Assembly (NCBI GenBank): GCA_016789705.1
Contig: JAEUQR010000001.1
Coordinates: forward strand, 1-64,000
Source of the DNA: Acidobacteriota bacterium
Lineage (GTDB): Bacteria; Acidobacteriota; Vicinamibacteria; Vicinamibacterales; UBA2999
DNA length: 64,000 bases
Reading direction: 5' to 3'
Shown: one piece after another, positions 1 to 64,000 of the stretch
Layout: every line of letters starts with the position of its first letter
How positions within the stretch are numbered: the first letter of the stretch is position 1
The notes under the pieces: model-generated
What the model was told of the DNA's origin: nothing
The model's input: only the letters and a program-made list of their open reading frames with translations
Database searches by the model: none
Position numbers and translations under genes: made by a program

Positions 1-316
1 GCGCGCCCGGCCCCAGCGGTTCGGCGAAGAGACCGGCGGTGAAGGTGGTGCCGGCCACCGTGGCGCTGACATCCGCGATCCACTGTCCGGCCGCGAGGCC
101 GCGATACCGCGGCGTGACGACCGTCACGTCATGGCCGGCCCGGCCGAGCGCGCGCGGCAGCGCCGACGCCACATCAGCCAGGCCGCCCGTCTTCGAGAAC
201 GGCGCCACTTCCGACGCGATCATCAGGACGCGCAGCGGCGCCTGTGTGGCGGTTCTGGGCGTGCGAATCGGGGGACCGGGGGGCGGGGGCGGAGCGGCGG
301 GGCGACGGCGGGCCAT
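1..316 (-). CDS. glgA: Glycogen synthase, N-terminal part (partial)
   Basis: Transfers glucose from ADP-glucose to the growing alpha-1,4-glucan in glycogen synthesis (family knowledge, GT5). Reading the minus strand from the ATG at 316 gives a proline/arginine-rich stretch of about 27 residues, then [20 protein letters not shown], which is the start of the GT5 N-terminal Rossmann domain. KTGGLADV (about residues 43-50) is the ADP-glucose-binding motif and VVTPRYRG follows as expected. About 105 codons are visible and the gene runs off the left edge. The proline-rich N-terminal extension before the conserved core is unusual, so a later start cannot be excluded. It is divergent from fdhE, with 63 bp between the starts. 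Confidence 0.9.
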
Positions 317-362
317 TTCCTTACGATACCGTGCTGGCGGCAGACCGGCGCGAGCGTTCCTG

Positions 363-368
363 TAGAAT
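363..368 (+). promoter_or_regulatory. -10 element (TAGAAT) of fdhE
   Basis: TAGAAT ends 11 nt before a GTG that opens the fdhE reading frame. Transcription would begin about 4-5 nt before the start codon, which supports GTG 380 over the later ATG 440. No clear -35 box is visible. Confidence 0.45.
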
Positions 369-379
369 CTCTGCACACC

Positions 380-1228
380 GTGTCGTACCCCCCACGCGAT
401 CGGGCCGAGGCGCCCCGTGAACGCGCCGAACCCCGCGAAATGGCGGCGCTCAAGGCCCTAGCCGAGGCGCAGCCCGAACTCGCCCCCGCCGTCGCCCTCG
501 AGCGCGAGATCGTGGACGGCGAACGCCGGCTGCAGCGCCGCCTCGGCACCCCATGGCTCGACGTGTCGAACGACGATTTGACGGCGCGGCTCGCCCGTGG
601 CGAGCGTCTCATCGAGTGGGCACAGCTCGGCATCGACTGGCCCGAATTCCGCCTGCGCCTGCGGCAGGTGGTCGACGTCCTGCGCCGGCACGACATCCTC
701 GACGCAGCCGATGCGGCCCGCCTGCATGATATTGGACGCGACCCGGGGCTCCCCGCGATTGTCGAGCGGTGGTACGACGAGGGCGCACACGGCGGCCCCG
801 CGGCAGACACGAGTCTCACCGACGTGCTCGGCCTGACCGTGCGTCCGTTCCTCACGCGCGCCGCCGAGGTCGTGCAGCAGCGCGTCTCGACCGACACCTG
901 GCCGCGCGGCACCTGCCCGATGTGCGGGGCACGGCCGGGGTTCGCGGTCGTGGCGGCGCCTGGCGTGCGCCATCTCGTCTGCGGGCGCTGTCACGGCCGG
1001 TGGCTCTTCGACGCACGCACCTGCCCGCGCTGCCTGTCGAGCGATCGCCAGCGTGTCTTCTCGGCACACGACGGCGTCTATCAGGTGGCCGTGTGCGACG
1101 CGTGCAAACGCTACGTGAAGGCGATCGACGTGAAGAAGGCCGGGCGGCCACTGCTCATGTCGGTCGACACGGTCGCCACGCTGGCCCTCGATCAGGCCAT
1201 CGCGGCGCAGGGCTTCGAGGCCGACTGA
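380..1228 (+). CDS. fdhE: FdhE-like formate dehydrogenase accessory protein
   Basis: FdhE proteins assist maturation of formate dehydrogenase in the cytoplasm and bind iron through paired cysteines (family knowledge). The 282-residue product has a helical N-terminal half, then the FdhE rubredoxin-like zinc-ribbon region with [17 protein letters not shown] and CDACKRYVK motifs in its last third, ending in the typical [23 protein letters not shown] segment. GTG 380 is chosen because a -10 hexamer lies just upstream; ATG 440 would remove only 20 residues and is the main alternative. No formate dehydrogenase subunit is in the window. Catalytic subunits of that enzyme often contain selenocysteine, which fits the selenoprotein at 13775. 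Confidence 0.85.
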
Positions 1229-1267
1229 CGCGTGTGGTGACGGCCGGCGCGGACGCGCCCGCCGGAC

Positions 1268-2386
1268 TTACTGCTGGCCGCCGTCGGGACCGGCCGCGGC
1301 GAGCGTGCTGCCGTTCAGCCAGTTGAACAGGTGGCGCGTCTCGGCGAAGCGGGCCGCATTCGAGCGGGCGCCGAGCACCACCATCGCCACCTGACGGCCG
1401 GTCTGCGGCAGGCGCACGAGCGTGGCCAGGCAATACCCCGAGCTGCTGATGAAGCCGGTCTTGCCGCCGATGACTTCGATTTCGCCGGAGCGCACGAACC
1501 GGTTGGTGCTGTTCACGTGCACGTTGCGCTTGCCGGGCACGAAGTTGAACTCGGCCTTGCGCATCACGCTGCCCACGCGCTCGTCGGCCACGGCGTAGGA
1601 GATGAGGCGCGCCATCTCGTAGGCCGTCGAGACATTGCCCGAGAGCAGACCCGACGGGTCTTCGTAATGTGTCTGCGACAGGCCGAGCTCGCGGGCCTTT
1701 TCGTTCATCCGCGCCACGAATCCGTCGCTGCCGTAGGGCGAGACGCGGGCCAGCACCCGGGCGGCCGCGTTGTCGGACCCGATGAGCAGCAGGTGCAGCA
1801 GTTCATCGACGGTCACGGTGTAACCGGCGCGCAGGTACGTGGTGGACGCGCGGGTCACATCGGCCCGCTCGACCTTCACGACGGCGGACGGGTCGGTCAT
1901 CGCCTCGAGCGAGACGAGCGCCGTCATCACCTTGGTGATGCTGGCAATCGAGCGCTGCTCGAGGGCGTGTTCCTCGAAGAGCACTTCGTTCGTTTCCGGG
2001 TCGTAGATGATGGCGGCGGCGGCGCGCGGCGCCGGCACTTCGCGGCCGGTCTCGTCGACCTTGAAGCGGGGCGTGGCGAGGTCGCGGGCTTCACGCGCGC
2101 GGGCCGCGGCGCGCGAGCGCGAGATGGCGCGCCGGCGGGCGGCCGAGGTCGTGCGGGTCTTGCTGCTGGCCGTGGCGCGAGTCGCCGTGGCCTTCTTCGC
2201 GGCCGCCGTGCGCGTGACGCGGGCCGGCGCCTTGCGGGCGGTGGACGCCGCGCCGGTCGTCACCTTCTTCTGGGTGCGTGTGCGAGTCGCGCCGGCCGCG
2301 TCGAGCGGCTGGCCGCAGACAAACGTCAGGATGGCAGCGAGGACGCCGCCCAGCATTCGACGGCGTCGAGAGCTCAGCACATGCAT
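1268..2386 (-). CDS. D-alanyl-D-alanine carboxypeptidase (PBP5/DacA family, S11)
   Basis: Trims the terminal D-Ala from peptidoglycan stem peptides in the periplasm. All three S11 active-site motifs are present: SITK (SxxK), SDN and KTG. The 372-residue product starts with a signal peptide (RRRRMLGGVLAAILTFVCG then LDAAGA). Before the catalytic domain lies a segment of roughly 100 residues rich in Ala, Thr, Arg and Lys, with many KK/RR runs and almost no acidic residues, unusual for this family. ATG 2386 gives the signal peptide directly. CATAAT lies 3 nt upstream, so a GTG two codons later is also possible. The C-terminal PBP5 stalk domain appears to be missing, giving a shorter protein. Confidence 0.88.
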   Translation of the reverse strand: MHVLSSRRRRMLGGVLAAILTFVCGQPLDAAGATRTRTQKKVTTGAASTARKAPARVTRTAAAKKATATRATASSKTRTTSAARRRAISRSRAAARAREARDLATPRFKVDETGREVPAPRAAAAIIYDPETNEVLFEEHALEQRSIASITKVMTALVSLEAMTDPSAVVKVERADVTRASTTYLRAGYTVTVDELLHLLLIGSDNAAARVLARVSPYGSDGFVARMNEKARELGLSQTHYEDPSGLLSGNVSTAYEMARLISYAVADERVGSVMRKAEFNFVPGKRNVHVNSTNRFVRSGEIEVIGGKTGFISSSGYCLATLVRLPQTGRQVAMVVLGARSNAARFAETRHLFNWLNGSTLAAAGPDGGQQ

Positions 2387-2465
2387 GGGATTATGAAACG
2401 GCCCGTCCCCCCTGCGAGGACGCACTTCGCGTTACCGAAGGTGTCGGCATTGTAACCGAGGACCT

Positions 2466-3660
2466 TTAGCACGCAAGAGTGTAATTACGGCCGGGCGAGT
2501 GCGATGCCAGAAGCAGCGCCCGCTGGGTGCCCTTCCAGGAGTCGGTCGTGTCGAACGACTCGTCGAGCGCGTGCGCGCCGCGGCCGCGGCCGCCCCCGTC
2601 GATCGTGATGGCCGGAATGCCGAGGCTCTGCGGGTAATTGGCGTCGGTCGACCCTTCGTCGGTTCCCCACGAGCTGTTTTTCGACGGTGAGGGCGCGGCT
2701 GTTCCAGCGCGCGTTCTCCGCCGCCACCGCGTCGTCCACCGCCCGGTGGAACGTAGCGTCGAGCGAGGCGAGCGACGCCTGATCGGCCGAGCGCATGTCC
2801 AGTTCCATCCACGCCTCGAACGGGATCGAGTTGACCGACGTGCCGCCGCCGACACGGCCCACGTTGCAGGTGGTCTTCGGCTCGCCCGGCACCTGGAAAT
2901 CGCCGATGGCGGCCATCGCCCGGCCGGGCGCGTGAATCGGGTTCACCAGGCCGAAGGCGCCGTAGCTGTGGCCGCCGGGCCCCTTGAACGTCACGCGATA
3001 GCGCAGGCTGCCGACCGAAATATGGGTGATGCCGAGGCCGGTGCCGTCGATTGAGACGAAGCGGTCCACCTGGCCCTCGAGCCCCTCGATGACGAGGTAC
3101 TTCACGCCGCGCACGTCGCCGAGGCCTTCCTCGCCGACGTTGCCCACGAAGGTGATGGTGCCGGGGGTCTGGACGTTCCCGGCCCTGAGGGCGCGAATCA
3201 CCGCCAGCACGACGGCCAGCCCGCGGCAGTCGTCACCGATGCCGGGGCCGCGGATGATCGTGCCCGCCTGGGTGGTCCTGACGTTCGTGCCCTCGGAAAC
3301 ATGGTGTCGAGGTGCGCGGCGAGCACGAGATGGGGCCGCCGGGCCACGCCCGGACGCTCGCCGAGCACGTTGCCCACCTCGTCGACGCGCACGTTCGGCA
3401 GCCCAAGCTCGCGGAACTTCCGGGCGTAGAGCTCGCCCCGCCTGGTCTCCTTGAACGGCGGCGCCTCGACTTCGCAGATCTCCACCTGTTCGGCAATCGT
3501 CCGGGACTCGTCGGCCCTGGCAGCCTCCATGGCCGCCTTGATACTCGCGTCCTGCAGCAGCCGGGGGCCTGTGTCGGCGGCCCCCTGCTTGGGCGAAGCC
3601 GACGACGGGGACGAGCAGAAGAAGGACAGCCAGGGCGAACGTGGGCATGTCAAGGCTCAT
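2466..3660 (-). pseudogene. Decayed M20 family metallopeptidase
   Basis: An exported M20/M25/M40 zinc peptidase is recognisable only when three frame changes are allowed. The signal peptide (MSLDMPTFALAVLLLLVPVV) is in one frame. The stretch with LVLAAHLDTMFP, carrying the metal-binding HLD, is in a second. GTIIRGPGIGDDCRGLAVVL, with the GxGDD metal-ligand region, and the dimerisation domain are back in the first. The C-terminal NYPQSLGIPAITIDGGG part, with HALDESFDTTDSWKG, is again in the second. The first shift falls near a C5 run at 3581-3585, the next near 3295 inside what should read TMFPEGT. At the third, near 2670, about 35-40 codons that normally lie between LVGxR and STDxNxP also seem to be missing. 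That loss argues for real decay and not only sequencing error. Confidence 0.8.
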
Positions 3661-3981
3661 TCTGCGCGCCCGTCCCGGCACCGGTCCCGGCGGCAGACCG
3701 GATGCCGCAGCGCCCCCGATCCGGAACGTCGGATCTCGTTTACACTGTGCCGGCTGTCGCCAGGCGCGTCCCGCCCGGAATTGCCGCGGAAATCACGCGG
3801 CCGCCGCGGGCGCACGCACGACTAGCGCGCGGGTGCTGGTGGCATTTCGTTTGCTGAAGGGTGAGGCCGTCGCGGGGCGAGTGCGTCGCGGCGGATCGGT
3901 CCGTGGGGGTCGGTTCCGGTCGTCCGGAAGCGACCACGGTTGGAGCTTGGCCCATCGGCCAGTGGCTCTGGAGGAGTGTCC
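3661..3981 (+). other. Non-coding spacer upstream of the TonB-dependent receptor
   Basis: These 321 bases separate the divergent decayed peptidase from the receptor gene. A TACACT hexamer at 3741-3746 is a possible -10 for the receptor, with a leader of more than 200 nt. A strong ribosome-binding site, GGAGGA, lies at about 3970-3975. I looked for a cobalamin-type or other riboswitch core and recognised none. Confidence 0.4.
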
Positions 3982-6906
3982 ATGAGGTTGAAGACGACAG
4001 GTTGGGTCCTGTGTCTGGTTGCCGTGCTGTTCGCCGCACTGCCGGCCGGCGCGCAGGATTTCCGTGGCCGCATCAACGGCACCGTCACCGATAACACCGG
4101 GGCCGTCCTGCCGGGCGTCACTGTCACGGTGTCGGGTCCCGCGTTGATCCAGCCGCAGGTGCAGGTCACGAGCGCCGAAGGCGACTACCGCTTCCTCGCC
4201 CTGCCGCCGGGAGTCTATTCGCTGAACTTCGAATTGACCGGATTCGGGACGGTCAACCGCGAAGGCATCCGCGTGGTCATCAACCAGACCCTGTCAGTTG
4301 ACATGCAGATGCAGGTCGCCACGCTGCAGGAAACCGTGACCGTGACCGGCGCCTCGCCCGTCGTCGACACGTCGACAACCACGATGGGCACGAACTTCAC
4401 GAAGGAGCTGCTCACCGAAATTCCGAACGCGCGCGACGTGTGGGCGGCCATGGCGCAGGCGCCCGGCATGCAGATGACGTCGTATGACGTCGGCGGCTCA
4501 CGCACGGGCAACCAGACGGGCTACCGGTCGTACGGCTTCGACGACCAGAACCAGACGCGCCTCGAGGGCATCGACACCACGGAAGGCACCAACGCCAACG
4601 CCGGCTACTTCGACTTCGGGAGCTTCGAAGAATTCCAGGTGGGCGGCGCCGGCGCGGACGCCTCGGCGTTTGCCGGCGGCGCAGTGCTGAGCATCTCGGT
4701 CAAGTCGGGCAGCGATCGCCTCTCAGGCAATTGGTACAGCGACTACCAGAACGAAGACATGATCGCCAACAACGTGCCGTCGAACCTGCAGGTGGCAGGC
4801 GTCGCAAATGGCCGTGACTTCTTCACGCGCGTGCCGCTGCAGCGCGGCAACCAGATCAAGAAGCAGTACGACCTGAACGGCAACGTCGGCTTCCCCATCT
4901 GGCGCGGCAAGGCGTGGGGTTTCTACAGCTACCGCCTGAACAACCAGTTCAAGTACACGACGGGCCTGCCGAGCAACATCGAGCAGTCGAAGCTTACGAA
5001 CCCCTACACGTTCAAGTTGACGTATCAGGTCACGCGGAACAACCAGCTCATCGGCTTCATCAACAAGCGCCAGAAGCTGCAGGACAAGCGTGGCATCAGC
5101 GTGACCACGCCACTCTCGGCGGCCTACTACCAGTCGTCGGAGAACACCCCGATGAAGGCTGAATGGACGAGCGTGCTCGGCAGCCGCGCCTTCCTCGATG
5201 TGATCGCGGGGAACTGGTGGAACTTCTTCCCGCTGCGTCCCGTTCGCGACTTCGATCTCTACGACGGCCCGTGGGGTCCCGGCCGCATCAACCTGGCCAA
5301 CAACCAGATCTTCGATGGCGGCGCGAACAACGGCTACCAGGACCAGAAGCGCTGGAAGCCCCAGGGCTACGTGAGCCTCTCCTACTTCAAAGACGGCTGG
5401 GCCGGCAGCCACGACTTCAAGATCGGCTACGACATCAAGCGCGACCGCCGTCAGCTCTTCCGCGACCAGCCGTTCGACATCTTCTACCGCGACAACGGCA
5501 CGGCCCTTTCGCAGGTCGACATCTACAACACCTCCGTCACCGGCACGAACGACGTGAATTATCAGGCGGCGTGGGTCAACGACACCTGGAAGCTCACGAA
5601 CCGCCTCACCGCCACGCTCGGCCTGCGGTTCGAGTACTACAGGGACGAGTGGCCGGAACAGCAGTTCTCGCCGAACGGTTTCCCGGCGCTCGCCACCTTC
5701 AACGACGCCCGCTATCAGGCGTTCATGGCGCCCCGCACGGTCGAAGCGCGGGTGGTCGCGAATACGAAGGACCTGTCGCCGCGCGTGGGGTTCGCATATG
5801 ACCTCACCGGCGACAACCGCACGGTGGTCAAGGCCTACTTCGGGCAGTCGCGCTGGAACTCGGCCGACGAACTTGCCGACAAGGAGAACCCTGTCGGCAT
5901 CGGTCAGCTGCGTTATGCGTTCCTCGACTGCACGCCCACCCGCACCACGGGTTGCGACCTGAACGGCAACCGGTTGCTCGATAGCCCGGCAGAACTGGGC
6001 GCCTTCAACACCACGGTGGGTGGCGCCGGATTCGTGCGTATCGACCGCGGTCTGAACCGCCCGGTCAGCAACGAGCTCTCGACCAACATCGAGCGTGAGC
6101 TCACGACGGGCCTCTCGGCTCGCGTCTCCTACGTCTACAAGAACATGCGCGATATCTGGGCCGAAGATGACCCGATTCGCAACGGCGGCTTCACGGTGCC
6201 GATCACGATCACCGACCCCGGTCCCGACAACGTGCTGGGCACGGGAGACGAACAGACGTTCCAGACGTTCGATCGTCCGGCCGCGCTGGGCCAGGACCGC
6301 GTGTATACGAATCCGGAAGGGTATGACGCGGACTTCCAGAACGTGGAAGTGGCGCTCAATCGCCGCATGATGGGCAAGTGGATGTTGCTGACTTCGGCCG
6401 GGATGACCTGGTCGAAGATGCAGCACGTGTCGAACGCGGCGACGCCGGCGCCAACGGGCTACACGCGTTTCTACTCCTTCCGACCGGTTGACCGTCTGTT
6501 CGGCGACGAGTTCGGCCGCGAGACGTCGATGGTGTGGAACTACAAGGTGATTGGTCGCTACGAGCTGCCCTGGGGTATCGGCTCATCGGGCTCGTGGCGC
6601 GTGCAGGCCGGACAGCAGTACGGCCGTACCATCACGGTCACGATGCCGGGCGACGGCGCGCGGACGTTCCGCGTGGAGCCCATCACGGCCAACCGCTACC
6701 CGACGGTCTCGATCCTCGACCTGCGCCTCGACAAGTCGGTCAAGCTGCCCGGCCAGGCCGGCAAGGTCACGTTCCAGGTCGACGGCTTCAACCTGGCCAA
6801 CAGCGGTGCGGTTACCCTGTTCCGGCAGACAACCGTGAACTACCGCGAGGTCACCGAGACGCTCGCGCCTCGCATCTTCCGCGTGGGCTTCCGCTGGGAC
6901 TTCTAG
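3982..6906 (+). CDS. TonB-dependent receptor, Oar-like, with carboxypeptidase-regulatory domain
   Basis: Outer-membrane beta-barrel, probably importing a large ligand with TonB energy. The 974-residue product has a signal peptide (about residues 1-24, ending AGAQ). A CarboxypepD_reg-like beta-sandwich follows (GRINGTVTDNTGAVLPGVTV, about 27-115), then a plug-like domain and a long barrel rich in aromatic residues, ending in FRVGFRWDF. The C-terminal Phe is the usual outer-membrane insertion signal. ATG 3982 follows a GGAGGA site and starts the signal peptide; the longer frame from 3940 adds a non-signal stretch. Receptors of this type are expanded in Acidobacteriota. The substrate is unknown. 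A strong hairpin terminator follows. Confidence 0.9.
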   Translation: MRLKTTGWVLCLVAVLFAALPAGAQDFRGRINGTVTDNTGAVLPGVTVTVSGPALIQPQVQVTSAEGDYRFLALPPGVYSLNFELTGFGTVNREGIRVVINQTLSVDMQMQVATLQETVTVTGASPVVDTSTTTMGTNFTKELLTEIPNARDVWAAMAQAPGMQMTSYDVGGSRTGNQTGYRSYGFDDQNQTRLEGIDTTEGTNANAGYFDFGSFEEFQVGGAGADASAFAGGAVLSISVKSGSDRLSGNWYSDYQNEDMIANNVPSNLQVAGVANGRDFFTRVPLQRGNQIKKQYDLNGNVGFPIWRGKAWGFYSYRLNNQFKYTTGLPSNIEQSKLTNPYTFKLTYQVTRNNQLIGFINKRQKLQDKRGISVTTPLSAAYYQSSENTPMKAEWTSVLGSRAFLDVIAGNWWNFFPLRPVRDFDLYDGPWGPGRINLANNQIFDGGANNGYQDQKRWKPQGYVSLSYFKDGWAGSHDFKIGYDIKRDRRQLFRDQPFDIFYRDNGTALSQVDIYNTSVTGTNDVNYQAAWVNDTWKLTNRLTATLGLRFEYYRDEWPEQQFSPNGFPALATFNDARYQAFMAPRTVEARVVANTKDLSPRVGFAYDLTGDNRTVVKAYFGQSRWNSADELADKENPVGIGQLRYAFLDCTPTRTTGCDLNGNRLLDSPAELGAFNTTVGGAGFVRIDRGLNRPVSNELSTNIERELTTGLSARVSYVYKNMRDIWAEDDPIRNGGFTVPITITDPGPDNVLGTGDEQTFQTFDRPAALGQDRVYTNPEGYDADFQNVEVALNRRMMGKWMLLTSAGMTWSKMQHVSNAATPAPTGYTRFYSFRPVDRLFGDEFGRETSMVWNYKVIGRYELPWGIGSSGSWRVQAGQQYGRTITVTMPGDGARTFRVEPITANRYPTVSILDLRLDKSVKLPGQAGKVTFQVDGFNLANSGAVTLFRQTTVNYREVTETLAPRIFRVGFRWDF

Positions 6907-6984
6907 CACGTCGCCGCTTCGCGCCCACGCGCGGGGCTGAAGACTAAGGGCAGGGGGCTGGCGCGTCCAGCGCATGCACTCGAG

Positions 6985-7018
6985 CGGGCGGCTCCACCTA
7001 CGGTGGGGCCGCCCGTTT
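6985..7018 (+). terminator. Rho-independent terminator after the TonB receptor
   Basis: A 14-bp stem with one G-T pair (CGGGCGGCTCCACC pairing with GGTGGGGCCGCCCG), a 3-nt loop (TAC) and a short TTT tail lies about 80 bp after the receptor stop codon. Confidence 0.75.
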
Positions 7019-7148
7019 CGCGTACACGGACGGCGTTCCATTCGCGAACCTGATCATTTCTTCCCGTCTGCGCGCGCCTACTCGGAACTGCATCTCGACT
7101 TGTCTCCGATTGTGCGTATGCATGTGCTAGATTTGCGCCGCCCCTTCC

Positions 7149-9119
7149 ATGACACGTCGTGCGTGGCGTCCCCACCTCGCCGCCGTGCTGGGTTATGTGC
7201 TGGTCGCCGTGGCCTTCTCCTGGCCACTGCTCCCCCACATCACCACGCACCTGACCGGAGACCCCGGCGGGGATACGGGTGTGTACGTCTGGAACCAGTG
7301 GGTCTTCCAGCATGAAGCGTGGGTGGAACGCCGCAACCCGCTGACCACGGAACAGATCTTCTCGATGACCGGCCGGCCGGTCGATCTCACCCAGCACAAC
7401 TACACGCTGTTTGCGAACCTGCTGGCATTCCCGCTGATGCGCACGCTCGGCACGGTGGCCACGTTCAACGTGGTCTACCTCGCCACGGTCGTGCTGACCG
7501 CGTGGATGACCTTCGTGCTGGCGCGCCGCGTCACCGGCGGCGCCACTCTCGAGGCCTGGCTCGCCGGCGCGGCCTTCGCCTGGGCGCCGGTGCTCGTTGC
7601 GCGCTCCACGGGGCACTACAGCCTCGTGGCCGCGGCCCCCCTCGCGGCCTTCATCTGGAGCCTGCATCGCGTTGAACGTTCCGAGTCGCTGCGGGATTCG
7701 ATCCTCGCCGGCGTCTCGGTGGCCTGGGCGGCGTCGTGCGACGCCTACTACGCCGTCTACTGCGTGCTCATCGCCGGGATCTACCTGAGCTCGCGTCTCC
7801 TGCGCCTCCAGTGGCGCCCGGGGCCGTCGAAAGCTCCCGGACGCTGGATGCTCGATCTGTCGATCCTGCTCGTCGGCGGGCTCGTCCTCGGGCTCGTGGC
7901 CGGCCGCGGCGGCCGCTTCGAGATCTTCGGGGTGCCGGTCAGCGTGCGCGGCCTCTGGGCGCCTATGTTCCTGCTGACCGTGCTCGTCGTCGCACGCCTC
8001 CTGATCTACCTGCACCCGCAGGTGGTCTCGTACGGACTGCCGCGGCCGCGCGCGCTCGGCCTCACGGTGGCGGCGGGCCTGGCCGGCATGGTGGTGCTCT
8101 CGCCCACGCTCTACGGTGCGGCGCAGCGGGTCATCGATGGCTCGTGGGTGTCACCGCCCACCTACTGGCGCAGCAGCCCGCGCGGCGTCGACCTGCTGGC
8201 GCTCGTGGCGCCGAATCCGTCACATCCGTTCGTGCGCTGGCTCGCCGGTGACGCGCAGGCGGCCGCCCCCACGGAGTTCGTGGAGTTCACGGCGGCCCTC
8301 GGCCTGGTCACGCTGGCCGTCGTTGCCTTCGCGGTGTGGCGGGCCGGCCTTCGCGCGCGCGGCTGGTTCTGGACGCTCGGCATCTTCGCGGCGCTCTCGC
8401 TCGGCCCTTTCATACACGTCGCCGGCGTGAACACCTACGTGCCGGGGCCGTGGGCGCTGCTGCGCTACGTGCCGGTCGTGAACCTGACGCGCATGCCGGG
8501 ACGCTTCGCGGTGGTGGCCGCGCTCTGTGCCTGCGTGCTGTTCGCGCTGGCGCTCAAAGCGATCGGCGAGCGCTGGCCGCATCGGCGCCGCCAGGTCCTG
8601 GCCACGGTGGCGGTGCTGCTCGCGATCGAACTGCTGCCGACGCCGCGCCCGCTCTACTCCGCGGCGATTCCGTCGGTCTACGACACGATTCGCGCCGACA
8701 CGCGGCCCGTGCGCATCCTCGAACTGCCCTTCGGCATCCGCGACGGCGTGTCGTCCGAAGGCAACTTCAGCGCGCGCTACCAGTTCTACCAGACGCGCCA
8801 CGAGAAGAAGCTCATCGGCGGCTACCTGTCGCGTGTGTCGGCGCGCCGCTTCCGCGAGATCCGTGAGTCGCCCACGCTCACCGGCCTGCTCGCCCTGAGC
8901 GAAAGACGCACGCTGCCTGACGCCGAGGTCGAACGGCTGCTCGGCCGCGCGCCGGGCTTCATCGAACGTGCCCGTCTCGCGTGGGTCGTCATCCACCCGT
9001 CGCAGACGCCGCCGGCGCTCGAGGCCTTCGCGGTGCGTGCCTTCGATCTCGAGCGCGTCGCCGCCGACGGCGACGCCGTGCTGTATCGCACGCGCCGCTT
9101 CGCGGCCCCGGAGCGCTAG
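7149..9119 (+). CDS. Polytopic membrane protein, GT-C glycosyltransferase-like
   Basis: A 656-residue integral membrane protein with about 12-13 hydrophobic segments and a soluble C-terminal part of roughly 140 residues. The first hydrophobic helix is followed by a loop with GDPGGDTGVYVWNQW. An acidic loop after TM1 is typical of GT-C glycosyltransferases that use polyprenyl-phosphate sugars. LTRMPGRFAVVAAL in the later membrane region also resembles large YfhO/GT-C-type proteins. The assignment rests on topology and loop position only, so the substrate is unknown. TAGATT at 7128-7133 is a possible -10, 15 nt before the ATG. It lies 48 bp upstream of the spermidine-synthase-like gene, on the same strand. 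Confidence 0.6.
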   Translation: MTRRAWRPHLAAVLGYVLVAVAFSWPLLPHITTHLTGDPGGDTGVYVWNQWVFQHEAWVERRNPLTTEQIFSMTGRPVDLTQHNYTLFANLLAFPLMRTLGTVATFNVVYLATVVLTAWMTFVLARRVTGGATLEAWLAGAAFAWAPVLVARSTGHYSLVAAAPLAAFIWSLHRVERSESLRDSILAGVSVAWAASCDAYYAVYCVLIAGIYLSSRLLRLQWRPGPSKAPGRWMLDLSILLVGGLVLGLVAGRGGRFEIFGVPVSVRGLWAPMFLLTVLVVARLLIYLHPQVVSYGLPRPRALGLTVAAGLAGMVVLSPTLYGAAQRVIDGSWVSPPTYWRSSPRGVDLLALVAPNPSHPFVRWLAGDAQAAAPTEFVEFTAALGLVTLAVVAFAVWRAGLRARGWFWTLGIFAALSLGPFIHVAGVNTYVPGPWALLRYVPVVNLTRMPGRFAVVAALCACVLFALALKAIGERWPHRRRQVLATVAVLLAIELLPTPRPLYSAAIPSVYDTIRADTRPVRILELPFGIRDGVSSEGNFSARYQFYQTRHEKKLIGGYLSRVSARRFREIRESPTLTGLLALSERRTLPDAEVERLLGRAPGFIERARLAWVVIHPSQTPPALEAFAVRAFDLERVAADGDAVLYRTRRFAAPER

Positions 9120-9154
9120 GCGCCGTCACGGTGCGTCCGCCGGCGGCGGACTGC

Positions 9155-9160
9155 TACACT
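9155..9160 (+). promoter_or_regulatory. -10 element (TACACT), near-leaderless start
   Basis: TACACT ends 7 nt before the ATG at 9168, placing the expected transcription start at about the start codon. Confidence 0.5.
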
Positions 9161-9167
9161 CCACGGA

Positions 9168-12100
9168 ATGCCGCCGCGCTGGTTTCTGCTGGTGTACGCG
9201 CTTTCGGGCGCTGCCGCCCTCGTCTATGAAGTGGCGTGGACGCGCCTGATCACGCTGTCGCTCGGACACGGCGTGGCGGCGGCGAGTACCGTGCTCGCCG
9301 CGTTCATGGGCGGCCTGGCCATCGGCGCCGCGCTGGCAGGTCCGGCGAGCGACCGCGCGGCCCGCGGACGGGCCATGCGCATCTACGCCGGTCTCGAGGT
9401 GGCCATCGCCGTGCTCGCGCTGGCGATGCCACTCGGTCTCGCCGCCCTCGAACCGTTGCTGCGCGGTGCCTACGCGGACGGCGCGGGTGGCGCGACCTTT
9501 CCGCTCCTTCGTCTCGTGACAAGTGTCGTGCTGGTGGCCCTGCCCGCCGTGGCCATGGGGGCGACCTTCCCGTACGTCGCCCGCTGGTACGTGCCCGGCG
9601 CCGCCGCCGCCACGCGTGATGCCGGCGCCCTCTATGCCGCGAACACGGCCGGCGCCGCCGGTGGCGCACTGCTGACGGGCTTCGTCCTGCTGCCCTCCCT
9701 TGGGCTGCGGCTGACGACGTGGACGGGTGTGGCCCTGAACCTCGTCGTGGCGGCGGCCGCGTGGCACCTGAGCAGCCGCACCGCTGACGAACCCGCCATC
9801 GCTCCCGCTGCCGAGACGGCGCCGCCCACGCCCCGGGCCCCGAAGGCCGGACACCGGTCGAGCGCACCGGCCGTGGCCGTGCCGCGGCCCGTCCTCGCGG
9901 CGCTCGCCATGGCGGCGTCAGGTTTCCTCTCGCTCGGCCTGCAGCTCGTCTGGTCGCGCCTGCTCGCGCAGGTGCTCGGCCCGACGACCTACGCGTTCAG
10001 CCTCGTGGTCGCCATCTTCATCACCGGCCTCGCGCTCGGCGCGGTGGCCGGCCGCCGACTTGCCGTACGCGCGGCGCATCCCGTGGCGGGCCTCACGCTG
10101 GCGATGGCGGCGGCGACGCTGCTCGGCGCCGCGGCGGTCTGGACGATCGACGACGGCCTCAGGGCCATGGCGGCGGCCGTGGCCGCGCCCGAGGCCAGCT
10201 TCGAATCCGTGCTGCTTCGGCAGGTGCTCCTCGTCACCGCGTGGCTCCTGCCGCTCGCTCTGGCACTCGGCTGCGCCTTTCCGTTCGCGATTCGGACCGG
10301 CACCGGCGACGACCGCTCGCTCGGCGCCGATCTCGGGCTCATCTACGCACTGAACACGATTGGCGCGATTGCCGGCGCGCTCGCCGCCGGCTTCGTGCTG
10401 ATTCCAGCGCTCGGCCTGCACGGCAGCCTGCAGGCGCTCGGTGCCGGCGCGGCCGTGGCGGCGCTCGCGGTGCTGCTCGCCGGCCGGGCGGCGGGTGTCT
10501 CGCGCCTCGCGGCCCTGGTCGTGGCGGTCGCCGCGCTCGGCGCCAGCCTCGCGCTGCCGCGCTGGGATCAGGCGCTCTTCACGAGCGGCGCCTACAAGTA
10601 CGCCTCGGCGATGACCGCCGACGCGCTGCAGGTTTCGCTGAACGCGGGGCAATTGCCCTACTACAAGGAAGGCGCCACGGCCACCGTGGCCGTGCGCCAG
10701 GCCGCCGGCACGACCTCACTCGCCATCGACGGCAAGGTCGACGCCTCGAACGCCGGCGACATGCTGACCCAGCGCCTGCTCGCGCACGTGCCGCTGCTGC
10801 TCCACCCGAACCCGAAGCGGGTGGCCGTGCTCGGTCTTGGCAGCGGCGTGACGCTCGGCTCAGCGCTCACTCATCCGATCGACCAGGCGGACGTGCTCGA
10901 GATCTCACCGGAGGTGGCCGAGGCGTCGCGGTTCTTCGAACCCGAGAACGGCGCCGCGCTGCGCGACTCGCGCACGCGGCTCATCCTCGGCGACGGACGC
11001 ACGCACATCCTGCTCGGCCGCACGCAGTACGACGCCATCATCTCGGAGCCGTCGAACCCGTGGATGGCCGGCATCGCCTCGCTCTTCACCCGGGAGTTCT
11101 TCGAGGCCGCCCGGGTGCGCCTCACGCCCGGCGGCGTGCTCTGCCAGTGGGCGCACACCTACGACATCAGCGGCGACGACCTGAAATCGATCGTCGGCAC
11201 CTTCGCGAGTGTCTTCCCGGACGCGACGCTCTGGCTCGTGGGCGACGGCGACGTCCTGCTCATCGGGTCGAACCAGCCGCTCCTCGACCAGGTGGCGGCC
11301 ATCCCGTCCCGCCTGGCCGCGCGTGAGACCGCCGCGGCCAACCTGGCCACGGTGGGCGCCCGCGACGCCTTCGCGCTGACCTCCCTGCTCATGGCCGAAG
11401 GGGCAGGCGTCACCGCCTTCGCCGCCGGCGCCCGCCTCCAGACCGACGACTACGCGCCGGTCGAGTTCACCGGCCCGCGCGCGGTCTTCTCCCGCGGCGG
11501 CACCGACAACACCGCCGCGCTCCGGGCGCTCGCCGCCGAGCACCCTGTGGCCGTGGCGGTCGAGGCCCGCCGCACGGCGACGCCCGACGCCTGGCGTAAC
11601 CGCGGCTGGATGCTCTACGACGCCAGCGCGGCCACCGCCGCGTGGAACGACTTCGAGACCGCCGTGCGGCTGCAGCCGCGCGACGCCCGGGCCCTCGAGG
11701 GGCTGGTGCGGTCGGCGGCCATCGCCGGCCGGCAGGCCGAGACGCTGCGGACGCTTCAGACCGCCGCCGCGCCCCTCGACCACGTCGAGGCGCAGGTGGC
11801 CCTGTCGCGCTTTCTGGCTTCGGGTGGCCGGGTCGAGGACGCCGCCCGGGTTGCCTTCGCCGCCGTCGAGCGGCAGCCATCGAACGTCGCGGCGCTCGAA
11901 CAGCTCGCCTCGGTCCTCGCCGATGTCGGCGACAAGGAGCGTCTGCTGCCGGTGGTGTCACGTCTGCGGGCCATCGCGCCCACCGCCGACGCCACGCGGT
12001 ACTACGCCGCCAGCCTGCTCTTCATGGACGGCCGGACGGAGCAGGCGATCGCCGAAGCGCGGACGCTCGTGACCGGGAACCCGACACACGCCCGGGGCTA

Positions 12101-12347
12101 CAACCTGCTCGGCGCGGCACTCGCCACCCTCGGCCGCCGCGACGAGGCCCGGGAGGCCTTCCAGGCGTCGATCCGGATCGACCCGCGCGATCCGTCGACG
12201 TATACGAATCTCGCGCTGCTCGAACTCGAAGGCGGCAATCAGGCCGGCGGGCTCCAGCGCCTCGCCGAGGCCCTCACGCTCGATCCGGCATCGCCGGCTG
12301 CGCGCGAAGCGTTCACCCGCGAAATCGCCCGCGCCCCGCGTCGCTGA
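9168..12347 (+). CDS. Membrane-anchored spermidine-synthase-like methyltransferase-fold protein with TPR tail
   Basis: A 1,059-residue three-part protein. Residues 1 to about 470 form about 12-14 transmembrane helices resembling the MFS-like half of 'fused MFS/spermidine synthase' proteins. Residues about 475-730 carry the aminopropyltransferase/SAM-binding fold: VAVLGLGSGVTLGSALTH is the nucleotide-binding loop, DVLEISPEV follows the acidic ligand strand, and ISEPSNPWMAGIASLFTREF matches the spermidine synthase signature region. From about residue 800 to the end there are tetratricopeptide-type helical repeats (RGYNLLGAALATLGRRDEAR and similar). True spermidine synthase activity is uncertain because membrane-fused homologues have no assigned substrate. 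The TPR extension suggests a protein partner. Confidence 0.8.
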   Translation: MPPRWFLLVYALSGAAALVYEVAWTRLITLSLGHGVAAASTVLAAFMGGLAIGAALAGPASDRAARGRAMRIYAGLEVAIAVLALAMPLGLAALEPLLRGAYADGAGGATFPLLRLVTSVVLVALPAVAMGATFPYVARWYVPGAAAATRDAGALYAANTAGAAGGALLTGFVLLPSLGLRLTTWTGVALNLVVAAAAWHLSSRTADEPAIAPAAETAPPTPRAPKAGHRSSAPAVAVPRPVLAALAMAASGFLSLGLQLVWSRLLAQVLGPTTYAFSLVVAIFITGLALGAVAGRRLAVRAAHPVAGLTLAMAAATLLGAAAVWTIDDGLRAMAAAVAAPEASFESVLLRQVLLVTAWLLPLALALGCAFPFAIRTGTGDDRSLGADLGLIYALNTIGAIAGALAAGFVLIPALGLHGSLQALGAGAAVAALAVLLAGRAAGVSRLAALVVAVAALGASLALPRWDQALFTSGAYKYASAMTADALQVSLNAGQLPYYKEGATATVAVRQAAGTTSLAIDGKVDASNAGDMLTQRLLAHVPLLLHPNPKRVAVLGLGSGVTLGSALTHPIDQADVLEISPEVAEASRFFEPENGAALRDSRTRLILGDGRTHILLGRTQYDAIISEPSNPWMAGIASLFTREFFEAARVRLTPGGVLCQWAHTYDISGDDLKSIVGTFASVFPDATLWLVGDGDVLLIGSNQPLLDQVAAIPSRLAARETAAANLATVGARDAFALTSLLMAEGAGVTAFAAGARLQTDDYAPVEFTGPRAVFSRGGTDNTAALRALAAEHPVAVAVEARRTATPDAWRNRGWMLYDASAATAAWNDFETAVRLQPRDARALEGLVRSAAIAGRQAETLRTLQTAAAPLDHVEAQVALSRFLASGGRVEDAARVAFAAVERQPSNVAALEQLASVLADVGDKERLLPVVSRLRAIAPTADATRYYAASLLFMDGRTEQAIAEARTLVTGNPTHARGYNLLGAALATLGRRDEAREAFQASIRIDPRDPSTYTNLALLELEGGNQAGGLQRLAEALTLDPASPAAREAFTREIARAPRR

Positions 12348-12536
12348 GCCGTCGCGCGGCTGTCACACCGCATCCAAATCGACGAACGATGATCCAGTGC
12401 GGCGTCGATCCGCGCGGCTCATCTCGCACGGACTCCGGCCGATTACTGGCGCGCGCAGTGACGAATTGCGACCAATATCGATACGGCGTGAGGGCGTCGC
12501 CTCGGGAATCTCGCCTATACGAGCAGCGGCGCTGCG

Positions 12537-12550
12537 GGCACGGAACTTGC
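12537..12550 (+). promoter_or_regulatory. Candidate sigma-54 promoter of the small protein gene
   Basis: GGCACGGAACTTGC has GG and GC separated by exactly 10 bp and matches the -24/-12 consensus TGGCACG-N4-TTGC at nearly every position. The start would be near 12562, just before the AGGAGA ribosome site, giving a leader of about 15 nt. GAATTGC at 12463-12469 lies about 70 bp upstream, in the zone where activators bind. It recurs at 58172-58178 upstream of another candidate. Confidence 0.6.
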
Positions 12551-12576
12551 GAGCGCATTGACAGGAGAGCGTGATT

Positions 12577-12798
12577 ATGAGTGTGGTGAAGCTCCTGGGA
12601 TTCGGCACGATGCCCTGCGGATGTGTCATCGGCCGCTACCGCGACGTGGCCAGCACCCGCGAGGTGGTCTACGTCGAGGAGAAGGGCCCGCAGTGCGCGA
12701 GCGCGGCGCATCGCCAGAACCACACGATTTCCGCGCAGCGCGACGGACGCACGGCTGATGGCTACCAGCCGGCCGTGGCCGCCATGCGCGCCTCGTAG
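12577..12798 (+). CDS. Small cysteine-containing protein, unknown function
   Basis: A 73-residue protein that I do not recognise. It starts MSVVKLLGFGTMPCGCVIGR and contains a CGC motif, a third Cys (GPQCASAAHRQNHT) and several conserved-looking His and Arg residues. C-G-C followed later by C-x-n-H could bind a metal or form a disulfide (inference). ATG 12577 is preceded by AGGAGA with 7-nt spacing; the in-frame GTG at 12571 is too close to that site. The gene stands alone behind a strong sigma-54-like promoter, which suggests conditional expression under nitrogen or stress control. Confidence 0.7.
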   Translation: MSVVKLLGFGTMPCGCVIGRYRDVASTREVVYVEEKGPQCASAAHRQNHTISAQRDGRTADGYQPAVAAMRAS

Positions 12799-12852
12799 CC
12801 GCCCGCACCGCAGCCGCCCGCCCGGGCGCTGTACTCCCTCGCGCGAAGGCGG

Positions 12853-12858
12853 TACAAT
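12853..12858 (+). promoter_or_regulatory. -10 element (TACAAT) of the methyltransferase gene
   Basis: TACAAT ends 8 nt before GTG 12867, so the transcript is expected to begin at or within 2 nt of the start codon. Confidence 0.55.
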
Positions 12859-12866
12859 CCGCCCGC

Positions 12867-13766
12867 GTGCCTTCTCGCGTTCCCCGCCCTTACGACACCG
12901 TCCAGGCCGGACGGGCCACGATTACATTCTTCCTCGGTGACTGTGTCGAGGTGCTGGGCGCCTTGCCCGAGCACAAGGTGGACGTGGTCGTCACCTCCCC
13001 GCCCTACAACCTCGGCATCCGCTACCGCACCTACGACGACGGCCAGCCGCGCCACGAGTACCTCGAGTGGACCGACCGCTGGGTGGCGGCCGTGGCGCGG
13101 GCACTCGCCCGGCAGGGCTCGCTCTTCCTGAACGTCGGGGCGAAGCCGACCGACCCGTGGACCGCGCTCGACGTCGCGCAGGCCGTGCGGCCGCACCTCC
13201 ACCTCCAGAACATCATCCACTGGGTGAAGTCGATCGCCATCGACCAGGCCGCTGCCGGCGGCCGGGCCGGGCTCACGGACGACCTGGCGGTCGGCCACTA
13301 CAAGCCCATCAACTCGACCCGGTTCCTGAACGACTGCCACGAGTTCCTGTTCCACTTCACGCCCGACGGCACGACCCGGCTCGACCGGCTCGCCCTCGGC
13401 GTCAAATACCAGGACCCGTCGAACGTGGCGCGCTGGCGCGGCGGCTCGGGCGGCCGCCGCTGCCGCGGCAACACCTGGTTCGTGCCCTACGAGACCATCC
13501 AGAACCGCGAGAAGGACCGCCCCCACCCCGCCACCTTCCCGCCACGCCTGCCGGAGTACTGCCTGAAGCTGCACGGGCTCAGACCCGACCTGACCGTGGC
13601 CGACCCGTTCCTCGGCCTCGGCTCGACGCTGGTGGCCTGCGCCCGGCTGGGCGTGCACGGCCTCGGCATCGAACTCGACGAGCACTACCTCAAGGAAGCC
13701 ATCGCGCGCGTGCGGGCGGCGGTCGACGCGCCGGCCGGCAGGAGCCGGCGGCGGTCTGCGGTATAG
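12867..13766 (+). CDS. Orphan DNA methyltransferase (N4-cytosine/N6-adenine, beta-type order)
   Basis: Transfers a methyl group from S-adenosylmethionine to an exocyclic amino group in DNA. The catalytic motif IV is TSPPYN (about residues 47-52); SPPY is the form most often seen in N4-cytosine enzymes, although N6-adenine enzymes also use it. The SAM-binding motif DPFLGLGSTLVA comes near the C-terminus (about residue 250), followed by GIELDEHYL, so catalytic-before-SAM order defines the beta group. The length of 299 residues is normal. No restriction endonuclease, specificity subunit or Vsr gene is adjacent, so it may have an epigenetic role. The GTG start is supported by the promoter position. 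Its TAG stop overlaps the -10 box of the next gene. Confidence 0.85.
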   Translation: MPSRVPRPYDTVQAGRATITFFLGDCVEVLGALPEHKVDVVVTSPPYNLGIRYRTYDDGQPRHEYLEWTDRWVAAVARALARQGSLFLNVGAKPTDPWTALDVAQAVRPHLHLQNIIHWVKSIAIDQAAAGGRAGLTDDLAVGHYKPINSTRFLNDCHEFLFHFTPDGTTRLDRLALGVKYQDPSNVARWRGGSGGRRCRGNTWFVPYETIQNREKDRPHPATFPPRLPEYCLKLHGLRPDLTVADPFLGLGSTLVACARLGVHGLGIELDEHYLKEAIARVRAAVDAPAGRSRRRSAV

Positions 13767-13767
13767 T
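13762..13767 (+). promoter_or_regulatory. -10 element (TATAGT) of the peroxiredoxin gene
   Basis: TATAGT overlaps the TAG stop of the methyltransferase gene and ends 7 nt before ATG 13775, implying a leaderless or nearly leaderless transcript. Confidence 0.55.
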
Positions 13768-13774
13768 CTCGCGC

Positions 13775-14383
13775 ATGTCACCACGCTCGCTGTACCTCTG
13801 GGTCAGCGTGCTTGCCGTGCTGGCTGCGGTGCCCGTTCCGGGCGCCCTGGCACAGACGGCAGGCGCGACCGCGGCGCCGACCCCGCCGCCTCCGCCCCCA
13901 CCGCTGGTGAAGGTCGGGCAGCCGATGCCCGATTTCACCCTGCCCTACCTCGAACCGGCGCCCGATGGCGGCCGTCCGGCCTCGAAGACGGCGACGCTCT
14001 CGTCGCTCAAGGGCAAGTCGTCGGTGGTCATCGCGTTCTTCCCGGCGGCGTTCTCGCCTGGTTGAACGACCGAGATGTCCCGGTACCGGGACAACTACGC
14101 GCAGTTCGGCGCCAACAACGCCCAGGTCTATGGCGTGAGCGTCGATTCCACCTGGTCCAACAAAGCATTCCGAGAACAGATGGGCCTGGACTTTCCGTTG
14201 CTGTCTGATTTCAAGCGCGACTACACCCGCTCGCTCGGTGTGCTCGACGAGACCTCAGGCATGGCGCGCCGCGTGACCTTCGTGGTCGATGACGCCGGCA
14301 TCGTGCGGCACATCGATCTGGCGGCAGATGCGCTGGATCCGACCGGCGCGCTCGGCGTCTGCTCGCTCCTGAAGAAGAAGTAG
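13775..14383 (+). CDS. Exported selenocysteine peroxiredoxin (in-frame TGA at the peroxidatic position)
   Basis: Reduces peroxides through an active-site thiol or selenol (AhpC/TSA, thioredoxin fold). Read through the TGA at 14063-14065, the product has 202 residues: signal peptide (MSPRSLYLWVSVLAVLAAVP ... ALAQ), a proline-rich linker, then the domain with VGQPMPDFTLP, SSVVIAFFPAAFSPG-U-TTEM and VYGVSVDSTWSNKAFREQMG. In family members the residue in (T/S)PG-C-T is the catalytic cysteine; here that codon, 97, is TGA. Sequence beyond the TGA stays in the same frame and family to the TAG at 14383. The only other cysteine is residue 196 (GVCSLLKKK), a possible resolving residue. A hairpin fitting a bacterial SECIS starts 10 nt after the TGA. 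Without recoding, a 96-residue fragment and an orphan 102-residue ORF would result. A nonsense mutation is the alternative. Confidence 0.85.
14076..14093 (+). promoter_or_regulatory. Putative bacterial SECIS hairpin
   Basis: TGTCCCGGTACCGGGACA is a perfect 18-nt palindrome that can form a 7-bp stem with a GUAC loop (14083-14086). Bacterial SECIS elements lie in the coding region directly after the UGA, with the apical loop about 16-37 nt away and a G in its first two positions. Here 17 nt separate the UGA from a loop beginning GU. SelB would bind it to deliver Sec-tRNA. Confidence 0.75.
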
Positions 14384-14489
14384 CCGGCGGTGGGGGCCAG
14401 GGCCGCCGCGGCGCTGGCCCCACCGTGGTATTCGCTGCACGCATAACTCCCGCCGTCAGATCGCGTTAGGTCCATCTCGCCTGAGTATG

Positions 14490-14495
14490 TATACT
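14490..14495 (+). promoter_or_regulatory. -10 element (TATACT) of the LysR gene
   Basis: TATACT lies 19 nt before the TTG start. The short leader contains a GGGAGA ribosome-binding site at 14503-14508. Confidence 0.5.
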
Positions 14496-14514
14496 CTGTG
14501 GCGGGAGACGCCGT

Positions 14515-15417
14515 TTGGACCTACGCCAGCTCGAGATCATCCGCGCCATCGCCGAAACCGGTTCCTTCACCGCCGCCGGGCACAAACTCCACGTCTCGCA
14601 GTCGGCCATCAGCCGCCAGATCCTCCTGCTCGAGGACGAGCTGAAGACGCCGGTGTTCCTCCGCATCGGCCGCCGTATCCGCATCACACCGGCCGGCGAG
14701 TCGCTGCTGCAACTGAGTCACCGCGTCTTCCAGGACCTGACCGACACCGTCGCGACGATCAGCGACAGCCAGGAAACGCTGCGCGGCACGGTGCGCATCC
14801 TCGGCGGCATGACCGTGTGCCTCTACGTCTTCCCGACGCTGCTCTCGGAGCTCACGCGCCAGCACCCGGGCATCGACGTGAAGATCATGAGTGACCCGAC
14901 CGAGCGCTGCATCCAGCACCTCAGGGCCGGCACTGGTGACGTGGCGCTGCTCACGCTGCCCATCAAGGACGCCGACATGGTGACGGTGCCGGTGCTCCAG
15001 GAAGAGCTGCTGGTCGTGACCTCGGCCAAACATCCGCTCACCAAAAAGCGCAAGGTGAACGCGCAGGATCTGGCCACGCAGCCGTTCGTGCTCTTCGAAT
15101 CGGGGTCGAACACGAGGCGCGTCGTCGACGAGTTCTTCGCCTCCTCCGGCATCGAGCCGCGCATCGTGATGGAGACCGAGAACGTCGAGATCCTGAAGGC
15201 GCTCGTGCGCCACGGCCTCGGCATCACGATCGTGTCGTACCAGTCGGTGGCCCGCGACGTGGCGAGCGGCCACCTCTACTGCGCCCGCATCGACGGCCGC
15301 CCGCTCATTCGCGAAACCGGCTGGGTCTACCCGAAGATGAGCCGCACGCCGCGCGCCGTGGACGAAGTGATCAAGGCGTTCGAGAAGGTGCGGCCCCGCC
15401 TTCGCCTGGCGCCCTAG
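14515..15417 (+). CDS. LysR family transcriptional regulator
   Basis: A DNA-binding regulator of 300 residues, normal for the family. The N-terminal winged helix is clear (LRQLEIIRAIAETGSFTAAG, then LHVSQSAISRQILLLEDELK), followed by the periplasmic-binding-protein-like effector domain (TVRILGGMTVCLYVFPTLLS onward). TTG 14515 begins exactly at the conserved MDLRQLE and is preceded by GGGAGA, so it is preferred over any internal ATG. It is convergent with the aminotransferase gene and the stop codons overlap. The effector and targets cannot be read from the sequence. Confidence 0.88.
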   Translation: MDLRQLEIIRAIAETGSFTAAGHKLHVSQSAISRQILLLEDELKTPVFLRIGRRIRITPAGESLLQLSHRVFQDLTDTVATISDSQETLRGTVRILGGMTVCLYVFPTLLSELTRQHPGIDVKIMSDPTERCIQHLRAGTGDVALLTLPIKDADMVTVPVLQEELLVVTSAKHPLTKKRKVNAQDLATQPFVLFESGSNTRRVVDEFFASSGIEPRIVMETENVEILKALVRHGLGITIVSYQSVARDVASGHLYCARIDGRPLIRETGWVYPKMSRTPRAVDEVIKAFEKVRPRLRLAP

Positions 15418-16613
15418 CGGGCCGTGGCCGCGACGCCGGCGTCGGCCAGCACGCGGCCGAGCGTGGCCACCGCGTCGGCAATCTCGTCGGTGGTCAGCGT
15501 GACGAAGCTGAGACGCATCGTGCGCACGTCGGGCGCGGCCGCATAGAACGGCGCGCCCGGCACGAACGCCACGCCGGCCTCGACCGCCTTCGTCAGCAGC
15601 GGCATCGTGTCGAAGCCCTCCGGCAGCCGCACCCAGAAGAACATGCCGCCGCGCGGTACCTGATAGGTCGTGCCGGCCGGCATGTGCGCCGCCAGCGCCG
15701 TCGCCATCGCGTCGCGCTGCCGGCGATACCGCGCGCGAATCGTCGGCACGTGCGTGTCGAGAAAGCCGTCCTTGATCACTTCGTAGACCACGCGCTGGTT
15801 GAACCCGGGCGTGTGGAGGTCGGCGGCCTGCTTGGCTGACAGGATGCGGGTGTAGAGCGCCTTCGGCGCCACCAGGAAGCCGAGGCGGAAGCCCGGCGTC
15901 AGCACCTTGGAGAACGAGCCCAGGTAGATGGCGCCCTCCGGCCAGCGCGAGGTCATCGACGGCGGCGGCGCCTGGTCGAACCAGAGCTCGCCGTAGGGGT
16001 TGTCTTCGATGATCGGCACGCCGGCCGACTGCGCCGCCGCGACGATGGCGTCGCGGCGCGCATCGGAGATCTGTCCGCCCGTCGGATTCTGGAAGTTCGG
16101 CAGCAGATAGGCGAAGCGGGTGCCGGGTGCGCGCGTGGCGAGCGTGGCCACCGAGTTCGCCGTCGGGCCTTCGGCGTCGCCATCGAGGCTCACGAACGAC
16201 GGCTCGTAGGGCATGTAGGCCTGGAGGGCGCCCAGGTAGGTGGGCGCCTCGACGGCCACCGGCGCGCCGGCGTCGATGAACACCTTGCCGACGAGCTCGA
16301 GGCCCTGCTGCGACCCGGTCGTGATGAGCACCTGATCGGCCGACACGGTGTAGCCAGGCCGCGAGAGGCTCGCCGCCACCCACTCGCGCAGTGGGGTGAA
16401 GCCTTCGCTGGCGGCATACTGCAGCGCCGCCTTGGGCTGCTGGCTGAGCACGGTGTCGCAGGCCGCGCGAATCGCCTCCACCGGGAAGGTCTCGGGCGAC
16501 GGCAGGCCGCCGGCCATCGACTTCACGCCGGGACGTTCGGCCACTTTGAGGATTTCGCGCAGGATCGACGGGTTCATGCGCTCGCAACGGTGGGCCAGGG
16601 TCCAGACGCTCAT
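15414..16613 (-). CDS. PLP-dependent aminotransferase, class I/II (LysN/2-aminoadipate type)
   Basis: A cytoplasmic fold-type I transaminase of 399 residues. Visible features are the N-terminal SILREILKVAERPGVKSMAG, the PLP-phosphate region TTGSQQGLEL, LLPNFQNPTGGQIS with the substrate-binding Asn-Pro, IEDNPYGELWFD with the PLP-binding Asp, and YLGSFSKVLTPGFRLGFLV with the Schiff-base lysine. The PNFQNPTG and EDNPYGEL pattern is typical of 2-aminoadipate/kynurenine-type aminotransferases with broad specificity. ATG 16613 follows TGAGGACC and fits the family N-terminus. The stop overlaps that of the convergent LysR gene in a CTAG. Confidence 0.85.
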   Translation of the reverse strand: MSVWTLAHRCERMNPSILREILKVAERPGVKSMAGGLPSPETFPVEAIRAACDTVLSQQPKAALQYAASEGFTPLREWVAASLSRPGYTVSADQVLITTGSQQGLELVGKVFIDAGAPVAVEAPTYLGALQAYMPYEPSFVSLDGDAEGPTANSVATLATRAPGTRFAYLLPNFQNPTGGQISDARRDAIVAAAQSAGVPIIEDNPYGELWFDQAPPPSMTSRWPEGAIYLGSFSKVLTPGFRLGFLVAPKALYTRILSAKQAADLHTPGFNQRVVYEVIKDGFLDTHVPTIRARYRRQRDAMATALAAHMPAGTTYQVPRGGMFFWVRLPEGFDTMPLLTKAVEAGVAFVPGAPFYAAAPDVRTMRLSFVTLTTDEIADAVATLGRVLADAGVAATAR

Positions 16614-16640
16614 GTTCAGGTCCTCAGGAAAGGTGCTTCG

Positions 16641-16646
16641 ATTATA
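16641..16646 (-). promoter_or_regulatory. -10 element (TATAAT) of the aminotransferase gene
   Basis: A perfect TATAAT on the minus strand, 27 nt before ATG 16613. It gives a short leader of about 20 nt that contains the ribosome-binding site. Confidence 0.6.
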
Positions 16647-16757
16647 CGGACCGCGGCTCAGATGCGAATGACGCATCGGTGCAATTCGATCATTCTATTT
16701 TTCGTCTGGATGGCGGACCGCTACGATCGCCGTCCGTCTTTCCTGGAGGGCCATCCC

Positions 16758-16934
16758 ATGTCACCGAGTCCCGACCGCGTCATCAGCATCGCACTGAGCG
16801 ACGACGTGTGGCGTGCGTTCACGCAGGCACAGCCGGAGCCCGTGTCCTGGCTGAAGTCGCGCATCCTCGAGTCGATCGAAGCGTCGCGCCACGGCGCCGG
16901 CGACGCGTCCGCGCAGCCGATCGGCCGCGCCTAG
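16758..16934 (+). CDS. Small protein, unknown function (possible ribbon-helix-helix-like)
   Basis: A 58-residue protein preceded by GGAGGG at 16745-16750 with 7-nt spacing. The sequence begins MSPSPDRVISIALSDDVWRA. A short beta-strand-like stretch (RVISIAL) followed by two helices (SDDVWRAFT, SWLKSRILESIEA) is the layout of small ribbon-helix-helix DNA-binding proteins, but I see no clear family signature. No toxin-like partner is adjacent. It is convergent with the VWFA gene. Confidence 0.55.
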   Translation: MSPSPDRVISIALSDDVWRAFTQAQPEPVSWLKSRILESIEASRHGAGDASAQPIGRA

Positions 16935-16990
16935 TCTGTCCGCGCGGGCGGCGGGTTCATGCCGCCCCGCGTCTCACCCCGTCCGGGGCG

Positions 16991-18298
16991 CTACTTCTTG
17001 CCCGGTGGCGTCGGCTGCCGTAACGTGTACGAGGTCCGCGACCACACGTTCAGCCCTTCCCGCTTCACCTTCACTTCAATCTTCCGCGTGCGCTTCAGCG
17101 GGTCGGGGTTGCTCGAGTAGTAGCCCACGACGTAGTAGTCGCTCGTCTCGGCGTCGATCCGCTTCAGGCCCTTGTCGAAGTTGTTCTGGTTGACGATGGC
17201 GATGCCGCCGGTTTCCTCAGCCAGCACGCGCAGGCTGTCCTGCGTCTTGCGGATGTGCGTCTGGAAGTCGGTGGGGTCCACCGTTTCGTCGAGGTCCTGG
17301 CCCGCCACGAGACCGCGCGGGTCGATGGTGTAGAAGGTCGCGTTCGCCCGATTCGCCGATCGCGTCAGGTCGCCGAGTTCGCGCGCCAGATCGGCGTCCG
17401 AGAACTGCTGGCCCTGATTCATCGTGCGGTTGATTTCCTGGCCTTCCTCGCGCGTCTGCCCCATGCGGCCGCCGTAGATCGGGTCTTCGCCGAGGCGCTG
17501 GTTCTCGAAGGGGTTGAAGTCGAAGCCGTTGCTCACCCACACCACGGCCTTGCGGCGGTTGGTGATGCGTTCGAGCTGCGTGACGATGTCGCGCGCGGTC
17601 GAGAACGCCACCTGGGCGCGGTAACGTACTTCGGTGGGCCCCTGCGGGCCGTCCTGGCCCTGGATGATGTCGGACGGCTTGAGGCCGTTGCCGGTGATGC
17701 GCTTGATGGCTTCGTCGAGGATCTTGCGGTCGTAGGTGAGGTCGATGGCGAGCGACGACGGGCCCGTCGAGACGATGCCGAACATGTCGCCTTCGTGCAC
17801 GAGCGTGCGCGAGATCCGCTTGAACAGGTCGCGGATGCGCCCGGTGTTGCGGAAATCGAGGTGCAGGTCGTCGACGATGATGAGGAAGATGCGGCCGGCG
17901 GCGTCGTTGCGTGGGCGCGCCGTGGGCAGGATGATCCCTTCCTGCGGGGGCGGCGGCGGCGCCGCCTGGAGGTTGAGCACGCGGCCGCCGTGCACGAGCG
18001 TCATCGACGCCATTTCCTGCTTCACGCCGTCTTCGTAGATTTCGATCTCGTCTTTCGTCAGGTCGGCGATGAACTGATCGTTCCCGTCGCGGGCGATGAC
18101 GTCGGTCGTGACGAGATCGACCGCACTGCGGAACACGCCGTCGGGATTGGCCGGCCGCCCCGGCGGCGGCGCCGGCTGCGCGGGGGCGGCGGGTACCTGC
18201 CCCGCCGGCGCCTGACGGGCATCGAGCGTGGCGGACCAGCTGACCAGGCAGGCGAACGCGAGCCCGGCACCAAACGCGGCGAGGCGGCGGATTCTCAT
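16991..18298 (-). CDS. Exported VWFA-domain protein of Acidobacterial type
   Basis: A 435-residue secreted or periplasmic protein with a signal peptide (MRIRRLAAFGAGLAFACLVS ... LDARQ) and a Pro/Ala linker. FRSAVDLVTTDVIARDGNDQ and FIADLTKDEIEIYEDG open the VWFA-related Acidobacterial domain. The von Willebrand A fold follows with FLIIVDDLHLDF (DxxxxD-type metal site), and the C-terminal YYVVGYYSSNPDPLKRTRKI is characteristic of the family. Function is unknown; adhesion or matrix binding is often suggested. ATG 18298 is chosen because it starts the signal peptide and has TATACT 6 nt upstream. Confidence 0.85.
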   Translation of the reverse strand: MRIRRLAAFGAGLAFACLVSWSATLDARQAPAGQVPAAPAQPAPPPGRPANPDGVFRSAVDLVTTDVIARDGNDQFIADLTKDEIEIYEDGVKQEMASMTLVHGGRVLNLQAAPPPPPQEGIILPTARPRNDAAGRIFLIIVDDLHLDFRNTGRIRDLFKRISRTLVHEGDMFGIVSTGPSSLAIDLTYDRKILDEAIKRITGNGLKPSDIIQGQDGPQGPTEVRYRAQVAFSTARDIVTQLERITNRRKAVVWVSNGFDFNPFENQRLGEDPIYGGRMGQTREEGQEINRTMNQGQQFSDADLARELGDLTRSANRANATFYTIDPRGLVAGQDLDETVDPTDFQTHIRKTQDSLRVLAEETGGIAIVNQNNFDKGLKRIDAETSDYYVVGYYSSNPDPLKRTRKIEVKVKREGLNVWSRTSYTLRQPTPPGKK

Positions 18299-18304
18299 GG
18301 CCTC

Positions 18305-18310
18305 AGTATA
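18305..18310 (-). promoter_or_regulatory. -10 element (TATACT) of the VWFA gene
   Basis: TATACT on the minus strand ends 6 nt before ATG 18298, the arrangement expected for a leaderless mRNA. Confidence 0.55.
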
Positions 18311-18352
18311 GACGCACGGCCGGGCGCGCCGGCCGCACAAACCCCGGCGTGG

Positions 18353-19015
18353 TCAGGCGCCGTCGGCGGCGCGATCGAGTTCGGCCGTGATGGCGTCGAA
18401 GCCCGGTTGCACCGAGCTCATGCCGGCGAGCACCGCTTCAGGCGATTCCCAGCCGTCGGGGTCGAGCCGGGCGAGACGATCGCGCCAGCCGGCCTTCACG
18501 GCCGGATCGGCCGCGGTCGCCTCGATGCGCTCGGCCAAGGCGGTGAACTGCTCGCGCAGGCTGGCCGCAATGCCGCGGCCGAGCAGTTCGCTCAGCAGAT
18601 CCGGGCCGTGGTCATCGGCGATGACGGGTGGCGGCGGCGCGGCCGCCTGTGGCGCATCGCTCGCCTGCGGCGCGGGCATTGGCGCCGGACCTGGCCCGGC
18701 CTCGGGCTGGAGCGTGAGGTCGTCGTCGGCGTCGGGGCGCCGCGGCTTCCGCTTGCGCGGCGGGATCGGCGCTTCCACTTCGACCGGCGTCATTGAGCCC
18801 ACATCGAGGATGTAGGGCCAGTCGAAATCGATGTGCGGGTACTGCTCTTCGAGCGCCCGCATGGCCGCGTCGTCGAGCGCCGGCCGGCCGACCTTCACAC
18901 CTGGCACCGTGCGGTACCAGTAGAGGATCTTCGGGCGTTCGCCCGGCGCGGCGACGTGGAGCAGGAACGTGTGCTCCACGCCCCGCCGATCGGCGGTGAG
19001 TCGCAGGTACGGCAC
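18353..19015 (-). CDS. Conserved hypothetical protein
   Basis: I do not recognise this 220-residue protein. The N-terminal 85 residues look like a compact domain (VEHTFLLHVAAPGERPKILY, VGRPALDDAAMRALEEQYPH, DWPYILDVGSM). A Pro/Ala/Asp-rich linker follows, then a helical C-terminal region (LLSELLGRGIAASLREQFTA). The start is GTG 19015, only 6 nt after the stop of the nuclease-fold gene, so the two are almost certainly one transcript and may act together. Confidence 0.65.
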   Translation of the reverse strand: MPYLRLTADRRGVEHTFLLHVAAPGERPKILYWYRTVPGVKVGRPALDDAAMRALEEQYPHIDFDWPYILDVGSMTPVEVEAPIPPRKRKPRRPDADDDLTLQPEAGPGPAPMPAPQASDAPQAAAPPPPVIADDHGPDLLSELLGRGIAASLREQFTALAERIEATAADPAVKAGWRDRLARLDPDGWESPEAVLAGMSSVQPGFDAITAELDRAADGA

Positions 19016-19021
19016 GCGCGA

Positions 19022-20149
19022 CTAGCGCCGCTTTCCGGCCGCGGAACGAGCCACAGCCTTGGCGGGCGCTGCCTTTTTCGCGACGGGCTTCGCGGGAGCC
19101 TTCGGTGCCGGCTTCGCCGGCGCGGCACTCTTCGGCGCGGGCTTCGACGTGGACTTGACCGGCAACGCCGCCTTGGCGGCCGGCTTCGCCACGGGCTTCA
19201 CCGCAGCCTTGGCAGACGCTGCCGGCTTTGCGGCCGGAGCCGCTTTGGCCGGAGCGGCCTTGGCGGCAACCACCTTGGCCGGAGGTGCCTGAGCGGGCCT
19301 CGCCGCCTTCGCAGGTGCGGGTGCGGCCACGGGCGCCGGCTTCTTGCCGCTCGCCACCACGGACTTCACGGGTGCGGCCGGTACGGCAGGCGCGACCGCC
19401 ACCTTGCCCTTGGCCGCCACGGGGGCGGGGGCCACCGGCTTGGTCGCCGGTTTCGCGGCGGAAGCGGCCGAAGCGACGGGGGCCGCCACCGGCGCCGGCT
19501 GCGCGGCGGCGTGTTTGGCCGCGGAGGCCTTGGCGGCGGCCACGAACTTCCCGAACGACGCCTTCTGGGCGGCCGTTCGCATCGGGGCCTTCGACTCCGC
19601 TCCGCTGCGCACGGGTGCAGGCGGCGGGGGTGGCGGCGGCGGTGGCGGCGGCGGTGGCGGCGGGGCCACCTTCAGCTTCGGCGTACCCGAGAGGCCGGTC
19701 TTCCTCGCCGCGGCGAGCGCCGCGTCGGGCGCCTTCTGCACGAGCGTGAAACGCACCTGATCGAGATTCGTGTGATACGTCCAGAGTTCCGCCACCGTGA
19801 CGTTGTGATCGCGGCACAACCGGCGCACGGTGTCGAGCGTATTGGGCGGCACGTAGAGGTGGAACGGCACCCGCAGCTTGCTGAAGGGGCCCCACTGGGC
19901 CAGCGCCTCGAGCGAATTGACCGACTCGCCCGTTTCCACTTCGACGACGCCCTCGAGCTTGCGCGCCTTGTCGGGGGTGACGAGGATCAGATCGGGCACG
20001 AATTCCGCCGTGCCGATGACGATCGACGTCGGAGGTTCGTTGCTGAGGTTCGTGACCGGGTCGTGCTTCTTCTGGTAGCGCGCCTGGAGCAGTCGGATGA
20101 TTCGATCGTGCTCGAGCTGTTCGCGCACGGGCCGGACGAGGATGGGCAC
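19022..20149 (-). CDS. Nuclease-fold-like domain fused to a histone H1-like basic tail
   Basis: A 375-residue protein in two distinct parts. Residues 1 to about 135 contain EFVPDLILV and GVVEVETGESVN, an acidic strand pattern (D...ExE) like the PD-(D/E)xK nuclease fold, which is my inference. Then come a run of about 16 prolines and some 200 residues made almost only of Ala, Lys, Pro and Val (PAKAAPAAKPAASAKAAVKP style), resembling histone H1-like and AlgP-type bacterial tails that bind DNA non-specifically. The start is GTG 20149 behind GGAGGC. The frame opens further upstream, but that part reads as antisense to arginase and its promoter. It is followed by the 220-residue hypothetical gene. 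Confidence 0.65.
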   Translation of the reverse strand: MPILVRPVREQLEHDRIIRLLQARYQKKHDPVTNLSNEPPTSIVIGTAEFVPDLILVTPDKARKLEGVVEVETGESVNSLEALAQWGPFSKLRVPFHLYVPPNTLDTVRRLCRDHNVTVAELWTYHTNLDQVRFTLVQKAPDAALAAARKTGLSGTPKLKVAPPPPPPPPPPPPPPPAPVRSGAESKAPMRTAAQKASFGKFVAAAKASAAKHAAAQPAPVAAPVASAASAAKPATKPVAPAPVAAKGKVAVAPAVPAAPVKSVVASGKKPAPVAAPAPAKAARPAQAPPAKVVAAKAAPAKAAPAAKPAASAKAAVKPVAKPAAKAALPVKSTSKPAPKSAAPAKPAPKAPAKPVAKKAAPAKAVARSAAGKRR

Positions 20150-20263
20150 GATGCCTCCGCGGCAGTCGCTACGGTGTAGCGGTTGAAAAACAAACCCCAT
20201 AATATAGCACGCTGATGCGTCGGTGGCCCCACATCGTGGGCACCCGATTCCGGGACGTCCCGG

Positions 20264-20269
20264 TACAAT
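20264..20269 (+). promoter_or_regulatory. -10 element (TACAAT) of the arginase gene
   Basis: TACAAT ends 7 nt before ATG 20277, giving an expected leaderless or near-leaderless mRNA and fixing the start codon. Confidence 0.55.
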
Positions 20270-20276
20270 CGGGCGG

Positions 20277-21185
20277 ATGAAGCCCGCGCACCTCATTGGC
20301 GTCCCCCTGGACCTCGGCGGCAACCGCCGTGGCGTCGACATGGGCCCTTCGGCCATCCGGATTTCGAGCCTTGCCGAGCATCTGGGCGCCCTCGGCATCC
20401 AGGTCACCGACAAAGGCGACATCGCCACTCCGCTGCCGGAAACGAAGGGCCCGGGCGATCCCCGCAAGCGCTACGTCAAGGAGATCGCGAAGGTCTGCCA
20501 GAAGCTGTACCAGACCGCCCTGGCGTCACTCCACGAAGGCGCGCTGCCGATCGTGCTCGGTGGTGACCACTCGCTCGGCGCCGGCTCGGTCGCGGCGAGC
20601 GCCGCCTGGCTCAAGGCTCAGGGACAGCCGGTCGGCGTGATTTGGGTAGATGCCCATGCGGACATCAACTCGCCGTCCACGTCGCCCTCGGGCAACGTGC
20701 ACGGCATGCCGCTGGCTGCCCTGCTCGGACGCGAACCGGCCGAACTGGCCAGGATCTCGGGCCCCGACGCCGCCATCCGTCCGGAGCATACGGTGCTCGT
20801 CGGCATCCGCAATCTCGACGACCGCGAGAAAGAGATCGTGAAGGCGTCGGGCGTGCACGCCTTCACGATGAAGGACATCGACCGGCTCGGTATTGCCGAG
20901 GTGATGGACCGCGCGCTGGCCGCCGCCTCGAACGGCACGGGCGGCGTGCATGTCTCCTTCGACCTCGATGTCTGCGACCCGACGATCGCCCCGGGCGTGG
21001 GCACACCCGTCAAGGGTGGCCTCGACTATCGCGAGGCCCATTTCGTGATGGAAGCGGTGGCCGAATCCGGCCGCCTCATCGCCCTCGATCTGGTCGAGGT
21101 GAATCCGGCGCTCGACGTGCGCAATGCAACGGCGGAGCTGGCGACAGAACTCGCCCTGTCGGCCTTCGGGAAGCGGATTCTCTAA
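20277..21185 (+). CDS. Arginase
   Basis: Hydrolyses arginine to ornithine and urea with a binuclear manganese centre. The 302-residue product has all ureohydrolase signatures: GGDHSLGAGSV, WVDAHADINSPSTSPSGNVH with the DxHxD ligands and the SxxxxxVHGMP loop typical of true arginases, and SFDLDVCDPTIAPGVGTPV with the SxDxDxxDP ligands. The N-terminal HLIGVPLDLGGNRRGVDMGP matches bacterial RocF-type arginase more than agmatinase. No arginine transport or ornithine gene is adjacent. Confidence 0.92.
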   Translation: MKPAHLIGVPLDLGGNRRGVDMGPSAIRISSLAEHLGALGIQVTDKGDIATPLPETKGPGDPRKRYVKEIAKVCQKLYQTALASLHEGALPIVLGGDHSLGAGSVAASAAWLKAQGQPVGVIWVDAHADINSPSTSPSGNVHGMPLAALLGREPAELARISGPDAAIRPEHTVLVGIRNLDDREKEIVKASGVHAFTMKDIDRLGIAEVMDRALAAASNGTGGVHVSFDLDVCDPTIAPGVGTPVKGGLDYREAHFVMEAVAESGRLIALDLVEVNPALDVRNATAELATELALSAFGKRIL

Positions 21186-21221
21186 CGCGGATGGCGGCCC
21201 GGGGAACCACGGGCCGGGTGC

Positions 21222-21227
21222 TATAGT
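21222..21227 (+). promoter_or_regulatory. -10 element (TATAGT) of the DUF2911 gene
   Basis: TATAGT lies 67 nt before GTG 21295 and would give a leader of about 60 nt with an AAGGAG site at 21282-21287. Confidence 0.45.
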
Positions 21228-21294
21228 CCAAGGGTTGTTCGCCCCGGCGCCGTCGTGCCGGAACACGTCGGTCAGTCCCTCAAGGAGCAGTCCA

Positions 21295-21831
21295 GTGATT
21301 CATCGTCGAGCCCTCGTGGCGTCGGCCCTCGTGGCCGCCCTCGCCGTGCCCGCCGGCCTCGTGGCCGCCCAGCAGAAGCGCGCCAGCCCGCACGAAACCG
21401 TCAAGGCCACGATCGATGGCGCGAACGTCAGCGTCACCTACGGCCGCCCATACATGAAGGGCCGCAAGATCTTCGGCGGCATCGTGCCCTACGGTCAGGT
21501 GTGGCGCACCGGCGCCGACGAGGCCACCATCCTCGACACCGACAAGGCGCTGATGTTCGGCGCGCTGCACGTGAACCCCGGCAAGGTCTCGCTCTACTCG
21601 CTCATCACCGACAAGACCTGGACGCTCGTACTCAACAAGCAGACCGGCCAGTGGGGCACCGAGTACACGCAGGGTCAGGACCTGGGCCGCGTGCCGATGC
21701 GTGTCGAGACCCTCTCGACGCCGGTCGAGCAGTTCACCATCACGATTGAGAAGAACCCGGCCGGTAAGGGCGGCCGCCTCATCATGCAGTGGGAAACCAC
21801 CAAGGCGACGCTCGCGTTCGAGGCCATGTAA
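21295..21831 (+). CDS. Exported DUF2911 family protein
   Basis: A 178-residue protein with a signal peptide (HRRALVASALVAALAVPAGL, cut near VAAQ). The DUF2911 domain has VKATIDGANVSVTYGRPYMK, GGIVPYGQVWRTGADEATIL, and a C-terminal LIMQWETTKATLAFE strand. The family is common in Bacteroidota and Acidobacteriota and has no known activity. The GTG start follows AAGGAG with 7-nt spacing. The ORF is open further upstream, but that part overlaps arginase. Confidence 0.85.
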   Translation: MIHRRALVASALVAALAVPAGLVAAQQKRASPHETVKATIDGANVSVTYGRPYMKGRKIFGGIVPYGQVWRTGADEATILDTDKALMFGALHVNPGKVSLYSLITDKTWTLVLNKQTGQWGTEYTQGQDLGRVPMRVETLSTPVEQFTITIEKNPAGKGGRLIMQWETTKATLAFEAM

Positions 21832-21840
21832 GTCGTTCAG

Positions 21841-21875
21841 GGAGCGGCAAGGGCCCCTGCGGGTCTTGCCGCTCC
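21841..21875 (+). terminator. Hairpin terminator after the DUF2911 gene
   Basis: GGAGCGGCAAG and CTTGCCGCTCC form a perfect 11-bp stem 9 nt after the stop codon. No T-run follows, so it may be a weak terminator or an mRNA 3'-end stabiliser. Confidence 0.6.
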
Positions 21876-21906
21876 GCGCATTGCGGCACAAGATAGCCCC
21901 CGCCGC

Positions 21907-22773
21907 ATGCTGTCTCCCATCCCCCTCCTGCTCTCGGGCCTCGCGCTCGTCACTCTGTGGTTCGTCGTCGCATGGTGGCAGAGCGCGCGGCGCGGACATC
22001 CGCACGGCTGGCCCTCCCCCCTGCAGCTCGCCATCGGCGCCGTGGGCCTTTTCTTCGACACCCTCGGCATCGGTAACTACGCGCCGACCACGGCGACGTT
22101 CCGGTTCACGAAGATGGTGCGCGACGAGTGGATTCCCGGCACCCTCAACGTGGGCTCGTCGGTGCCGGTGGCGCTCGAGGCGTTCGCGTTCGTCACGGCG
22201 ATTGCCGTCGATCCGCTCACGCTGGCGCTGATGGTGCCGGTAGGCGCGCTCGGCGGCTACGTGGGCGCCGGGATCGTGTCGCGGCTGCCGCGGCGCCGCG
22301 TGCAGCTCGGCATGGCGATCGCGCTCGTGGTGGGCGCGGTCTTCATGACCGTCACGAACCTGCAGTGGGTTCCGGGCGGCGGTGACGCCATCGGCTTCTC
22401 GGGACCGACGCTCATCGCCGCGACGCTCCTCAACTTCGGCTTCTGCGCACTGAACGCCCTCGGCATCGGCAGCTACGCGCCGAGCCTCATCGTGTTCAGC
22501 CTGCTCGGCATGAGTCCGCGTTCGGCTTTCCCCATCATGATGGGCTCGGCCGCCTACGGGCTGCCGCTTGCGGGCATCAAGTTCGCGCGCACCGACAAAT
22601 ACGACGGATGCGCGGCCCTGGGCATGGCGCTCGGCGGCATCCCCGGCGTGCTCGTGGCGGCGTACGTGGTGAAGTCGCTGCCGCTCGAGGCGATCCGCTG
22701 GTTGGTCGTGATCGTCGTGCTCTACGCGGGGGTGTCGCTGCTCAGGACGGCGACAGCGAAGCAGGACGCGTAG
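21907..22773 (+). CDS. TauE/SafE (TSUP) family transporter
   Basis: A 288-residue inner-membrane protein with about 8 hydrophobic segments. The two TSUP repeats are visible: AIGAVGLFFDTLGIGNYAPT in the first and LLNFGFCALNALGIGSYAPS in the second, each with the GIGxYAP motif. The family exports or imports sulfite, sulfonates or other small organosulfur anions; the substrate here is not determined. A second TSUP gene is at 38924, but the two are not close paralogues. The gene follows the DUF2911 hairpin and probably has its own promoter. Confidence 0.8.
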   Translation: MLSPIPLLLSGLALVTLWFVVAWWQSARRGHPHGWPSPLQLAIGAVGLFFDTLGIGNYAPTTATFRFTKMVRDEWIPGTLNVGSSVPVALEAFAFVTAIAVDPLTLALMVPVGALGGYVGAGIVSRLPRRRVQLGMAIALVVGAVFMTVTNLQWVPGGGDAIGFSGPTLIAATLLNFGFCALNALGIGSYAPSLIVFSLLGMSPRSAFPIMMGSAAYGLPLAGIKFARTDKYDGCAALGMALGGIPGVLVAAYVVKSLPLEAIRWLVVIVVLYAGVSLLRTATAKQDA

Positions 22774-22992
22774 CCGGCGGTCACTCGCACCTCTCGGCGG
22801 CTTGTCCCTGTCCAAAGCGCTTCTGGGGGCGCCTATCCCCTAGCCCTGGTGTCACCCGCACTTCCGGTGCGAGTGTCGGATCCATGAACGCCGGGCTCAG
22901 AGTCGCCGCCAATCGGATGGGGCCAGCCCGAACGACACAGGGGGCAGCGTAAGAACGAGCAGACAGCCGGGCGAAGACGGGGGCGCGAGACG

Positions 22993-23067
22993 TGGTGGGC
23001 CGCGTGGGGATCGAACCCACGACCACCTGATTAAAAGTCAGATGCTCTACCACTGAGCTAGCGGCCC
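22993..23067 (-). tRNA. tRNA-Lys (anticodon TTT)
   Basis: On the minus strand the acceptor stem GGGCCGC pairs with GCGGCCC. The D arm is GCTCAGTGGTAGAGC, the anticodon arm CTGACTTTTAATCAG has anticodon TTT, and the T arm is CGTGGGTTCGATCCCCACG. CCA is encoded. The 219-bp spacer before it (22774-22992) holds a 10-bp inverted repeat (22782-22791 and 22866-22875) and no gene that I recognise. Confidence 0.97.
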
Positions 23068-23132
23068 GCGTCTTCAATTCTACCCGGTCCGCAGGCAGAC
23101 CGCCCGCGCGGTGTGGAATCGAGGGCGCGGCG

Positions 23133-23633
23133 CTACTCGTCGGCCACCCAGAGATACACGGCGGTCGTGCCGAGTCCCACGAGTACGAGGGCTCCTGCCA
23201 CCACGACGAGCGTCGGGACGCGCGCGGCGAGATCCACGGCCGGCAGCGCCGCCGGCACGGTGGCCGTGACGCGGCTTGCGACCGAGGCCGCCGCGCCGCT
23301 CAGCACCGGGCCCACCTGTCCCAGGGCCGTGAGCACGACGCCCACGCCGCAGGCCGCCGCGATCCCCTGCAGCCACACCACGGGACGCGCCGCGGCCTGC
23401 TCGCGTTCGAGGCGCGCGCGCACGGCCAGGCGCCACCACATCTGCGCCGCCGAGGGCACGTGGACCTCGGCGCCGCGGTCGGCCTCGAGCAGCAGTTCGG
23501 CGACCGCGACCGCCTCGCGGCACTCGGCGCAGTCCGCCACGTGGGCGCGAAGGCCGGGCTCGCAGGCGTCAGGCCAGCGGCCGGCCCGCACGAGCGCGGC
23601 CACTTCGAACTCATGCCGGCACTCGGGCACCAT
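23133..23633 (-). CDS. Anti-sigma factor with zinc-finger (ZAS) motif
   Basis: A 166-residue membrane-linked anti-sigma factor for the ECF sigma factor encoded just upstream. The N-terminal domain holds HVADCAEC, the HxxxCxxC zinc-binding anti-sigma motif. A hydrophobic helix follows (VWLQGIAAACGVGVVLTAL), and a second at the C-terminus (LVVVAGALVLVGLG). Its ATG overlaps the sigma stop codon (TGATG), so translation is coupled. By family analogy it would hold the sigma factor at the membrane until a signal releases it. Confidence 0.75.
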   Translation of the reverse strand: MVPECRHEFEVAALVRAGRWPDACEPGLRAHVADCAECREAVAVAELLLEADRGAEVHVPSAAQMWWRLAVRARLEREQAAARPVVWLQGIAAACGVGVVLTALGQVGPVLSGAAASVASRVTATVPAALPAVDLAARVPTLVVVAGALVLVGLGTTAVYLWVADE

Positions 23634-24214
23634 CACGCGCCTCCCCGGGCCCGGGCATCGGGCCCCAGCAGGTCCAGCAGGCGCCGCTTCGCGCGGTGCA
23701 GCAGCGTCTTCAGGCTGGCCCGCTTCACGCCGTGCGTCGCGGCGATTTCCTCGTGGCTGCAGCCCTGCACGTACGCCAGCCACAGCAGGCTGCGTTCGCG
23801 GGCCGAGAGCTGCGTGAGCGCGCGCTGCAGGTCGAGCCTGTCGGCCGCCCGCTCCGCCCCGCGTTCGCTGGCGCCGTCCACCAGCGCGTCGTCCGCGGCG
23901 ATGGCCGTCACCGGCTCGGTGCCGTGCCGCCGCTTCGTGTCGCGCACCAGATTCGCGGCCACGCGGAACAGGTAGTGCCGGCGGTGGTCATCGCTCTCGA
24001 ACACCGTGCCCGAGCGCAGTACGCGGTAGTACGTCTCGTGCAGCAGGTCGTCGGCCAGGCGAGCATCACCCGACGTGCGGGCGAGATACAGCCACAGCGG
24101 CCGCGACGTGCGCTCGTAGAACGCACCAAACCCGTCTTCGTCCATCTGGAACGCCTGCTCGGCGCTGGCGCCAAGGTCCAGCCGGTCGAGCGCCGTCACG
24201 CGCGCGTCACTCAT
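23633..24214 (-). CDS. ECF-type RNA polymerase sigma factor
   Basis: A 193-residue group IV sigma factor. Region 2 is visible as FGAFYERTSRPLWLYLARTS then LADDLLHETYYRVLR, where -10 recognition occurs. Region 4 is LTQLSARERSLLWLAYVQGC then SHEEIAATHGVKRASLKTLL, the -35 helix-turn-helix. No regions 1 or 3 are present, as expected. The start overlaps the end of the membrane protein gene by 8 nt and the stop overlaps the anti-sigma start, making a three-gene operon. Confidence 0.9.
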   Translation of the reverse strand: MSDARVTALDRLDLGASAEQAFQMDEDGFGAFYERTSRPLWLYLARTSGDARLADDLLHETYYRVLRSGTVFESDDHRRHYLFRVAANLVRDTKRRHGTEPVTAIAADDALVDGASERGAERAADRLDLQRALTQLSARERSLLWLAYVQGCSHEEIAATHGVKRASLKTLLHRAKRRLLDLLGPDARARGGA

Positions 24215-25064
24215 GCTGCGCCCGCGCGTCGCCCCCGATGAGCCCGTGCCGTGTCGAGATGGTGTACGACGCTCCTGCGGAGACGATGAAGCCGAGGCCG
24301 AGGGTGAGCGCCAGCGTGCTGATGATCGAGAGCCCCTGCGCCGCTTCCGCGAGCGACGTGCGGCCGAGCATCCAGAACCCGAGGCCCACCGCGCAGAGCA
24401 CGATGCCCGCCTGCAGTGACCACATCACGCGCGTGAGGGCGGCGGCGCTGGGCCTGGCGGCGCCGCCCATCTCGATGGGCGCCGAATCGAGGAACCGCCG
24501 TCCGGACGGGCTCTGGATGTAGGCGAGCAGATCGTCGTGTGACGACAGCCGGTCGAGCACCTTGCTGTGCACGTCGACCTGCACCTTCGAGAGCCGCAGC
24601 CACCGCCGGTGGTCGATGATCGTCCGCACCACCCACACGAAGAAGCCGATGACCGAGCTGATGATGACGAAGACGCCGATGCCTTCGACGACCTCTTCGG
24701 CCATCCGCATCGCGCGGCCGTTCGGTTCGGCGTCTTCCGTGTCGGGCGTCCCGATGAAGTAGGCCGGGTTGAGCGCGACCTGTGGATGCGATTGCAGGAA
24801 CGCGGCAAGTCGCGGGTACGGCGCCAGGTAGTCGGTGCGCGTCAGGAGCGAGGGGTCGTGGCGCAGCACGGCGGCCACGGCCGGCGGCAGTTCCCGCAGG
24901 ATCTCCTGCAGGTCCTGGCGGGTCTCGTTGGCGGTCAGGGGCTCCGTCGTGGCCACGACCGGCGCGGGCGTGACCACGGCGGGCGTGGCAGACTGTGCGG
25001 CCGCCACCGGGCTGGCGGCGAGGCACGGAATCAGGGCGAAGGCGGCAAGGCGCGTCATACCCAT
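24207..25064 (-). CDS. Membrane protein of the sigma-factor operon
   Basis: I do not recognise the family of this 285-residue protein. A signal peptide (MTRLAAFALIPCLAASPVAA) is followed by a periplasmic region of about 100 residues. Next comes a transmembrane helix (GIGVFVIISSVIGFFVWVV), a cytoplasmic stretch with RTIIDHRRWLRLSKVQ and LSSHDDLLAYIQSPSGRRFL, and two more helices near the C-terminus. As the first gene of an ECF sigma/anti-sigma operon it could sense or transmit the signal (inference). ATG 25064 or the ATG two codons later may start it. Confidence 0.65.
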   Translation of the reverse strand: MGMTRLAAFALIPCLAASPVAAAQSATPAVVTPAPVVATTEPLTANETRQDLQEILRELPPAVAAVLRHDPSLLTRTDYLAPYPRLAAFLQSHPQVALNPAYFIGTPDTEDAEPNGRAMRMAEEVVEGIGVFVIISSVIGFFVWVVRTIIDHRRWLRLSKVQVDVHSKVLDRLSSHDDLLAYIQSPSGRRFLDSAPIEMGGAARPSAAALTRVMWSLQAGIVLCAVGLGFWMLGRTSLAEAAQGLSIISTLALTLGLGFIVSAGASYTISTRHGLIGGDARAQHE

Positions 25065-25098
25065 CCAATACGCAGCCGGCGCCGGAAGGTTAACTGTC

Positions 25099-25839
25099 TC
25101 AGACAGCGGGGCCTTTCAGGTCGAGCAGGCGGCGGGTGGCCTCGTGCGCGGGTGTCGTGAGTACCACTGCCGGGTCGCCCTCCTCCACCACACGCCCGTC
25201 GGCCAACACGACCACACGCGTCGCGAAGTCGCGGACGAAGTCGTCATCGTGACAGGTGAGCAGCAGGCTCCGGCCCTTGCCCGTCAACTGCCGCAGCGTC
25301 TGCCCGAGCTCGCCACGGCGCGCCGGGTCGAGGGATGCCGTGGGCTCATCCATGAGCAGCAGCCGCGGATCGGCGGCGAGCGCCCGGGCGATGGCGACAC
25401 GTTGCGCTTCCCCGCCGGAGAGTTCGCGCGGCAGCGCCTGTTCGCGATGGCCGACGCCCAGTTCGGCCAGCAGCGCACGCGCCCGCGTGGCCGCCTCGCT
25501 GGCCGGTGTGCCGTAGACGTGCATCGGCGCGAGACAGATGTTCTCGATCGCCGTCAGATGATCCCAGAGGCAGTGGAACTGGAAGACCATGCCGACCTTG
25601 CGGTGCAGGTCGCCCAGATGCCGCGCCGACCCGTCGAGCACGAGGCCGTCCACTTCGATACGGCCGTCGGCGAACGTCTCGAGCCCGGCGATCGCGCGCA
25701 GCACCGTGGTCTTGCCGGACCCGGAAAGGCCCATGAGCGCCACGAGTTCACCCGGGTACACCGCCAGATCGACACCACGCAGGATGTGGCGCGCGCCACG
25801 CGCCAGCTCCACCCCGCGCACACCGAGCACCGGCGTCAT
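25099..25839 (-). CDS. Polar amino acid ABC transporter, ATP-binding protein
   Basis: A 246-residue cytoplasmic ATPase that powers amino acid uptake. Walker [11 protein letters not shown]-loop [20 protein letters not shown], signature LSGGEAQR, Walker [13 protein letters not shown] and the switch His in TCHDDDF are all visible. It resembles GlnQ/HisP. ATG 25839 is selected because it overlaps the upstream gene's stop by 4 nt (ATGA) and starts the conserved domain. Confidence 0.9.
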
Positions 25840-27314
25840 GCCGTGGGCGCCGCCCAGCGCCGTTCGAGTTTCGCCGCCAGCCGCGCCAGCGGCCACGAGA
25901 GCGCGAGGTACATCGCCGCGCAGAGCGCGCCCGGCAGCGCCCACGTGCCGAGGTTCGCGGCGAAGATCTGGGTCTGCTTCGTGAGCTCGACCACCGTGAG
26001 CACCGAGACGAGCGACGAGTCCTTGAGCAGCGCCACGAAGTCGTTGGTCATCGGCGCCAACGCATACCGGAATGCCTGCGGACCGCGGATGAGCCTGAGC
26101 GTCTGCCACGACGTGAAGCCGAGCGTGCGCGCCGCCTCGAGCTGCCCCTTCGGCACCGCTTCGAGCGACGCACGGTAGATCTCGCTCTCATACGCTGCGT
26201 AGTTCAGGCCAAGACCCAGTAGCGCCGCCACGAACGGCGGCAGCCGGATGACGGCCGCCAGCCCGTAGTACAGGACAAAGAGCTGCAGCAGCACGGGCGT
26301 GCCGCGCGTCACCTCGACGTAGGTGGTCAGCAGCGCGCGCACCCAGCCGCGGCCGTAGACGCGGCCCACGGCAATCGCCGCACCGAGCGACACCGCCAGC
26401 AGCATCGACGCGCACGAGAGCACGAGCGTGATGAGCGCCGCGCGGAAGAGCGCCGGCAGATACCGTGCCGTGAGCTCCCACGTGGACGGCCGTGCCGGCA
26501 CGCCGCCGCCGGGCGCTTCGAGCAGCGAGTCGGCACCGGCGAGCACACGTGCGTACATTGCCGGCTGGTCGTCGTTCCACACCTGCCAGGTGCGGAAGAT
26601 CTTCTCGAGCCGGCCATCCCGCATCGCCGCGCGCAGCTCGGCGTTCACCTGATCGCGCAGCGCCGTCTCGCCGGGCGCCATGAGCACCACGTAGTAGCCC
26701 ACGGCCGCCGCCTCGGGCTGCGTCACGAGACCCGGCTGCCGACGCATCGACCGCTCGGCCAGGACGTTGTCGAGCAGCACGGCATCCACACGGCAGTTGA
26801 GCAGGTCTTCGTAGGGGTGGACATCGTCGTCGTACGACACGGGCTCGACGCCCTGCGCCGCCGTGAGGATTTCCCATGCGAGCGTGGCGCCGAGCGTGGC
26901 CACCTTGCGGCCGCGCAGGTCGGCGAGCGACCGGAAGCGGCCGGCATCGGCCGCGCGCACCGTGAGCACTTCGCGGAACTGGTAGTACGGCACGCTCACG
27001 GCGAGCTCGGCGCGTTTGGCCGGCGAGTCCTCGAGGCCGTTGATGGCGAGGTCGAAGTCGCCGCGCTTCACCGACTGGTCGAGCGCGGTGAAGGCCGCCT
27101 GCACGAACATCGGCGTGCGCCCGAGCGCCTGCGCGAGCAGCTCGGCGATCTCCACGTCGAAGCCGCGCAGCCGCTCGGGGTTGTCGGGATCGGCTTCGAC
27201 GAACGGCGCGCCGCCCTCGGCATCGGCGCCCCACCGAAGCTCGGGCGCCTGCGCCCACGCCGTCGACGCCAGCACGCACCAGATCGCCACGGCCGTGGCG
27301 GTCACGCGAAACAC
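25836..27314 (-). CDS. Amino acid ABC transporter: substrate-binding domain fused to permease
   Basis: A single 492-residue polypeptide joins the periplasmic binding protein to the channel. After a signal peptide (FRVTATAVAIWCVLASTAWA), residues about 25-250 form a type II binding protein (FDVEIAELLAQALGR, DLAINGLEDSPAKRAELAVS). Residues about 285-490 form the HisM/GlnP permease with its EAA loop (AARTLGFTSWQTLRLIRGP). The ligand is probably a polar amino acid. Such fusions tie receptor to channel one-to-one. The GTG start is supported by TATACT 7 nt upstream. Translation is coupled to the ATPase. Confidence 0.88.
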   Translation of the reverse strand: MFRVTATAVAIWCVLASTAWAQAPELRWGADAEGGAPFVEADPDNPERLRGFDVEIAELLAQALGRTPMFVQAAFTALDQSVKRGDFDLAINGLEDSPAKRAELAVSVPYYQFREVLTVRAADAGRFRSLADLRGRKVATLGATLAWEILTAAQGVEPVSYDDDVHPYEDLLNCRVDAVLLDNVLAERSMRRQPGLVTQPEAAAVGYYVVLMAPGETALRDQVNAELRAAMRDGRLEKIFRTWQVWNDDQPAMYARVLAGADSLLEAPGGGVPARPSTWELTARYLPALFRAALITLVLSCASMLLAVSLGAAIAVGRVYGRGWVRALLTTYVEVTRGTPVLLQLFVLYYGLAAVIRLPPFVAALLGLGLNYAAYESEIYRASLEAVPKGQLEAARTLGFTSWQTLRLIRGPQAFRYALAPMTNDFVALLKDSSLVSVLTVVELTKQTQIFAANLGTWALPGALCAAMYLALSWPLARLAAKLERRWAAPTA

Positions 27315-27321
27315 GCGAGCG

Positions 27322-27327
27322 AGTATA
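27322..27327 (-). promoter_or_regulatory. -10 element (TATACT) of the amino acid transporter operon
   Basis: TATACT on the minus strand ends 7 nt before GTG 27314, so the transporter mRNA should begin at or next to its start codon. The box lies in the 19-bp gap after the preceding same-strand gene. Confidence 0.55.
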
Positions 27328-27333
27328 CGGCGT

Positions 27334-28347
27334 TCAACGGCCGGAGACGACGCCCGCGATGCGGCGGTACTTCACCGCCCGGCCGTCCTTCATTGCCGGC
27401 TGGTAGCGCCACTGCCGCGCCGATTCGAGCAGCACCGCATCGTAGACGCGGTTCACGGACTGGTAGATGCGCGCGTCCACGACGTGACCGGACTCATCCA
27501 CGACGACCTCGATGGCGCCGAGCGCCGTGCCCGCCGGCGGCTCCCCCATCGACCCCCACCAACCCGAGACCGCCTGCGCCATCGGCATGGGCGGTGCGAC
27601 GTCCTTGTCGCGCCAGTCGTAGGTGAAGATGCCGAGCGGCGCAAATGGCGGCGGCATGCTCGGACCGACCGCCGGCCGCGCGGCGGTGACGGGCGCGGCC
27701 ATCGGCAGCATCGCGGGCGCCGCGGGCGGCAGCACCGCCAGCGCCGCCTGCACGGTGTCGTAGTCGCGGCGCGCGGCGCGCCGCTCGATCGCCGCGTCGC
27801 TCAATTGCCGGAAGCCGTCGGCCAGCGTGCCGAGATCGGCGAACGCGGGATCCGCTGACGCCACCTGCGGATCGCCGAGCATCTGCGCGAGCTGCGCGAA
27901 GCCGTCGCGCGCCTCTGTGAACTCGCCGCTGTCGTAGGCGCGTTTGGCGTCGGTGTAGACGCGGCGCACCACCGCCGGCAGCACCCGCCGGCGCGTCTCG
28001 TCGAAGCGGGCGCGCACACGCGGCGATGCCTCGGTCGCGGTGAAGACGAAGTCGGGCCTGGCTTCGAGCAGGCTGGCCGCGGCGTCCTCGGCCGCCGCCG
28101 TGCGGCCGAGCGCGAGCAGACACAACATGCGGTGCTGCGCGAGCGTCACGCGGTCCTCGAGCGCCAGGTCGATCTGGCGCGCCGCCTCGAACGCATCGAG
28201 CGCTTCGTCGTACGACGCGGCGGCGTAGAGCGCAAGACCGGCCTGGAGCGGCGAAGCGGCCTCGGCGCCATCCTGCGCCAGGGCGGCGGGCGGCGCGGCC
28301 AACGCCCACGCGAGTCCGGCGGCCACGGTCAGGTGCGTCAGGGACAT
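27334..28347 (-). CDS. TPR protein with TonB-type C-terminal domain
   Basis: A 337-residue exported protein. A signal peptide (MSLTHLTVAAGLAWALAAPP ... ALAQ) precedes helical repeats that read like tetratricopeptides (LALYAAASYDEALDAFEAAR). The C-terminal 90 residues (GAIEVVVDESGHVVDARIYQ, YDAVLLESARQWRYQPAMKD) match the TonB C-terminal fold. No transmembrane anchor other than the signal is present, so a role in receptor energisation is not certain; many such acidobacterial proteins are uncharacterised. Its ATG lies 4 nt after the PEGA gene stop, so the two are co-transcribed. Confidence 0.75.
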   Translation of the reverse strand: MSLTHLTVAAGLAWALAAPPAALAQDGAEAASPLQAGLALYAAASYDEALDAFEAARQIDLALEDRVTLAQHRMLCLLALGRTAAAEDAAASLLEARPDFVFTATEASPRVRARFDETRRRVLPAVVRRVYTDAKRAYDSGEFTEARDGFAQLAQMLGDPQVASADPAFADLGTLADGFRQLSDAAIERRAARRDYDTVQAALAVLPPAAPAMLPMAAPVTAARPAVGPSMPPPFAPLGIFTYDWRDKDVAPPMPMAQAVSGWWGSMGEPPAGTALGAIEVVVDESGHVVDARIYQSVNRVYDAVLLESARQWRYQPAMKDGRAVKYRRIAGVVSGR

Positions 28348-28351
28348 CGTC

Positions 28352-29416
28352 TTATCTCCGGAGGTCGGCCGAGACGCGGTTGGCGCCGGTGGCGCGAACG
28401 GTCACGGTTTCCATGCGTTCGCCAAGATCGGGGTGGCGCAGCACGATGGCATGTTCGCCAATCGGCAGCATCAGGTTGGCCAGCGGCGTCTCGCCGTGCA
28501 CGCGGCCATCCACCACCACTTCCGCCCACGGCTGCGCGTTGATGGCGACCGGCACGCGCGGCGTGTCGAGGGTGAGCGGCGCGAGCGTGCCGGGCACCAC
28601 CACGGCCTTCATGGTGGCGCGGTAGCCGAGCGCCGCGTTCACGAGTTCGAGCTGATGGGTGCCGGGCGGGAGCATGATGCGGTCGGTGGCGCTCGAGCCC
28701 AGCAGCTGCCCGGCCTCGAACACCTGCACCTCGAACGAGGCGTGCACGCGCACCCAGCCGGCCGCGGGCGCCGCGGCAATGGCGGCGCGGTCCGGCGCCG
28801 GCGGCGGCGCGTCGAGCACGAGCGACACCCTCTCGCGTGCCTGCACGGTGATGGTGCGTTCAACGACGGCACCGGAGGGGAACTCCACGCGCACGGTGTG
28901 ATCGCCGGCCGATAGACCGGCGCGGCTGACGGGCGTGGCGCCGGCGAGCACGCCGTCGATGAGCACGCGCGCGGACGCCCGGCCCGTATCTACCCGGAGG
29001 GCGCCGACACGCGCGGCGGGGGCACTGGCGTCGGCGGGAGGCAGGGGGATGACCGCCTCGCCCACATTCGGACGGGCAGAGGCCTCGCCGGTGAGCGAGA
29101 AGCCGATGTAAAAGGCCTGCGCCATGATGACGGCGGCGAAGGCGGACAGCACGCCCAGCATCTGCCTCGGGAACGGAAGGCGGCGGCCGCGATCGCCAGG
29201 GCCGGGCAGCGGGGCCGGCGCCACGCGCGCGGCTGGCGGACACACGGCCGGCAGCGGCAGGCCGGCCAAGGTCACGAAGACCGGCTCGTCGTCCACCGGC
29301 TCGTCGAGCGGCTCGAAGTGCTCGATGAAGCTCGGGCCGTCGTCCGCGCCGCTGCGCCCGAACCCCCACGGATCCAGGGGGTCCAGTGACTGGGCTGTAC
29401 TCGTCGTGGGCGTCAT
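28352..29416 (-). CDS. Membrane-anchored PEGA-domain protein
   Basis: A 354-residue protein with a cytoplasmic N-terminal region rich in Pro/Asp. One transmembrane helix (MLGVLSAFAAVIMAQAFYIG, about residues 100-120) is followed by three PEGA-like beta repeats with the G-x-TP pattern: VLIDGVLAGATPVSRAGLSA, VQVFEAGQLLGSSATDRIML and VVVDGRVHGETPLANLMLPI. PEGA domains occur in cell-surface and kinase-linked proteins, and their ligands are mostly unknown. ATG 29416 follows an AAGGGGA site. It is co-transcribed with the TPR/TonB gene downstream. Confidence 0.75.
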   Translation of the reverse strand: MTPTTSTAQSLDPLDPWGFGRSGADDGPSFIEHFEPLDEPVDDEPVFVTLAGLPLPAVCPPAARVAPAPLPGPGDRGRRLPFPRQMLGVLSAFAAVIMAQAFYIGFSLTGEASARPNVGEAVIPLPPADASAPAARVGALRVDTGRASARVLIDGVLAGATPVSRAGLSAGDHTVRVEFPSGAVVERTITVQARERVSLVLDAPPPAPDRAAIAAAPAAGWVRVHASFEVQVFEAGQLLGSSATDRIMLPPGTHQLELVNAALGYRATMKAVVVPGTLAPLTLDTPRVPVAINAQPWAEVVVDGRVHGETPLANLMLPIGEHAIVLRHPDLGERMETVTVRATGANRVSADLRR

Positions 29417-29576
29417 CGCTCGTCCCCTTGTGCGCGGGGCCGCGTGCGGCAACCCCGGACTATGGAGACAAGCGCCGATCCCCGGCCGACACCCTCAGCC
29501 ACCGTCGCAGGGCCGATTGCGAGCTCGACAGTGGTCGCATAGAATCCGCAGCGAATTCCATTGGAGGGAGCCTGCC

Positions 29577-30389
29577 ATGTCCAGACGCCTCGCGTTTCTG
29601 CTTGCCTTGACCGTCGTGACGACCGCGTGTGGTGACGGCAAAGGGCCCACGGCGCCATCGACCCCGGCCCCCCCAGCGACGACGCGAATCGTCGGAGTCT
29701 CGGGAAATCTCGCCTTCGGCGACGTGCCCGTGGGCGGCTTCCGCGAGGCCGTCATGACGATCAACAACTCCGGCAACGCCGTCCTCACGGTGACCAGCCT
29801 GAGCACGACCGGCGGATTCGGGTCGATGGTGACTGCCAGCTGGACGTCGGGGACGATTCCGGCCGGCGGGTCGCAGGCCGTGACCATCCGCTTCTCACCC
29901 ACCGCGGCCGGCTCGTACAGCGGCACCGTCGTCGTCAACGGCGACCAGACGTCGGGGACGAACACGCTGGCGATCTCGGGCACCGCCGCCGTGTCGTTCA
30001 CCGGCACCTGGGCGGGCGGACACATCATCTCGCAGTGCAACGGCACCGGGTCGGCGCAGGATCTCATCTGCGGCGCGACACGCGGCGCGTTCAAGGTGGG
30101 CTCGAACATGTCGTTCGAGTTCACGCTGACTCAGAGCGGCAATACCGTGACGGGCACGGGGAACCTTGGCGGCACGGTTGGTCCCGTGACCGGCACGATT
30201 ACCAACGGCGCCCTCACCCTGACCGGCACGCTCCGCGATAACCAGGGCTTCACCGCCGTCATCACCAGCTGGAACACCACGCTGTCTGGCAGCAACATGA
30301 CGGGCTCCGTTGCCTACACCCTCACGTTCTCGGGCCTCCCCGGCAACGCCGGCATCGTCGCCTCGCTCAACGGCGTGACACGACGCTAA
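29577..30389 (+). CDS. Lipoprotein with choice-of-anchor D (Hydin-like) domain
   Basis: A 270-residue surface lipoprotein. The signal ends in a lipobox, VTTAC, with Cys at about residue 18. Residues about 40-140 form an immunoglobulin-like 'choice-of-anchor D'/ASPM-SPD-2-Hydin domain (LAFGDVPVGGFREAVMTINN, TIRFSPTAAGSYSGTVVVNG). The rest is a Thr/Gly-rich beta domain with repeated NTVTGTGNLGGTVGPVTGTI-like strands, perhaps binding a ligand. ATG 29577 follows TTGGAGGGAG, and TAGAAT at 29540-29545 is a likely -10. Confidence 0.75.
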   Translation: MSRRLAFLLALTVVTTACGDGKGPTAPSTPAPPATTRIVGVSGNLAFGDVPVGGFREAVMTINNSGNAVLTVTSLSTTGGFGSMVTASWTSGTIPAGGSQAVTIRFSPTAAGSYSGTVVVNGDQTSGTNTLAISGTAAVSFTGTWAGGHIISQCNGTGSAQDLICGATRGAFKVGSNMSFEFTLTQSGNTVTGTGNLGGTVGPVTGTITNGALTLTGTLRDNQGFTAVITSWNTTLSGSNMTGSVAYTLTFSGLPGNAGIVASLNGVTRR

Positions 30390-30514
30390 GCGGCGGATTC
30401 GCACCCGGTCGCGTCAGGCCCACCTGACGCGACGGGTCTACAGACAGTCGAGTGACGCCATCGAGCCGAGCAAAGCGAAGGCGAGCGCGCTGACCAGCGG
30501 GATTCGTGCCCATT

Positions 30515-30536
30515 CCCGCCGAGCGGGCTCGGCGGG
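30515..30536. terminator. Perfect hairpin in the spacer before tRNA-Glu
   Basis: CCCGCCGAG-CGGG-CTCGGCGGG forms a 9-bp stem with a 4-nt loop. It lies downstream of both the lipoprotein gene and the tRNA-Glu gene and could terminate either. The rest of the roughly 200-bp spacer shows no gene. Confidence 0.5.
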
Positions 30537-30588
30537 ATGCGCCCGAGGCCCGTCGTGGGATGCCGACGACCGAGCGAAGCGAGGGAGT

Positions 30589-30664
30589 TGGCGTCCCCGA
30601 CGGGATTCGAACCCGTGTTTTAGCCTTGAAAGGGCCACGTCCTAGGCCTCTGGACGACGGGGAC
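30589..30664 (-). tRNA. tRNA-Glu (anticodon TTC)
   Basis: On the minus strand the acceptor GTCCCCG pairs with CGGGGAC. The anticodon loop CTTTCAA gives TTC, the T arm is ACGGGTTCGAATCCCGT, and CCA is encoded at the 3' end. Confidence 0.96.
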
Positions 30665-30744
30665 GCTGAGGTGAGAACTGCCAATCGTAACATGGCCCGG
30701 GGCGGTCCTGGAACTCCCTCCCGCTGCCCCGGGCCGGGCCCCCG

Positions 30745-31161
30745 TCAGAACTCCCCCATCACCTTCACGACCACGCGCTTCCGGCGCTGGCCGTCGAACT
30801 CCGCGTAGAAGACCTGCTCCCACGGCCCGAGGTCGAGGTCCCCGTTCGTGATGGGCACGATCACCTGATGCCCCATGAGCGTACGTTTCAAGTGCGCGTC
30901 GGCGTTGTCTTCGCCGGTCTGATGGTGGCGGTACGGCAGGCCGGCCGGCGCCAGCTTCTCGAGCCACACCTGGAAGTCGTGGATGAGGCCGTCTTCCCAG
31001 TCATTCACATAGACGCCCGCCGTGATATGCATCGCGGAGACGAGCACCATGCCGTCGCGGATGCCGCTCTTCTCGACGATGGCGCGCACCTCGTCGGTGA
31101 TGCGGATGAACTCCTGGCGGCGGGCGGTGGTGAACCAGAGGTAGTCGGTGTAGGTGGCCAT
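30745..31161 (-). CDS. YjbQ/UPF0047 family protein
   Basis: A 138-residue protein of the YjbQ family, which has thiamine-phosphate-synthase-like activity in some members (family knowledge). Hallmarks are [40 protein letters not shown] with conserved His and Asn residues, and the C-terminal [20 protein letters not shown]. Length and motif order are normal. It is divergent from the membrane protein at 31198 with 36 bp between the starts. Confidence 0.88.
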
Positions 31162-31183
31162 CGGGGTCCTCGCGGGGTGTCCG

Positions 31184-31189
31184 TATAAT
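31184..31189 (+). promoter_or_regulatory. -10 element (TATAAT), leaderless start
   Basis: A consensus TATAAT ends 8 nt before ATG 31198. Confidence 0.6.
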
Positions 31190-31197
31190 CATCGACG

Positions 31198-31893
31198 ATG
31201 CCGCGCTGGACGCCCGCCGACACGAGAATCGCCACCATCGTGCTGGCGACGCTCGCCCTCGGCATCCCGCTCGACGCGGCGGGTGCCGTCTGGGCGCAGC
31301 CGGTCGTCTCCGCCGCGAGCTGGATGGCGCTGCTCACGGTCGCGGCCATGGTCGATGAGGCCGAACGCCGCGCGCTCGCCGCCTGCGTGGTGCTCGCGAC
31401 CCTTGGCGAGCTCTTCCTCAAAGACGTCTGGGGGCTCTATGAGTACCGGCTCGGCAATCTGCCGCTGTTCATCCCGGCCGGCCACGCCCTGGTCTACGCC
31501 GCGGCGTCACGGCTGAGCCGGGTGGCGCCCGCATGGCTGCCGCGCGGGGTGGTCGTGGCCTTTGCCGCCATCGTCGGCTACGGCGCCTGGCACGGCTACG
31601 ACACGTTCGGCCTGGTCTGGTTCGCCGCCTTCGTCGGATACGTGGGCCTGAGCGCCAATCCGCGGCTCTGCGCCACGCTCTTCCTCTTCGCCTTCGGCAT
31701 CGAGGCCTACGGCACGTCGCTCGGCGGCTGGCGCTACTTCACCGTGGAACCGTGGTTCGGGCTCACCACCACGAACCCCCCCGTCTGGATTGGCGCGATT
31801 TACTGCACGCTCGAAACGCTGGTGCGGGTCGCGGCCGGCCCGGCGCCCCGCGCGTTTCGCCTTGCGGCCCATCGACTGGCCGCGCTACTGTGA
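31198..31893 (+). CDS. Integral membrane protein, unknown function
   Basis: A 231-residue protein with about 7 hydrophobic helices; I do not recognise the family. Conserved-looking polar stretches are ELFLKDVWGLYEYRLGNLPL and EAYGTSLGGWRYFTVEPWFG, with charged and aromatic residues near the membrane surface. The next gene, a sulfite-oxidase-like enzyme, starts 47 bp downstream on the same strand and may share its transcript. Confidence 0.6.
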   Translation: MPRWTPADTRIATIVLATLALGIPLDAAGAVWAQPVVSAASWMALLTVAAMVDEAERRALAACVVLATLGELFLKDVWGLYEYRLGNLPLFIPAGHALVYAAASRLSRVAPAWLPRGVVVAFAAIVGYGAWHGYDTFGLVWFAAFVGYVGLSANPRLCATLFLFAFGIEAYGTSLGGWRYFTVEPWFGLTTTNPPVWIGAIYCTLETLVRVAAGPAPRAFRLAAHRLAALL

Positions 31894-31940
31894 TGGGCGC
31901 GATTTGGGCCGCGCATGCGGCCCGCGAAAGGATCCGAGAT

Positions 31941-33101
31941 ATGAGCGAACAGCACTCGCGACGTGAAGTCCTCCGCGGCGGCCTGGCCGCGGCCACCGTT
32001 GGTATGCTGGGCGTACCCGAATGGGTGCTGCCCGCGCTGGCCCAGGGCGCCACCGTCGTGCCGTTCCTCGAGTTCCCGGAACAATTCAACGCCAACCCGG
32101 CACCCGACCGCCGCCTCTACGACACGCGCACGCTCGAGTCGTTCGTCACGCCGAAGGATCAGTTCTTCACGACGCAGCACTACGGGCACCCGGTGCTCGA
32201 CGAAGCCACCTTCAAGCTCTATGTCGGCGGGCTCGTGAACACGCCGAAGAGCTACACCATGGCCGAGCTGAAGAAGATGCCCAAGGGCGAGGTCATGTTC
32301 GGCTTCGAGTGTTCGGGCAACCGCGCGCCGGTGCAGGGCCTGTGCAGCAACGGCAAATGGACGGGCGTGCCGCTCGCCGCGTTGCTCAAGGCCGCTGGCC
32401 TGAAGGCGGATGGCCGCGAGGTCGTCTTCCTCGGCGCCGACCACGGCACCGAAGAGGTCGAGTGGCGCACGCAGAAGTACAGCCTCGACCAGCAGTTCGG
32501 CCGCAGCCTGCCGCGCGACAAGGCCATGTCGGCCGAGCCGCTCGTGGCCTACGCCTACAACGACGAGCCGCTCAGCCGCCATCAGGGCTTCCCGCTGCGC
32601 CTCATCGTGCCCGGCTACTACGGCGTGGCCAACGTGAAGTGGCTCTCGGAGATCCAGGTGCAGAGCGACCCCTACATGGGCAAGTACCAGGCCCGCTGGT
32701 ACCGCACCGTGCGCGGCGAGATGATCAACGGCGAGATGAAGTGGATGGAAAACGCCGTCACCGCCATGCGCCTCAAGTCGTTCGTGGCCCGCGTCACGAA
32801 GGAAGCCGGCGGCCACAAGATGGTGGGCGTCATCCTGAACGACGGCACGCCGATCAAGTCCGTGGAAGTGCAGATCGACGGCGGCGCCTGGCAGCCGGCG
32901 ACGATGGACAAGCAGAACACGAAGTACTCGTGGAAGCTCTTCCACTACGACTGGAAGGGCGCGACGCCCGGTGAACACACGATCGTGTCGCGCGCCATCG
33001 ACGTCAACGGCGTCGTGCAGCCCACCGAGAAGGAACTCGAGAATAAGAAGTCGTTCCTCGAGCACAACGCGCAGCATCCGCGGCGCGTGATGATTGCCTG
33101 A
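31941..33101 (+). CDS. Exported sulfite oxidase-like molybdenum enzyme
   Basis: A 386-residue molybdopterin oxidoreductase of the sulfite oxidase family. The N-terminus SRREVLRGGLAAATVGMLG is a twin-arginine type signal, consistent with export of a folded cofactor enzyme. The Moco domain has FGFECSGNRAPVQGLCSNG with the molybdenum-ligating Cys, VVFLGADHGTEEVEWRTQKY, and GFPLRLIVPGYYGVANVKWL. The C-terminal dimerisation domain follows (SVEVQIDGGAWQPATM). The substrate could be sulfite or another small oxo-anion. ATG 31941 follows AAAGGA. No haem subunit is in the same operon; a c-type haem protein is encoded convergently downstream. Confidence 0.85.
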   Translation: MSEQHSRREVLRGGLAAATVGMLGVPEWVLPALAQGATVVPFLEFPEQFNANPAPDRRLYDTRTLESFVTPKDQFFTTQHYGHPVLDEATFKLYVGGLVNTPKSYTMAELKKMPKGEVMFGFECSGNRAPVQGLCSNGKWTGVPLAALLKAAGLKADGREVVFLGADHGTEEVEWRTQKYSLDQQFGRSLPRDKAMSAEPLVAYAYNDEPLSRHQGFPLRLIVPGYYGVANVKWLSEIQVQSDPYMGKYQARWYRTVRGEMINGEMKWMENAVTAMRLKSFVARVTKEAGGHKMVGVILNDGTPIKSVEVQIDGGAWQPATMDKQNTKYSWKLFHYDWKGATPGEHTIVSRAIDVNGVVQPTEKELENKKSFLEHNAQHPRRVMIA

Positions 33102-33137
33102 GAGCCAGGGCTCGGGGCTCAGGAAGCAGGTTCACAC

Positions 33138-33167
33138 GGGCCGCGGCGGCTGATGCCTCCGCGGCCC
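33138..33167. terminator. Bidirectional hairpin terminator
   Basis: GGGCCGCGG and CCGCGGCCC form a 9-bp stem between the convergent sulfite-oxidase-like and mono-haem genes. Flanking CACAC and GTGTG could extend the structure. It can serve both genes. Confidence 0.6.
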
Positions 33168-33183
33168 GATGTGTGTACGGGCC

Positions 33184-34512
33184 TCAGCGCGCGGCGAGTG
33201 TCTGGTCGAACACGGACGGGAGATCCGACTTCGTCGCGCGCAGGATCTCGAGCGCCGCCCGGCGGTCGGCCGGCGTCAGGTGCTTGTACTTCGGCTCCGG
33301 ACGTGGCGACGACAGGAGCTGCCACAGTCGTCGATACGTCGCCTGACGCACCGCCGGCGGCATCCCGTCGAAGGCGAGCGAATAGATCGTGTAGCTGAGC
33401 GGATACCGCGCCATGCGGCCATCGAGCTTCAGATCGCGCAGCGAGCGCCCCTGTGGGTCTTTCGGGCCCTGCGCCAGGAACCATTCCGCGAAGCCGGAGT
33501 TGCCCTTCACCGTGCCGAGCGGCACTTCGTCGACATACAGCAGGTAATCGGCCAGTTCCTCGACCGCTTCGCGCACGCGCGGCATGAGCGACGGCTCCTG
33601 GGCCGGCGCCACGGGGGCGTCGGCGGAGGCCCCGGCCGCGAGGCGATGTTCCCAGCTCGCCCGGGTCATGAGGTTCATCGCGTGCAGCTGGTGTTCGAGC
33701 ACGACGAGCGCCGCGATGTCGCTCGTGGGCGTGAGGAACTCGCCGACGTCACGCACCAGGCTGGTGCCGGCCAGCGTCGTGAGCGGCACCGGCGGCGCCG
33801 TCTTCTCGGGCGGCAGCGCGTGTGCTCCGATGAGCGGCTGATTGCCCATGTGCCGCGGCGGCACCTTCGCGCCGGTCACGTACCAGCCGCCGTAGCGGCG
33901 GTCCACCGGCTCGCGGTGATCGCTCACGCCGCCATTGGCGTAGTCGTTGGTGGTGCGCCGCGGAAACGTCGTGAGCACGAACGCGCCGGGCACGGCGCGG
34001 GTGTCCCACGACAGGTGACACGACAGGCACGTCTCCATCCGCGAGGCGCGCGGCGAGGCGCTTTCGGTCTGCGACAGCTGATAGAAGACGGTGCCGAGCC
34101 TCGGGTCCTGCGCCGCCAGTTCCAGCAGCGGGGCGCCACGAATCCACGCCACCGACACGTTGTCGTTGAAGTAGATGGCGCGCGGGTTCTTCTCGGAGAT
34201 GTGCGACGCCTGCAGGCTCGTGCCGGAATAGACGAGCGTCTGCGAGCTGGCGTCCACGCCGAGGGCCGCGAGCACCGACTTCAGGTAGCCACGCCCACCG
34301 GGCTCGAAGGTGAGCGCAATCTCGCCGCGCTCGAGTCGCGCGTTCAGCTGCGCGACGACGTCTGTGGGCGCCGTGGAGCCGTACTTGATGGCGGGATGGT
34401 GCCGCGATTCCGGGAAGGCGTCGGAGCGCTGGCGGGCCACGGCCGTAGCCCCCAGCCAGAGCGCCACGAAGGCAAGAGCAAGCGGAACGAAGGGCGCGCG
34501 TCGCATCGTCAT
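33184..34512 (-). CDS. Exported protein with one c-type haem motif
   Basis: A 442-residue protein with an N-terminal signal (RRAPFVPLALAFVALWLGAT ... AVARQ). It has a single CLSCH (CxxCH) haem-attachment motif near residue 165, within RMETCLSCHLSWDTRAVPG. HLLL-type helices and VLEHQLHAMNLMTRASWEH later could supply a Met or His ligand. The overall family is unknown to me; similar large mono-haem proteins occur in acidobacterial and planctomycete genomes. It ends the run of same-strand genes 37876-33184 and is convergent with the sulfite-oxidase-like gene. Confidence 0.6.
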   Translation of the reverse strand: MTMRRAPFVPLALAFVALWLGATAVARQRSDAFPESRHHPAIKYGSTAPTDVVAQLNARLERGEIALTFEPGGRGYLKSVLAALGVDASSQTLVYSGTSLQASHISEKNPRAIYFNDNVSVAWIRGAPLLELAAQDPRLGTVFYQLSQTESASPRASRMETCLSCHLSWDTRAVPGAFVLTTFPRRTTNDYANGGVSDHREPVDRRYGGWYVTGAKVPPRHMGNQPLIGAHALPPEKTAPPVPLTTLAGTSLVRDVGEFLTPTSDIAALVVLEHQLHAMNLMTRASWEHRLAAGASADAPVAPAQEPSLMPRVREAVEELADYLLYVDEVPLGTVKGNSGFAEWFLAQGPKDPQGRSLRDLKLDGRMARYPLSYTIYSLAFDGMPPAVRQATYRRLWQLLSSPRPEPKYKHLTPADRRAALEILRATKSDLPSVFDQTLAAR

Positions 34513-34655
34513 GGGTCGGCGCCCGCCCCGGCGGGCGCGTCCCCCTCAGTGTAGGCGACCGATGTCTGCGATTGTGTCCGCTTTCGCGGCCCGCCCGTGG
34601 CGCGCCTGCGCCAGAGCCGCGGCCTGAGCCCCGCCCCGAGTCCCGAGCCCCGGTT

Positions 34656-35486
34656 CTACAGCGGATTGTCCGGGAACATCATCGTGCGCCACATGTGCGC
34701 GGTCGGGCTGTTGTCGTTGCCGAGCCCTTCCTTCGGCTGCTTGAACTGCCGGCCGATGATGTCGATGAACGGATCGATCGACACCTTGGCGTTCGGATCG
34801 AACGCATAGAGGTCGTTCACCGTGATCATGCGCGCCTCGAAGTACCACTTGTGCTTGCGGGCGAACTCGTAGGCGGCCTTGATGTGCGGCTGCGGCTCGT
34901 AGTCCTTGCCGTAGATGCGGTTGTAGAGCTCGGGGTATTCGTAGCCGTGCGCCGGGTCGGGATAGAAGCGCAACGCCTGGTGATACCGGATCGCCCAGCT
35001 GACCTTCTCCGTGACGTAGGGCTCGAGCATCTGCGCGCCCCACCACGCGTGATCCACCTTGACCAGGTTCTGCACGACGTCGTGCAGCAGGCAGGCCATC
35101 ACGATTTCTTCGCTCATGCCCGTCTTCATGGCCCGCGTGGCGCTCTGCAGCACGTGGTTGGCCGGCGCGAAGCGTTTCTCGAAGAACTCGAGCAGCGTCG
35201 GGTTGTTCGACATCGGCGCAAGCTTCGGCATCTTGCGGGCGTCGGCCGGGCCGCTCGGCGCAAACAGGCTGCCCACGCCGCGGCGCACGGTGGCCTCTTC
35301 GGGCGAGGGCAGCACCTGCGCGTTGGCCAGTTCGACGTGGCCGCCCATGGCCTCGTCGATCTTCTCGACCATGTAATGTTCGAGCGCTTCGGCCTTCGTC
35401 TCCGAATCCATCGCGTCCACGACGGCCATGCCGCCGAGGCTGGCGATGAACGCGCGACGATCGATCTCCATATTGCCCATGCCCAT
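34656..35486 (-). CDS. HD-domain protein with Tat-like N-terminus
   Basis: A 276-residue protein. CLLHDVVQNLVKVDHAWWG holds an HD pair and a second His, and WAIRYHQALRFYPDPAHGYE continues the helical metal-binding core, as in HD hydrolases and HD-type oxygenases. I cannot tell which reaction it performs. The N-terminus EIDRRAFIASLGGMAVVDAM looks like a twin-arginine signal, unusual for HD proteins. ATG 35486 follows AAGGAGG at 8 nt. It lies 36 bp after the second aminotransferase gene in the same direction, so a shared pathway is likely. Confidence 0.6.
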   Translation of the reverse strand: MGMGNMEIDRRAFIASLGGMAVVDAMDSETKAEALEHYMVEKIDEAMGGHVELANAQVLPSPEEATVRRGVGSLFAPSGPADARKMPKLAPMSNNPTLLEFFEKRFAPANHVLQSATRAMKTGMSEEIVMACLLHDVVQNLVKVDHAWWGAQMLEPYVTEKVSWAIRYHQALRFYPDPAHGYEYPELYNRIYGKDYEPQPHIKAAYEFARKHKWYFEARMITVNDLYAFDPNAKVSIDPFIDIIGRQFKQPKEGLGNDNSPTAHMWRTMMFPDNPL

Positions 35487-35522
35487 GCTGTCGGCCTCCT
35501 TGTGCTGCGCTGTGGATGGTGC

Positions 35523-36677
35523 CTAGGCGGCGGTCGCCTTCGCCGGCGCGGCAAGCGCCTTGTCGAATACCTTCACGGCGCGCTGCATCTCGGCCATGGT
35601 GCCGACCGAGATGCGCGCGTGGGTCTGGTCGTACGGGGGAAAGTCGCGCCCGATGAGCACGCCGTCTCTCGCGCAGGCCTCACGGAAGCCCTTCGATGGA
35701 CGCTTGATGTCGATGAAGAGGAAGTTGGTCTGCGAATCCGTGGGCGTGAAGCCGCGCTCGCTGAACCACTTCGCGGTGAAGGCGCGGGCCTCGGCATTGC
35801 GCCGCTGCTCGGCCGCCACCCACGACGCCGGCACGGCCAGCGCCGCCTTCGCGCCCTGCAGGGCCATGATGCTGATGGCGTCGATCGAGTCCCACGCCTC
35901 CATCTTCGCGATCGTGTCCTTGTGGCCGATCGCGTAGCCGATACGCAGGCCGGCCATGCCGAAGCACTTCGAAAAGGTGCGCGCCACGACCACGCGCGGG
36001 TTCTCGACGGCGAGCGGGATCATCGTCTCGTAGCCGGGCATCGTGGCGTACTCGAAGTACGCCTCGTCCACGAGCACCGTGGTGTTGGGCGACTGCTTGA
36101 GCAGCGTCGAGAGGTAGGCGCGCGTGTCGGCGCCGTTCACGGCCGTGCCCACGGGATTGTTGGGATTGCAGAAGAACACGAGACCGGCGCCCCGCGACGC
36201 CGTCTGCAACGCGTCGAGATCCATCTTGAGCGACGCATCGAGCTTCACGCCGGTGACCGGGTGGCCGATGAGCTTCGCATACGAGGCACATTCTTCGTAG
36301 GCGGGAATCGCCGCCACGAGTCCCGAGGTCTTCGACGTGAACACCTCGGTGCAGGTGCGGAGGATCTGCGTCGAGCCCGAGCCGAGCAGGACGTTCTCGC
36401 GCTTCACGTTGTGGCGTCGCGCGACCAGTTCCGAGACCTCGTCAGCGGCGGCAAACGCGTAGCGACCGGCCGCCGGCATGCTGCCGGTGACGGCGGCGAG
36501 CACGTCGGGGTGGCAGCCGAGCGGGTTTTCGTTGCTCGAGAGCAGGAGCGGCTTCGCCCCCTGCGCGAAGAGTGTCTCGCCCCCGAGGAATGCCCCCTCG
36601 CGGCCGCGGCCGCTGATGGCGAGGCCGGCGGCTCCGGCGCCCAGCGTGTGAACGAAAGCTCGGCGCGAAAACGACAT
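35523..36677 (-). CDS. Exported HisC-like aminotransferase (second of a tandem pair)
   Basis: A 384-residue fold-type I PLP enzyme of the histidinol-phosphate aminotransferase group. A twin-arginine type signal (SFSRRAFVHTLGAGAAGLAI) precedes LLLSSNENPLG (substrate-binding), VFFCNPNNPVGT, LVDEAYFEYA with the PLP Asp/Tyr, and VVARTFSKCFGMAGLRIGYA with the Schiff-base Lys. Cytoplasmic HisC enzymes lack signals, so the fully folded holo-enzyme would be exported by Tat. ATG 36677 follows GAAAGGA. It shares the layout of the upstream gene and several identical blocks (VFFCNPNNP, FLFxDIKRPxKGFR), so the pair arose by duplication. Confidence 0.85.
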   Translation of the reverse strand: MSFSRRAFVHTLGAGAAGLAISGRGREGAFLGGETLFAQGAKPLLLSSNENPLGCHPDVLAAVTGSMPAAGRYAFAAADEVSELVARRHNVKRENVLLGSGSTQILRTCTEVFTSKTSGLVAAIPAYEECASYAKLIGHPVTGVKLDASLKMDLDALQTASRGAGLVFFCNPNNPVGTAVNGADTRAYLSTLLKQSPNTTVLVDEAYFEYATMPGYETMIPLAVENPRVVVARTFSKCFGMAGLRIGYAIGHKDTIAKMEAWDSIDAISIMALQGAKAALAVPASWVAAEQRRNAEARAFTAKWFSERGFTPTDSQTNFLFIDIKRPSKGFREACARDGVLIGRDFPPYDQTHARISVGTMAEMQRAVKVFDKALAAPAKATAA

Positions 36678-36706
36678 GGCAGGTCCTTTCGTGGCACGCG
36701 GCATGA

Positions 36707-37876
36707 CTACCGCCCTCCCTGGCGCGACGTCGTCGGCGCGCCGGCAAGGGCGGTGCGGAAGACCGCCACCGCCTTCTGCATCTCGTCCATCGTGCCGACC
36801 GAGATGCGGCAGTACTGCTGCTCGAACGGCGGAAAGTCGCGGCCCACGAGTACGCCGGCAGCGCGGCAGGCGTCGCGGAAGCCCTTCGCCGGGCGCTTGA
36901 TGTCCATGAAGAGGAAGTTGGCCTGCGAGGCGGTGCCGCTCAGCCCCATGTCGGCAAACGCCTTCACGGTGAAGGCGCGCACCTCGGTGTTCCTGGCGCG
37001 TTCGGCATCGATGTGGGCGGTATTCGCGATGGACGCCATGGCGGCTGCCAGCGTGAGCGTGCCGAGTCCGTTCGGCATCTTGTAGGCGGCGAGCGCCGAG
37101 ATCACGCGGGCATCGCCCACGGCGTAACCGGCACGCAGGCCGGCCATGCCGTGCGCCTTCGAGAACGTGCGGGCCACGAAGACGTTCGGCGTCGAGACGG
37201 CCAGCGGCATCGCCGTGGCGTAGGCGGGGTCGGTCACGTAGTCGTGGTACGCCTCGTCGAGCAGGATGACGGTGTCAGGCGACGCGGCGCGGATCGCCTT
37301 CACGGTGTCGGCCACGGCCGTCTTGCCGTGCACGGTGGCCGTCGGGTTGTTCGGATTGCAGAAGAACACGAGACCCGCGCCCTTCGAGGCCTCGACCAGC
37401 TTGTCGAGGTCGATGCGCAGCGCGCTGTCGAACCCCACCTCGCGCACCGGGGTGCCGATCTTCTTCGCCGTGTCGCGCGGCGCCTCGAACGACGGCCAGG
37501 CCGTGACGAGCGGACGGCTTGTCGAGGTGAAGGCGCGCACCGCGTTCGTGAGCAGTTCGCCGGAGCCGGCGCCGAGCGTGACCTGCTCGTCGCGGGCGCC
37601 GAACTTCTTCGCCAGCACGCCGACGAGTGACGCCTCGCGATCGGTGGCATTGCCGGGATACAGCGACGCCTCCGGGTAGCGGGCGGCGATGGCGGCCACG
37701 ACGTGCGCGCCGGGCCCGAGCGGATTTTCGTTGCTCGAGATGCGGATGAGCGCGGCGGCGGCCTGCGCCTCGACGTCGCCGGCGCGGGCGGCCTCACGTC
37801 CCCGGGCGGCAATCCATGCGTGGCCCGGGTCGGGCGCGAACGGCCCGGTCAGGAGCCGACGGCGTGTCAGCGACAT
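36707..37876 (-). CDS. Exported HisC-like aminotransferase (first of a tandem pair)
   Basis: A 389-residue paralogue of the downstream gene. The N-terminus MSLTRRRLLTGPFAPDPGHA has the twin arginines but a weaker hydrophobic stretch. It contains ISSNENPLGPGAHVVAAIAA, VTLGAGSGELLTNAVRAF, LLDEAYHDYVTDP and VARTFSKAHGMAGLRAGYAV with the catalytic Lys. ATG 37876 follows GGGAGA. It is first in a same-strand run (paralogue, HD protein, mono-haem protein). The substrate is unknown; transamination or a related PLP reaction in the periplasm is inferred. Confidence 0.82.
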   Translation of the reverse strand: MSLTRRRLLTGPFAPDPGHAWIAARGREAARAGDVEAQAAAALIRISSNENPLGPGAHVVAAIAARYPEASLYPGNATDREASLVGVLAKKFGARDEQVTLGAGSGELLTNAVRAFTSTSRPLVTAWPSFEAPRDTAKKIGTPVREVGFDSALRIDLDKLVEASKGAGLVFFCNPNNPTATVHGKTAVADTVKAIRAASPDTVILLDEAYHDYVTDPAYATAMPLAVSTPNVFVARTFSKAHGMAGLRAGYAVGDARVISALAAYKMPNGLGTLTLAAAMASIANTAHIDAERARNTEVRAFTVKAFADMGLSGTASQANFLFMDIKRPAKGFRDACRAAGVLVGRDFPPFEQQYCRISVGTMDEMQKAVAVFRTALAGAPTTSRQGGR

Positions 37877-37934
37877 AACGTGATCTCCCTCGCCTTTCAG
37901 CGACGATGCCTTCGGCCGATTGAATGGATGCCGG

Positions 37935-37940
37935 ATTCTA
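37935..37940 (-). promoter_or_regulatory. Possible -10 element (TAGAAT) for the aminotransferase operon
   Basis: TAGAAT on the minus strand lies 58 nt before ATG 37876, giving a leader of about 50 nt. No clear -35 hexamer is visible. Confidence 0.35.
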
Positions 37941-38004
37941 CAACCACGGCCGGCGGCCGGCGGCAACTAGTTTTGGGGGCCGTGCGCCCGCCCCGGGGGC
38001 CGTG

Positions 38005-38901
38005 TCAGGGCTTTTCGGCGGCGACGATCGCCATCCAGCGGCCATCCGGCGACACCGCCAGCCGCGACAGCGTGCCGATCTCGGGCGTCGAGAGCAGTGT
38101 CCAGCCGCTCTGCCCCGGTCGCCACCAGTGGATCTCGCTGGCCGTGGTCATGAAAAGGGTGCCATCGGGCGCCCAGGCGGCATCACGATCGGCGCTGCCT
38201 TCGAGCGCCGGCACGAGGTCGCGGATCTCGCCGCTCGCCGGCACCCACTCTTTCACGCGCCACACGCCCTGCTCACGCTGCACGAACGAAATCGTGCCGC
38301 CGGGCCGGCGCAGCAGCGAGCGGCCGATGTCGCGCGCGACCACGGTCGCCTTCCCCGACGTGACGTCGACGATCTGCAGGGTCGACGGCTGGCCCAGCAC
38401 GTACGCGGCGAGCCGGCTGGCGTCGATCCACGCGTGGTAGCCGGCCGGTTTCACCGTCGGCGCGATGACCGCGGGCGCCGTGCCGCCTTCGCCCATGCGC
38501 CACACACGCTGCGTGCCGTCGGCTTCGACGCGGATGACCGACACGCCGGCGTCGTCGGGCATGAGCGTGGGCGAATACTCCGACTCGGGCGTGGCGGTGA
38601 ATTGCCGGATCTGCCGCGTCTGCAGTTCGAGGAAATAGATGTCGGTCTGCTTGCCGTCGCGGTTCGACGTGAACAGCATGGCGCGGCCATCCGGTCCGAA
38701 GAACGGCTGGTTGTCGTAGCCCTTCGGGTTCTCCGAGGCGACGCGCGCCGGCCCCATCGTGGGCGCCGACGCCAGCAGGCGCATCGGCGCAAGAAAGATG
38801 TCGGTGGCAGGCGGCATGGCCGGCGCGGGCTGCGCGGCGGCGGGGGCGGCCACGCCGAGTCCCGCGGCCAGGAGGGCGACGACGAACGCCGGATGTGTCA
38901 T
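38005..38901 (-). CDS. Exported TolB-like beta-propeller protein
   Basis: A 298-residue protein with a signal peptide (HPAFVVALLAAGLGVAAPAA) and repeated PD40/WD40-like strands: QPFFGPDGRAMLFTSNRDGK, EYSPTLMPDDAGVSVIRVEA, RDAAWAPDGTLFMTTASEI and LSRLAVSPDGRWMAIVAAE. These resemble the TolB propeller, but Pal/Tol partners are not nearby. The function is probably binding or lytic. It is divergent from the TauE-type transporter with only 22 bp between starts; TATAGT 6 nt before its ATG supports the start. Confidence 0.75.
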   Translation of the reverse strand: MTHPAFVVALLAAGLGVAAPAAAQPAPAMPPATDIFLAPMRLLASAPTMGPARVASENPKGYDNQPFFGPDGRAMLFTSNRDGKQTDIYFLELQTRQIRQFTATPESEYSPTLMPDDAGVSVIRVEADGTQRVWRMGEGGTAPAVIAPTVKPAGYHAWIDASRLAAYVLGQPSTLQIVDVTSGKATVVARDIGRSLLRRPGGTISFVQREQGVWRVKEWVPASGEIRDLVPALEGSADRDAAWAPDGTLFMTTASEIHWWRPGQSGWTLLSTPEIGTLSRLAVSPDGRWMAIVAAEKP

Positions 38902-38923
38902 GCGGCCACTATACTAATGGCGC
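38902..38923. promoter_or_regulatory. Overlapping divergent -10 boxes (bidirectional promoter)
   Basis: The 22-bp gap between two divergent start codons contains ACTATACT. Read leftward it gives TATAGT (38908-38913), 6 nt from ATG 38901. Read rightward it gives TATACT (38910-38915), 8 nt from GTG 38924. The two -10 elements share four base pairs. Confidence 0.6.
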
Positions 38924-39676
38924 GTGCTCGACTCAGGCGTTCTGGCTTCCCTGCTGCTGTTCGCCGTCGGCCTCGTGGCGGGCATCCTGAACGTCGTTGC
39001 GGGCGGCGGATCGTTCCTCACGCTGCCGGCGCTGCTCTTCCTGGGCCTCCCGGCCGCCGACGCGAACGGCACCAACCGCGTCGGGGTCTTCGCGCAGAAC
39101 CTCACCGGCGTCGTCGGCTTCCACCGATCGAACGCCATGGACTGGCGCTGGGGCCTGGCCGTCAGTGTGCCCGCCCTCGTCGGGTCGGCCCTCGGCGCCT
39201 GGTGGGCCCTGCAGATGTCGGACCTCGGCTTCCGGCGGCTGCTGTCGATCGCCATGCTGGCCATGACGCTCTGGACGCTGCGCCGGACGAAGGCGCCGGA
39301 CGCCGGCACGCCTGTCGGCTCGCCGTGGCACCCCGGCACGGTCGTGGCCTTCTTCCTCATCGGCATCTACGGCGGGCTCATCCAGGCCGGTGTGGGCTTC
39401 GCGGTGCTGGCGGCGACAAGCGCCGCCGGCATGAACCTCGTGCGCGGGAACGCGGTGAAGCTGCTCACCGTGCTGCTGCTCACCGTGCTCTCGCTCGCGA
39501 TCTTCGCCTCGGGCGGCGTCGTGCACTGGGTCCCGGGGCTCGCCCTGGCCGCCGGCAACATCGCCGGCGCGCTCGTCGGCGTCCGGCTCGCCGTGCGGCA
39601 GGGTCATTCATGGATCCAGCGGGTGGTCACGGCCACCGTCGTCGTCTTCGCCGTCCTGCTGTGGTTCGACTTCTGA
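38924..39676 (+). CDS. TauE/SafE (TSUP) family transporter
   Basis: A 250-residue membrane protein with about 8 helices and two TSUP repeats: FAVGLVAGILNVVAGGGSFL with the GGGS motif at the N-terminus, and IGIYGGLIQAGVGFAVLAAT in the second half. This is the classical TauE/SafE form, different from the GIGxYAP form at 21907. It probably moves an organosulfur or sulfite anion; the substrate is not determinable. The GTG start is supported by the promoter position. Confidence 0.85.
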   Translation: MLDSGVLASLLLFAVGLVAGILNVVAGGGSFLTLPALLFLGLPAADANGTNRVGVFAQNLTGVVGFHRSNAMDWRWGLAVSVPALVGSALGAWWALQMSDLGFRRLLSIAMLAMTLWTLRRTKAPDAGTPVGSPWHPGTVVAFFLIGIYGGLIQAGVGFAVLAATSAAGMNLVRGNAVKLLTVLLLTVLSLAIFASGGVVHWVPGLALAAGNIAGALVGVRLAVRQGHSWIQRVVTATVVVFAVLLWFDF

Positions 39677-39771
39677 CACTCTGACAGCCATATCTCACTG
39701 ATTTTCAACAATTTACACGGACGTCACAGCCGCTGCCCGGGTGGCCTTTGGTAGACTGAAGCGGCCACGCC

Positions 39772-41976
39772 ATGGCACACGCATCCGTCCCCCAGCCGTC
39801 CCGTACGCCCGGTCCGCCGCCCCCCGTCCGTCGCTCGCGCACACCGCGCGCCGTGCCGCCACCGCCCGCCCCGGCGCAGCCGGAAGACTGGTCGGCGCTC
39901 AATCCGCATGACCTCGGCAACTCGGCGCTCTACATCAACCGGGAACTGAGCTGGCTCGAGTTCAACCGCCGCGTGCTCGCCCAGGCCTCGGACGCCTCGC
40001 ATCCCCTGCTCGAGCGCGTGAAGTTCCTCGCCATCTCGGCCACGAACCTCGACGAGTTCTTCATGGTGCGCGTGGCCACGCTGCGCAAGAAGCTGCGCGC
40101 CGGCATCGACGACACCTCGATCGACGGCCTGAGCACCGACGAAGAGCTGGACGTCATCCGCGTCCGCGCCGGCGAGCAGATGGCCGAGCAGACGCGCTGC
40201 TGGCAGGAACAGCTGCGGCCGCAACTCGCCGCCGAGGGTATCCACTTCCTCGATCCGGGCGACTACACACCGGCCGTCGAACAGTGGCTCACCGAGTTCT
40301 TCGAAGCGCAGGTGTTCCCCGTGCTCACGCCGCTGGCGTTCGATCCCGGGCATCCCTTCCCGTTCATATCCAACCTCAGCATGAACCTCGCCGTGCGCGT
40401 CAGGCACGGCGGCCGCACGAAGTTCGCGCGCGTGAAGGTGCCGGGCATGCTGCCGCGTCTCGTCACGCTGCCGGCGGGGCTGGCGCCGCAGGCCGGCACG
40501 ACGTTCGTCTTCCTCGAAGACATCATTCGCCGCAACATCCGGGCACTCTTCCCGGGCACCACGGTGGAGGGGGCGCATCTCTTCCGCGTCATCCGCGACA
40601 CCGACATGGTGATCCAGGAAGACGAGGCCGACGACCTGCTCGAAAGTGTGGACCGCGGCCTGAAGCAGCTGCGCTACGGCCAGCCGTCGCTGCTGCAGGT
40701 CGAAGCCGACATGCCACGCCGCGTGCTCGACATCCTCATCGAGAACTTCGAGGTCGATCACGACGTGGTCGTGCGGACGAGCGCCCGCATGGGCCTTGGC
40801 GACTGGAACCAGATCTCGGCGCTGCACCGGCCGGCCCTCAAGGACACGGTCTTCCACCCGCGCACGCTCTGGGGCCCCGACGACGCCGATCGCGTGTTCG
40901 AGCAGGTGGCCGACCAGGATGTGCTCGTGCACCATCCGTTCGACTCGTTCACCTCGGTCGAAACGTTCCTGCGTGCCGCGGTGGCCGACCCGCACGTCGT
41001 CGCCATCAAGATCACGCTCTACCGCATCGGCGCCGACTCCCCGCTCGTCGACCTGCTCATCCAGGCGGCCGAACAGGGCAAGCAGGTGGCGGTGCTCGTC
41101 GAGCTCAAGGCGCGCTTCGACGAGCGCAACAACATCGCCTGGGCAACACGGCTCGAATCCGCCGGCGTGCACGTCGTCTACGGCCTCGTCAACATCAAGG
41201 TGCACTGCAAGCTGTGTCTCGTGGTGCGCAAGGAGGCGGGCGGCATCCGCCGCTACGCACACCTGGCCACCGGCAACTACAACCGGGTCACCTCCCGCAT
41301 CTACACCGACATCGGGCTCTTCACGTCCGATGAGGCCATCGTCGATGACGTGACCGAGGTGTTCAACACGCTCACCGGCTACTCGAACAAGCGCAGCTAC
41401 CGGGCACTGCTCGTGGCACCGGTCGGGCTGCGCCAGGGCATCCGCGCGCTCATCGAACGCGAGATCGAACACGCCGTGGCGGGTCGTCCGGCCGGCATCA
41501 TCATCAAGAACAACGCCGTCGCCGATCAGCCCACGATCAAGCTGCTCTACCGCGCCTCGCAGTCCGGCGTGCCGATCGACCTCATCGTGCGCGGTGTGTG
41601 CTGCCTGCGTCCGGGCATCCCCGGCGTGAGCGACCGCATCCGCGTGCGCTCGATCGTCGGCCGGCTGCTCGAGCACTCGCGTCTCTACTACTTCGAGAAC
41701 GGCGGCGACCCCGAGCTCTACATCGGCAGCGCCGACCTGATGGAACGCAACCTCGACCGCCGCGTCGAGGTGCTCGTCCCCATCAGCGACCCGTCGCTGC
41801 GCGCGCACCTGCGCGACGTCGTGCTCGGCGCGCTGCTGCGCGACACGGCCCGCGCCTGGCTGCTCACGCCGGGCGGACACTACGAGCGCGCGACGGCCAC
41901 CGGCGACCCGGCGGACGCGCAGCGGCAGCTCATCGACTCGTACGCCGCCAGCGCCCGCGACGACCAAGGCGCCTGA
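39772..41976 (+). CDS. ppk1: Polyphosphate kinase 1
   Basis: Makes long-chain polyphosphate from ATP via a phosphohistidine intermediate. The 734-residue product has the PPK1 order: N domain (YINRELSWLEFNRRVLAQAS), head, C1 and C2 domains. YAHLATGNYNRVTSRIYTDI holds the autophosphorylated His, and LEHSRLYYFENGGDPELYIG the second active-site His, with the GSADLMERNLDRRVE signature. An N-terminal Pro-rich extension of about 40 residues is unusual. TAGACT at 39752-39757 is the likely -10. Its stop codon lies inside a large inverted repeat. Confidence 0.96.
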   Translation: MAHASVPQPSRTPGPPPPVRRSRTPRAVPPPPAPAQPEDWSALNPHDLGNSALYINRELSWLEFNRRVLAQASDASHPLLERVKFLAISATNLDEFFMVRVATLRKKLRAGIDDTSIDGLSTDEELDVIRVRAGEQMAEQTRCWQEQLRPQLAAEGIHFLDPGDYTPAVEQWLTEFFEAQVFPVLTPLAFDPGHPFPFISNLSMNLAVRVRHGGRTKFARVKVPGMLPRLVTLPAGLAPQAGTTFVFLEDIIRRNIRALFPGTTVEGAHLFRVIRDTDMVIQEDEADDLLESVDRGLKQLRYGQPSLLQVEADMPRRVLDILIENFEVDHDVVVRTSARMGLGDWNQISALHRPALKDTVFHPRTLWGPDDADRVFEQVADQDVLVHHPFDSFTSVETFLRAAVADPHVVAIKITLYRIGADSPLVDLLIQAAEQGKQVAVLVELKARFDERNNIAWATRLESAGVHVVYGLVNIKVHCKLCLVVRKEAGGIRRYAHLATGNYNRVTSRIYTDIGLFTSDEAIVDDVTEVFNTLTGYSNKRSYRALLVAPVGLRQGIRALIEREIEHAVAGRPAGIIIKNNAVADQPTIKLLYRASQSGVPIDLIVRGVCCLRPGIPGVSDRIRVRSIVGRLLEHSRLYYFENGGDPELYIGSADLMERNLDRRVEVLVPISDPSLRAHLRDVVLGALLRDTARAWLLTPGGHYERATATGDPADAQRQLIDSYAASARDDQGA

Positions 41977-42074
41977 CGATTTGTAACGGGGTCTGTCACC
42001 GTCACGAGATGTCACGGGGGTCTGTCACGGTCACGGGTTGGTGACGGTGACAGACCCCGTTACAAATCGTCAGG
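41972..42074. repeat. 34-bp perfect inverted repeat spanning two convergent stop codons
   Basis: Arms 41972-42005 and 42041-42074 are perfect reverse complements (starting CCTGACGATTTGTAACGGGG), separated by 35 nt. The spacer carries a third partial copy of GGGTCTGTCAC-n-GTCAC. The TGA of ppk1 (41974-41976) and the TGA of the ABC permease (complement of 42070-42072) each lie inside an arm. It may act as a bidirectional terminator or be a REP-type element of the kind mobilised by Y1 transposases (inference). Confidence 0.85.
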
Positions 42075-43122
42075 ACCAGCGAAAGAGTTTCAACGCGGCG
42101 GCGAATGACACGCCGCCCCAGCCCGCGAGCAGTGCCAGTTCCCGCCAGAGGCTCGCCAGGGTCTCGCCGTCGTTCATCACCCCGCGCAGCGCGTCGTTGA
42201 GCGCGGTGAGCGGCAGCGCCTGCACGAAGGGCTGCATCGCCTCCGGAAAGTTCGACGAGGCGAAGAACACGCCCGAGAACACCCACATCGGCAGCATCAC
42301 CAGATTGAGCAGACCCGACACGCCCTCCACCGTCTTCGCGCGGCTGGCGACAAGCAGCGCGATGCCGCCGAAGGCCAGCGCCCCGAGCAGCGACACGACG
42401 GCCAGCGCCGCGAGGCTGCCGTGCACCACGACATCGAACGACAGCCAGGCGAAGGCCACGAGCACGACACCCTCGAGCACGAGGAAGGCCAGACGGCTGC
42501 CGATGAGCGACGCCAGATAGGCCGACCGCGGCATCGGCGTCGCCGCGAAACGTTTGAGCAGCTTGCGCGTCCGGGCCGTCACGATGGCAAAGCTCGTGCT
42601 CCACATGCCGGTGCCCATGATGTTCATGCCGAGCAGACCCGGCACGAGCCAGTCGATGTAGCGCGAGCCGACGGCGCGCACGGCGTCCTCGCGCGGTGTG
42701 AACGCGTCGCGCCGGCCGGCCGCCTGCTGCAGGGCGCGGTCGACGGCGAGCCGCGCCACCTGGCTTTCGGCGCGCGCCGGATCGAACCGGTAGGTGGCAG
42801 GGGTCCCCGGGACGACGACCACCTGTACGATGCCGTCGCGCAACGCGCGCTCGACGCCGCCTGCCGGCACGTCGCGCAGCACGAAGCCGCCCGCCGTCTC
42901 GAGGGCGGCACGCACCGCCTCGGCGCCGGCCAGGCGTTCCACGGCGACGATGACCGGCTCGTCGGTCCGCGACCTGAAGGCGATGCCAAGCGCGATGGTC
43001 ATGATGACCGGGAAGCCGAACACCCAGAAGACGGCCTCGGGCTCGCGGAGGAACTCGCGGATGCGCGAGAGCGTGAGCTCGCGCAGCGAGGCGAGGAAGG
43101 TGGAGGCGTGCCGATCAGCCAT
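42070..43122 (-). CDS. ABC-2 type permease
   Basis: A 350-residue membrane component of an exporter. One N-terminal helix (VFWVFGFPVIMTIALGIAFR) is followed by a soluble domain of about 120 residues. Five helices then make the ABC-2 core (YIDWLVPGLLGMNIMGTGMW, TARTRKLLKRFAATPMPRSA, MLPMWVFSGVFFASSNFPEA). ATG 43122 overlaps the ATPase gene end by 8 nt. The exported substrate is unknown; this architecture is common for drug or lipid export. The stop codon lies inside the inverted repeat. Confidence 0.85.
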   Translation of the reverse strand: MADRHASTFLASLRELTLSRIREFLREPEAVFWVFGFPVIMTIALGIAFRSRTDEPVIVAVERLAGAEAVRAALETAGGFVLRDVPAGGVERALRDGIVQVVVVPGTPATYRFDPARAESQVARLAVDRALQQAAGRRDAFTPREDAVRAVGSRYIDWLVPGLLGMNIMGTGMWSTSFAIVTARTRKLLKRFAATPMPRSAYLASLIGSRLAFLVLEGVVLVAFAWLSFDVVVHGSLAALAVVSLLGALAFGGIALLVASRAKTVEGVSGLLNLVMLPMWVFSGVFFASSNFPEAMQPFVQALPLTALNDALRGVMNDGETLASLWRELALLAGWGGVSFAAALKLFRWS

Positions 43123-44047
43123 CGCGCAGATGCCTTCCCGTGAGCGCCACGAACACGTCTTCGAGCGTGGCACTGTGCGTCCGCAGCTCCTGCACCGCGG
43201 CACCGGCCTCGGCCAGCGCCGCGAGCACCGCCGGAATCGTCGCGTGAATCGCCGAACTGCCAAGGGTCACGACACCCTCGGCGACGCGTGCCTCGACCAC
43301 GCCGGGGAGCCCCGTGAACCACTCGCCGGGTGGCGGCGTGCCGCCGTCGAAGGTCACCTCGACGACGTGCGCCGTGCCGAGCGACTGCACGAGCGCCGCC
43401 GGCGTGCCGAGAGCGATGAGCCTGCCGCGATCGACGACGCCGATGCGATCGCAGAGCGTGGCGGCCTCGTCCATGTAGTGGGTCGTCATCACGATCGTGC
43501 CGCCGCCGGCCTTGAACCGCCGCAGCACGTCCCAGAGCTGCAGCCGCGACTGCGGGTCGAGGCCGGTCGTGGGCTCGTCGAGAAACAGCACGTCGGGATT
43601 GCCGGCAAGCGCGCAGGCCACCGACAGGCGCTGGCGCTGCCCGCCCGAGAGCTTGCCCACCCAGGCGCCGGCCTTGGCCTCGAGCCCCACGAGCGCGAGC
43701 AGGTCGGGCACCGTGCGGCCCGACGGATAGAACGACCTGAAGAGCCCTAGCGTCTCGGTCACCGACAGCTTGTCGGCCAGCTGCGTCTCCTGCAGCTGGA
43801 TCCCCAGCCGCGGCCGCAGTGCCGCCCCGGCCTCGGCCCACCGCTGCCCCAGCACCTCCACCTCGCCGGCATCAGGCGTGAGCAGGCCCTCGAGCATCTC
43901 GATCGTCGTGGTCTTGCCGGCGCCGTTCGGACCGAGCAGCCCGAAGCACTCGCCGCGGAAGACCTGCAGGTCGAGCCCGTCCACCGCCACGACGTCGGCG
44001 TAGCGCTTGACCACGGCGCGACAGGCGAGCGCGACCTCGGGCGGCAT
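43115..44047 (-). CDS. ABC exporter ATP-binding protein
   Basis: A 310-residue ATPase paired with the ABC-2 permease. Walker A LLGPNGAGKTTTIEML, signature LSGGQRQRLSVACAL, Walker B VLFLDEPTTGLDPQ and the switch His (TTHYMDEA) are present, followed by a C-terminal extension of about 80 residues typical of CcmA/NodI-type exporters. ATG 44047 has TACAAT 6 nt upstream, so the transcript is probably leaderless. Confidence 0.9.
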   Translation of the reverse strand: MPPEVALACRAVVKRYADVVAVDGLDLQVFRGECFGLLGPNGAGKTTTIEMLEGLLTPDAGEVEVLGQRWAEAGAALRPRLGIQLQETQLADKLSVTETLGLFRSFYPSGRTVPDLLALVGLEAKAGAWVGKLSGGQRQRLSVACALAGNPDVLFLDEPTTGLDPQSRLQLWDVLRRFKAGGGTIVMTTHYMDEAATLCDRIGVVDRGRLIALGTPAALVQSLGTAHVVEVTFDGGTPPPGEWFTGLPGVVEARVAEGVVTLGSSAIHATIPAVLAALAEAGAAVQELRTHSATLEDVFVALTGRHLRDG

Positions 44048-44053
44048 CGGCAA

Positions 44054-44059
44054 ATTGTA
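44054..44059 (-). promoter_or_regulatory. -10 element (TACAAT) of the ABC exporter operon
   Basis: TACAAT on the minus strand, 6 nt before ATG 44047. The divergent PilZ gene has its own box 34 bp away. Confidence 0.55.
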
Positions 44060-44093
44060 CGCCGATGCGTTGCACCGGCGCGAGACGCTGCCG

Positions 44094-44099
44094 TACACT
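44094..44099 (+). promoter_or_regulatory. -10 element (TACACT) of the PilZ gene
   Basis: TACACT ends 9 nt before GTG 44109 and supports that start over the longer open frame, which overlaps the ABC gene. Confidence 0.5.
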
Positions 44100-44108
44100 G
44101 AGGACCTC

Positions 44109-44753
44109 GTGTCTGCGACCATCGTCGTCATCGGGCCCGAGCGCACGCTGCCGACGCTGCGCGCCAGATTCGAATCCGGCGGGCGCGTTCACAGCTTCAC
44201 CGACGCGGAAGCGATCGAGGCGCTCGAGCACATCTTCCGGCACCGGCCGCGCATCGTCGCCGTTGAGCGCGAGTTCTCGGGCACCTCCCGCGGCGTCGCC
44301 CTCATCGGCCGCGTCAAGGACGACCCGACACTGGCCGAATGCGAAGTTCGTGTCGTGGCGCACGATGCCAGCCCGCGGCCGTCGGGCGTGCGGCGCCCGG
44401 CCGCGCCCGACACGACACCGCCGGTGACGACGATGCAGCAGGGCGTGCGGCGCGCCGCGCGGGTGCGCATCGCCGACGGCACCGAAGTGCTCGTGGACGG
44501 CGATCCCGCCCTGCTCATCGACCTCTCGATTCTCGGCGCGCAGGTCGTCGCGCCCTTCGCGCTCAAGCCCAACCAGCGCGTGCGCGTGTCCTTCGCCGAC
44601 GCCCGCGGCGTCGTGCGCTGCGTGGGATCGGTGGCGTGGGCGTCGTTCGAGATGCCGAAGAACCTGCCGACCCGCTATCGCGCCGGCATCGAGTTCAACG
44701 GCGCGAACGCCGAATCCCTCAGCCTGTTCTGCGAGAAGCACCGGCGCACCTAG
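44109..44753 (+). CDS. Receiver-like domain fused to PilZ domain
   Basis: A 214-residue protein. The N-terminal 100 residues (VIGPERTLPTLRARFESGGR, PRIVAVEREFSGTSRGVALI) look like a receiver fold without the phosphorylatable Asp in its normal context. After a Pro/Arg linker, residues about 115-214 form a PilZ-like domain (RRAARVRIADGTEVLVDG, LLIDLSILGAQVVA, YRAGIEFNGAN). The RRAAR start and D-x-S-x-x-G are the c-di-GMP-binding PilZ motifs. It probably responds to c-di-GMP; the target is not known. Confidence 0.75.
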   Translation: MSATIVVIGPERTLPTLRARFESGGRVHSFTDAEAIEALEHIFRHRPRIVAVEREFSGTSRGVALIGRVKDDPTLAECEVRVVAHDASPRPSGVRRPAAPDTTPPVTTMQQGVRRAARVRIADGTEVLVDGDPALLIDLSILGAQVVAPFALKPNQRVRVSFADARGVVRCVGSVAWASFEMPKNLPTRYRAGIEFNGANAESLSLFCEKHRRT

Positions 44754-44775
44754 CGGCGGGCGCGCGCGACACGCG

Positions 44776-46071
<1,296 letters not shown>

Positions 46072-46203
46072 TTAGGTGTCGCGGACGAACTCGCACGAGC
46101 ACGCGCGCTGGCGGGCCGCCGGACACTTCAGGATAGTGCAGGCATCGGGCTCCGCGCCAGTGACGTTCGCGCCGTGTCAACTTTTGTCTTCCCGAGATTC
46201 ACG

Positions 46204-46232
46204 TTGACAAGCGCGCGCCGCGAACTTAGTTT
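46204..46232 (+). promoter_or_regulatory. Sigma-70-type promoter (TTGACA-17-TAGTTT)
   Basis: A consensus -35 TTGACA (46204-46209) and TAGTTT (46227-46232) are separated by 17 bp. This is the clearest complete two-box promoter in the window. It would start the AAA ATPase transcript near 46240, with a leader of about 115 nt, and makes the in-frame ATG at 46235 an unlikely start. The rest of the 46066-46354 spacer shows no gene. Confidence 0.6.
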
Positions 46233-46354
46233 CTATGACTCCGCGCGTCCCTCCCGCGCATCGCGTCGCATATGTCCATCGTCGTCACACTCGCCCCCAT
46301 GAGTCACGACCGCGCGGCCACGCCGAAGCGTCGCGCGCCGCAGGTTCGCCGTTC

Positions 46355-47488
46355 ATGACCGCACCTCATGCCGGGCTGGAGCGTCGCGTCATCGCGTCGC
46401 TCGACGCCGCGCCGTCGCGCGTGCCGGTCGTGCTCGGCGGCTGCGGCTCCGGCCGCACCACGCTGCTGCACGCGCTGGCCGATCGCTTCGGGCGCACGAG
46501 CTGCCAGTACATCGATGTCGAACGCTCGGCGAGCACACCCGAACGCTTCCATGACGCCCTGATTGCGGCATCGCCGTTCGTCGATCCGGCCGCCGGCGAG
46601 CCGTCCACGCCGACGAGCGCGCGCGACGCCTTCGATCGCACCCTGGCCTTCCTGCAACGCGCCCGCACGCCGGACGGCCAGGCGGCCACCTTCCTGCTCG
46701 ACGAAGTGCTGGAGCTGCGCACGTTCGAGAACTTCCCCGGCCTGCGTCACGTCCTTCGCGAACTCGTGCAGGCGATCGCCGACAGCCCGAACCGCTTCGT
46801 GTGTTCGAGCCGCTACGTGGCGCGCGCGCACCGCGTGCTGCGCGATGCGGCGGCGCGCTTCGAGGTCGTGCACCTGCCACCACTCGCCGTCTCCGATGTG
46901 GCCGGCATGCTGCCGCCGAGCGACACGGCCTCGCCAGCCGAGCGCGACGAGCTCGCGGCGTCGATCCACGCGCTCGCCGATGGCCGCGCCGCCTACGTGC
47001 ACGCACTCGGCGAGATGTGCGCGTCGATGCACCAGCGCGGTGGCGATCCGATCAGCGCCCTCACGGCGCTGCTCACGACCGATGGCGCGCTCACCGCCTG
47101 GTGCGGCTACCGCTACGAACTGCGCCTGCACCGGGCGCGGGGCTACGGCGCCCTCAAGGCCATACTCGAGATCCTGGCCGAGGACGAACCGCTCACGCTG
47201 ACGGAAATCGCGCAGCGCCTCCGCCGCACGCCCGGCTCGACGAAAGACTACCTGTCGTGGCTGGAAGACGTGGACCTGGTCGCGGCGCGACAGAAGCGCT
47301 ACAGCTTCGTCGACCCGGTGCTGCGCCTCTGGGTGCGTCTCCACGCGCGGCCGATGCCGCCTGGCGTGGACGACGTGGCGCGTGAGGTGCAGCAGTACGC
47401 GCTCGGCCGCCTGCCGCGCGCCGAACGCGACCTCGCTGCCGCAGGCGCCACGGAGCGGAAGCCGTGGGGCATCATCGAGATTGACTGA
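46355..47488 (+). CDS. AAA-type ATPase with winged-helix C-terminal region
   Basis: A 377-residue P-loop ATPase of the archaeal-ATPase/STAND-like type. Walker A is GGCGSGRTTLLHAL, with Arg in place of the usual Lys before Thr-Thr (GSGRTT), a rare substitution worth checking. Walker B is ATFLLDEVLELRTFENFPGL. A helical lid follows, then a C-terminal winged helix (ILAEDEPLTLTEIAQRLRRT, YLSWLEDVDLVAARQKRYSF), the DUF234-like layout used by DNA-binding ATPases. ATG 46355 is chosen because the promoter places transcription after ATG 46235. Function is unknown. Confidence 0.75.
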   Translation: MTAPHAGLERRVIASLDAAPSRVPVVLGGCGSGRTTLLHALADRFGRTSCQYIDVERSASTPERFHDALIAASPFVDPAAGEPSTPTSARDAFDRTLAFLQRARTPDGQAATFLLDEVLELRTFENFPGLRHVLRELVQAIADSPNRFVCSSRYVARAHRVLRDAAARFEVVHLPPLAVSDVAGMLPPSDTASPAERDELAASIHALADGRAAYVHALGEMCASMHQRGGDPISALTALLTTDGALTAWCGYRYELRLHRARGYGALKAILEILAEDEPLTLTEIAQRLRRTPGSTKDYLSWLEDVDLVAARQKRYSFVDPVLRLWVRLHARPMPPGVDDVAREVQQYALGRLPRAERDLAAAGATERKPWGIIEID

Positions 47489-47491
47489 CGG

Positions 47492-47517
47492 CCGGGTCCC
47501 GGGCTCGGGGCCCGGGG
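47492..47517. repeat. GGGCTCGGG-type low-complexity spacer
   Basis: Consecutive imperfect units of CGGGTCCC/GGGCTCGGG fill the 29-bp gap between two convergent stop codons. Similar sequence lies at 33104-33123 and, on the other strand, at 34622-34653. Confidence 0.6.
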
Positions 47518-48465
47518 CTATGCGGTGGGTCCCGCCAGCGCGATGAGCGCGAGCCGCGCGGCTTCCTGCTCCGCTTCCTTCTTCGTGCGGCCGGCGCCCG
47601 ACGCCACGACGGCGCCATCGACCACCGCGTCCACGTGAAACCGCTTCTCGTGGTCGGGCCCGGTCTCGTGCGCAATCCGGTACGCGGGCAGCGGGCGTGA
47701 TGCCGCCTGCAGCCATTCCTGCAGCGCCGACTTGTGATCGCCGCCGAGCGTCACCGTCTGACGCACGTCGGCGATGCGCGGACGCCAGACCTGTTCGATG
47801 AAGGCGCGCGCCGGTTCGATGCCGCCGTCGAGATAAATCGCCGCGATGACCGCCTCGAGCACGTCGGCGAGCAGCGCCGGCTTGGTGCGGCCGCCGGTCT
47901 TGGCTTCGCCGCGGCCGAGCAGGAGATCCTCGCCGAGACCGAGCCCGCGGCTGATCTCGGCAAGTGTGGCGGTGGAGACGAGGGCGGCCTTGGCCTTCGA
48001 CTTCGGCCCTTCCGAGTAGTCGGGGAACTCGCGATACAGCAGATCGGCGACGACGAAGCCGAGCACGGCGTCGCCGAGGAACTCGAGCGATTCGTTGTCG
48101 ACGACGCCGCCGCTCGGATCTTCCGCCGCCCGCGACTTGTGCGTGAGGGCGTGTTCGAGCAGGCCGCGGTCGCGGAACGTGTAGCGGAGCCGCGCCTCCA
48201 CGTCGCGCAGCGCCGTCGCCGGCGGCACGACGAGGCCGGCGCCGCCGGCATCCCCATGGCTCAGGAGCACCCGGCGCGCATCGGCGGCTTCGGTGTCGGG
48301 CACGCCGATGTGGATCTCGCCGAGCGGCGTCACCGCGAACGCGAAGACGTTGGCGGGCGGCCCGGCCAGACGCACCACGTGCAGGCCCTGGCTTTCGAGC
48401 AGGCCCTCGACGACCGAGGCCTCGATTTCCGACTGCGTGCGAAAGACGATCTCGATCCCGGCCAT
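47518..48465 (-). CDS. rnc: Ribonuclease III with an N-terminal DUF2007 domain
   Basis: Cleaves double-stranded RNA (rRNA and mRNA processing). Residues about 85-235 are the RNase III domain with the signature NESLEFLGDAVLGFVVADLL and the second metal site LLADVLEAVIAAIYLDGG; residues about 240-310 are the dsRNA-binding domain (DHKSALQEWLQAA ... TKKEAEQEAARLAL). The first 75 residues (IEIVFRTQSEIEASVVEGLL, then VRLAGPP ... IHIGVPDTEAADARRVL) match DUF2007, a small domain usually found alone and proposed to bind ligands. This fusion is unusual. ATG 48465 overlaps the phosphatase stop (TGATG). Confidence 0.88.
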   Translation of the reverse strand: MAGIEIVFRTQSEIEASVVEGLLESQGLHVVRLAGPPANVFAFAVTPLGEIHIGVPDTEAADARRVLLSHGDAGGAGLVVPPATALRDVEARLRYTFRDRGLLEHALTHKSRAAEDPSGGVVDNESLEFLGDAVLGFVVADLLYREFPDYSEGPKSKAKAALVSTATLAEISRGLGLGEDLLLGRGEAKTGGRTKPALLADVLEAVIAAIYLDGGIEPARAFIEQVWRPRIADVRQTVTLGGDHKSALQEWLQAASRPLPAYRIAHETGPDHEKRFHVDAVVDGAVVASGAGRTKKEAEQEAARLALIALAGPTA

Positions 48466-50681
48466 CACCCCTCCGCCGCCGCGAGCGTCACCGGCGCGGC
48501 CGCGGTCACGGCCGGCTCGACGCGCAGCAGCAGCATCGTCATGTCATCGTGCTGCCCGGCGCCGGCGCCGAACGCCCGCACCTCGGCCACCAGCCGATCG
48601 GCCAGGTGGTCGAGCGGCAGGTCGCGGTGTTCGCCGGCGATGTCGCCGAGGCGGGCTTCGCCGAAGCAGTCGTGCGCCGGATTCATCATCTCGCTCATGC
48701 CGTCGGTGAACAGCATGAAGAGATCGCCGGGCGCGAGCGGCACCGTGACTTCTTCGAGCAGCGACTCGAAGAGCGTGCCGTCGTCGAGCGTCAGGCCCAC
48801 GACGAGCCCGTCGGGCGCCAGCACCTTGATGGGCGGCCGCACGCCGGCGCGCGTGCCTGGCGCCACGATCATCGGGCAATGCCCGGCGCGGGCGTAGGTC
48901 ATCACCTGCTTGCGAAGGTCGACCACCACGTAACTCATGGTGATGAAACTGCGGCCGTCGAGGCGGTCCACGAGGACGCGGTTCACGGCGATGAGCAGGT
49001 CGCGGGGTGAGCGGTGCTGCCGCGTCAGCGACAACACGAGCCCCTTGAGCTGCGCCATGTAGAGGCCGGCGCCAACGCCTTTGCCCGAGACATCGGCGAT
49101 GAGGAACCCGAAGGCGCCGTCGTCCACCGGGAAGACGTCGTAGTAGTCGCCGCCCACTTCGCGCGCCGGTTCGCAGTAGGCCGCGACGGCGAGGCCCGGC
49201 ACGGCGAGTGGCCCCTGCGGCAGCAGCTTCATCTGGATCTCGCGGGCCGTCGCGAATTCCTGTTCGAGGCGTTCCTTCTGCGCCACGTCCGAGAGCAGCC
49301 GGGTGATCTCGCCGGTCATGACGTTGAACGAGTCGGCGAGTTCGCCGAGCTGATCGCGCGCCCGGACGGGGATGACATGCGTGAAGTCGCGGTTGCGCAG
49401 GTGTTCGGTGCCGGTGAAGAGATCGTGCACGGCCCCGGTGATCTGGCGGGCCAGCGTGACGCCGAGCAGGAGCGCCACGCCCTGGATGAGCAGGAACAGC
49501 ACGAAGACGACGACCAGCGCGCCGAGCAGCACGCCGCTGAAGGCGCTGCCGAGCCCGCTCCCGAAGGCGATGCGGCGGTAGATGTCGACCAGGTGCAGCG
49601 AGAGCTGCACGTTGAGCTCACCGGTCTTGCCGCTCACCCAGTCGGTGTGCTGCACGAGCACGACCCAGCGGCGGAGCACCTGGTTGAGGAGCCCCTCGCC
49701 GTAGTCGGGCGCCGGCCGCGTGTCGAGCGCGGTGCCGCGGGCCGCCACCCCCGGGGTGTCGTCGGTCGGGAGCACACCAATCGTGCCGAGCTGGATGCCG
49801 GTTTCGTCCTGCAGGCGGCGTTCGACCACGGCCGAGATCGGCAGGTCGAGCACGACCGCCCACGACGGCGTGCGCGTGGCCGGCAGCGCGACCGCGCGGG
49901 CCACGAGGCGAAGGTCGGTGCCGGCCGCGGCCCCCGGGGTCCCGCCGGCGGCGTCGTAGGCCATGAGGGCCGCGCTGCCGGCGCAAGTCGTCAGCCACGA
50001 CGGCAGGGCGACCGGCGCCGGCACATGCGCCCACTCGCCGGCGCGCACCGGCAGCAACACCGGCGGCGTACGGCCGGCGTTGGCGGCCAGCAGGCCCGGC
50101 GGGCAGGTGACGCCGCGCACCGGCACGAGCGCGATCGAGAGGAACGGATACCGCGCCGACGCCGTCGCCTGCTGGCGTTCGAGCGTGTCGCGCACGGCCT
50201 CGGCCGAGGTCGCGCGCTGCACGTCGAGGAGCACCGTCTGCGCCAGGAAGCGCGCCTGCTCGGCCTGCGCCTCGAGCCGCGTCTGCACCATATAGCCGGC
50301 GACGTTGCGGATGAGCAGCAGCCCCGCCAGCACGAAGAAGGCGACGATGAGCAGGCTCGGCACGAGGCCGACGAAGACGTACGAGAGGATGAGCTTGCGG
50401 CGGACACGCCACAGCAGGCGGCGCCGCATCCAGCCGAGGCCGCGCGCGAGCAGCGAGCCGAGGCCGACGACGATGCCGAGCGTGCCGCAGGTGTCGACCA
50501 CGTCGACCCACGCGGGGCGCGGCGCGCCGAGCGCGGCGCTGGCCGCGAGATCCACGAGTTTGAGGACGAGACCGGCCAGCAGGATGCGGCCGGGCGTCGA
50601 ACGACGCAGCCACTCTCCCGCCCGCCGTTGCGGCGAGATCGTGAGCCCCGGCAGAATCGGTCGAGGGGTGCGGTCGGGCAT
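48465..50681 (-). CDS. Membrane-bound SpoIIE/RsbU-type serine phosphatase
   Basis: A 738-residue signalling phosphatase. Several N-terminal hydrophobic helices (ILLAGLVLKLVDLAASAALG, LSYVFVGLVPSLLIVAFFVL) flank a periplasmic sensor region of about 200 residues. A HAMP-type linker follows (LARQITGAVHDLFTGTEHLR ... RDQLGELADSFNVM), then the PP2C catalytic domain with REVGGDYYDVFPVDDGAFGF and LIADVSGKGVGAGLYMAQLK, and the terminal metal-binding GQHDDMTMLLLR. Such enzymes dephosphorylate anti-sigma-factor antagonists, but no STAS or switch kinase is adjacent. ATG 50681 is selected; the frame remains open upstream. It is translationally coupled to rnc, an odd pairing. Confidence 0.85.
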   Translation of the reverse strand: MPDRTPRPILPGLTISPQRRAGEWLRRSTPGRILLAGLVLKLVDLAASAALGAPRPAWVDVVDTCGTLGIVVGLGSLLARGLGWMRRRLLWRVRRKLILSYVFVGLVPSLLIVAFFVLAGLLLIRNVAGYMVQTRLEAQAEQARFLAQTVLLDVQRATSAEAVRDTLERQQATASARYPFLSIALVPVRGVTCPPGLLAANAGRTPPVLLPVRAGEWAHVPAPVALPSWLTTCAGSAALMAYDAAGGTPGAAAGTDLRLVARAVALPATRTPSWAVVLDLPISAVVERRLQDETGIQLGTIGVLPTDDTPGVAARGTALDTRPAPDYGEGLLNQVLRRWVVLVQHTDWVSGKTGELNVQLSLHLVDIYRRIAFGSGLGSAFSGVLLGALVVVFVLFLLIQGVALLLGVTLARQITGAVHDLFTGTEHLRNRDFTHVIPVRARDQLGELADSFNVMTGEITRLLSDVAQKERLEQEFATAREIQMKLLPQGPLAVPGLAVAAYCEPAREVGGDYYDVFPVDDGAFGFLIADVSGKGVGAGLYMAQLKGLVLSLTRQHRSPRDLLIAVNRVLVDRLDGRSFITMSYVVVDLRKQVMTYARAGHCPMIVAPGTRAGVRPPIKVLAPDGLVVGLTLDDGTLFESLLEEVTVPLAPGDLFMLFTDGMSEMMNPAHDCFGEARLGDIAGEHRDLPLDHLADRLVAEVRAFGAGAGQHDDMTMLLLRVEPAVTAAAPVTLAAAEG

Positions 50682-50760
50682 CAGCGGGGAGCGCGGCCGC
50701 TCGAAAACGCCGCGCAACCGATTGCCACGCGGAATGATATCAGAGTAACGTGGCCGGGCC

Positions 50761-51912
50761 GTGAAACTTCCCGACGCCGCCCGCTTCGCCACCATCTGCA
50801 TTCACGCCGGCCAGGAGCCCGATCCAACGACGGGCGCCATCATCACGCCCATCTATCAGACGTCCACCTACGTGCAGGAGGGGCTCGGCCAGCACAAGGG
50901 CTACGAGTACGGCCGCACGCAGAACCCGACGCGCATGACGCTCGAAGCCAACGTCGCCGCCATCGAGGGTGGCACGGCGGGCTTCGCGTTCGCCTCGGGC
51001 ATGGCCGCCATCGACGCCGTGCTCACGCGCCTCCAGGCCGGCGACCACGTGCTCGTCAGCGACAACACCTACGGCGGCACGTTCCGCCTGTTCGAGAAGG
51101 TGCGGCGCAAGTTCGGCCTCGACTTCTCCTACGTCGATACGGCGAATCTCGACGCCATTGCGCCCGCCATCACGCCGAAGACAAAGTATCTCTTCATCGA
51201 GTCGCCCACCAACCCGATGCTGGCCGTGACCGACATCGCCGCGGCAAGCGACATCGCGCACCGGCACGGCGTGCGGGTCGTCGTCGACAACACCTTCGCC
51301 AGCCCCTACATCCAGCGCCCGCTCGCTCTCGGCGCCGACATCGTGCTTCACAGCACGACCAAGTTCCTGAACGGCCACAGCGACTCGGTGGGCGGCATCG
51401 TCATCGTCCGCCACGACGACGACGTCGAGTGGATGCGCTTCGTGCAGAACGCCGCCGGCGCCATCCTCGGCCCGATGGATGCGTGGCTGGTGCTGCGCGG
51501 CACGAAGACGCTGCCCATCCGCATGGAGCGCACCAACGCCAACACGATGCGCATCGCCGAGTACCTGGCGGCGCACCCGCGCGTCAGCCGCACGATCTAC
51601 CCGGGGCTGCCTTCCCATCCGCACCACGCGCTCGCCCGCCGGCAGATGCAGGGCTTCGGCGGCCTCATCTCGTTCGACGTCGGCTCGCTCGACCGGGCGC
51701 GCGAGGTGCTCGGCAAGGTGCGGCTGATGGCCCTCGCCGAAAGCCTCGGCGGCGTCGAGACGCTCATCTCGCACCCGGCGGTCATGACGCACGCCTCGGT
51801 GCCGATGGAGCGCCGCGAGATGCTCGGCATCACCGACGGGCTGCTGCGCGTCTCGGTCGGCATCGAGGACATCGCCGACCTCATCGACGATCTGACCCAG
51901 GCGCTCGGCTAG
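50761..51912 (+). CDS. Cystathionine gamma-synthase/lyase family PLP enzyme
   Basis: A 383-residue trans-sulfuration enzyme that makes or cleaves cystathionine or uses related substrates. YEYGRTQNPTRMTLEANVAA, ASGMAAIDAVLTRLQAGDHV (PLP phosphate loop), YVDTANLDAI, SPTNPMLAVTDIAAASDIAH, VVDNTFASPYIQRPL and LHSTTKFLNGHSDSVGGIVI (Schiff-base Lys) are all present. The signature does not separate MetB from MetC or CGL, so the reaction direction is open. The GTG start follows a short GTAACG/GGCCGGG region; the phosphatase gene is divergent. Its TAG overlaps the convergent cutA stop in CTAG. Confidence 0.9.
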   Translation: MKLPDAARFATICIHAGQEPDPTTGAIITPIYQTSTYVQEGLGQHKGYEYGRTQNPTRMTLEANVAAIEGGTAGFAFASGMAAIDAVLTRLQAGDHVLVSDNTYGGTFRLFEKVRRKFGLDFSYVDTANLDAIAPAITPKTKYLFIESPTNPMLAVTDIAAASDIAHRHGVRVVVDNTFASPYIQRPLALGADIVLHSTTKFLNGHSDSVGGIVIVRHDDDVEWMRFVQNAAGAILGPMDAWLVLRGTKTLPIRMERTNANTMRIAEYLAAHPRVSRTIYPGLPSHPHHALARRQMQGFGGLISFDVGSLDRAREVLGKVRLMALAESLGGVETLISHPAVMTHASVPMERREMLGITDGLLRVSVGIEDIADLIDDLTQALG

Positions 51913-52235
51913 CCGCTGATACTCGCGGCAATCCACGCGGCGTAGGCGTCGCTGCCCGCCGCGTCGAACTCCAGCCACTCGGGCACCGTGTAGGGATGCG
52001 CGCCGCGCACGTAGGCGCCGAGGGCGGCCAGGCGGCCGCGTGTCGTCTTGATGATGAGCTGCTGCTCGGCCGCCTCTTCGATCGCGCCCTCCCACCGGTA
52101 GATGGAGCGTCCGGCGCCGCTCACGTGCACGCAGGCGGCGAGCCGGGCCTCCACCATCCCCCGGACGAAGGCCTCGACCGGCTGATCGGCGGGCCAGGTC
52201 GTGAGCACGAGGCAGGGGCGCGTGTCGTTTTCCAC
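51909..52235 (-). CDS. cutA: Divalent-cation tolerance protein CutA
   Basis: A 108-residue trimeric CutA1-type protein. CLVLTTWPADQPVEAFVRGM, VEARLAACVHVSGAGRSIYR (conserved LAACV) and WEGAIEEAAEQQLIIKTTRG match the family, as does the C-terminal HPYTVPEWLEFDA. GTG 52235 has a GAGAG site 5 nt upstream; the longer frame from 52283 crosses the repeated promoter region. Precise metal or signalling role is unsettled in the family. Confidence 0.9.
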   Translation of the reverse strand: MENDTRPCLVLTTWPADQPVEAFVRGMVEARLAACVHVSGAGRSIYRWEGAIEEAAEQQLIIKTTRGRLAALGAYVRGAHPYTVPEWLEFDAAGSDAYAAWIAASISG

Positions 52236-52296
52236 TTGTACTCTCGAAATAGTTCTTGTACTTTTGCGAACGGCGCGGTACAAGACACTTGTACTT
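52236..52296. promoter_or_regulatory. TTGTACT repeats and operator-like palindrome between cutA and the FtsB-like gene
   Basis: TTGTACT occurs at 52236-52242, 52256-52263 (with an extra T) and 52289-52296 (with an extra T). GTACAAG-ACA-CTTGTAC at 52278-52294 is a 7-bp inverted repeat. The region is far richer in A and T than its surroundings. It could be an operator for cutA, the FtsB-like gene, or both. Confidence 0.55.
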
Positions 52297-52327
52297 CGCG
52301 ACTGAAGCCGTTATTCTGACATTGCCC

Positions 52328-52675
52328 ATGACCGACGAGAGAGCCCAGGACGACGCCCCGAAGCCGGAGACCACTCCGCGCGGCCGGCGTCTGTTCCGCG
52401 CCGGGCTCGTCGTGGTCACGATCGTGGTGCTCGTCGACGCGGTCGTCGGGGAGAAAGGCCTCGTGGCGCTGATGCGCGCGCACGACGCCGAAGCGGCCGT
52501 CCGGCACGACCTCGAGACGGTGCGGCTGGATAACCAGCGGACCCTCGAGCAGGCGCGCCGCTACCGCGAAGATCCCGCCACGCTCGAAGAACTCGCCCGC
52601 CGCGATCTCGGCCTCATCAAGCCCGGCGAGAAGCTCTTCATCATCCGCGATCTGCCGCCCGCGCAGCCCCGCTAG
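52328..52675 (+). CDS. FtsB/DivIC-like septum-formation protein
   Basis: A 115-residue bitopic membrane protein of the divisome. A short charged cytoplasmic N-terminus is followed by one helix (LFRAGLVVVTIVVLVDAVVG). A coiled coil (AHDAEAAVRHDLETVRLDNQ ... TLEQARRYREDPATLEELAR) precedes the conserved RRDLGLIKPGEKLFIIRDL end. FtsB links FtsL and FtsQ and regulates septal synthesis. TATTCT at 52312-52317 lies 10 nt before ATG 52328. No other division gene is nearby. Confidence 0.8.
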   Translation: MTDERAQDDAPKPETTPRGRRLFRAGLVVVTIVVLVDAVVGEKGLVALMRAHDAEAAVRHDLETVRLDNQRTLEQARRYREDPATLEELARRDLGLIKPGEKLFIIRDLPPAQPR

Positions 52676-52783
52676 CCCGGCTGCAGCCCGGACCGCCCCG
52701 CCGGTGCGCGTGCTACGCTAGCCCGGTAGACGCGCCCCACGACCCACGTGGACATCCGGCGCGCCCGAATTCAAGGAGCAGCA

Positions 52784-53206
52784 ATGGCACGGACGGCGAC
52801 AGCGGAGTGGAAGGGCGATCTGATGGGCGGCGGCGGTACGGTGGCCCTCGGCAGCGGCGCGTTCGAAGGCGCCTACTCGTTCGCGACCCGGTTCGAAGAC
52901 AAACCCGGCGCCAATCCCGAGGAACTGCTCGGGGCCGCGCACGCCGGCTGCTTCTCGATGGCCCTCGCGAACTCGCTCGCCAAGGCCGGCTTCACCGCCA
53001 CGTCGGTGAAGACGACGGCGAGCGTGCACCTCGGCAAGGACGACAAGGGCTTCAAGATCACCCGCATCGACCTCGACGTGACGGCCGCCGTGCCGGGCGT
53101 CGACGCCGCGACCTTCCAGACGCACGCCGAACAGACCAAGACCGGCTGCATCATCTCGCGGGCCCTCGAAGCCAACGAGATCACGCTCACGGCCACGCTC
53201 GTCTGA
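52784..53206 (+). CDS. OsmC family peroxidase
   Basis: A 140-residue hydroperoxide-reducing protein of the OsmC/Ohr group. The two redox cysteines are visible as HAGCFSMALANSLAKAG and KTGCIISRALEA, and the N-terminal catalytic Arg region is KGDLMGGGGTVALGSGAF. Organic peroxides are the usual substrate. ATG 52784 follows AAGGAG at 5 nt. The next gene starts 10 nt downstream. Confidence 0.88.
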   Translation: MARTATAEWKGDLMGGGGTVALGSGAFEGAYSFATRFEDKPGANPEELLGAAHAGCFSMALANSLAKAGFTATSVKTTASVHLGKDDKGFKITRIDLDVTAAVPGVDAATFQTHAEQTKTGCIISRALEANEITLTATLV

Positions 53207-53216
53207 GCGCCGGCCG

Positions 53217-54002
53217 ATGCGCGTCCACCTGGTGCACTGGGACGCCGACGATGCGCGCGTGCGCGTCGCGGCCCTCACCGCACTCGGGCACGACGCCATC
53301 TATCTTCCGGGCGTGTCCGGCACGGCGCTCATGCGGGCGCTGCGTGCCGGCACGCCCGACTGTTTTCTGATCGATCTCGACCGCCGCCCGTCGCACGGGC
53401 GGGAGGTCGGCGCCGCGCTCGCGGCGAGCCCGGCCACGCGCCACCGACCGATCGTGTGCGCCGGCGGTGATGCCGACGCGGTGGCGCGCATGCGCGCCCT
53501 CCTCCCCGACGCCATCTGCACGCCCTGGCCGCGTCTCGGGACCGCGCTCTCCCGCGCGCAGACGCTCGCCTCCACCCGGCCGTCATCGGTCCCGCCGCCG
53601 CGGCGCGAAACGCGCTTCGCCACCCGCACGCTCGCGCAGAAGCTCGGCATCGCGGCCAGGGAAGAGGTGGCCGTGTCTGGCGCCCCCGCCGGATTCGCCG
53701 ACCTGCTCGGCCCCTTGCCGGCCGGTACCCGCCTCACCGCCACGGTGCGGGCATCCGCGCAGCGTTTCGTGTGGTTCGTGACGTCGCGCCGGGACCTCGA
53801 TCAGGCGCTCGGCCGGCTGGCCGCCCTCGTCACCACACAAGTCGCGTGGATTGCCTGGCCCAAGGGCGCCGCGGGACGGCGCGCCGGCATCACCGGCAAC
53901 GACGTCCGCGCCGCCGGCCTCGCTGCCGGGTTCGTCGACTTCAAAGTCTGCAGCGTGGACGCGACGTGGTCGGGCCTCGCCTTCACGCGCCGCCGGCGCT
54001 AG
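53217..54002 (+). CDS. Receiver-like N-terminal region fused to DUF3052 domain
   Basis: A 261-residue protein. The N-terminal 110 residues (VHLVHWDADDARVRVAALTA, DCFLIDLDRRPSHGREVGAA) resemble a response-regulator receiver with Asp in LIDLD. After a Pro/Arg linker, residues about 140-261 form a DUF3052 domain: RTLAQKLGIAAREEVAVSGA, FADLLGPLPAGTRLTATV, GNDVRAAGLAAGFVDFKVCS and VDATWSGLAFTRRR. DUF3052 proteins are usually stand-alone and uncharacterised. It is probably co-transcribed with the OsmC gene. Confidence 0.75.
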   Translation: MRVHLVHWDADDARVRVAALTALGHDAIYLPGVSGTALMRALRAGTPDCFLIDLDRRPSHGREVGAALAASPATRHRPIVCAGGDADAVARMRALLPDAICTPWPRLGTALSRAQTLASTRPSSVPPPRRETRFATRTLAQKLGIAAREEVAVSGAPAGFADLLGPLPAGTRLTATVRASAQRFVWFVTSRRDLDQALGRLAALVTTQVAWIAWPKGAAGRRAGITGNDVRAAGLAAGFVDFKVCSVDATWSGLAFTRRRR

Positions 54003-54005
54003 GGT

Positions 54006-55001
54006 TCAGCGGCCGCGAGCGGCCGCGCTCGTCGCCTTGCCGTCCACAACCGCCTTCACGAGCGGCTCGAACTCCTCGAGCGTCATCTGCCCGGGATGGT
54101 AGAGCCGGACGATGCCGGCGCGGTCGATGATGACGACCGTCGGCGTCGTGCTCGCGCCGTAGGCCTTGAAGTTCTCGTCGCTCACCGGCACGGCTTCCTT
54201 CGCCATCCACGGATAGACCTCGTCGCGGATCTTCGCGATGTAGGCCATCTCTTCGGCCGGCGGCGCCGTCTTCCTGGCGGCCACGTAGCCGTAGCGCTGC
54301 GTCGGCGAGACGATCGTGAGCCCACGCGCGCCGTAGCGCTGGCGCACCTGGTCGAGCACCGGTCCCATCGCCTTGCAGTCGGGGCACCAGTGCGCCCAGA
54401 AGAACACGACGACCGGCTTGCCCTTGAGCGTCGAGAGCGGCACGGGCCGCGTGGCACCGAGCCCTTCGGTGACATCGAGCGCTGGCGCCGGCTTGCCTTC
54501 GAGGGACAGCAGGTTGATGTTCTTCTGGATGCGCGTGCGGATCGAGGTGGCCTTGTAGGTGGCCAGTTCCTCGTTCAGGAAGTAGACCGCGTCGGCGAGC
54601 GCGCCGCGCTGGGCCGCCACGTTCGCGCGCACCTCGATGGCGGCACCGATGGCAATCGGCAACCGCGGCTCGTCGTCCATCTTCCGCGTCTTGAGCGCGG
54701 CCAGGCAGAGGTCGTAGGTCTGCTCGGCGTACTGGTTGGCCTTGTCGAGCTGCTTCGCGGCCAGGGCGCCGCGGCCGAGCCACGACAGGGCCTCGAGCGC
54801 CTCTGGCGTCGTCCCCTTCGCTGTACGGTAGGCCGCGAGGATGCGCTCGCCGCCGGCGAAGTCGCCCTTCGCGATGGCAGCACGCACATCGGCGATGACG
54901 TTCTGCTGGGCTGGAGCGGCGGCCGGCGCCGTCTGCGCCGCCGCGGGCAGGGCCGTTCCGACAATCAACACACTGGCGAGAAGAGCAGCCGCACGTCGCA
55001 T
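54006..55001 (-). CDS. TlpA-like exported thioredoxin-fold protein
   Basis: A 331-residue protein with a signal peptide (RRAAALLASVLIVGTALPAA). A helical, TPR-like N-terminal domain of about 150 residues is followed by a thioredoxin-fold domain with VVFFWAHWCPDCKAMGPVLD. CPDC is the redox pair and STTPTVVIIDRAG the cis-Pro strand. It probably reduces or isomerises periplasmic disulfides. Its usual cysteine is present, with no TGA recoding. ATG 55001 begins the signal peptide. Confidence 0.8.
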   Translation of the reverse strand: MRRAAALLASVLIVGTALPAAAQTAPAAAPAQQNVIADVRAAIAKGDFAGGERILAAYRTAKGTTPEALEALSWLGRGALAAKQLDKANQYAEQTYDLCLAALKTRKMDDEPRLPIAIGAAIEVRANVAAQRGALADAVYFLNEELATYKATSIRTRIQKNINLLSLEGKPAPALDVTEGLGATRPVPLSTLKGKPVVVFFWAHWCPDCKAMGPVLDQVRQRYGARGLTIVSPTQRYGYVAARKTAPPAEEMAYIAKIRDEVYPWMAKEAVPVSDENFKAYGASTTPTVVIIDRAGIVRLYHPGQMTLEEFEPLVKAVVDGKATSAAARGR

Positions 55002-55144
55002 CACAGAGTCCGCCTCCAGCGCGCCATCTTACTCCCGTTCCCGGGCGGCGGCTCGGGCCCGGGAGATCCCGCGCCCGCAGGGGAAGGTCCGGGCCTCGGC
55101 AGGCATCCGGCCGCGGCGGCCCCCGCGCCGGGCGCGATCCGCCC

Positions 55145-55160
55145 GTGGCACCCGACTTGC
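55145..55160 (+). promoter_or_regulatory. Candidate sigma-54 promoter of the HAD-ATPase gene
   Basis: GTGGCACCCGACTTGC has GG (55147-55148) and GC (55159-55160) with 10 bp between and matches TGGCAC-N5-TTGC exactly. The start would be near 55172, 10 nt before ATG 55182, just at a G-rich ribosome-binding site. Confidence 0.65.
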
Positions 55161-55181
55161 GGTCCCCCATCGGGGGGAGCC

Positions 55182-56903
55182 ATGCGTTATGGCGTGCTCG
55201 CGGCGGACTACGACGGCACGATGGCCGAGGACGGCGTGCTGGGCGACGACGTCCGCGGCGCGCTCGCCGCCACGCGCGAGGCGGGCGTCACGATCGTGCT
55301 CGTGACGGGCCGCCGCCTCGCGGACCTTCGCCGCGTCGCCGGCGACCTCTCGTTCGCCGACGCCGTCGTCGCCGAGAATGGCGCCGTGCTCACGTTCCCC
55401 GAGAGCGGCCGCTCCATGCGCCTTCACGCGCCGCCGCCACCGGCCTTCAGCGCGACGCTCCGGGCCCGCGGCATCGACGCCGTGGACGGCGAGTGTCTCG
55501 TCGAAACGCCGGCCGAAGCGGCGCCGGCCGTGCTCGACGTCGTGCGCGCGCTCGAACTGCCGCTCGTGCTCGCCTTCAACCGCTCGCGCCTGATGCTGCT
55601 GCCGCAGGCCGTCAGCAAGGCCACGGGACTGCGTGAGGCCCTTGCCGCCCTGCGTCTCTCGACCCACAACACGCTCGCCATCGGCGATGCCGAGAACGAC
55701 CACGCCCTCCTCGAGGCCGCCGAAGTCGGTGTGGCGGTGCGCTGGGGCTCGCCGGCGCTTGCCGCCGTCGCCGACCTCGTCGTCGAGGGCCGGGGGCCCG
55801 CTGCCGTCGCCGGGTTCCTGCGGGCGCGGGCCGCCGAGCCCGACCTCCCCGCCGCCAACGGCCGGCGTCAGGTGCTGCTCGGCCACGAGCCCAGGCGCCC
55901 GCTGGCACTCGCCGTGCGCGACCGCAACGTCCTCGTGAGCGGTGACCCGCGATCCGGAAAGTCGTGGGTGGCCGGCCTGCTGAGCGAACAGCTCATGCTC
56001 GCCCGCTACGCCGTGGCGATCGTCGACCCGGAAGGCGACTACCGCACGCTCGAAGCCCTGCCCGGCGTGCGCGTGGCGGGCGAGGACCATCCGCCGGGCC
56101 CCGGCGATCTCGAACGTGCCTTCCGCTTCCCCGACAGCAGCCTCGTCGTCGATCTGTCGCACGTGCCGTACACGCAGAAACTCGACTGCATGGGCGCGCT
56201 CCTGCCGGCGCTGGCCCGCCTGCGTCGGAGCCGCGGCCTGCCGCACCGGATCGTCGTGGACGAAGCGCACTACTTCCTCCGCCAGCTCGACGCCGAGGTG
56301 GCGCGCGACCTCGCGCACGGCGGCTACACGCTCGTCACCTATCGTCCGGCCGACCTCGATGCGGCCGTGATGCGCGAGGTCGGCATCATCATCGCGACGC
56401 GCCACAGCGACCCGCGCGAAGCGGCCGCGCTCGCCCGTCACGCGCCGGTGGACGCCACGGCCCTCGCGGCGGTGCTCTCGACCCTCAGCGTGTCGGAGGC
56501 CGTGCTGCTGCCGACGACCGCGGAAGCCGGCGGCGCCATCGTGCGCTTCAAGGTGGCGCCGCGCCTCACCGCGCACGTGCGCCATCGCCACAAGTACGCC
56601 GACCTGCCGGTGCCACGCGCGCAGCAGTTCGTCTTCAGCCGCGCGCCGGGACTGCCGGCGGCCGCGTCGCTCGCCGGCCTGGCCGCGATGCTCGAGCAAT
56701 TGCCGCCGGCCGCCCTCGACCACCACCTGCGGCATCACGACTTCTCGCGGTGGCTGTCGGAGGTCTTCCGCGACGACGCGCTGGCCCGCGCCGTGCGCGA
56801 CATCGAACATGCATTTCGCAGCGGTCGCACGAGCGACGCGGCCGGCCCCATCGTGGGCGCCATCCGCGAGCGGTATGATCTGAAGGGACCGCCCGTGTCA
56901 TGA
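55182..56903 (+). CDS. HAD hydrolase fused to a HerA/VirB4-like ATPase
   Basis: A 573-residue protein with two enzyme domains. Residues 1 to about 220 are a HAD-IIB phosphatase: AADYDGTMAEDGVLGDD (motif I, nucleophile Asp), TIVLVTGRRLADLRRV and LAIGDAENDHALLEAAE (motif IV). Residues about 230-570 hold a P-loop ATPase with VLVSGDPRSGKSWVAGLL (Walker A, about residues 254-261) and RIVVDEAHYFLRQLDAE (Walker B), the layout of DUF87/HerA-type ATPases that move DNA or peptides. The start ATG 55182 matches the sigma-54 promoter and G-rich ribosome site; the open frame upstream is antisense to the TlpA gene. Its stop overlaps the MgtC start (ATGA). Substrate unknown. Confidence 0.75.
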   Translation: MRYGVLAADYDGTMAEDGVLGDDVRGALAATREAGVTIVLVTGRRLADLRRVAGDLSFADAVVAENGAVLTFPESGRSMRLHAPPPPAFSATLRARGIDAVDGECLVETPAEAAPAVLDVVRALELPLVLAFNRSRLMLLPQAVSKATGLREALAALRLSTHNTLAIGDAENDHALLEAAEVGVAVRWGSPALAAVADLVVEGRGPAAVAGFLRARAAEPDLPAANGRRQVLLGHEPRRPLALAVRDRNVLVSGDPRSGKSWVAGLLSEQLMLARYAVAIVDPEGDYRTLEALPGVRVAGEDHPPGPGDLERAFRFPDSSLVVDLSHVPYTQKLDCMGALLPALARLRRSRGLPHRIVVDEAHYFLRQLDAEVARDLAHGGYTLVTYRPADLDAAVMREVGIIIATRHSDPREAAALARHAPVDATALAAVLSTLSVSEAVLLPTTAEAGGAIVRFKVAPRLTAHVRHRHKYADLPVPRAQQFVFSRAPGLPAAASLAGLAAMLEQLPPAALDHHLRHHDFSRWLSEVFRDDALARAVRDIEHAFRSGRTSDAAGPIVGAIRERYDLKGPPVS

Positions 56904-58144
56904 CCGTCTTCGACCACGTGCCCGGACTCGCCATCGCCGCCCTCGCCGGCGCCGTGGTGGGGCTTGAGCGTCAGTGGTCCGGCCACGCCGAGGGCCCCGC
57001 CGCCCGGTTCGCCGGCATCCGCACGTTCACGCTCATCGGCCTCATCGGCGGCATCGCCGGCGCGTTGCTGGCCGACGGCTCCCCGGAGGTCGCGGCCGTC
57101 CTCGTCGGCGGCGCCGCGGCGCTCGTGGTCGCCGCCTACGTGCGCGCCAGCCGCACCGATGTCGACGGCACGACAGAAGCAGCGGCGCTCGTCGTGCTCG
57201 CGGCCGGGGCGCTCGCCGGCAGCGGGCAACTGGGCCTGGCGAGCGGCCTCGCCGCCGTGACGGGCCTGCTGCTCGTCGAGAAGTCGCGGCTGCATGCCTT
57301 TGCCGCGCGCCTCGACGGCGTCGATCTGCGCGCCGGCATCCGTTTCGCCGCCATGGCGCTCGTCGTGCTGCCACTCGTGCCGGTGGGGCCGTTCGGACCG
57401 TCTCCCGGCGTGCGTCCGCGCGAGCTGTGGGCGCTCGTGCTGTTCTTCAGCGGGCTGGGCTTCGCCGGCCACGTGGCCCGCAAGGCCGTCGGCGCAAAGC
57501 ACGGACTCTGGGTGGCCGGCGCGCTCGGCGGCCTCATCTCCTCCACCAACGTCACGCTGACCTTCGCGCGGGCGAGCCGCGAACCCGGCGCGCCGTCGCG
57601 CGCGCTCGGCGTCGGCACACTCGCCGCGAATCTGCTGCTCTTCCCGCGCGTGCTCACGGCCACGGCGGTGCTCAACTGGCCGCTCGCCGTGGCGCTCCTG
57701 CCCGTGATGCTGCCGCCACTCGCCGTGCTCGCGGCCGCGACCGCCTGGGGCGTGTGGCGCACGCCGCCCCAGGCCGGCACGACGCCGGCCTCGGCCAATC
57801 CGCTGCGCGTCGGCGCGGCGCTGCAGATGGCGGTGCTCTTCCAGGGCGTGCTCTACGCGGTGGACGCGGCGCAGGCGTGGTTCGGCCAGGCGGGCCTCCT
57901 CACCTCGGCCGCCGCGCTCGGCCTGACCGACGTCGACGCGCTCACCGTGACGATGGCACGCGGCCTCGGCGAGCGCGCCGGTCTCGACGACGCGGCGCAG
58001 GCCATCGCCGTGGGCATCCTGGCGAACACGCTGCTCAAGGCCGCGATGGCCGTGGTCGTCGGCCGGGGCGCCTGCCGGGGGCTGACCGCGAGCGCCCTCC
58101 TCGTGGTTGCGGCGGTGCTGGCCGGACTCATCGCGGCCGGCTGA
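56900..58144 (+). CDS. MgtC/SapB and DUF4010 membrane protein
   Basis: A 414-residue integral membrane protein with about 12 helices. The N-terminal MgtC part has LAGAVVGLERQWSGHAEGPA and FAGIRTFTLIGLIGGIAGAL, the R-x-x-G-R-x-T-L-type core. Residues about 150-414 form DUF4010, with GHVARKAVGAKHGLWVAGAL and GGLISSTNVTLTFARASREP. MgtC proteins aid survival under magnesium and acid stress. It is translationally coupled to the HAD-ATPase gene (ATGA overlap). Confidence 0.85.
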   Translation: MTVFDHVPGLAIAALAGAVVGLERQWSGHAEGPAARFAGIRTFTLIGLIGGIAGALLADGSPEVAAVLVGGAAALVVAAYVRASRTDVDGTTEAAALVVLAAGALAGSGQLGLASGLAAVTGLLLVEKSRLHAFAARLDGVDLRAGIRFAAMALVVLPLVPVGPFGPSPGVRPRELWALVLFFSGLGFAGHVARKAVGAKHGLWVAGALGGLISSTNVTLTFARASREPGAPSRALGVGTLAANLLLFPRVLTATAVLNWPLAVALLPVMLPPLAVLAAATAWGVWRTPPQAGTTPASANPLRVGAALQMAVLFQGVLYAVDAAQAWFGQAGLLTSAAALGLTDVDALTVTMARGLGERAGLDDAAQAIAVGILANTLLKAAMAVVVGRGACRGLTASALLVVAAVLAGLIAAG

Positions 58145-58233
58145 GCGGGCGAATTCCTGCGGTCCACCCGGGAATTGCAGCACGGCGCGGCTGAGGGCCC
58201 GCCGCGGACGCCGGCCGGCGCACCCATCCCCGC

Positions 58234-58247
58234 GGCACGGCGTTTGC
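58234..58247 (+). promoter_or_regulatory. Candidate sigma-54 promoter of the Yip1 gene
   Basis: GGCACGGCGTTTGC has GG and GC exactly 10 bp apart and matches CGGCACG-N4-TTGC. The start would fall near 58259, followed at once by AAGGAG. Upstream lies AATTCC-N13-GGAATT (58152-58176), and GAATTGC at 58172-58178 recurs upstream of the sigma-54 site at 12537. Confidence 0.6.
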
Positions 58248-58274
58248 GACTGACTACGGCAAGGAGTGGTCGCC

Positions 58275-58808
58275 ATGACGACGTTTCTCCGCCGCTTGCT
58301 CGCTGCCCTCGCCCTCGATGCGAAGGTTTTCGAAGAAGTCGAAGCCGATCGCCGTGCCACAGTGCAGGCGCTCGCCGTGGTGCTGCTGGCCGCGGCCGCC
58401 GCGGGCATCGGCAACGCGGGCATCGGCAGCGGCGTACCGGCCATCATCGGTGTCGTGGCCGCGGTGTCGCTGGCGGCCTGGACGGCGTGGGCCCTGCTCA
58501 TCTACATGCTCGGCACCCGCATCATGCCCGAGCGCGACACCTCGTCCGACCTGGGCGAAGTGCTGCGCACGCTCGGCTTCGCGGCCGCGCCCGGCCTGTT
58601 CCGCGCCTTCGAGGTCTTCGGCGGCACGCGCTGGTTCGTGCTGCCGCTGACGTCGGTGTGGATGGTGCTGGCGATGGTAGTCGCCATCCGCCAGGCGCTC
58701 GACTACCGCAGCACCGGCCGTGCCGTGGCACTCGCCCTGCTCGGCTGGGCCATCACCGTGGGCGTGGCACTTGTCGTAGGCCTGCTGATGGCACGTCCGG
58801 TGTCGTAA
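58275..58808 (+). CDS. Yip1-domain membrane protein
   Basis: A 177-residue protein with about 5 helices and a Yip1-type fold. MTTFLRRLLAALALDAKVFE is amphipathic and positively charged before the membrane. Next come TVQALAVVLLAAAAAGIGNA, ALLIYMLGTRIMPERDTSSD with a conserved polar loop (GEVLRTLGFAAAPGLFRAFE), and VWMVLAMVVAIRQALDYRST. Function is unknown in bacteria. ATG 58275 follows AAGGAG at 8 nt and the sigma-54-like promoter. Confidence 0.75.
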   Translation: MTTFLRRLLAALALDAKVFEEVEADRRATVQALAVVLLAAAAAGIGNAGIGSGVPAIIGVVAAVSLAAWTAWALLIYMLGTRIMPERDTSSDLGEVLRTLGFAAAPGLFRAFEVFGGTRWFVLPLTSVWMVLAMVVAIRQALDYRSTGRAVALALLGWAITVGVALVVGLLMARPVS

Positions 58809-58824
58809 GCCGCGGGGCGGGCGT

Positions 58825-59046
58825 TCACGCCGCCGACGGTTTCACGTAGTGCCCGGTGTCGGTCTGGCAGAGATACCCGCTCTGCACGAGGCGTTCGAGC
58901 ACGGCCCCGCACATGCGCGGCTCGAGCGCCCACAGCCGCCGCGCCTGATCGACGGTGAGCGTCAGACCAGGCATCTCATCGAACTCGCGACGCACCGTGG
59001 CGACCATCGCGTCGATGTCGGATTTCCGGGGGACTGCGTACGCCAT
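58825..59046 (-). CDS. Small winged-helix-like protein
   Basis: A 73-residue protein (AYAVPRKSDIDAMVATVRRE, LTVDQARRLWALEPRMCGAV, LVQSGYLCQTDTGHYVKPSA) with the helix-turn-helix and wing layout of minimal MarR/IclR-type domains. ATG 59046 follows a perfect GAGGAGG site, and the sigma-54-like promoter lies at 59080-59094. It could regulate the neighbouring genes (inference). Confidence 0.65.
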   Translation of the reverse strand: MAYAVPRKSDIDAMVATVRREFDEMPGLTLTVDQARRLWALEPRMCGAVLERLVQSGYLCQTDTGHYVKPSAA

Positions 59047-59079
59047 GGCTGCCTCCTCACCGGGGACGCCAAACGAACA

Positions 59080-59094
59080 GCGAAACACGTGCCA
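59080..59094 (-). promoter_or_regulatory. Candidate sigma-54 promoter of the winged-helix gene
   Basis: On the minus strand TGGCACGTGTTTCGC has GG and GC 10 bp apart. The -24 half matches TGGCACG perfectly and the -12 half reads TCGC instead of TTGC. The start would fall about 22 nt before ATG 59046. Confidence 0.55.
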
Positions 59095-59178
59095 CGGACC
59101 AACGCCGCTGCGGCGTGGCGCGCCGGCGCGCCGGCCTCCTTTCCCCCGGTGTGGCCGGGAGAAAGTCCGCGGAAGACT

Positions 59179-61119
59179 TCAGCCGCGGCCGCGCGACGCG
59201 ACCGGGAGGTCGATGGTCACTTCGGTGCCGGCGCCGGCGATGCTGGCGATGCCGAAATGGCCGCCGTGTTCGTCCACGACGCGCTTGGCGATCGGCAGAC
59301 CGAGGCCGGTGCCACGCGTCTTGGTCGTGAAGAACGGTTCGAGGCAGCGCGCCCGGACGTCATCGGGCATGCCGGGGCCTTCATCGATGAAGCTGAGCCG
59401 GTAGCGGTCGCCGATGCGGTGGCCGGTGACGCGCACCACGCCCTGATGCCGCATGGCCTGCGCGGCATTGGTCATGAGGTTCAGCACGGCCCGCCCCATC
59501 TGCGCCGTGTCGAGCCAGAGCTCCACGTCTTCGCCGCTCACCTCGAAGCGCATGGGCGTGGCGGCCGGATCGTTCGTGACGAGCGCGATCGTGTCGCGCA
59601 CGAGCGCCAGCACCGGCGCGCGGCGGAACACCGGCGGCGCCGGCCGCGCGTAGACCAGCAGATCGCCGACCAGGTGATCGAGCGAATCGACGCGCGTCAG
59701 CAGGTCACCGAGCACCTTGCGATCCGACGACTCGGCCGGGAACCGCGTCTGGATCACTTCGACCACGCCGCGGATGGCGGCGAGCGGATTGCGCACCTCG
59801 TGGGCGACCACCGACGCCAGCTCGCCGATGCGGGCGAGCGTCTGCCGTTCCTGCAGGAGCTGCTCGAGGCGCTTGGTCTCCGAGAGGTCGCGCAGGATGC
59901 CGGTGAACTTGCGTTCGCCGTTCACCGACGTCTCGCCCACGGCGAGATACAGCGGGAACTCGCTGCCGTCCTTGCGCCGCCCCCGCACCTCGCGCCCGAT
60001 GCCGATGATGCGCCGCTCGCCGGTCGCGAGATAGCGCCGCAGGTAGCCGTCGTGTTCGCCCGACTCGTGCGGCGGCATCAGCATCGAGACGTTGCGGCCT
60101 TCGAGTTCGTCGGCGCGGTAGCCGAACATCGCCTGCGCCGACGCGTTCGACCAAGCCATGATGCCGCTCGCGTCGATGACGACGATGCCGTCGACGATCG
60201 TCTCGACGACCGCCTGGTGCAGCGCCTGCGTCTCTTCGAGCGCGCCTTCGGCGCGGGCCAGCCGGCCGGCCTGCGCCGACACGTGCGCCGCGAGTTCGTC
60301 GCGCGAGCGCGCCAGGTCTTCACGCGCATGGCGGTGCGCGGTGACGTCGGCGCCCTCGACGACGAGGTAGCGGCAGACGCCGTCGGCCGCCGGCACCGGC
60401 CGCACCGAGAAGTCCACGATCACGTCGGCGCCGTCACGGGCGCGGTGCGTGGCCTCGAAGCCGTCGGGCTGCCCGGCCGCCGCCGTCGCAATCGCAGCGC
60501 GCAGCCGCTCGCGCTGCGCGTCGTCGTGCGCCCACCAGGGCGTGTCCCAGAACGGCCGCGACACGACGTCGTCGCGGGTCAAGCCCACCAGGTCGAGCGC
60601 GGCGCGGTTCACTTCGAGCACGAAGCCATCGCGTGTGAGCAGGCCGATGAACTCGAAGGCGCTGTCGACCATCAGCTCGAATCGCTCTTCGCGCAGCCGC
60701 AGCTGCGACACGGCGTCGGCGGCCGCGGCCCGGGCTTCGGATTCGGCGGCGACGAGGCGCTGGCGCTCGAGCAACAGGGCGAAGCGCGGCGAGACGAGTT
60801 CGACGAGCACGCGATCGGCCGTGGTGAACGGCGCGCCAGCGTCGCGCGCCACTTCGAGCCAGCCCACGGCGTGACTCGCGGCGACGAGCGGCAGGCGCAG
60901 CACACTCTCGGCCTCGCCGGCGGGCCCGCCCCACGTGGCGTGTGCGGCGACGGCGTCGGCGGCGTCGAGCACGCCGCGTGTCGCCTCGACGAGCGCGCAG
61001 AGCCGCGCGAGGAGAGCGGCGGCCAGAGCACGGTCATCCGCCGCGGGCACGGCGCCGGCAGCGAGTTCGACGGCAGCGGCGAGCCGCCGGGGATCGAGGT
61101 GTTCGAGGAGCGAGGACAT
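59179..61119 (-). CDS. PAS-domain sensor histidine kinase
   Basis: A 646-residue soluble kinase. The N-terminal 150 residues are a GAF-like region ([20 protein letters not shown]). Two PAS domains follow ([20 protein letters not shown] and [20 protein letters not shown], the second with FixL-like [20 protein letters not shown]). The HisKA box is [20 protein letters not shown] and the ATPase has [18 protein letters not shown] and [20 protein letters not shown]. No transmembrane segment is visible. It is divergent from the NtrC-type regulator, the likely partner, with the starts 61 bp apart. Confidence 0.9.
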
Positions 61120-61168
61120 CGGCGCGCCGAGGAGTGTATCCCGATGCCGGAGCGCCGCGAGGCGCGAA

Positions 61169-61174
61169 TATACT
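61169..61174 (+). promoter_or_regulatory. -10 element (TATACT) of the NtrC-type regulator gene
   Basis: TATACT ends 6 nt before ATG 61181 with AAGGGG between. The divergent kinase has TACACT (minus strand, 61133-61138), 13 nt before its ATG. Confidence 0.55.
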
Positions 61175-61180
61175 AAGGGG

Positions 61181-62569
61181 ATGTCTCCCGCCACCATCCT
61201 CGTCGTCGATGACGAACAGTTGATCCGCTGGACGCTGCGTGAGCGGCTCACGGCCAGCGGCTACGACGTCGTGGAAGCGGGTTCGGGCGCCGACGCGCTG
61301 GCCGCCTTCGGCGATGCCATCGACCTCGTGCTGCTCGACTTCAAGCTGCCCGATACCGACGGACTGCAGGTGCTGCGGCAGCTCAAGGAGCTGCAGCCCA
61401 CCGTCCCGGTCATCCTGCTCACGGCGTTCGCCTCCATCCAGACCGCCGTCGAGGCCATCAAGCAGGGCGCCTACGACTACGCCAAGAAGCCGTTCGAGTT
61501 CGAGCAGCTCCTGCTCACCATCGGCAAGGCCCTCGAAACGAGCCAGCTCCGCCGTGAAGTGAAGGCGCTGCGCGCCCGCGACAGCGAACCGCATGCGTTC
61601 GACCGCGTCATCGGCGAGTCGCCGGCCATCAGCGCGGTCAAGGCCGTGATGGCCAAGGTGGCGGCGAGCCCCGCCTCGACGGTGCTGCTGCAGGGCGAGA
61701 CCGGCACGGGCAAGGATCTGGCCGCCAAGGCCATCCACTACAACAGCGATCGCGCCGCGCGGCCCTTCGTCAACATCACCTGTTCGGCGCTGCCCGAGCA
61801 CCTCCTCGAAAGCGAGCTCTTCGGCCACGAACGCGGCGCCTTCACCGACGCCCGGCAGCAGAAGCGCGGGCTCTTCGAAACGGCCGCCGGGGGCACCATC
61901 TTCCTCGACGAAATCGGCGAGATGAGCCCGACGCTGCAGGCCAAGCTGCTGCGCTTCCTCGAAGAGAAGACCTTCAAGCGCGTCGGCGGCCTGAGCGATC
62001 TCAAGGTGGACGTGCGGGTCATCGCCGCCACGCACCGCAACCTCACCCAGTCGGTGCGCGAGGGCAAGTTCCGCGAAGACCTCTACTACCGGCTCGGCGT
62101 GATGCCGATCACCCTGCCGCCGCTGCGCGAACGCACGGGCGACGTGGCGCTGCTCGTCGATCACTTCGTGCGGGCGTTCAACCGCGAGTTCAAGAAGAAC
62201 GTCAAGAGCGTCGCGCCGGCCGCGCTCAAGGCCCTCGACGCCTACAGCTGGCCCGGCAACGTGCGCGAGCTGCGGAACGCCGTCGAGCGCGCCATGCTGC
62301 TGGCCGACGGCGACGTGCTCGGGCCCGATCATTTCTCGATGCTCGCGGCGCCGACGCCCATCACCTCCGGCTTCACGCTGCCGCTCGAAGGCGTCAACCT
62401 CGAGATGCTCGAACGCGACCTGGTGGTGCAGGCGCTGCAGCGCGCGCAGGGCAACCAGACGCAGGCGGCGCAGTTGCTGGGCATGAACCGCGACCAGATC
62501 CGCTACCGGCTCGAGAAGTTCGGCCTCGACAAACTCGGGCGGCCGATGGCCGACGAGAAGCCGGCCTAG
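61181..62569 (+). CDS. NtrC-type sigma-54-dependent response regulator
   Basis: A 462-residue bacterial enhancer-binding protein. Receiver: [10 protein letters not shown] with Asp53 in [16 protein letters not shown]+ core: [20 protein letters not shown] (Walker A), [20 protein letters not shown] (Walker B region) and the R-finger region. The sigma-54-contacting loop reads [18 protein letters not shown] where the classical form is GAFTGA. The C-terminal Fis-type helix-turn-helix is [23 protein letters not shown] 61181 matches the TATACT position. It is probably phosphorylated by the divergent PAS kinase and is the natural activator for nearby -24/-12 promoters. Confidence 0.93.
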
Positions 62570-62601
62570 GGCGCCGGCGACGCTGTTCCGGTTCGCGACA
62601 C

Positions 62602-62622
62602 CCGGGGAGGAATCTTCCCCGG
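62602..62622. promoter_or_regulatory. Inverted repeat upstream of the receiver/USP operon
   Basis: CCGGGGA-GGAATCT-TCCCCGG has perfect 7-bp arms. Its centre lies about 85 bp upstream of the sigma-54-like promoter, where an enhancer-binding protein would bind. It could equally be the terminator of the NtrC-type gene. No other feature is seen in 62570-62728. Confidence 0.4.
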
Positions 62623-62693
62623 CCGCACGCGGACAACTGCCCGTCGAACACCCCGGCGGCGGCGTTCCCCGCGAAAAGGGCGCGGATCGCCAC

Positions 62694-62710
62694 TCGGCAC
62701 GACCGTTGCT
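62694..62710 (+). promoter_or_regulatory. Candidate sigma-54 promoter of the receiver/USP operon
   Basis: TCGGCACGACCGTTGCT has GG (62696-62697) and GC (62708-62709) with 10 bp between and matches CGGCACG-N4-TTGCT. The predicted start near 62720 is 8-9 nt before ATG 62729. Confidence 0.65.
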
Positions 62711-62728
62711 CTCCTGCTGGACGGGGCG

Positions 62729-63106
62729 ATGTCCATGGCGAATGTCATCGTAGCGGACGACGAAGACCTGCTCCGGTGGGCGCTCGTGCAGCGCCTGCAG
62801 CGCGACGGCCACCAGGTGGGCGAAGCCGGCAACGGCGCCGCGGCAATTGATGCCGTGGCGGCGGCGGCGCCACACGCGGTGGTGCTGCTCGACGTCAAGC
62901 TGCCCGACATGACCGGGCTGAGCGTGCTCAAGGCCATCCGCGAGCGCCGCCCCGACGTGACGGTGGTGATGATGACCGCCTACTGGGCCAGCGATGCGCT
63001 GGCCGAAGCCCGGCAGCTCGGCGTCCGCGACCTGCTGGCCAAGCCCCTGGACCTCGACCGCGTAGCTGCCACGGTCATGGCGGCGAAGGAGATCGGCACA
63101 TGTTGA
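62729..63106 (+). CDS. Stand-alone response-regulator receiver
   Basis: A 125-residue single-domain receiver ([40 protein letters not shown] with the phosphorylatable Asp, [20 protein letters not shown] and [11 protein letters not shown]). It has no output domain, so it would act through a partner or phosphorelay. The start is ATG 62729 or the ATG two codons later. It ends 7 nt inside the USP gene (overlap 63100-63106). Confidence 0.85.
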
Positions 63107-64000
63107 CTCTCACTCGCGTCCTCTGCCCGACCGACTTCTCCGAGGTCTCGACCAAGGCCGAGGCCTACGCCACGGCGCTCGCCGAACACTACGACGCCTC
63201 GCTGCACCTGCTGCACGTCGATCCGCCGATGCCGATCATGGCGCCCTACGGCGAGATCCCTGTGGACGTCCGCCTGTTCGAGGAACAGCGGGAACAAGCG
63301 CTCGCCGACCTCGCGGCCGCCGGCGATCGCGCCCGCGCCCTCGGTGTGGACACGGCGACCTCGGTGCGCGGTGGCCATCCCGCGCGCGAGATCCTCGCCG
63401 CGGTCGACGAGCAGGCCGCCGACCTGCTCGTCCTCGGCACGCACGGCCGTGGCGGCGTGGAGCACCTGCTCCTCGGCTCGGTGGCCGAGAAGATCGTGCG
63501 CAAGGCGCCGTGCCCGGTGATGGTCGTGCCGCCGGCCTCACATCCCGAAACCGGTGTGCTCTTCTCGCGCATCCTCTGCCCCGTCGATGGCTCCGCCGCC
63601 TCGCAGGATGCCGTCGCCTTCGCGCTCTCGCTTGCCCGCGAGACCGACGGCGAGCTGACGCTGCTCTACGTGGTGGAGCCGGTGCCGGCCTCCGGTGAGT
63701 TCGGCGCGCTGGATGTCGAGGAGTACCGCCGGCTCGGCGAAGCGCACGCAAGGACCGTCCTCGCCGCCGCCGTGCCGGCCGAGGTGCGCGAATGGTGCCG
63801 GGTGCGCGAACTCATCAGCAGCGGCAAGCCCAGCGAGCGCATCGTCGAGGCGGCGCGCACAGGTCAGGCCGACGTCATCGTCATGGGCGTGCGCGGCCGC
63901 GGCGCCATCGACCTCATGGCCTTCGGCTCGACCACCAACGACGTCATCCGCCGCGCCGCCTGCCCGGTGCTGGCGGTACACCCGAGCGCCGCGGATCGGC
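63100..64000 (+). CDS. Tandem-domain universal stress protein (partial)
   Basis: At least 300 residues, running off the right edge. Two UspA domains are visible. The first has [40 protein letters not shown] and the ATP-binding G-2x-G-9x-GS motif; the second has [40 protein letters not shown] and the same motif. USPs aid survival in stress and dormancy. ATG 63100 follows AAGGAG and overlaps the receiver gene, so translation is coupled. Confidence 0.9.

Follow-up and report, generated by a model that had tools for sequence, protein, structure and literature searches.

An in-frame UGA very probably encodes the catalytic selenocysteine of a predicted exported peroxiredoxin in Acidobacteriota

A peroxiredoxin-like reading frame in an Acidobacteriota genome is interrupted by a single in-frame TGA, and we asked whether this codon ends the gene or is translated. 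The frame lies on the forward strand of a 64,000-nucleotide stretch of contig JAEUQR010000001.1 (the window) and runs from an ATG at 13775 to a TAG at 14381-14383. The TGA, at 14063-14065, is codon 97, and 105 codons follow it. Translation table 11 yields two fragments at this locus, the outcome that a sequence-only reading of the window had expected of standard gene callers. Read through, positions 13775..14383 (+) constitute a complete predicted selenoprotein gene of 202 residues. Twelve genomes of the order have orthologs of it, and the Pfam domain AhpC-TSA (PF00578) spans the TGA (residues 47-180, 5.8e-35, 120 bits against a cut-off of 26). The sequence-only reading had also placed the TGA at the codon of the peroxidatic cysteine and had followed the peroxiredoxin for 105 codons beyond it; its coordinates were right, and both the frame and the domain match bear out the continuation. 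The TGA occupies the peroxidatic position in PAAFSPG-U-TTEM, in which PAAFSPGU corresponds to PxxxSxxU, and the aligned column holds Cys in the solved relatives 2ywn and 2cx3 and Ser in the 3hjp chain, which we take to be a crystallized mutant. We conclude that the product of this seemingly stop-broken gene is, very probably, an exported enzyme that destroys peroxides and has selenium in its active site.

The explanation that best accounts for the whole, to which we assign a probability of roughly 0.93, is a selenoprotein made by way of SelB and a hairpin, exported, and belonging to the AhpE/Bcp-like peroxiredoxins, with selenocysteine (Sec) at position 97 and Cys at position 196. SelB and Sec-tRNA would read the UGA as selenocysteine under the direction of the hairpin at 14076-14093, a strongly supported step, and an N-terminal signal peptide would send the product out of the cytoplasm. 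The product would take the fold of the AhpE/Bcp-like peroxiredoxins, with Sec97 attacking peroxides and Cys196 most likely resolving the selenenic acid to a selenylsulfide, which an extracytoplasmic reductant would then reduce.

Orthologs covering nearly the whole protein are present in 12 of 162 genomes of the order, distributed over six families at 52-100% identity, and every one of them has a single TGA, always in this codon. A gene found, at the threshold applied, in so few genomes of the order is non-essential. Nei-Gojobori estimates of dN/dS for the tested pairs are about 0.06-0.23 before the TGA and 0.07-0.22 after it, and the low values after the TGA indicate that the downstream part has been selected as protein, like the part upstream. 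A premature stop with no conserved frame behind it, a concern raised from the single sequence, is therefore not what relatives contain: they keep both TGA and frame. A sequencing error at 14065, the companion concern, is excluded by the recurrence of the same TGA in the 12 order genomes and in the 71 family members described below. Plasmid homologs of the protein all fell below 60% identity, with none covering 80% of the query.

The gene is adjoined in the window by an N6/N4 DNA methylase gene (12867-13766, 127 bits) and by one for a LysR regulator (14515-15417), and neither neighbor is an evident operon partner. The contig opens with the gene of an FdhE-like zinc protein (131-1228); the CxxC pattern fits the fdhE assignment made from sequence, but Pfam scores of 25.2 and 23.2 bits fall below the cut-off of 27 and leave it weakly supported.

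A profile built from 13 sequences (alignment A1) was searched against 396 Acidobacteriota genomes. The best matches, which extend to the profile's C-terminal end, contain one in-frame TGA apiece, and one of them also has a TAA. All 71 distinct members collected have TGA at the peroxidatic codon, and all have a Cys near the C terminus, 97 to 105 residues (about 99) past the Sec. None of the 71 full-length members encodes Cys at the catalytic position, and Cys versions of the family were not found; as the A1 alignment itself had Cys in the Sec column, the search should not, as far as we can see, have favored TGA. Cys-type homologs start only at lower profile scores and lack the C-terminal Cys. 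Those family records that carry a name come from Acidobacteria MAGs (JALHON010000228, CADEFD010000131, and CAIYVZ010000175). A search of 284 Myxococcota genomes gave four matches with values of 1e-38 or below; these all stop before the region of the C-terminal Cys, and none has a TGA. Ten genomes of other groups gave no full-length member. In-frame TAGs in two of the Myxococcota matches (L200 and L201) were set aside, being either upstream of the domain or ordinary stops in proteins whose catalytic residue is Cys.

The AlphaFold model of the window's protein (mean pLDDT 86; residues 1-31 below 50) has a peroxiredoxin fold, closest among solved structures to that of Mycobacterium tuberculosis AhpE (151 residues at rmsd 1.6, Z 24.0), and Sulfolobus Bcp4 follows closely. 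The peroxidase signature is kept as PxxxSxxU (P90..S94..U97), Glu100, and the catalytic Arg166, P90 being invariant and R166 invariant in 13 sequences. The candidate resolving cysteine is Cys196 (codon 14360..14362, +), the protein's sole Cys besides Sec97, which lies in the C-terminal helix (residues 190-201) of the model. A distant resolving Cys196 had been proposed from sequence; the Cys itself is confirmed as invariant across the family and absent from Cys-type homologs, and its perfect co-conservation with Sec97 makes a resolving role the most likely one.

The alternative that survives best concerns this last step. The protein could be a Sec peroxiredoxin of the 1-Cys type, like AhpE, that draws on an external thiol reductant and uses Cys196 as a dimer contact or structural residue. 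That the nearest fold is that of a 1-Cys enzyme, and that Cys196 sits in a helix at the C terminus of the model, make this a distinct though unlikely possibility, against which stand the joint presence of Sec97 and Cys196 in 71/71 members and the lack of a distal Cys in Cys-type homologs. It is considerably less probable that the protein is no peroxidase and uses Sec as a thiol oxidoreductase or in repair: Sec peroxiredoxin-like oxidoreductases are known (PMC9312934), but they have UxxC or UxxU, whereas the window's protein retains the peroxidase signature.

The favored Sec97/Cys196 peroxidase would act outside the cytoplasm. Residues 1-26 (13775..13852, +) form a predicted signal peptide with a hydrophobic core and an AxA-type site (...PGALA/QT), and residues 27-44 (13853..13906, +) form an Ala/Pro-rich linker by sequence, pLDDT being about 42-65 at residues 21-40. 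Signal-peptide-like N termini were scored in 69 of 71 members vs 6 of 59 Cys-type homologs by a simple home-made heuristic rather than a trained predictor. From these features we infer that the protein is exported. One ortholog (L074) has a lipobox-like LPSC and may be a lipoprotein.

Bacterial SECIS elements reportedly follow a rule of Zhang and Gladyshev, with a G in the first two loop positions and the loop about 16-37 nt from the UGA. The window has a perfect palindrome, TGTCCCGGTACCGGGACA, at 14076-14093 (+), which gives a 7-bp stem (14076-14082/14087-14093) closed by a GUAC loop (14083-14086) that begins 17 nt past the UGA, in agreement with the rule in its position just downstream, its loop G, and its spacing. 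The sequence-only reading had described this hairpin with the correct coordinates, loop, and 17-nt spacing; by itself, however, the hairpin is weak and non-significant evidence, as about 1.5 such 18-mer palindromes are expected in Markov-model windows of this composition and an equally good hairpin follows 18 of the 1,314 TGAs of the window (1.4%). What makes it significant is its conservation and covariation across orthologs. In 11 distinct ortholog sequences (alignment A2), 98.7% of stem cells are paired, and the last base of a Ser codon always pairs with the last base of an Arg codon, as C-G in seven sequences and as U-A in the other four. None of 500 shuffles equaled the ortholog hairpin in the share of cells paired, the number of double changes, or the covariation score; sliding the pairing left only 30-52% of cells paired. 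The single broken stem cell, an Arg-to-Gln change in one ortholog (L071), produces a six-base loop with G in second position. The codons for Arg +6 and Asp +9 are invariant, while the conserved Arg +55, +68, and +69 are encoded by three to five codons.

Outside the order, most members have a second form of the hairpin, a stem built around TAT-CA / TG-ATA with a GGC or GUC loop that starts 23 nt past the UGA. Here the third base of a Tyr codon pairs with the second base of an Asp or Gly codon in 23 of 23 distinct sequences chosen for this form (alignment A3), as U-A in 16 and C-G in 7, so an amino-acid change, Asp or Gly, goes with SECIS pairing. This is a clear case of a SECIS element shaping coding sequence, and the hairpin is placed differently in different members of one family. 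Neither form is clear in some distant members (for example, L151, L154, and L161). On balance, and with some reserve, we favor the view that these proteins are a phylum-wide, exported, and apparently obligately Sec-dependent subfamily that has kept Sec and the distal Cys, has never reverted to Cys, and has rebuilt its SECIS element at class-specific distances, tying the choice between Asp and Gly to pairing.

The genome that holds the window (5.03 Mb, 99% complete) encodes a complete Sec-decoding apparatus. Its tRNA-Sec scores 64.4 bits against a cut-off of 47 and is called tRNA-SeC with anticodon TCA by ARAGORN; SelB (322 bits) includes its C-terminal part, SelA scores 528 bits, and SelD (353 bits; G000:C96:41560-42483, L063) is itself Sec-containing, with the motif CAGUASK. 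The genes that had been proposed as the check on a Sec-decoding genome, selA, selB, selD, and selC (tRNA-Sec), were thus all found. SelA is above its cut-off in all 37 carrier genomes of the peroxiredoxin family that were tested vs 17 of 24 related non-carriers (p ~8e-4, hypergeometric, by our own arithmetic).

Two further alternatives concern the decoding itself. The UGA might be read as an amino acid other than Sec, through near-cognate read-through or in a recoded genome, and Sec incorporation is here predicted from sequence; this is nonetheless very improbable, since TGA serves as the ordinary stop of several orthologs in the same clade (L019, L069, and L074), so that TGA is not recoded throughout the genome, and since the site coincides exactly with the redox residue, is followed by a covarying hairpin, and occurs in carriers that all had SelA when tested. 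A true stop, whether in a pseudogene or through a sequencing or assembly error, agrees with the two table 11 fragments and with the frequency of chance hairpins after TGAs of the window, but we dismiss it as next to impossible, ruled out by conservation of the TGA in 71 members from many assemblies and by the purifying selection that persists beyond it, with the Sec machinery complete in the genome.

Peroxiredoxin is among the commoner bacterial selenoproteins, which are usually linked to anaerobes, and Sec peroxiredoxins are an already known kind. One from Eubacterium acidaminophilum, as cited in PMC9312934 and PMC13188914, was characterized in 2001, and both papers have an entry "Peroxiredoxin, TxxU" for the Sec peroxiredoxin; for Acidobacteria, three families with four selenoproteins were counted in 2006 (PMC1794560). 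The E. acidaminophilum protein PrxU (NCBIfam NF040737) is likewise a peroxiredoxin with UGA-encoded Sec at the peroxidatic position. The window's protein scores 60.4 bits with its model, below the cut-off of 270, and differs in its predicted export, its lack of a nearby second Cys, its invariant Cys about 99 residues on, and its occurrence in Acidobacteriota.

Other relatives are Cys enzymes. M. tuberculosis AhpE, 32% identical over 151 residues, has Cys in place of Sec and is described as 1-Cys, that is, without a resolving Cys, whereas the window's protein has an invariant second Cys that may be a resolving one; we know of no signal peptide in AhpE. Sulfolobus Bcp4 and Bcp1, of the BCP/PrxQ group, are among the best relatives of solved structure (3hjp, 9e-23; 3drn, 1.4e-14) and have the FxPAAF motif in common with it, but they are cytoplasmic Cys enzymes that lack the C-terminal Cys of the predicted exported family. 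A distal C-terminal resolving Cys is shared in principle with the typical 2-Cys AhpC/Prx1 enzymes, in which the peroxidatic and resolving Cys are about 120 residues apart; the window's protein has a spacing of 99 residues and no long C-terminal arm, and its 75.5 bits fall below the cut-off of 272 for typical 2-Cys AhpC (TIGR03137). No NCBIfam model matched the window's protein at its cut-off, and a new model would therefore correct many genomes.

What appears to be new is a subfamily spread across the phylum that is predicted to be exported, seems to use Sec exclusively, and has a distal Cys. An exported Sec peroxiredoxin of this kind across Acidobacteriota was undescribed in the titles and abstracts searched, and the literature searched included no selenoprotein paper with Vicinamibacter. 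Those exported selenoproteins that are known to us are large enzymes of respiration that leave the cytoplasm by the Tat route. The present gene, which standard translation splits in two, seems to provide a largely uncultured phylum of soil bacteria with an extracytoplasmic, selenium-dependent antioxidant.

In a tree of 152 rows, the family groups with a second Sec family (93 rows: 89 Sec and four Cys) apart from 55 Cys and four other Sec rows. Support for the Sec-rich group is modest (82/84), the deep nodes being weak and the long branch of L105 unreliable, and three of the Cys rows sit next to the second Sec family. The tree does not show the predicted exported family arising once; its members form a grade within the Sec-rich group, since the second Sec family and a few Cys rows branch from among them. 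The topology suggests that Sec is old in this group and that a change to Cys took place in the sister family but not in the predicted exported one. In the latter, Sec was nowhere found swapped for Cys, whereas the sister Sec family has Cys members, so it can be asked why an extracytoplasmic peroxidase should need selenium.

The second TGA-bearing peroxiredoxin family (FTGGUTxECKSLRES) has its own conserved hairpin and no C-terminal Cys, and many of its members look exported. It is present in 17 genomes of the family, including that of the window (G000:C167:2060-2446, L023; also L021, L022, L024, L025, L048, L050, L052, and L054-L062). At one locus (G039:C223:11958-13042, L058), Cys and Sec copies stand side by side; the Cys copy falls beside the Sec clade inside the larger Sec-rich group, which hints at a change from Sec to Cys after duplication. 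Nitrospirota peroxiredoxins (L101, L103, and L104) with a TGA in FTPVUQAE, also lacking the C-terminal Cys, are a further Sec lineage. Finally, the window's genome contains a Redoxin-domain frame with a UxxC motif (ADWUPYC) at G000:C14:35919-36368 (L029; also L028 and L030), the same-frame C-terminal part of which looks DsbD-like by eye, making these three an additional candidate selenoprotein within the same genus.

Follow-up and report, generated by a model that had tools for sequence, protein, structure and literature searches.

The conserved unit in this stretch of DNA is a tandem of two paralogous PLP aminotransferases, AT1 and AT2, which recurs across the Acidobacteriota and whose N-termini are unequal by hydropathy, with a complete Tat-type signal in AT2 and a twin arginine (RR) without the hydrophobic core in AT1. 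The best explanation, to which we give a probability of about 0.4 from the sequences and models at hand, is that the two proteins would form a heterodimer exported through Tat on the signal of AT2.

The window, that is, the whole analysed stretch of 64,000 nucleotides, corresponds to contig C49 in a genome of 5.0 Mb (G000), and its named relatives are Acidobacteria MAGs. Five genes lie on the minus strand in the same direction: a PD40 beta-propeller protein (38005..38901), which is upstream of AT1 and a neighbour within the genus, AT1 (36707..37876), AT2 (35523..36677), an HD-domain protein (34656..35486) and a mono-haem protein with one CXXCH (33184..34512), separated by gaps of 128, 29, 36 and 143 bp, respectively. 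A molybdenum sulfite-oxidase-like gene (31941-33101) faces this run. The first-pass annotation had described two paralogous PLP aminotransferases in one directional run with the HD and mono-haem proteins, with an RR in the N-terminus of the former and an ordinary Sec-like N-terminus in the latter, and the inspection of the sequence bore this out. AT1 and AT2 are probably co-transcribed; a scan for promoters and terminators returned no signal exceeding that of shuffled sequences.

AT1 and AT2 are 47% identical over 376 residues and both match Pfam Aminotran_1_2. PRK09105 (NF006580) is the top NCBIfam match for both proteins (249 and 273 bits), below its curated cut-off of 444 bits, and the title of this model gives no substrate. 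The HisC model TIGR01141 (cut-off 276.55 bits) was likewise not reached (214 and 218 bits). The AlphaFold model of AT1, built from 54 rows (pLDDT 89.1), superposes on PDB 3ly1, a putative HisC from Erwinia carotovora, with TM values of 0.80/0.88 and 32% identity. S239, K240, D207, Y210, N176, R248, R346 and R357 are conserved in 54/54 aligned members; among them, K240, D207, Y210, N176, R248 and R357 correspond to what we take to be the catalytic Lys, Asp, Tyr, Asn and Arg set of fold-type I PLP aminotransferases, and the PLP and carboxylate-binding residues are all intact in these rows. The pair thus resembles HisC in fold and catalytic residues but differs from it in the RR N-termini and in that the genome of the window holds another, signal-less HisC-like gene (C85) adjoining an ORF that, from its sequence, we presume to be hisD. 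The idea that AT1 is the missing biosynthetic HisC is therefore unlikely; the C85 gene itself scores just 214 bits on TIGR01141. The same genome encodes two further Tat-type HisC-like genes (C125 and C161), the second adjoined by an RR-bearing ORF (L004:489-1289) that we assume to be related to peptidase E/cyanophycinase. In plasmid records no close relative was found (best 37%).

The AT1-AT2 pair is present in 14 of the 43 genomes of the family and in 14 of a sample of 396 genomes of the phylum, in which up to four candidates per genome with E up to 1e-50 were scored; as 4 genomes are common to both sets, 24 distinct genomes carry the pair. AT1 is upstream of AT2 on the same strand in all 24, and the gap between them, measured in 23 of these pairs, has a median of 29 bp (-7 to 142). 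Other families of the phylum also retain the pair, with proteins ~42-59% identical to those of the window, so it is more than a chance association. Among the genomes searched there is a single match for AT2 without AT1 (G080:C56), which starts right at the edge of a contig. The 22 AT2 rows form one clade (support 100/95) in a tree of 62 rows; opposite them stand the 24 AT1 rows with 11 single-copy or duplicated paralogues among them, so that AT1 is not one clade; the tandem copies of G041 and G277:C20 belong to this AT1-side paralogue type and were excluded from the pair count. One joint function is favoured by the gene order and spacing, by the ancestry of the two proteins and by AT2 being almost never seen on its own, although a conserved AT1-AT2 operon would be equally expected of two homodimers.

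The first-pass annotation had assigned Tat-type N-termini to both aminotransferases, and the RR is indeed present in both, as in the HD protein, but by hydropathy only AT2 has the complete signal, and hydropathy together with charge speaks against reading the AT1 N-terminus as one. The N-terminus of AT2, MSFSRRAFVHTLGAGAAGLAISGRGREG, is of Tat type, with RR and hydrophobic core at residues 5-22 (36612..36665, minus strand), whereas that of AT1, MSLTRRRLLTGPFAPDPGHAWIAARGREA, has the RR at residues 5-6 (37859..37864, minus strand) and lacks the core, the sequence following its RRR being LLTGPFAPDPGHAWIAARGREA. Signals were judged by the best 12-residue hydropathy between the RR and an RGxE motif, which in the window is 0.27 for AT1 vs 1.41 for AT2. 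Across 14 AT1 and 13 AT2 family rows (the AT2 of G411 was omitted because of an assembly gap), the medians are 0.18 (-0.51 to 1.17, the upper value reached by G415) and 1.28 (1.05 to 1.42), respectively (p 2e-5), with 2-6 charges in AT1 vs 0-1 in AT2. Ranked among 3970 20-residue windows of mature protein, the family AT1 stretch has a median at the 28th percentile and that of AT2 at the 92nd. Family members were expected to keep the signals, and for AT1 the earlier claim fails on this point: the core is weak or absent in all 14 genomes of the family that carry the pair, and at least one acidic residue falls within the 20 residues after the RR in 14/14 AT1 vs 2/13 AT2. Outside the family (10 + 10 rows) AT1 and AT2 differ less (0.97 for AT1 vs 1.38 for AT2, p 0.007), the charges do not differ (p 0.41) and passable AT1 cores occur (G080 1.57, G341 1.43, G151 1.17). 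The RR is found in 24/24 AT1 rows, a count that is partly so by construction since start codons were selected close to an RR. Rows were omitted from the signal comparison because of the SNEN pattern, because of an assembly gap or, as with G080b, whose frame starts past the RR position, because of a contig edge; none with a full N-terminus was omitted for lacking the RR. A missed upstream start of AT1 was discarded: extension of the window frame to the next stop adds no hydrophobic stretch, and in G411 just 8 codons precede the start.

The genome of the window also encodes TatC which, together with the Tat-type signal, makes a folded, PLP-loaded AT2 in the periplasm likely. We consider the export of AT2 very probable, so the proposed export of folded, cofactor-bearing enzymes holds as a likely prediction for AT2, but AT1 appears to have no complete signal of its own.

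The AT1 N-terminus carries a second conserved element. R-G-x-E occurs in 24/24 AT1 rows, with R, G and E invariant, and in the window it reads RGREA (residues 25-29; 37790..37804, minus strand). Residues 1-11 and 13-38 of the AT1 model have pLDDT under 50, so this motif is conserved outside the confident fold and was rejected as a piece of the folded core. Several synonymous codon forms for RR and RGREA are used in family AT1 genes, and AT2 keeps RGRE in 18/23.

Regarding the genes around the pair, the HD gene directly follows AT2 in 7/14 family genomes (G000, G191, G399, G400, G401, G421, G411), while in G385 the two are on separate contigs and in G409 an HD fragment precedes a permease on another contig. 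The mono-haem gene comes next in 4/14 (G000, G191, G400, G401), all within the genus. In 8/24 loci the pair is accompanied by an APC amino-acid permease, an Amidohydro_2 protein and a small cupin whose match falls under Pfam's cut-off (G421, G422, G423, G396, G285, G411 and, in another taxonomic family, G253 and G277), and a Tat-type alanine racemase lies on the contig of the pair in G285, G396, G422 and G421. One racemase near the pair (L111:5961-7202), with a Tat-like N-terminus, scores 215 bits on TIGR00492 (cut-off 168). In the genome of the window, the best permease relative (57%) is away from the pair, on C17, and the search for a racemase gave nothing closer than 29%. All these neighbour counts are lower bounds because several pair loci lie on short contigs. 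With a permease, an amidohydrolase, a cupin and a racemase nearby, the pair may serve the use of external amino acids.

The HD protein has an RR and hydrophobic N-terminus and, like AT2, looks like a Tat substrate. Its six putative metal ligands (H111, H135, D136, H146, H169, D225) are invariant in 27/27 relatives and form the H...HD...H...H...D set of HD-domain diiron oxygenases, a set that also occurs in dinuclear HD hydrolases. Its model (pLDDT 81.5) is closest to TmpB (Z 11.5, 3.6 Å, 149 residues), PhnZ (Z 11.4, 3.1 Å, 141 residues) and MIOX (Z 7.9, 4.8 Å, 169 residues), with a best Z of 6.5 for any other fold. The likeness to these three enzymes thus lies in the fold and the ligand set, but the YxxE substrate loop of PhnZ and TmpB, which is absent in MIOX as well, is not kept in the HD relatives, where the position of PhnZ E27 is Lys, Leu or another residue. 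The protein also has an invariant Arg (R105) before its first His ligand, as HD phosphatases have according to an excerpt of PMC8177086, and this Arg and the missing loop make a hydrolase possible, so that the protein may be one.

A further difference from PhnZ, TmpB and MIOX is the RR plus hydrophobic N-terminus, present in 27/30 HD relatives once six of the 36 loci (duplicates, near-copies and cut-off copies) are excluded. The exceptions are L074, which lacks this N-terminus at the chosen start, and two mycobacterial relatives that read REDVIASLGG, so that here too the signal is not kept throughout, with RE in place of RR. These homologues, from Mycobacterium angelicum and M. szulgai (~61% identity; L052:632-1438 and L053:8007-8813), retain the family pattern of the N-terminus otherwise, as after transfer with loss of export. 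In other Acidobacteriota the gene just downstream of the HD homologue often encodes a small exported protein that has a DCPPG motif (L047, L048, L050, L061, L076), and the two genes may form their own unit. In a second taxonomic family a large ORF recurs near the HD gene (L076:5789-7687, with a Tat-like N-terminus, L070, L071 and L072); by its appearance we presume it to be a TPP enzyme. As for the mono-haem protein, no Pfam or PDB match was found, and members of its family, often in multiple copies, are present in 12 of the 199 genomes sampled from the phylum.

Aminotransferases of fold-type I are dimers whose active sites lie where the subunits meet, so two paralogues that are synthesised together can pair. 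We propose that AT1 and AT2 derive from an old duplication and were kept in tandem because they act as one enzyme. The AT1-AT2 heterodimer would fold with PLP in the cytoplasm, AT2 would provide the complete Tat signal, and AT1, with its RR and RGREA tail but no core, would hitchhike on it; a complete signal in one partner and an incomplete one in the other fit this kind of export. In the periplasm the pair would transaminate an amino acid or a small anionic amine, and the product would then be taken up or degraded by the permease, amidohydrolase and cupin encoded alongside in relatives. That AT1 also ends up in the periplasm seems reasonably probable to us; that it arrives there by hitchhiking in a heterodimer is more tentative. 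More doubtful still is the fullest version, in which an obligate heterodimeric Tat-exported aminotransferase with unequal signals would be the heart of an Acidobacteriota amino-acid salvage unit with the permease, the amidohydrolase, the cupin and the exported racemase.

The main rival to the exported heterodimer, somewhat unlikely in our view, places an AT1 homodimer in the cytoplasm and AT2 in the periplasm, with the same amino-group exchange on either side of the membrane linked by the permease. The weak or absent core in the 14 family genomes and the APC permease in 8/24 loci agree with it, but a cytoplasmic enzyme would not be expected to conserve RR and RGxE in 24/24 rows in a tail outside the confident fold, and the genome already has the signal-less C85 gene by the hisD-like ORF. 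An unlikely arrangement is the separate export of both enzymes as homodimers, with AT1 relying on its own weak yet functional Tat signal, as the RR in 24/24 and the acceptable cores of G080, G341 and G151 outside the family could indicate; the acidic residue after the RR in every family AT1, and a stretch there no more hydrophobic than mature protein, speak against it. The weakest core being found in the family of the window could also reflect a decaying signal in an AT1 that is losing function, but this is very improbable given its intact PLP and carboxylate-binding residues in 54/54 rows, its retention by AT2 in every pair and the synonymous variation of its RR and RGREA codons.

The first-pass annotation had joined the pair with the HD and mono-haem proteins in a periplasmic pathway. 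Such a functional partnership in one oxidative amino-group pathway draws on the HD gene following AT2 in half of the family genomes with the pair and on its fold near the HD diiron oxygenases, but HD relatives occur in 31/396 genomes, some by weak matches only, mostly with no pair nearby, and G385 has the two on separate contigs; the mono-haem gene adjoins the pair within the genus alone, and its family occurs in 12/199 genomes generally. We therefore regard this partnership as quite improbable, and the neighbourhood counts reject the two proteins as general partners of the pair.

The same annotation had considered this periplasmic amino-group chemistry to be outside the known kinds, but periplasmic transamination has a precedent: according to an excerpt of PMC6206403, PtaA of pseudomonads is a Tat-exported transaminase that has PLP bound at export and acts in the periplasm. 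The PtaA profile (NF051461) aligns to AT1 and AT2 from residue 2 onward, with 235 and 245 bits under a cut-off of 500. The likeness to PtaA lies in the HisC-like PLP transaminase itself and in its predicted Tat export together with the cofactor; judged by hydropathy, a complete signal is seen in AT2 and not in AT1. However, PtaA is a single enzyme acting on the Glu of pyoverdine and AT1-AT2 a tandem pair with one member lacking the hydrophobic core. For hydrogenases and formate dehydrogenases it is established that subunits lacking a signal hitchhike through Tat (PMC10924467, in part), and PaoABC is described as a hitchhiker complex in a portion of PMC4273604. These complexes resemble the proposed heterodimer in having the signal on one subunit and a partner without it, but here both partners share one PLP fold as paralogues, and the hitchhikers covered in the excerpt of PMC10924467 have no signal at all whereas AT1 retains the RR. 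In the literature, covered mostly at the level of titles and the beginnings of abstracts, we found no description of a Tat aminotransferase pair in Acidobacteriota.

The side-by-side genes, with the full tag on AT2 and half of it on AT1, suggest a joint exit from the cell interior. Since periplasmic transamination is known from the pseudomonad PtaA, a pair spread through a phylum would show periplasmic PLP chemistry to be more general, and it raises the question of what happens to PLP and to the amino acceptor outside the cytoplasm. The unequal N-termini of AT1 and AT2 are also a natural test of which portion of a Tat signal is needed by a partner subunit.
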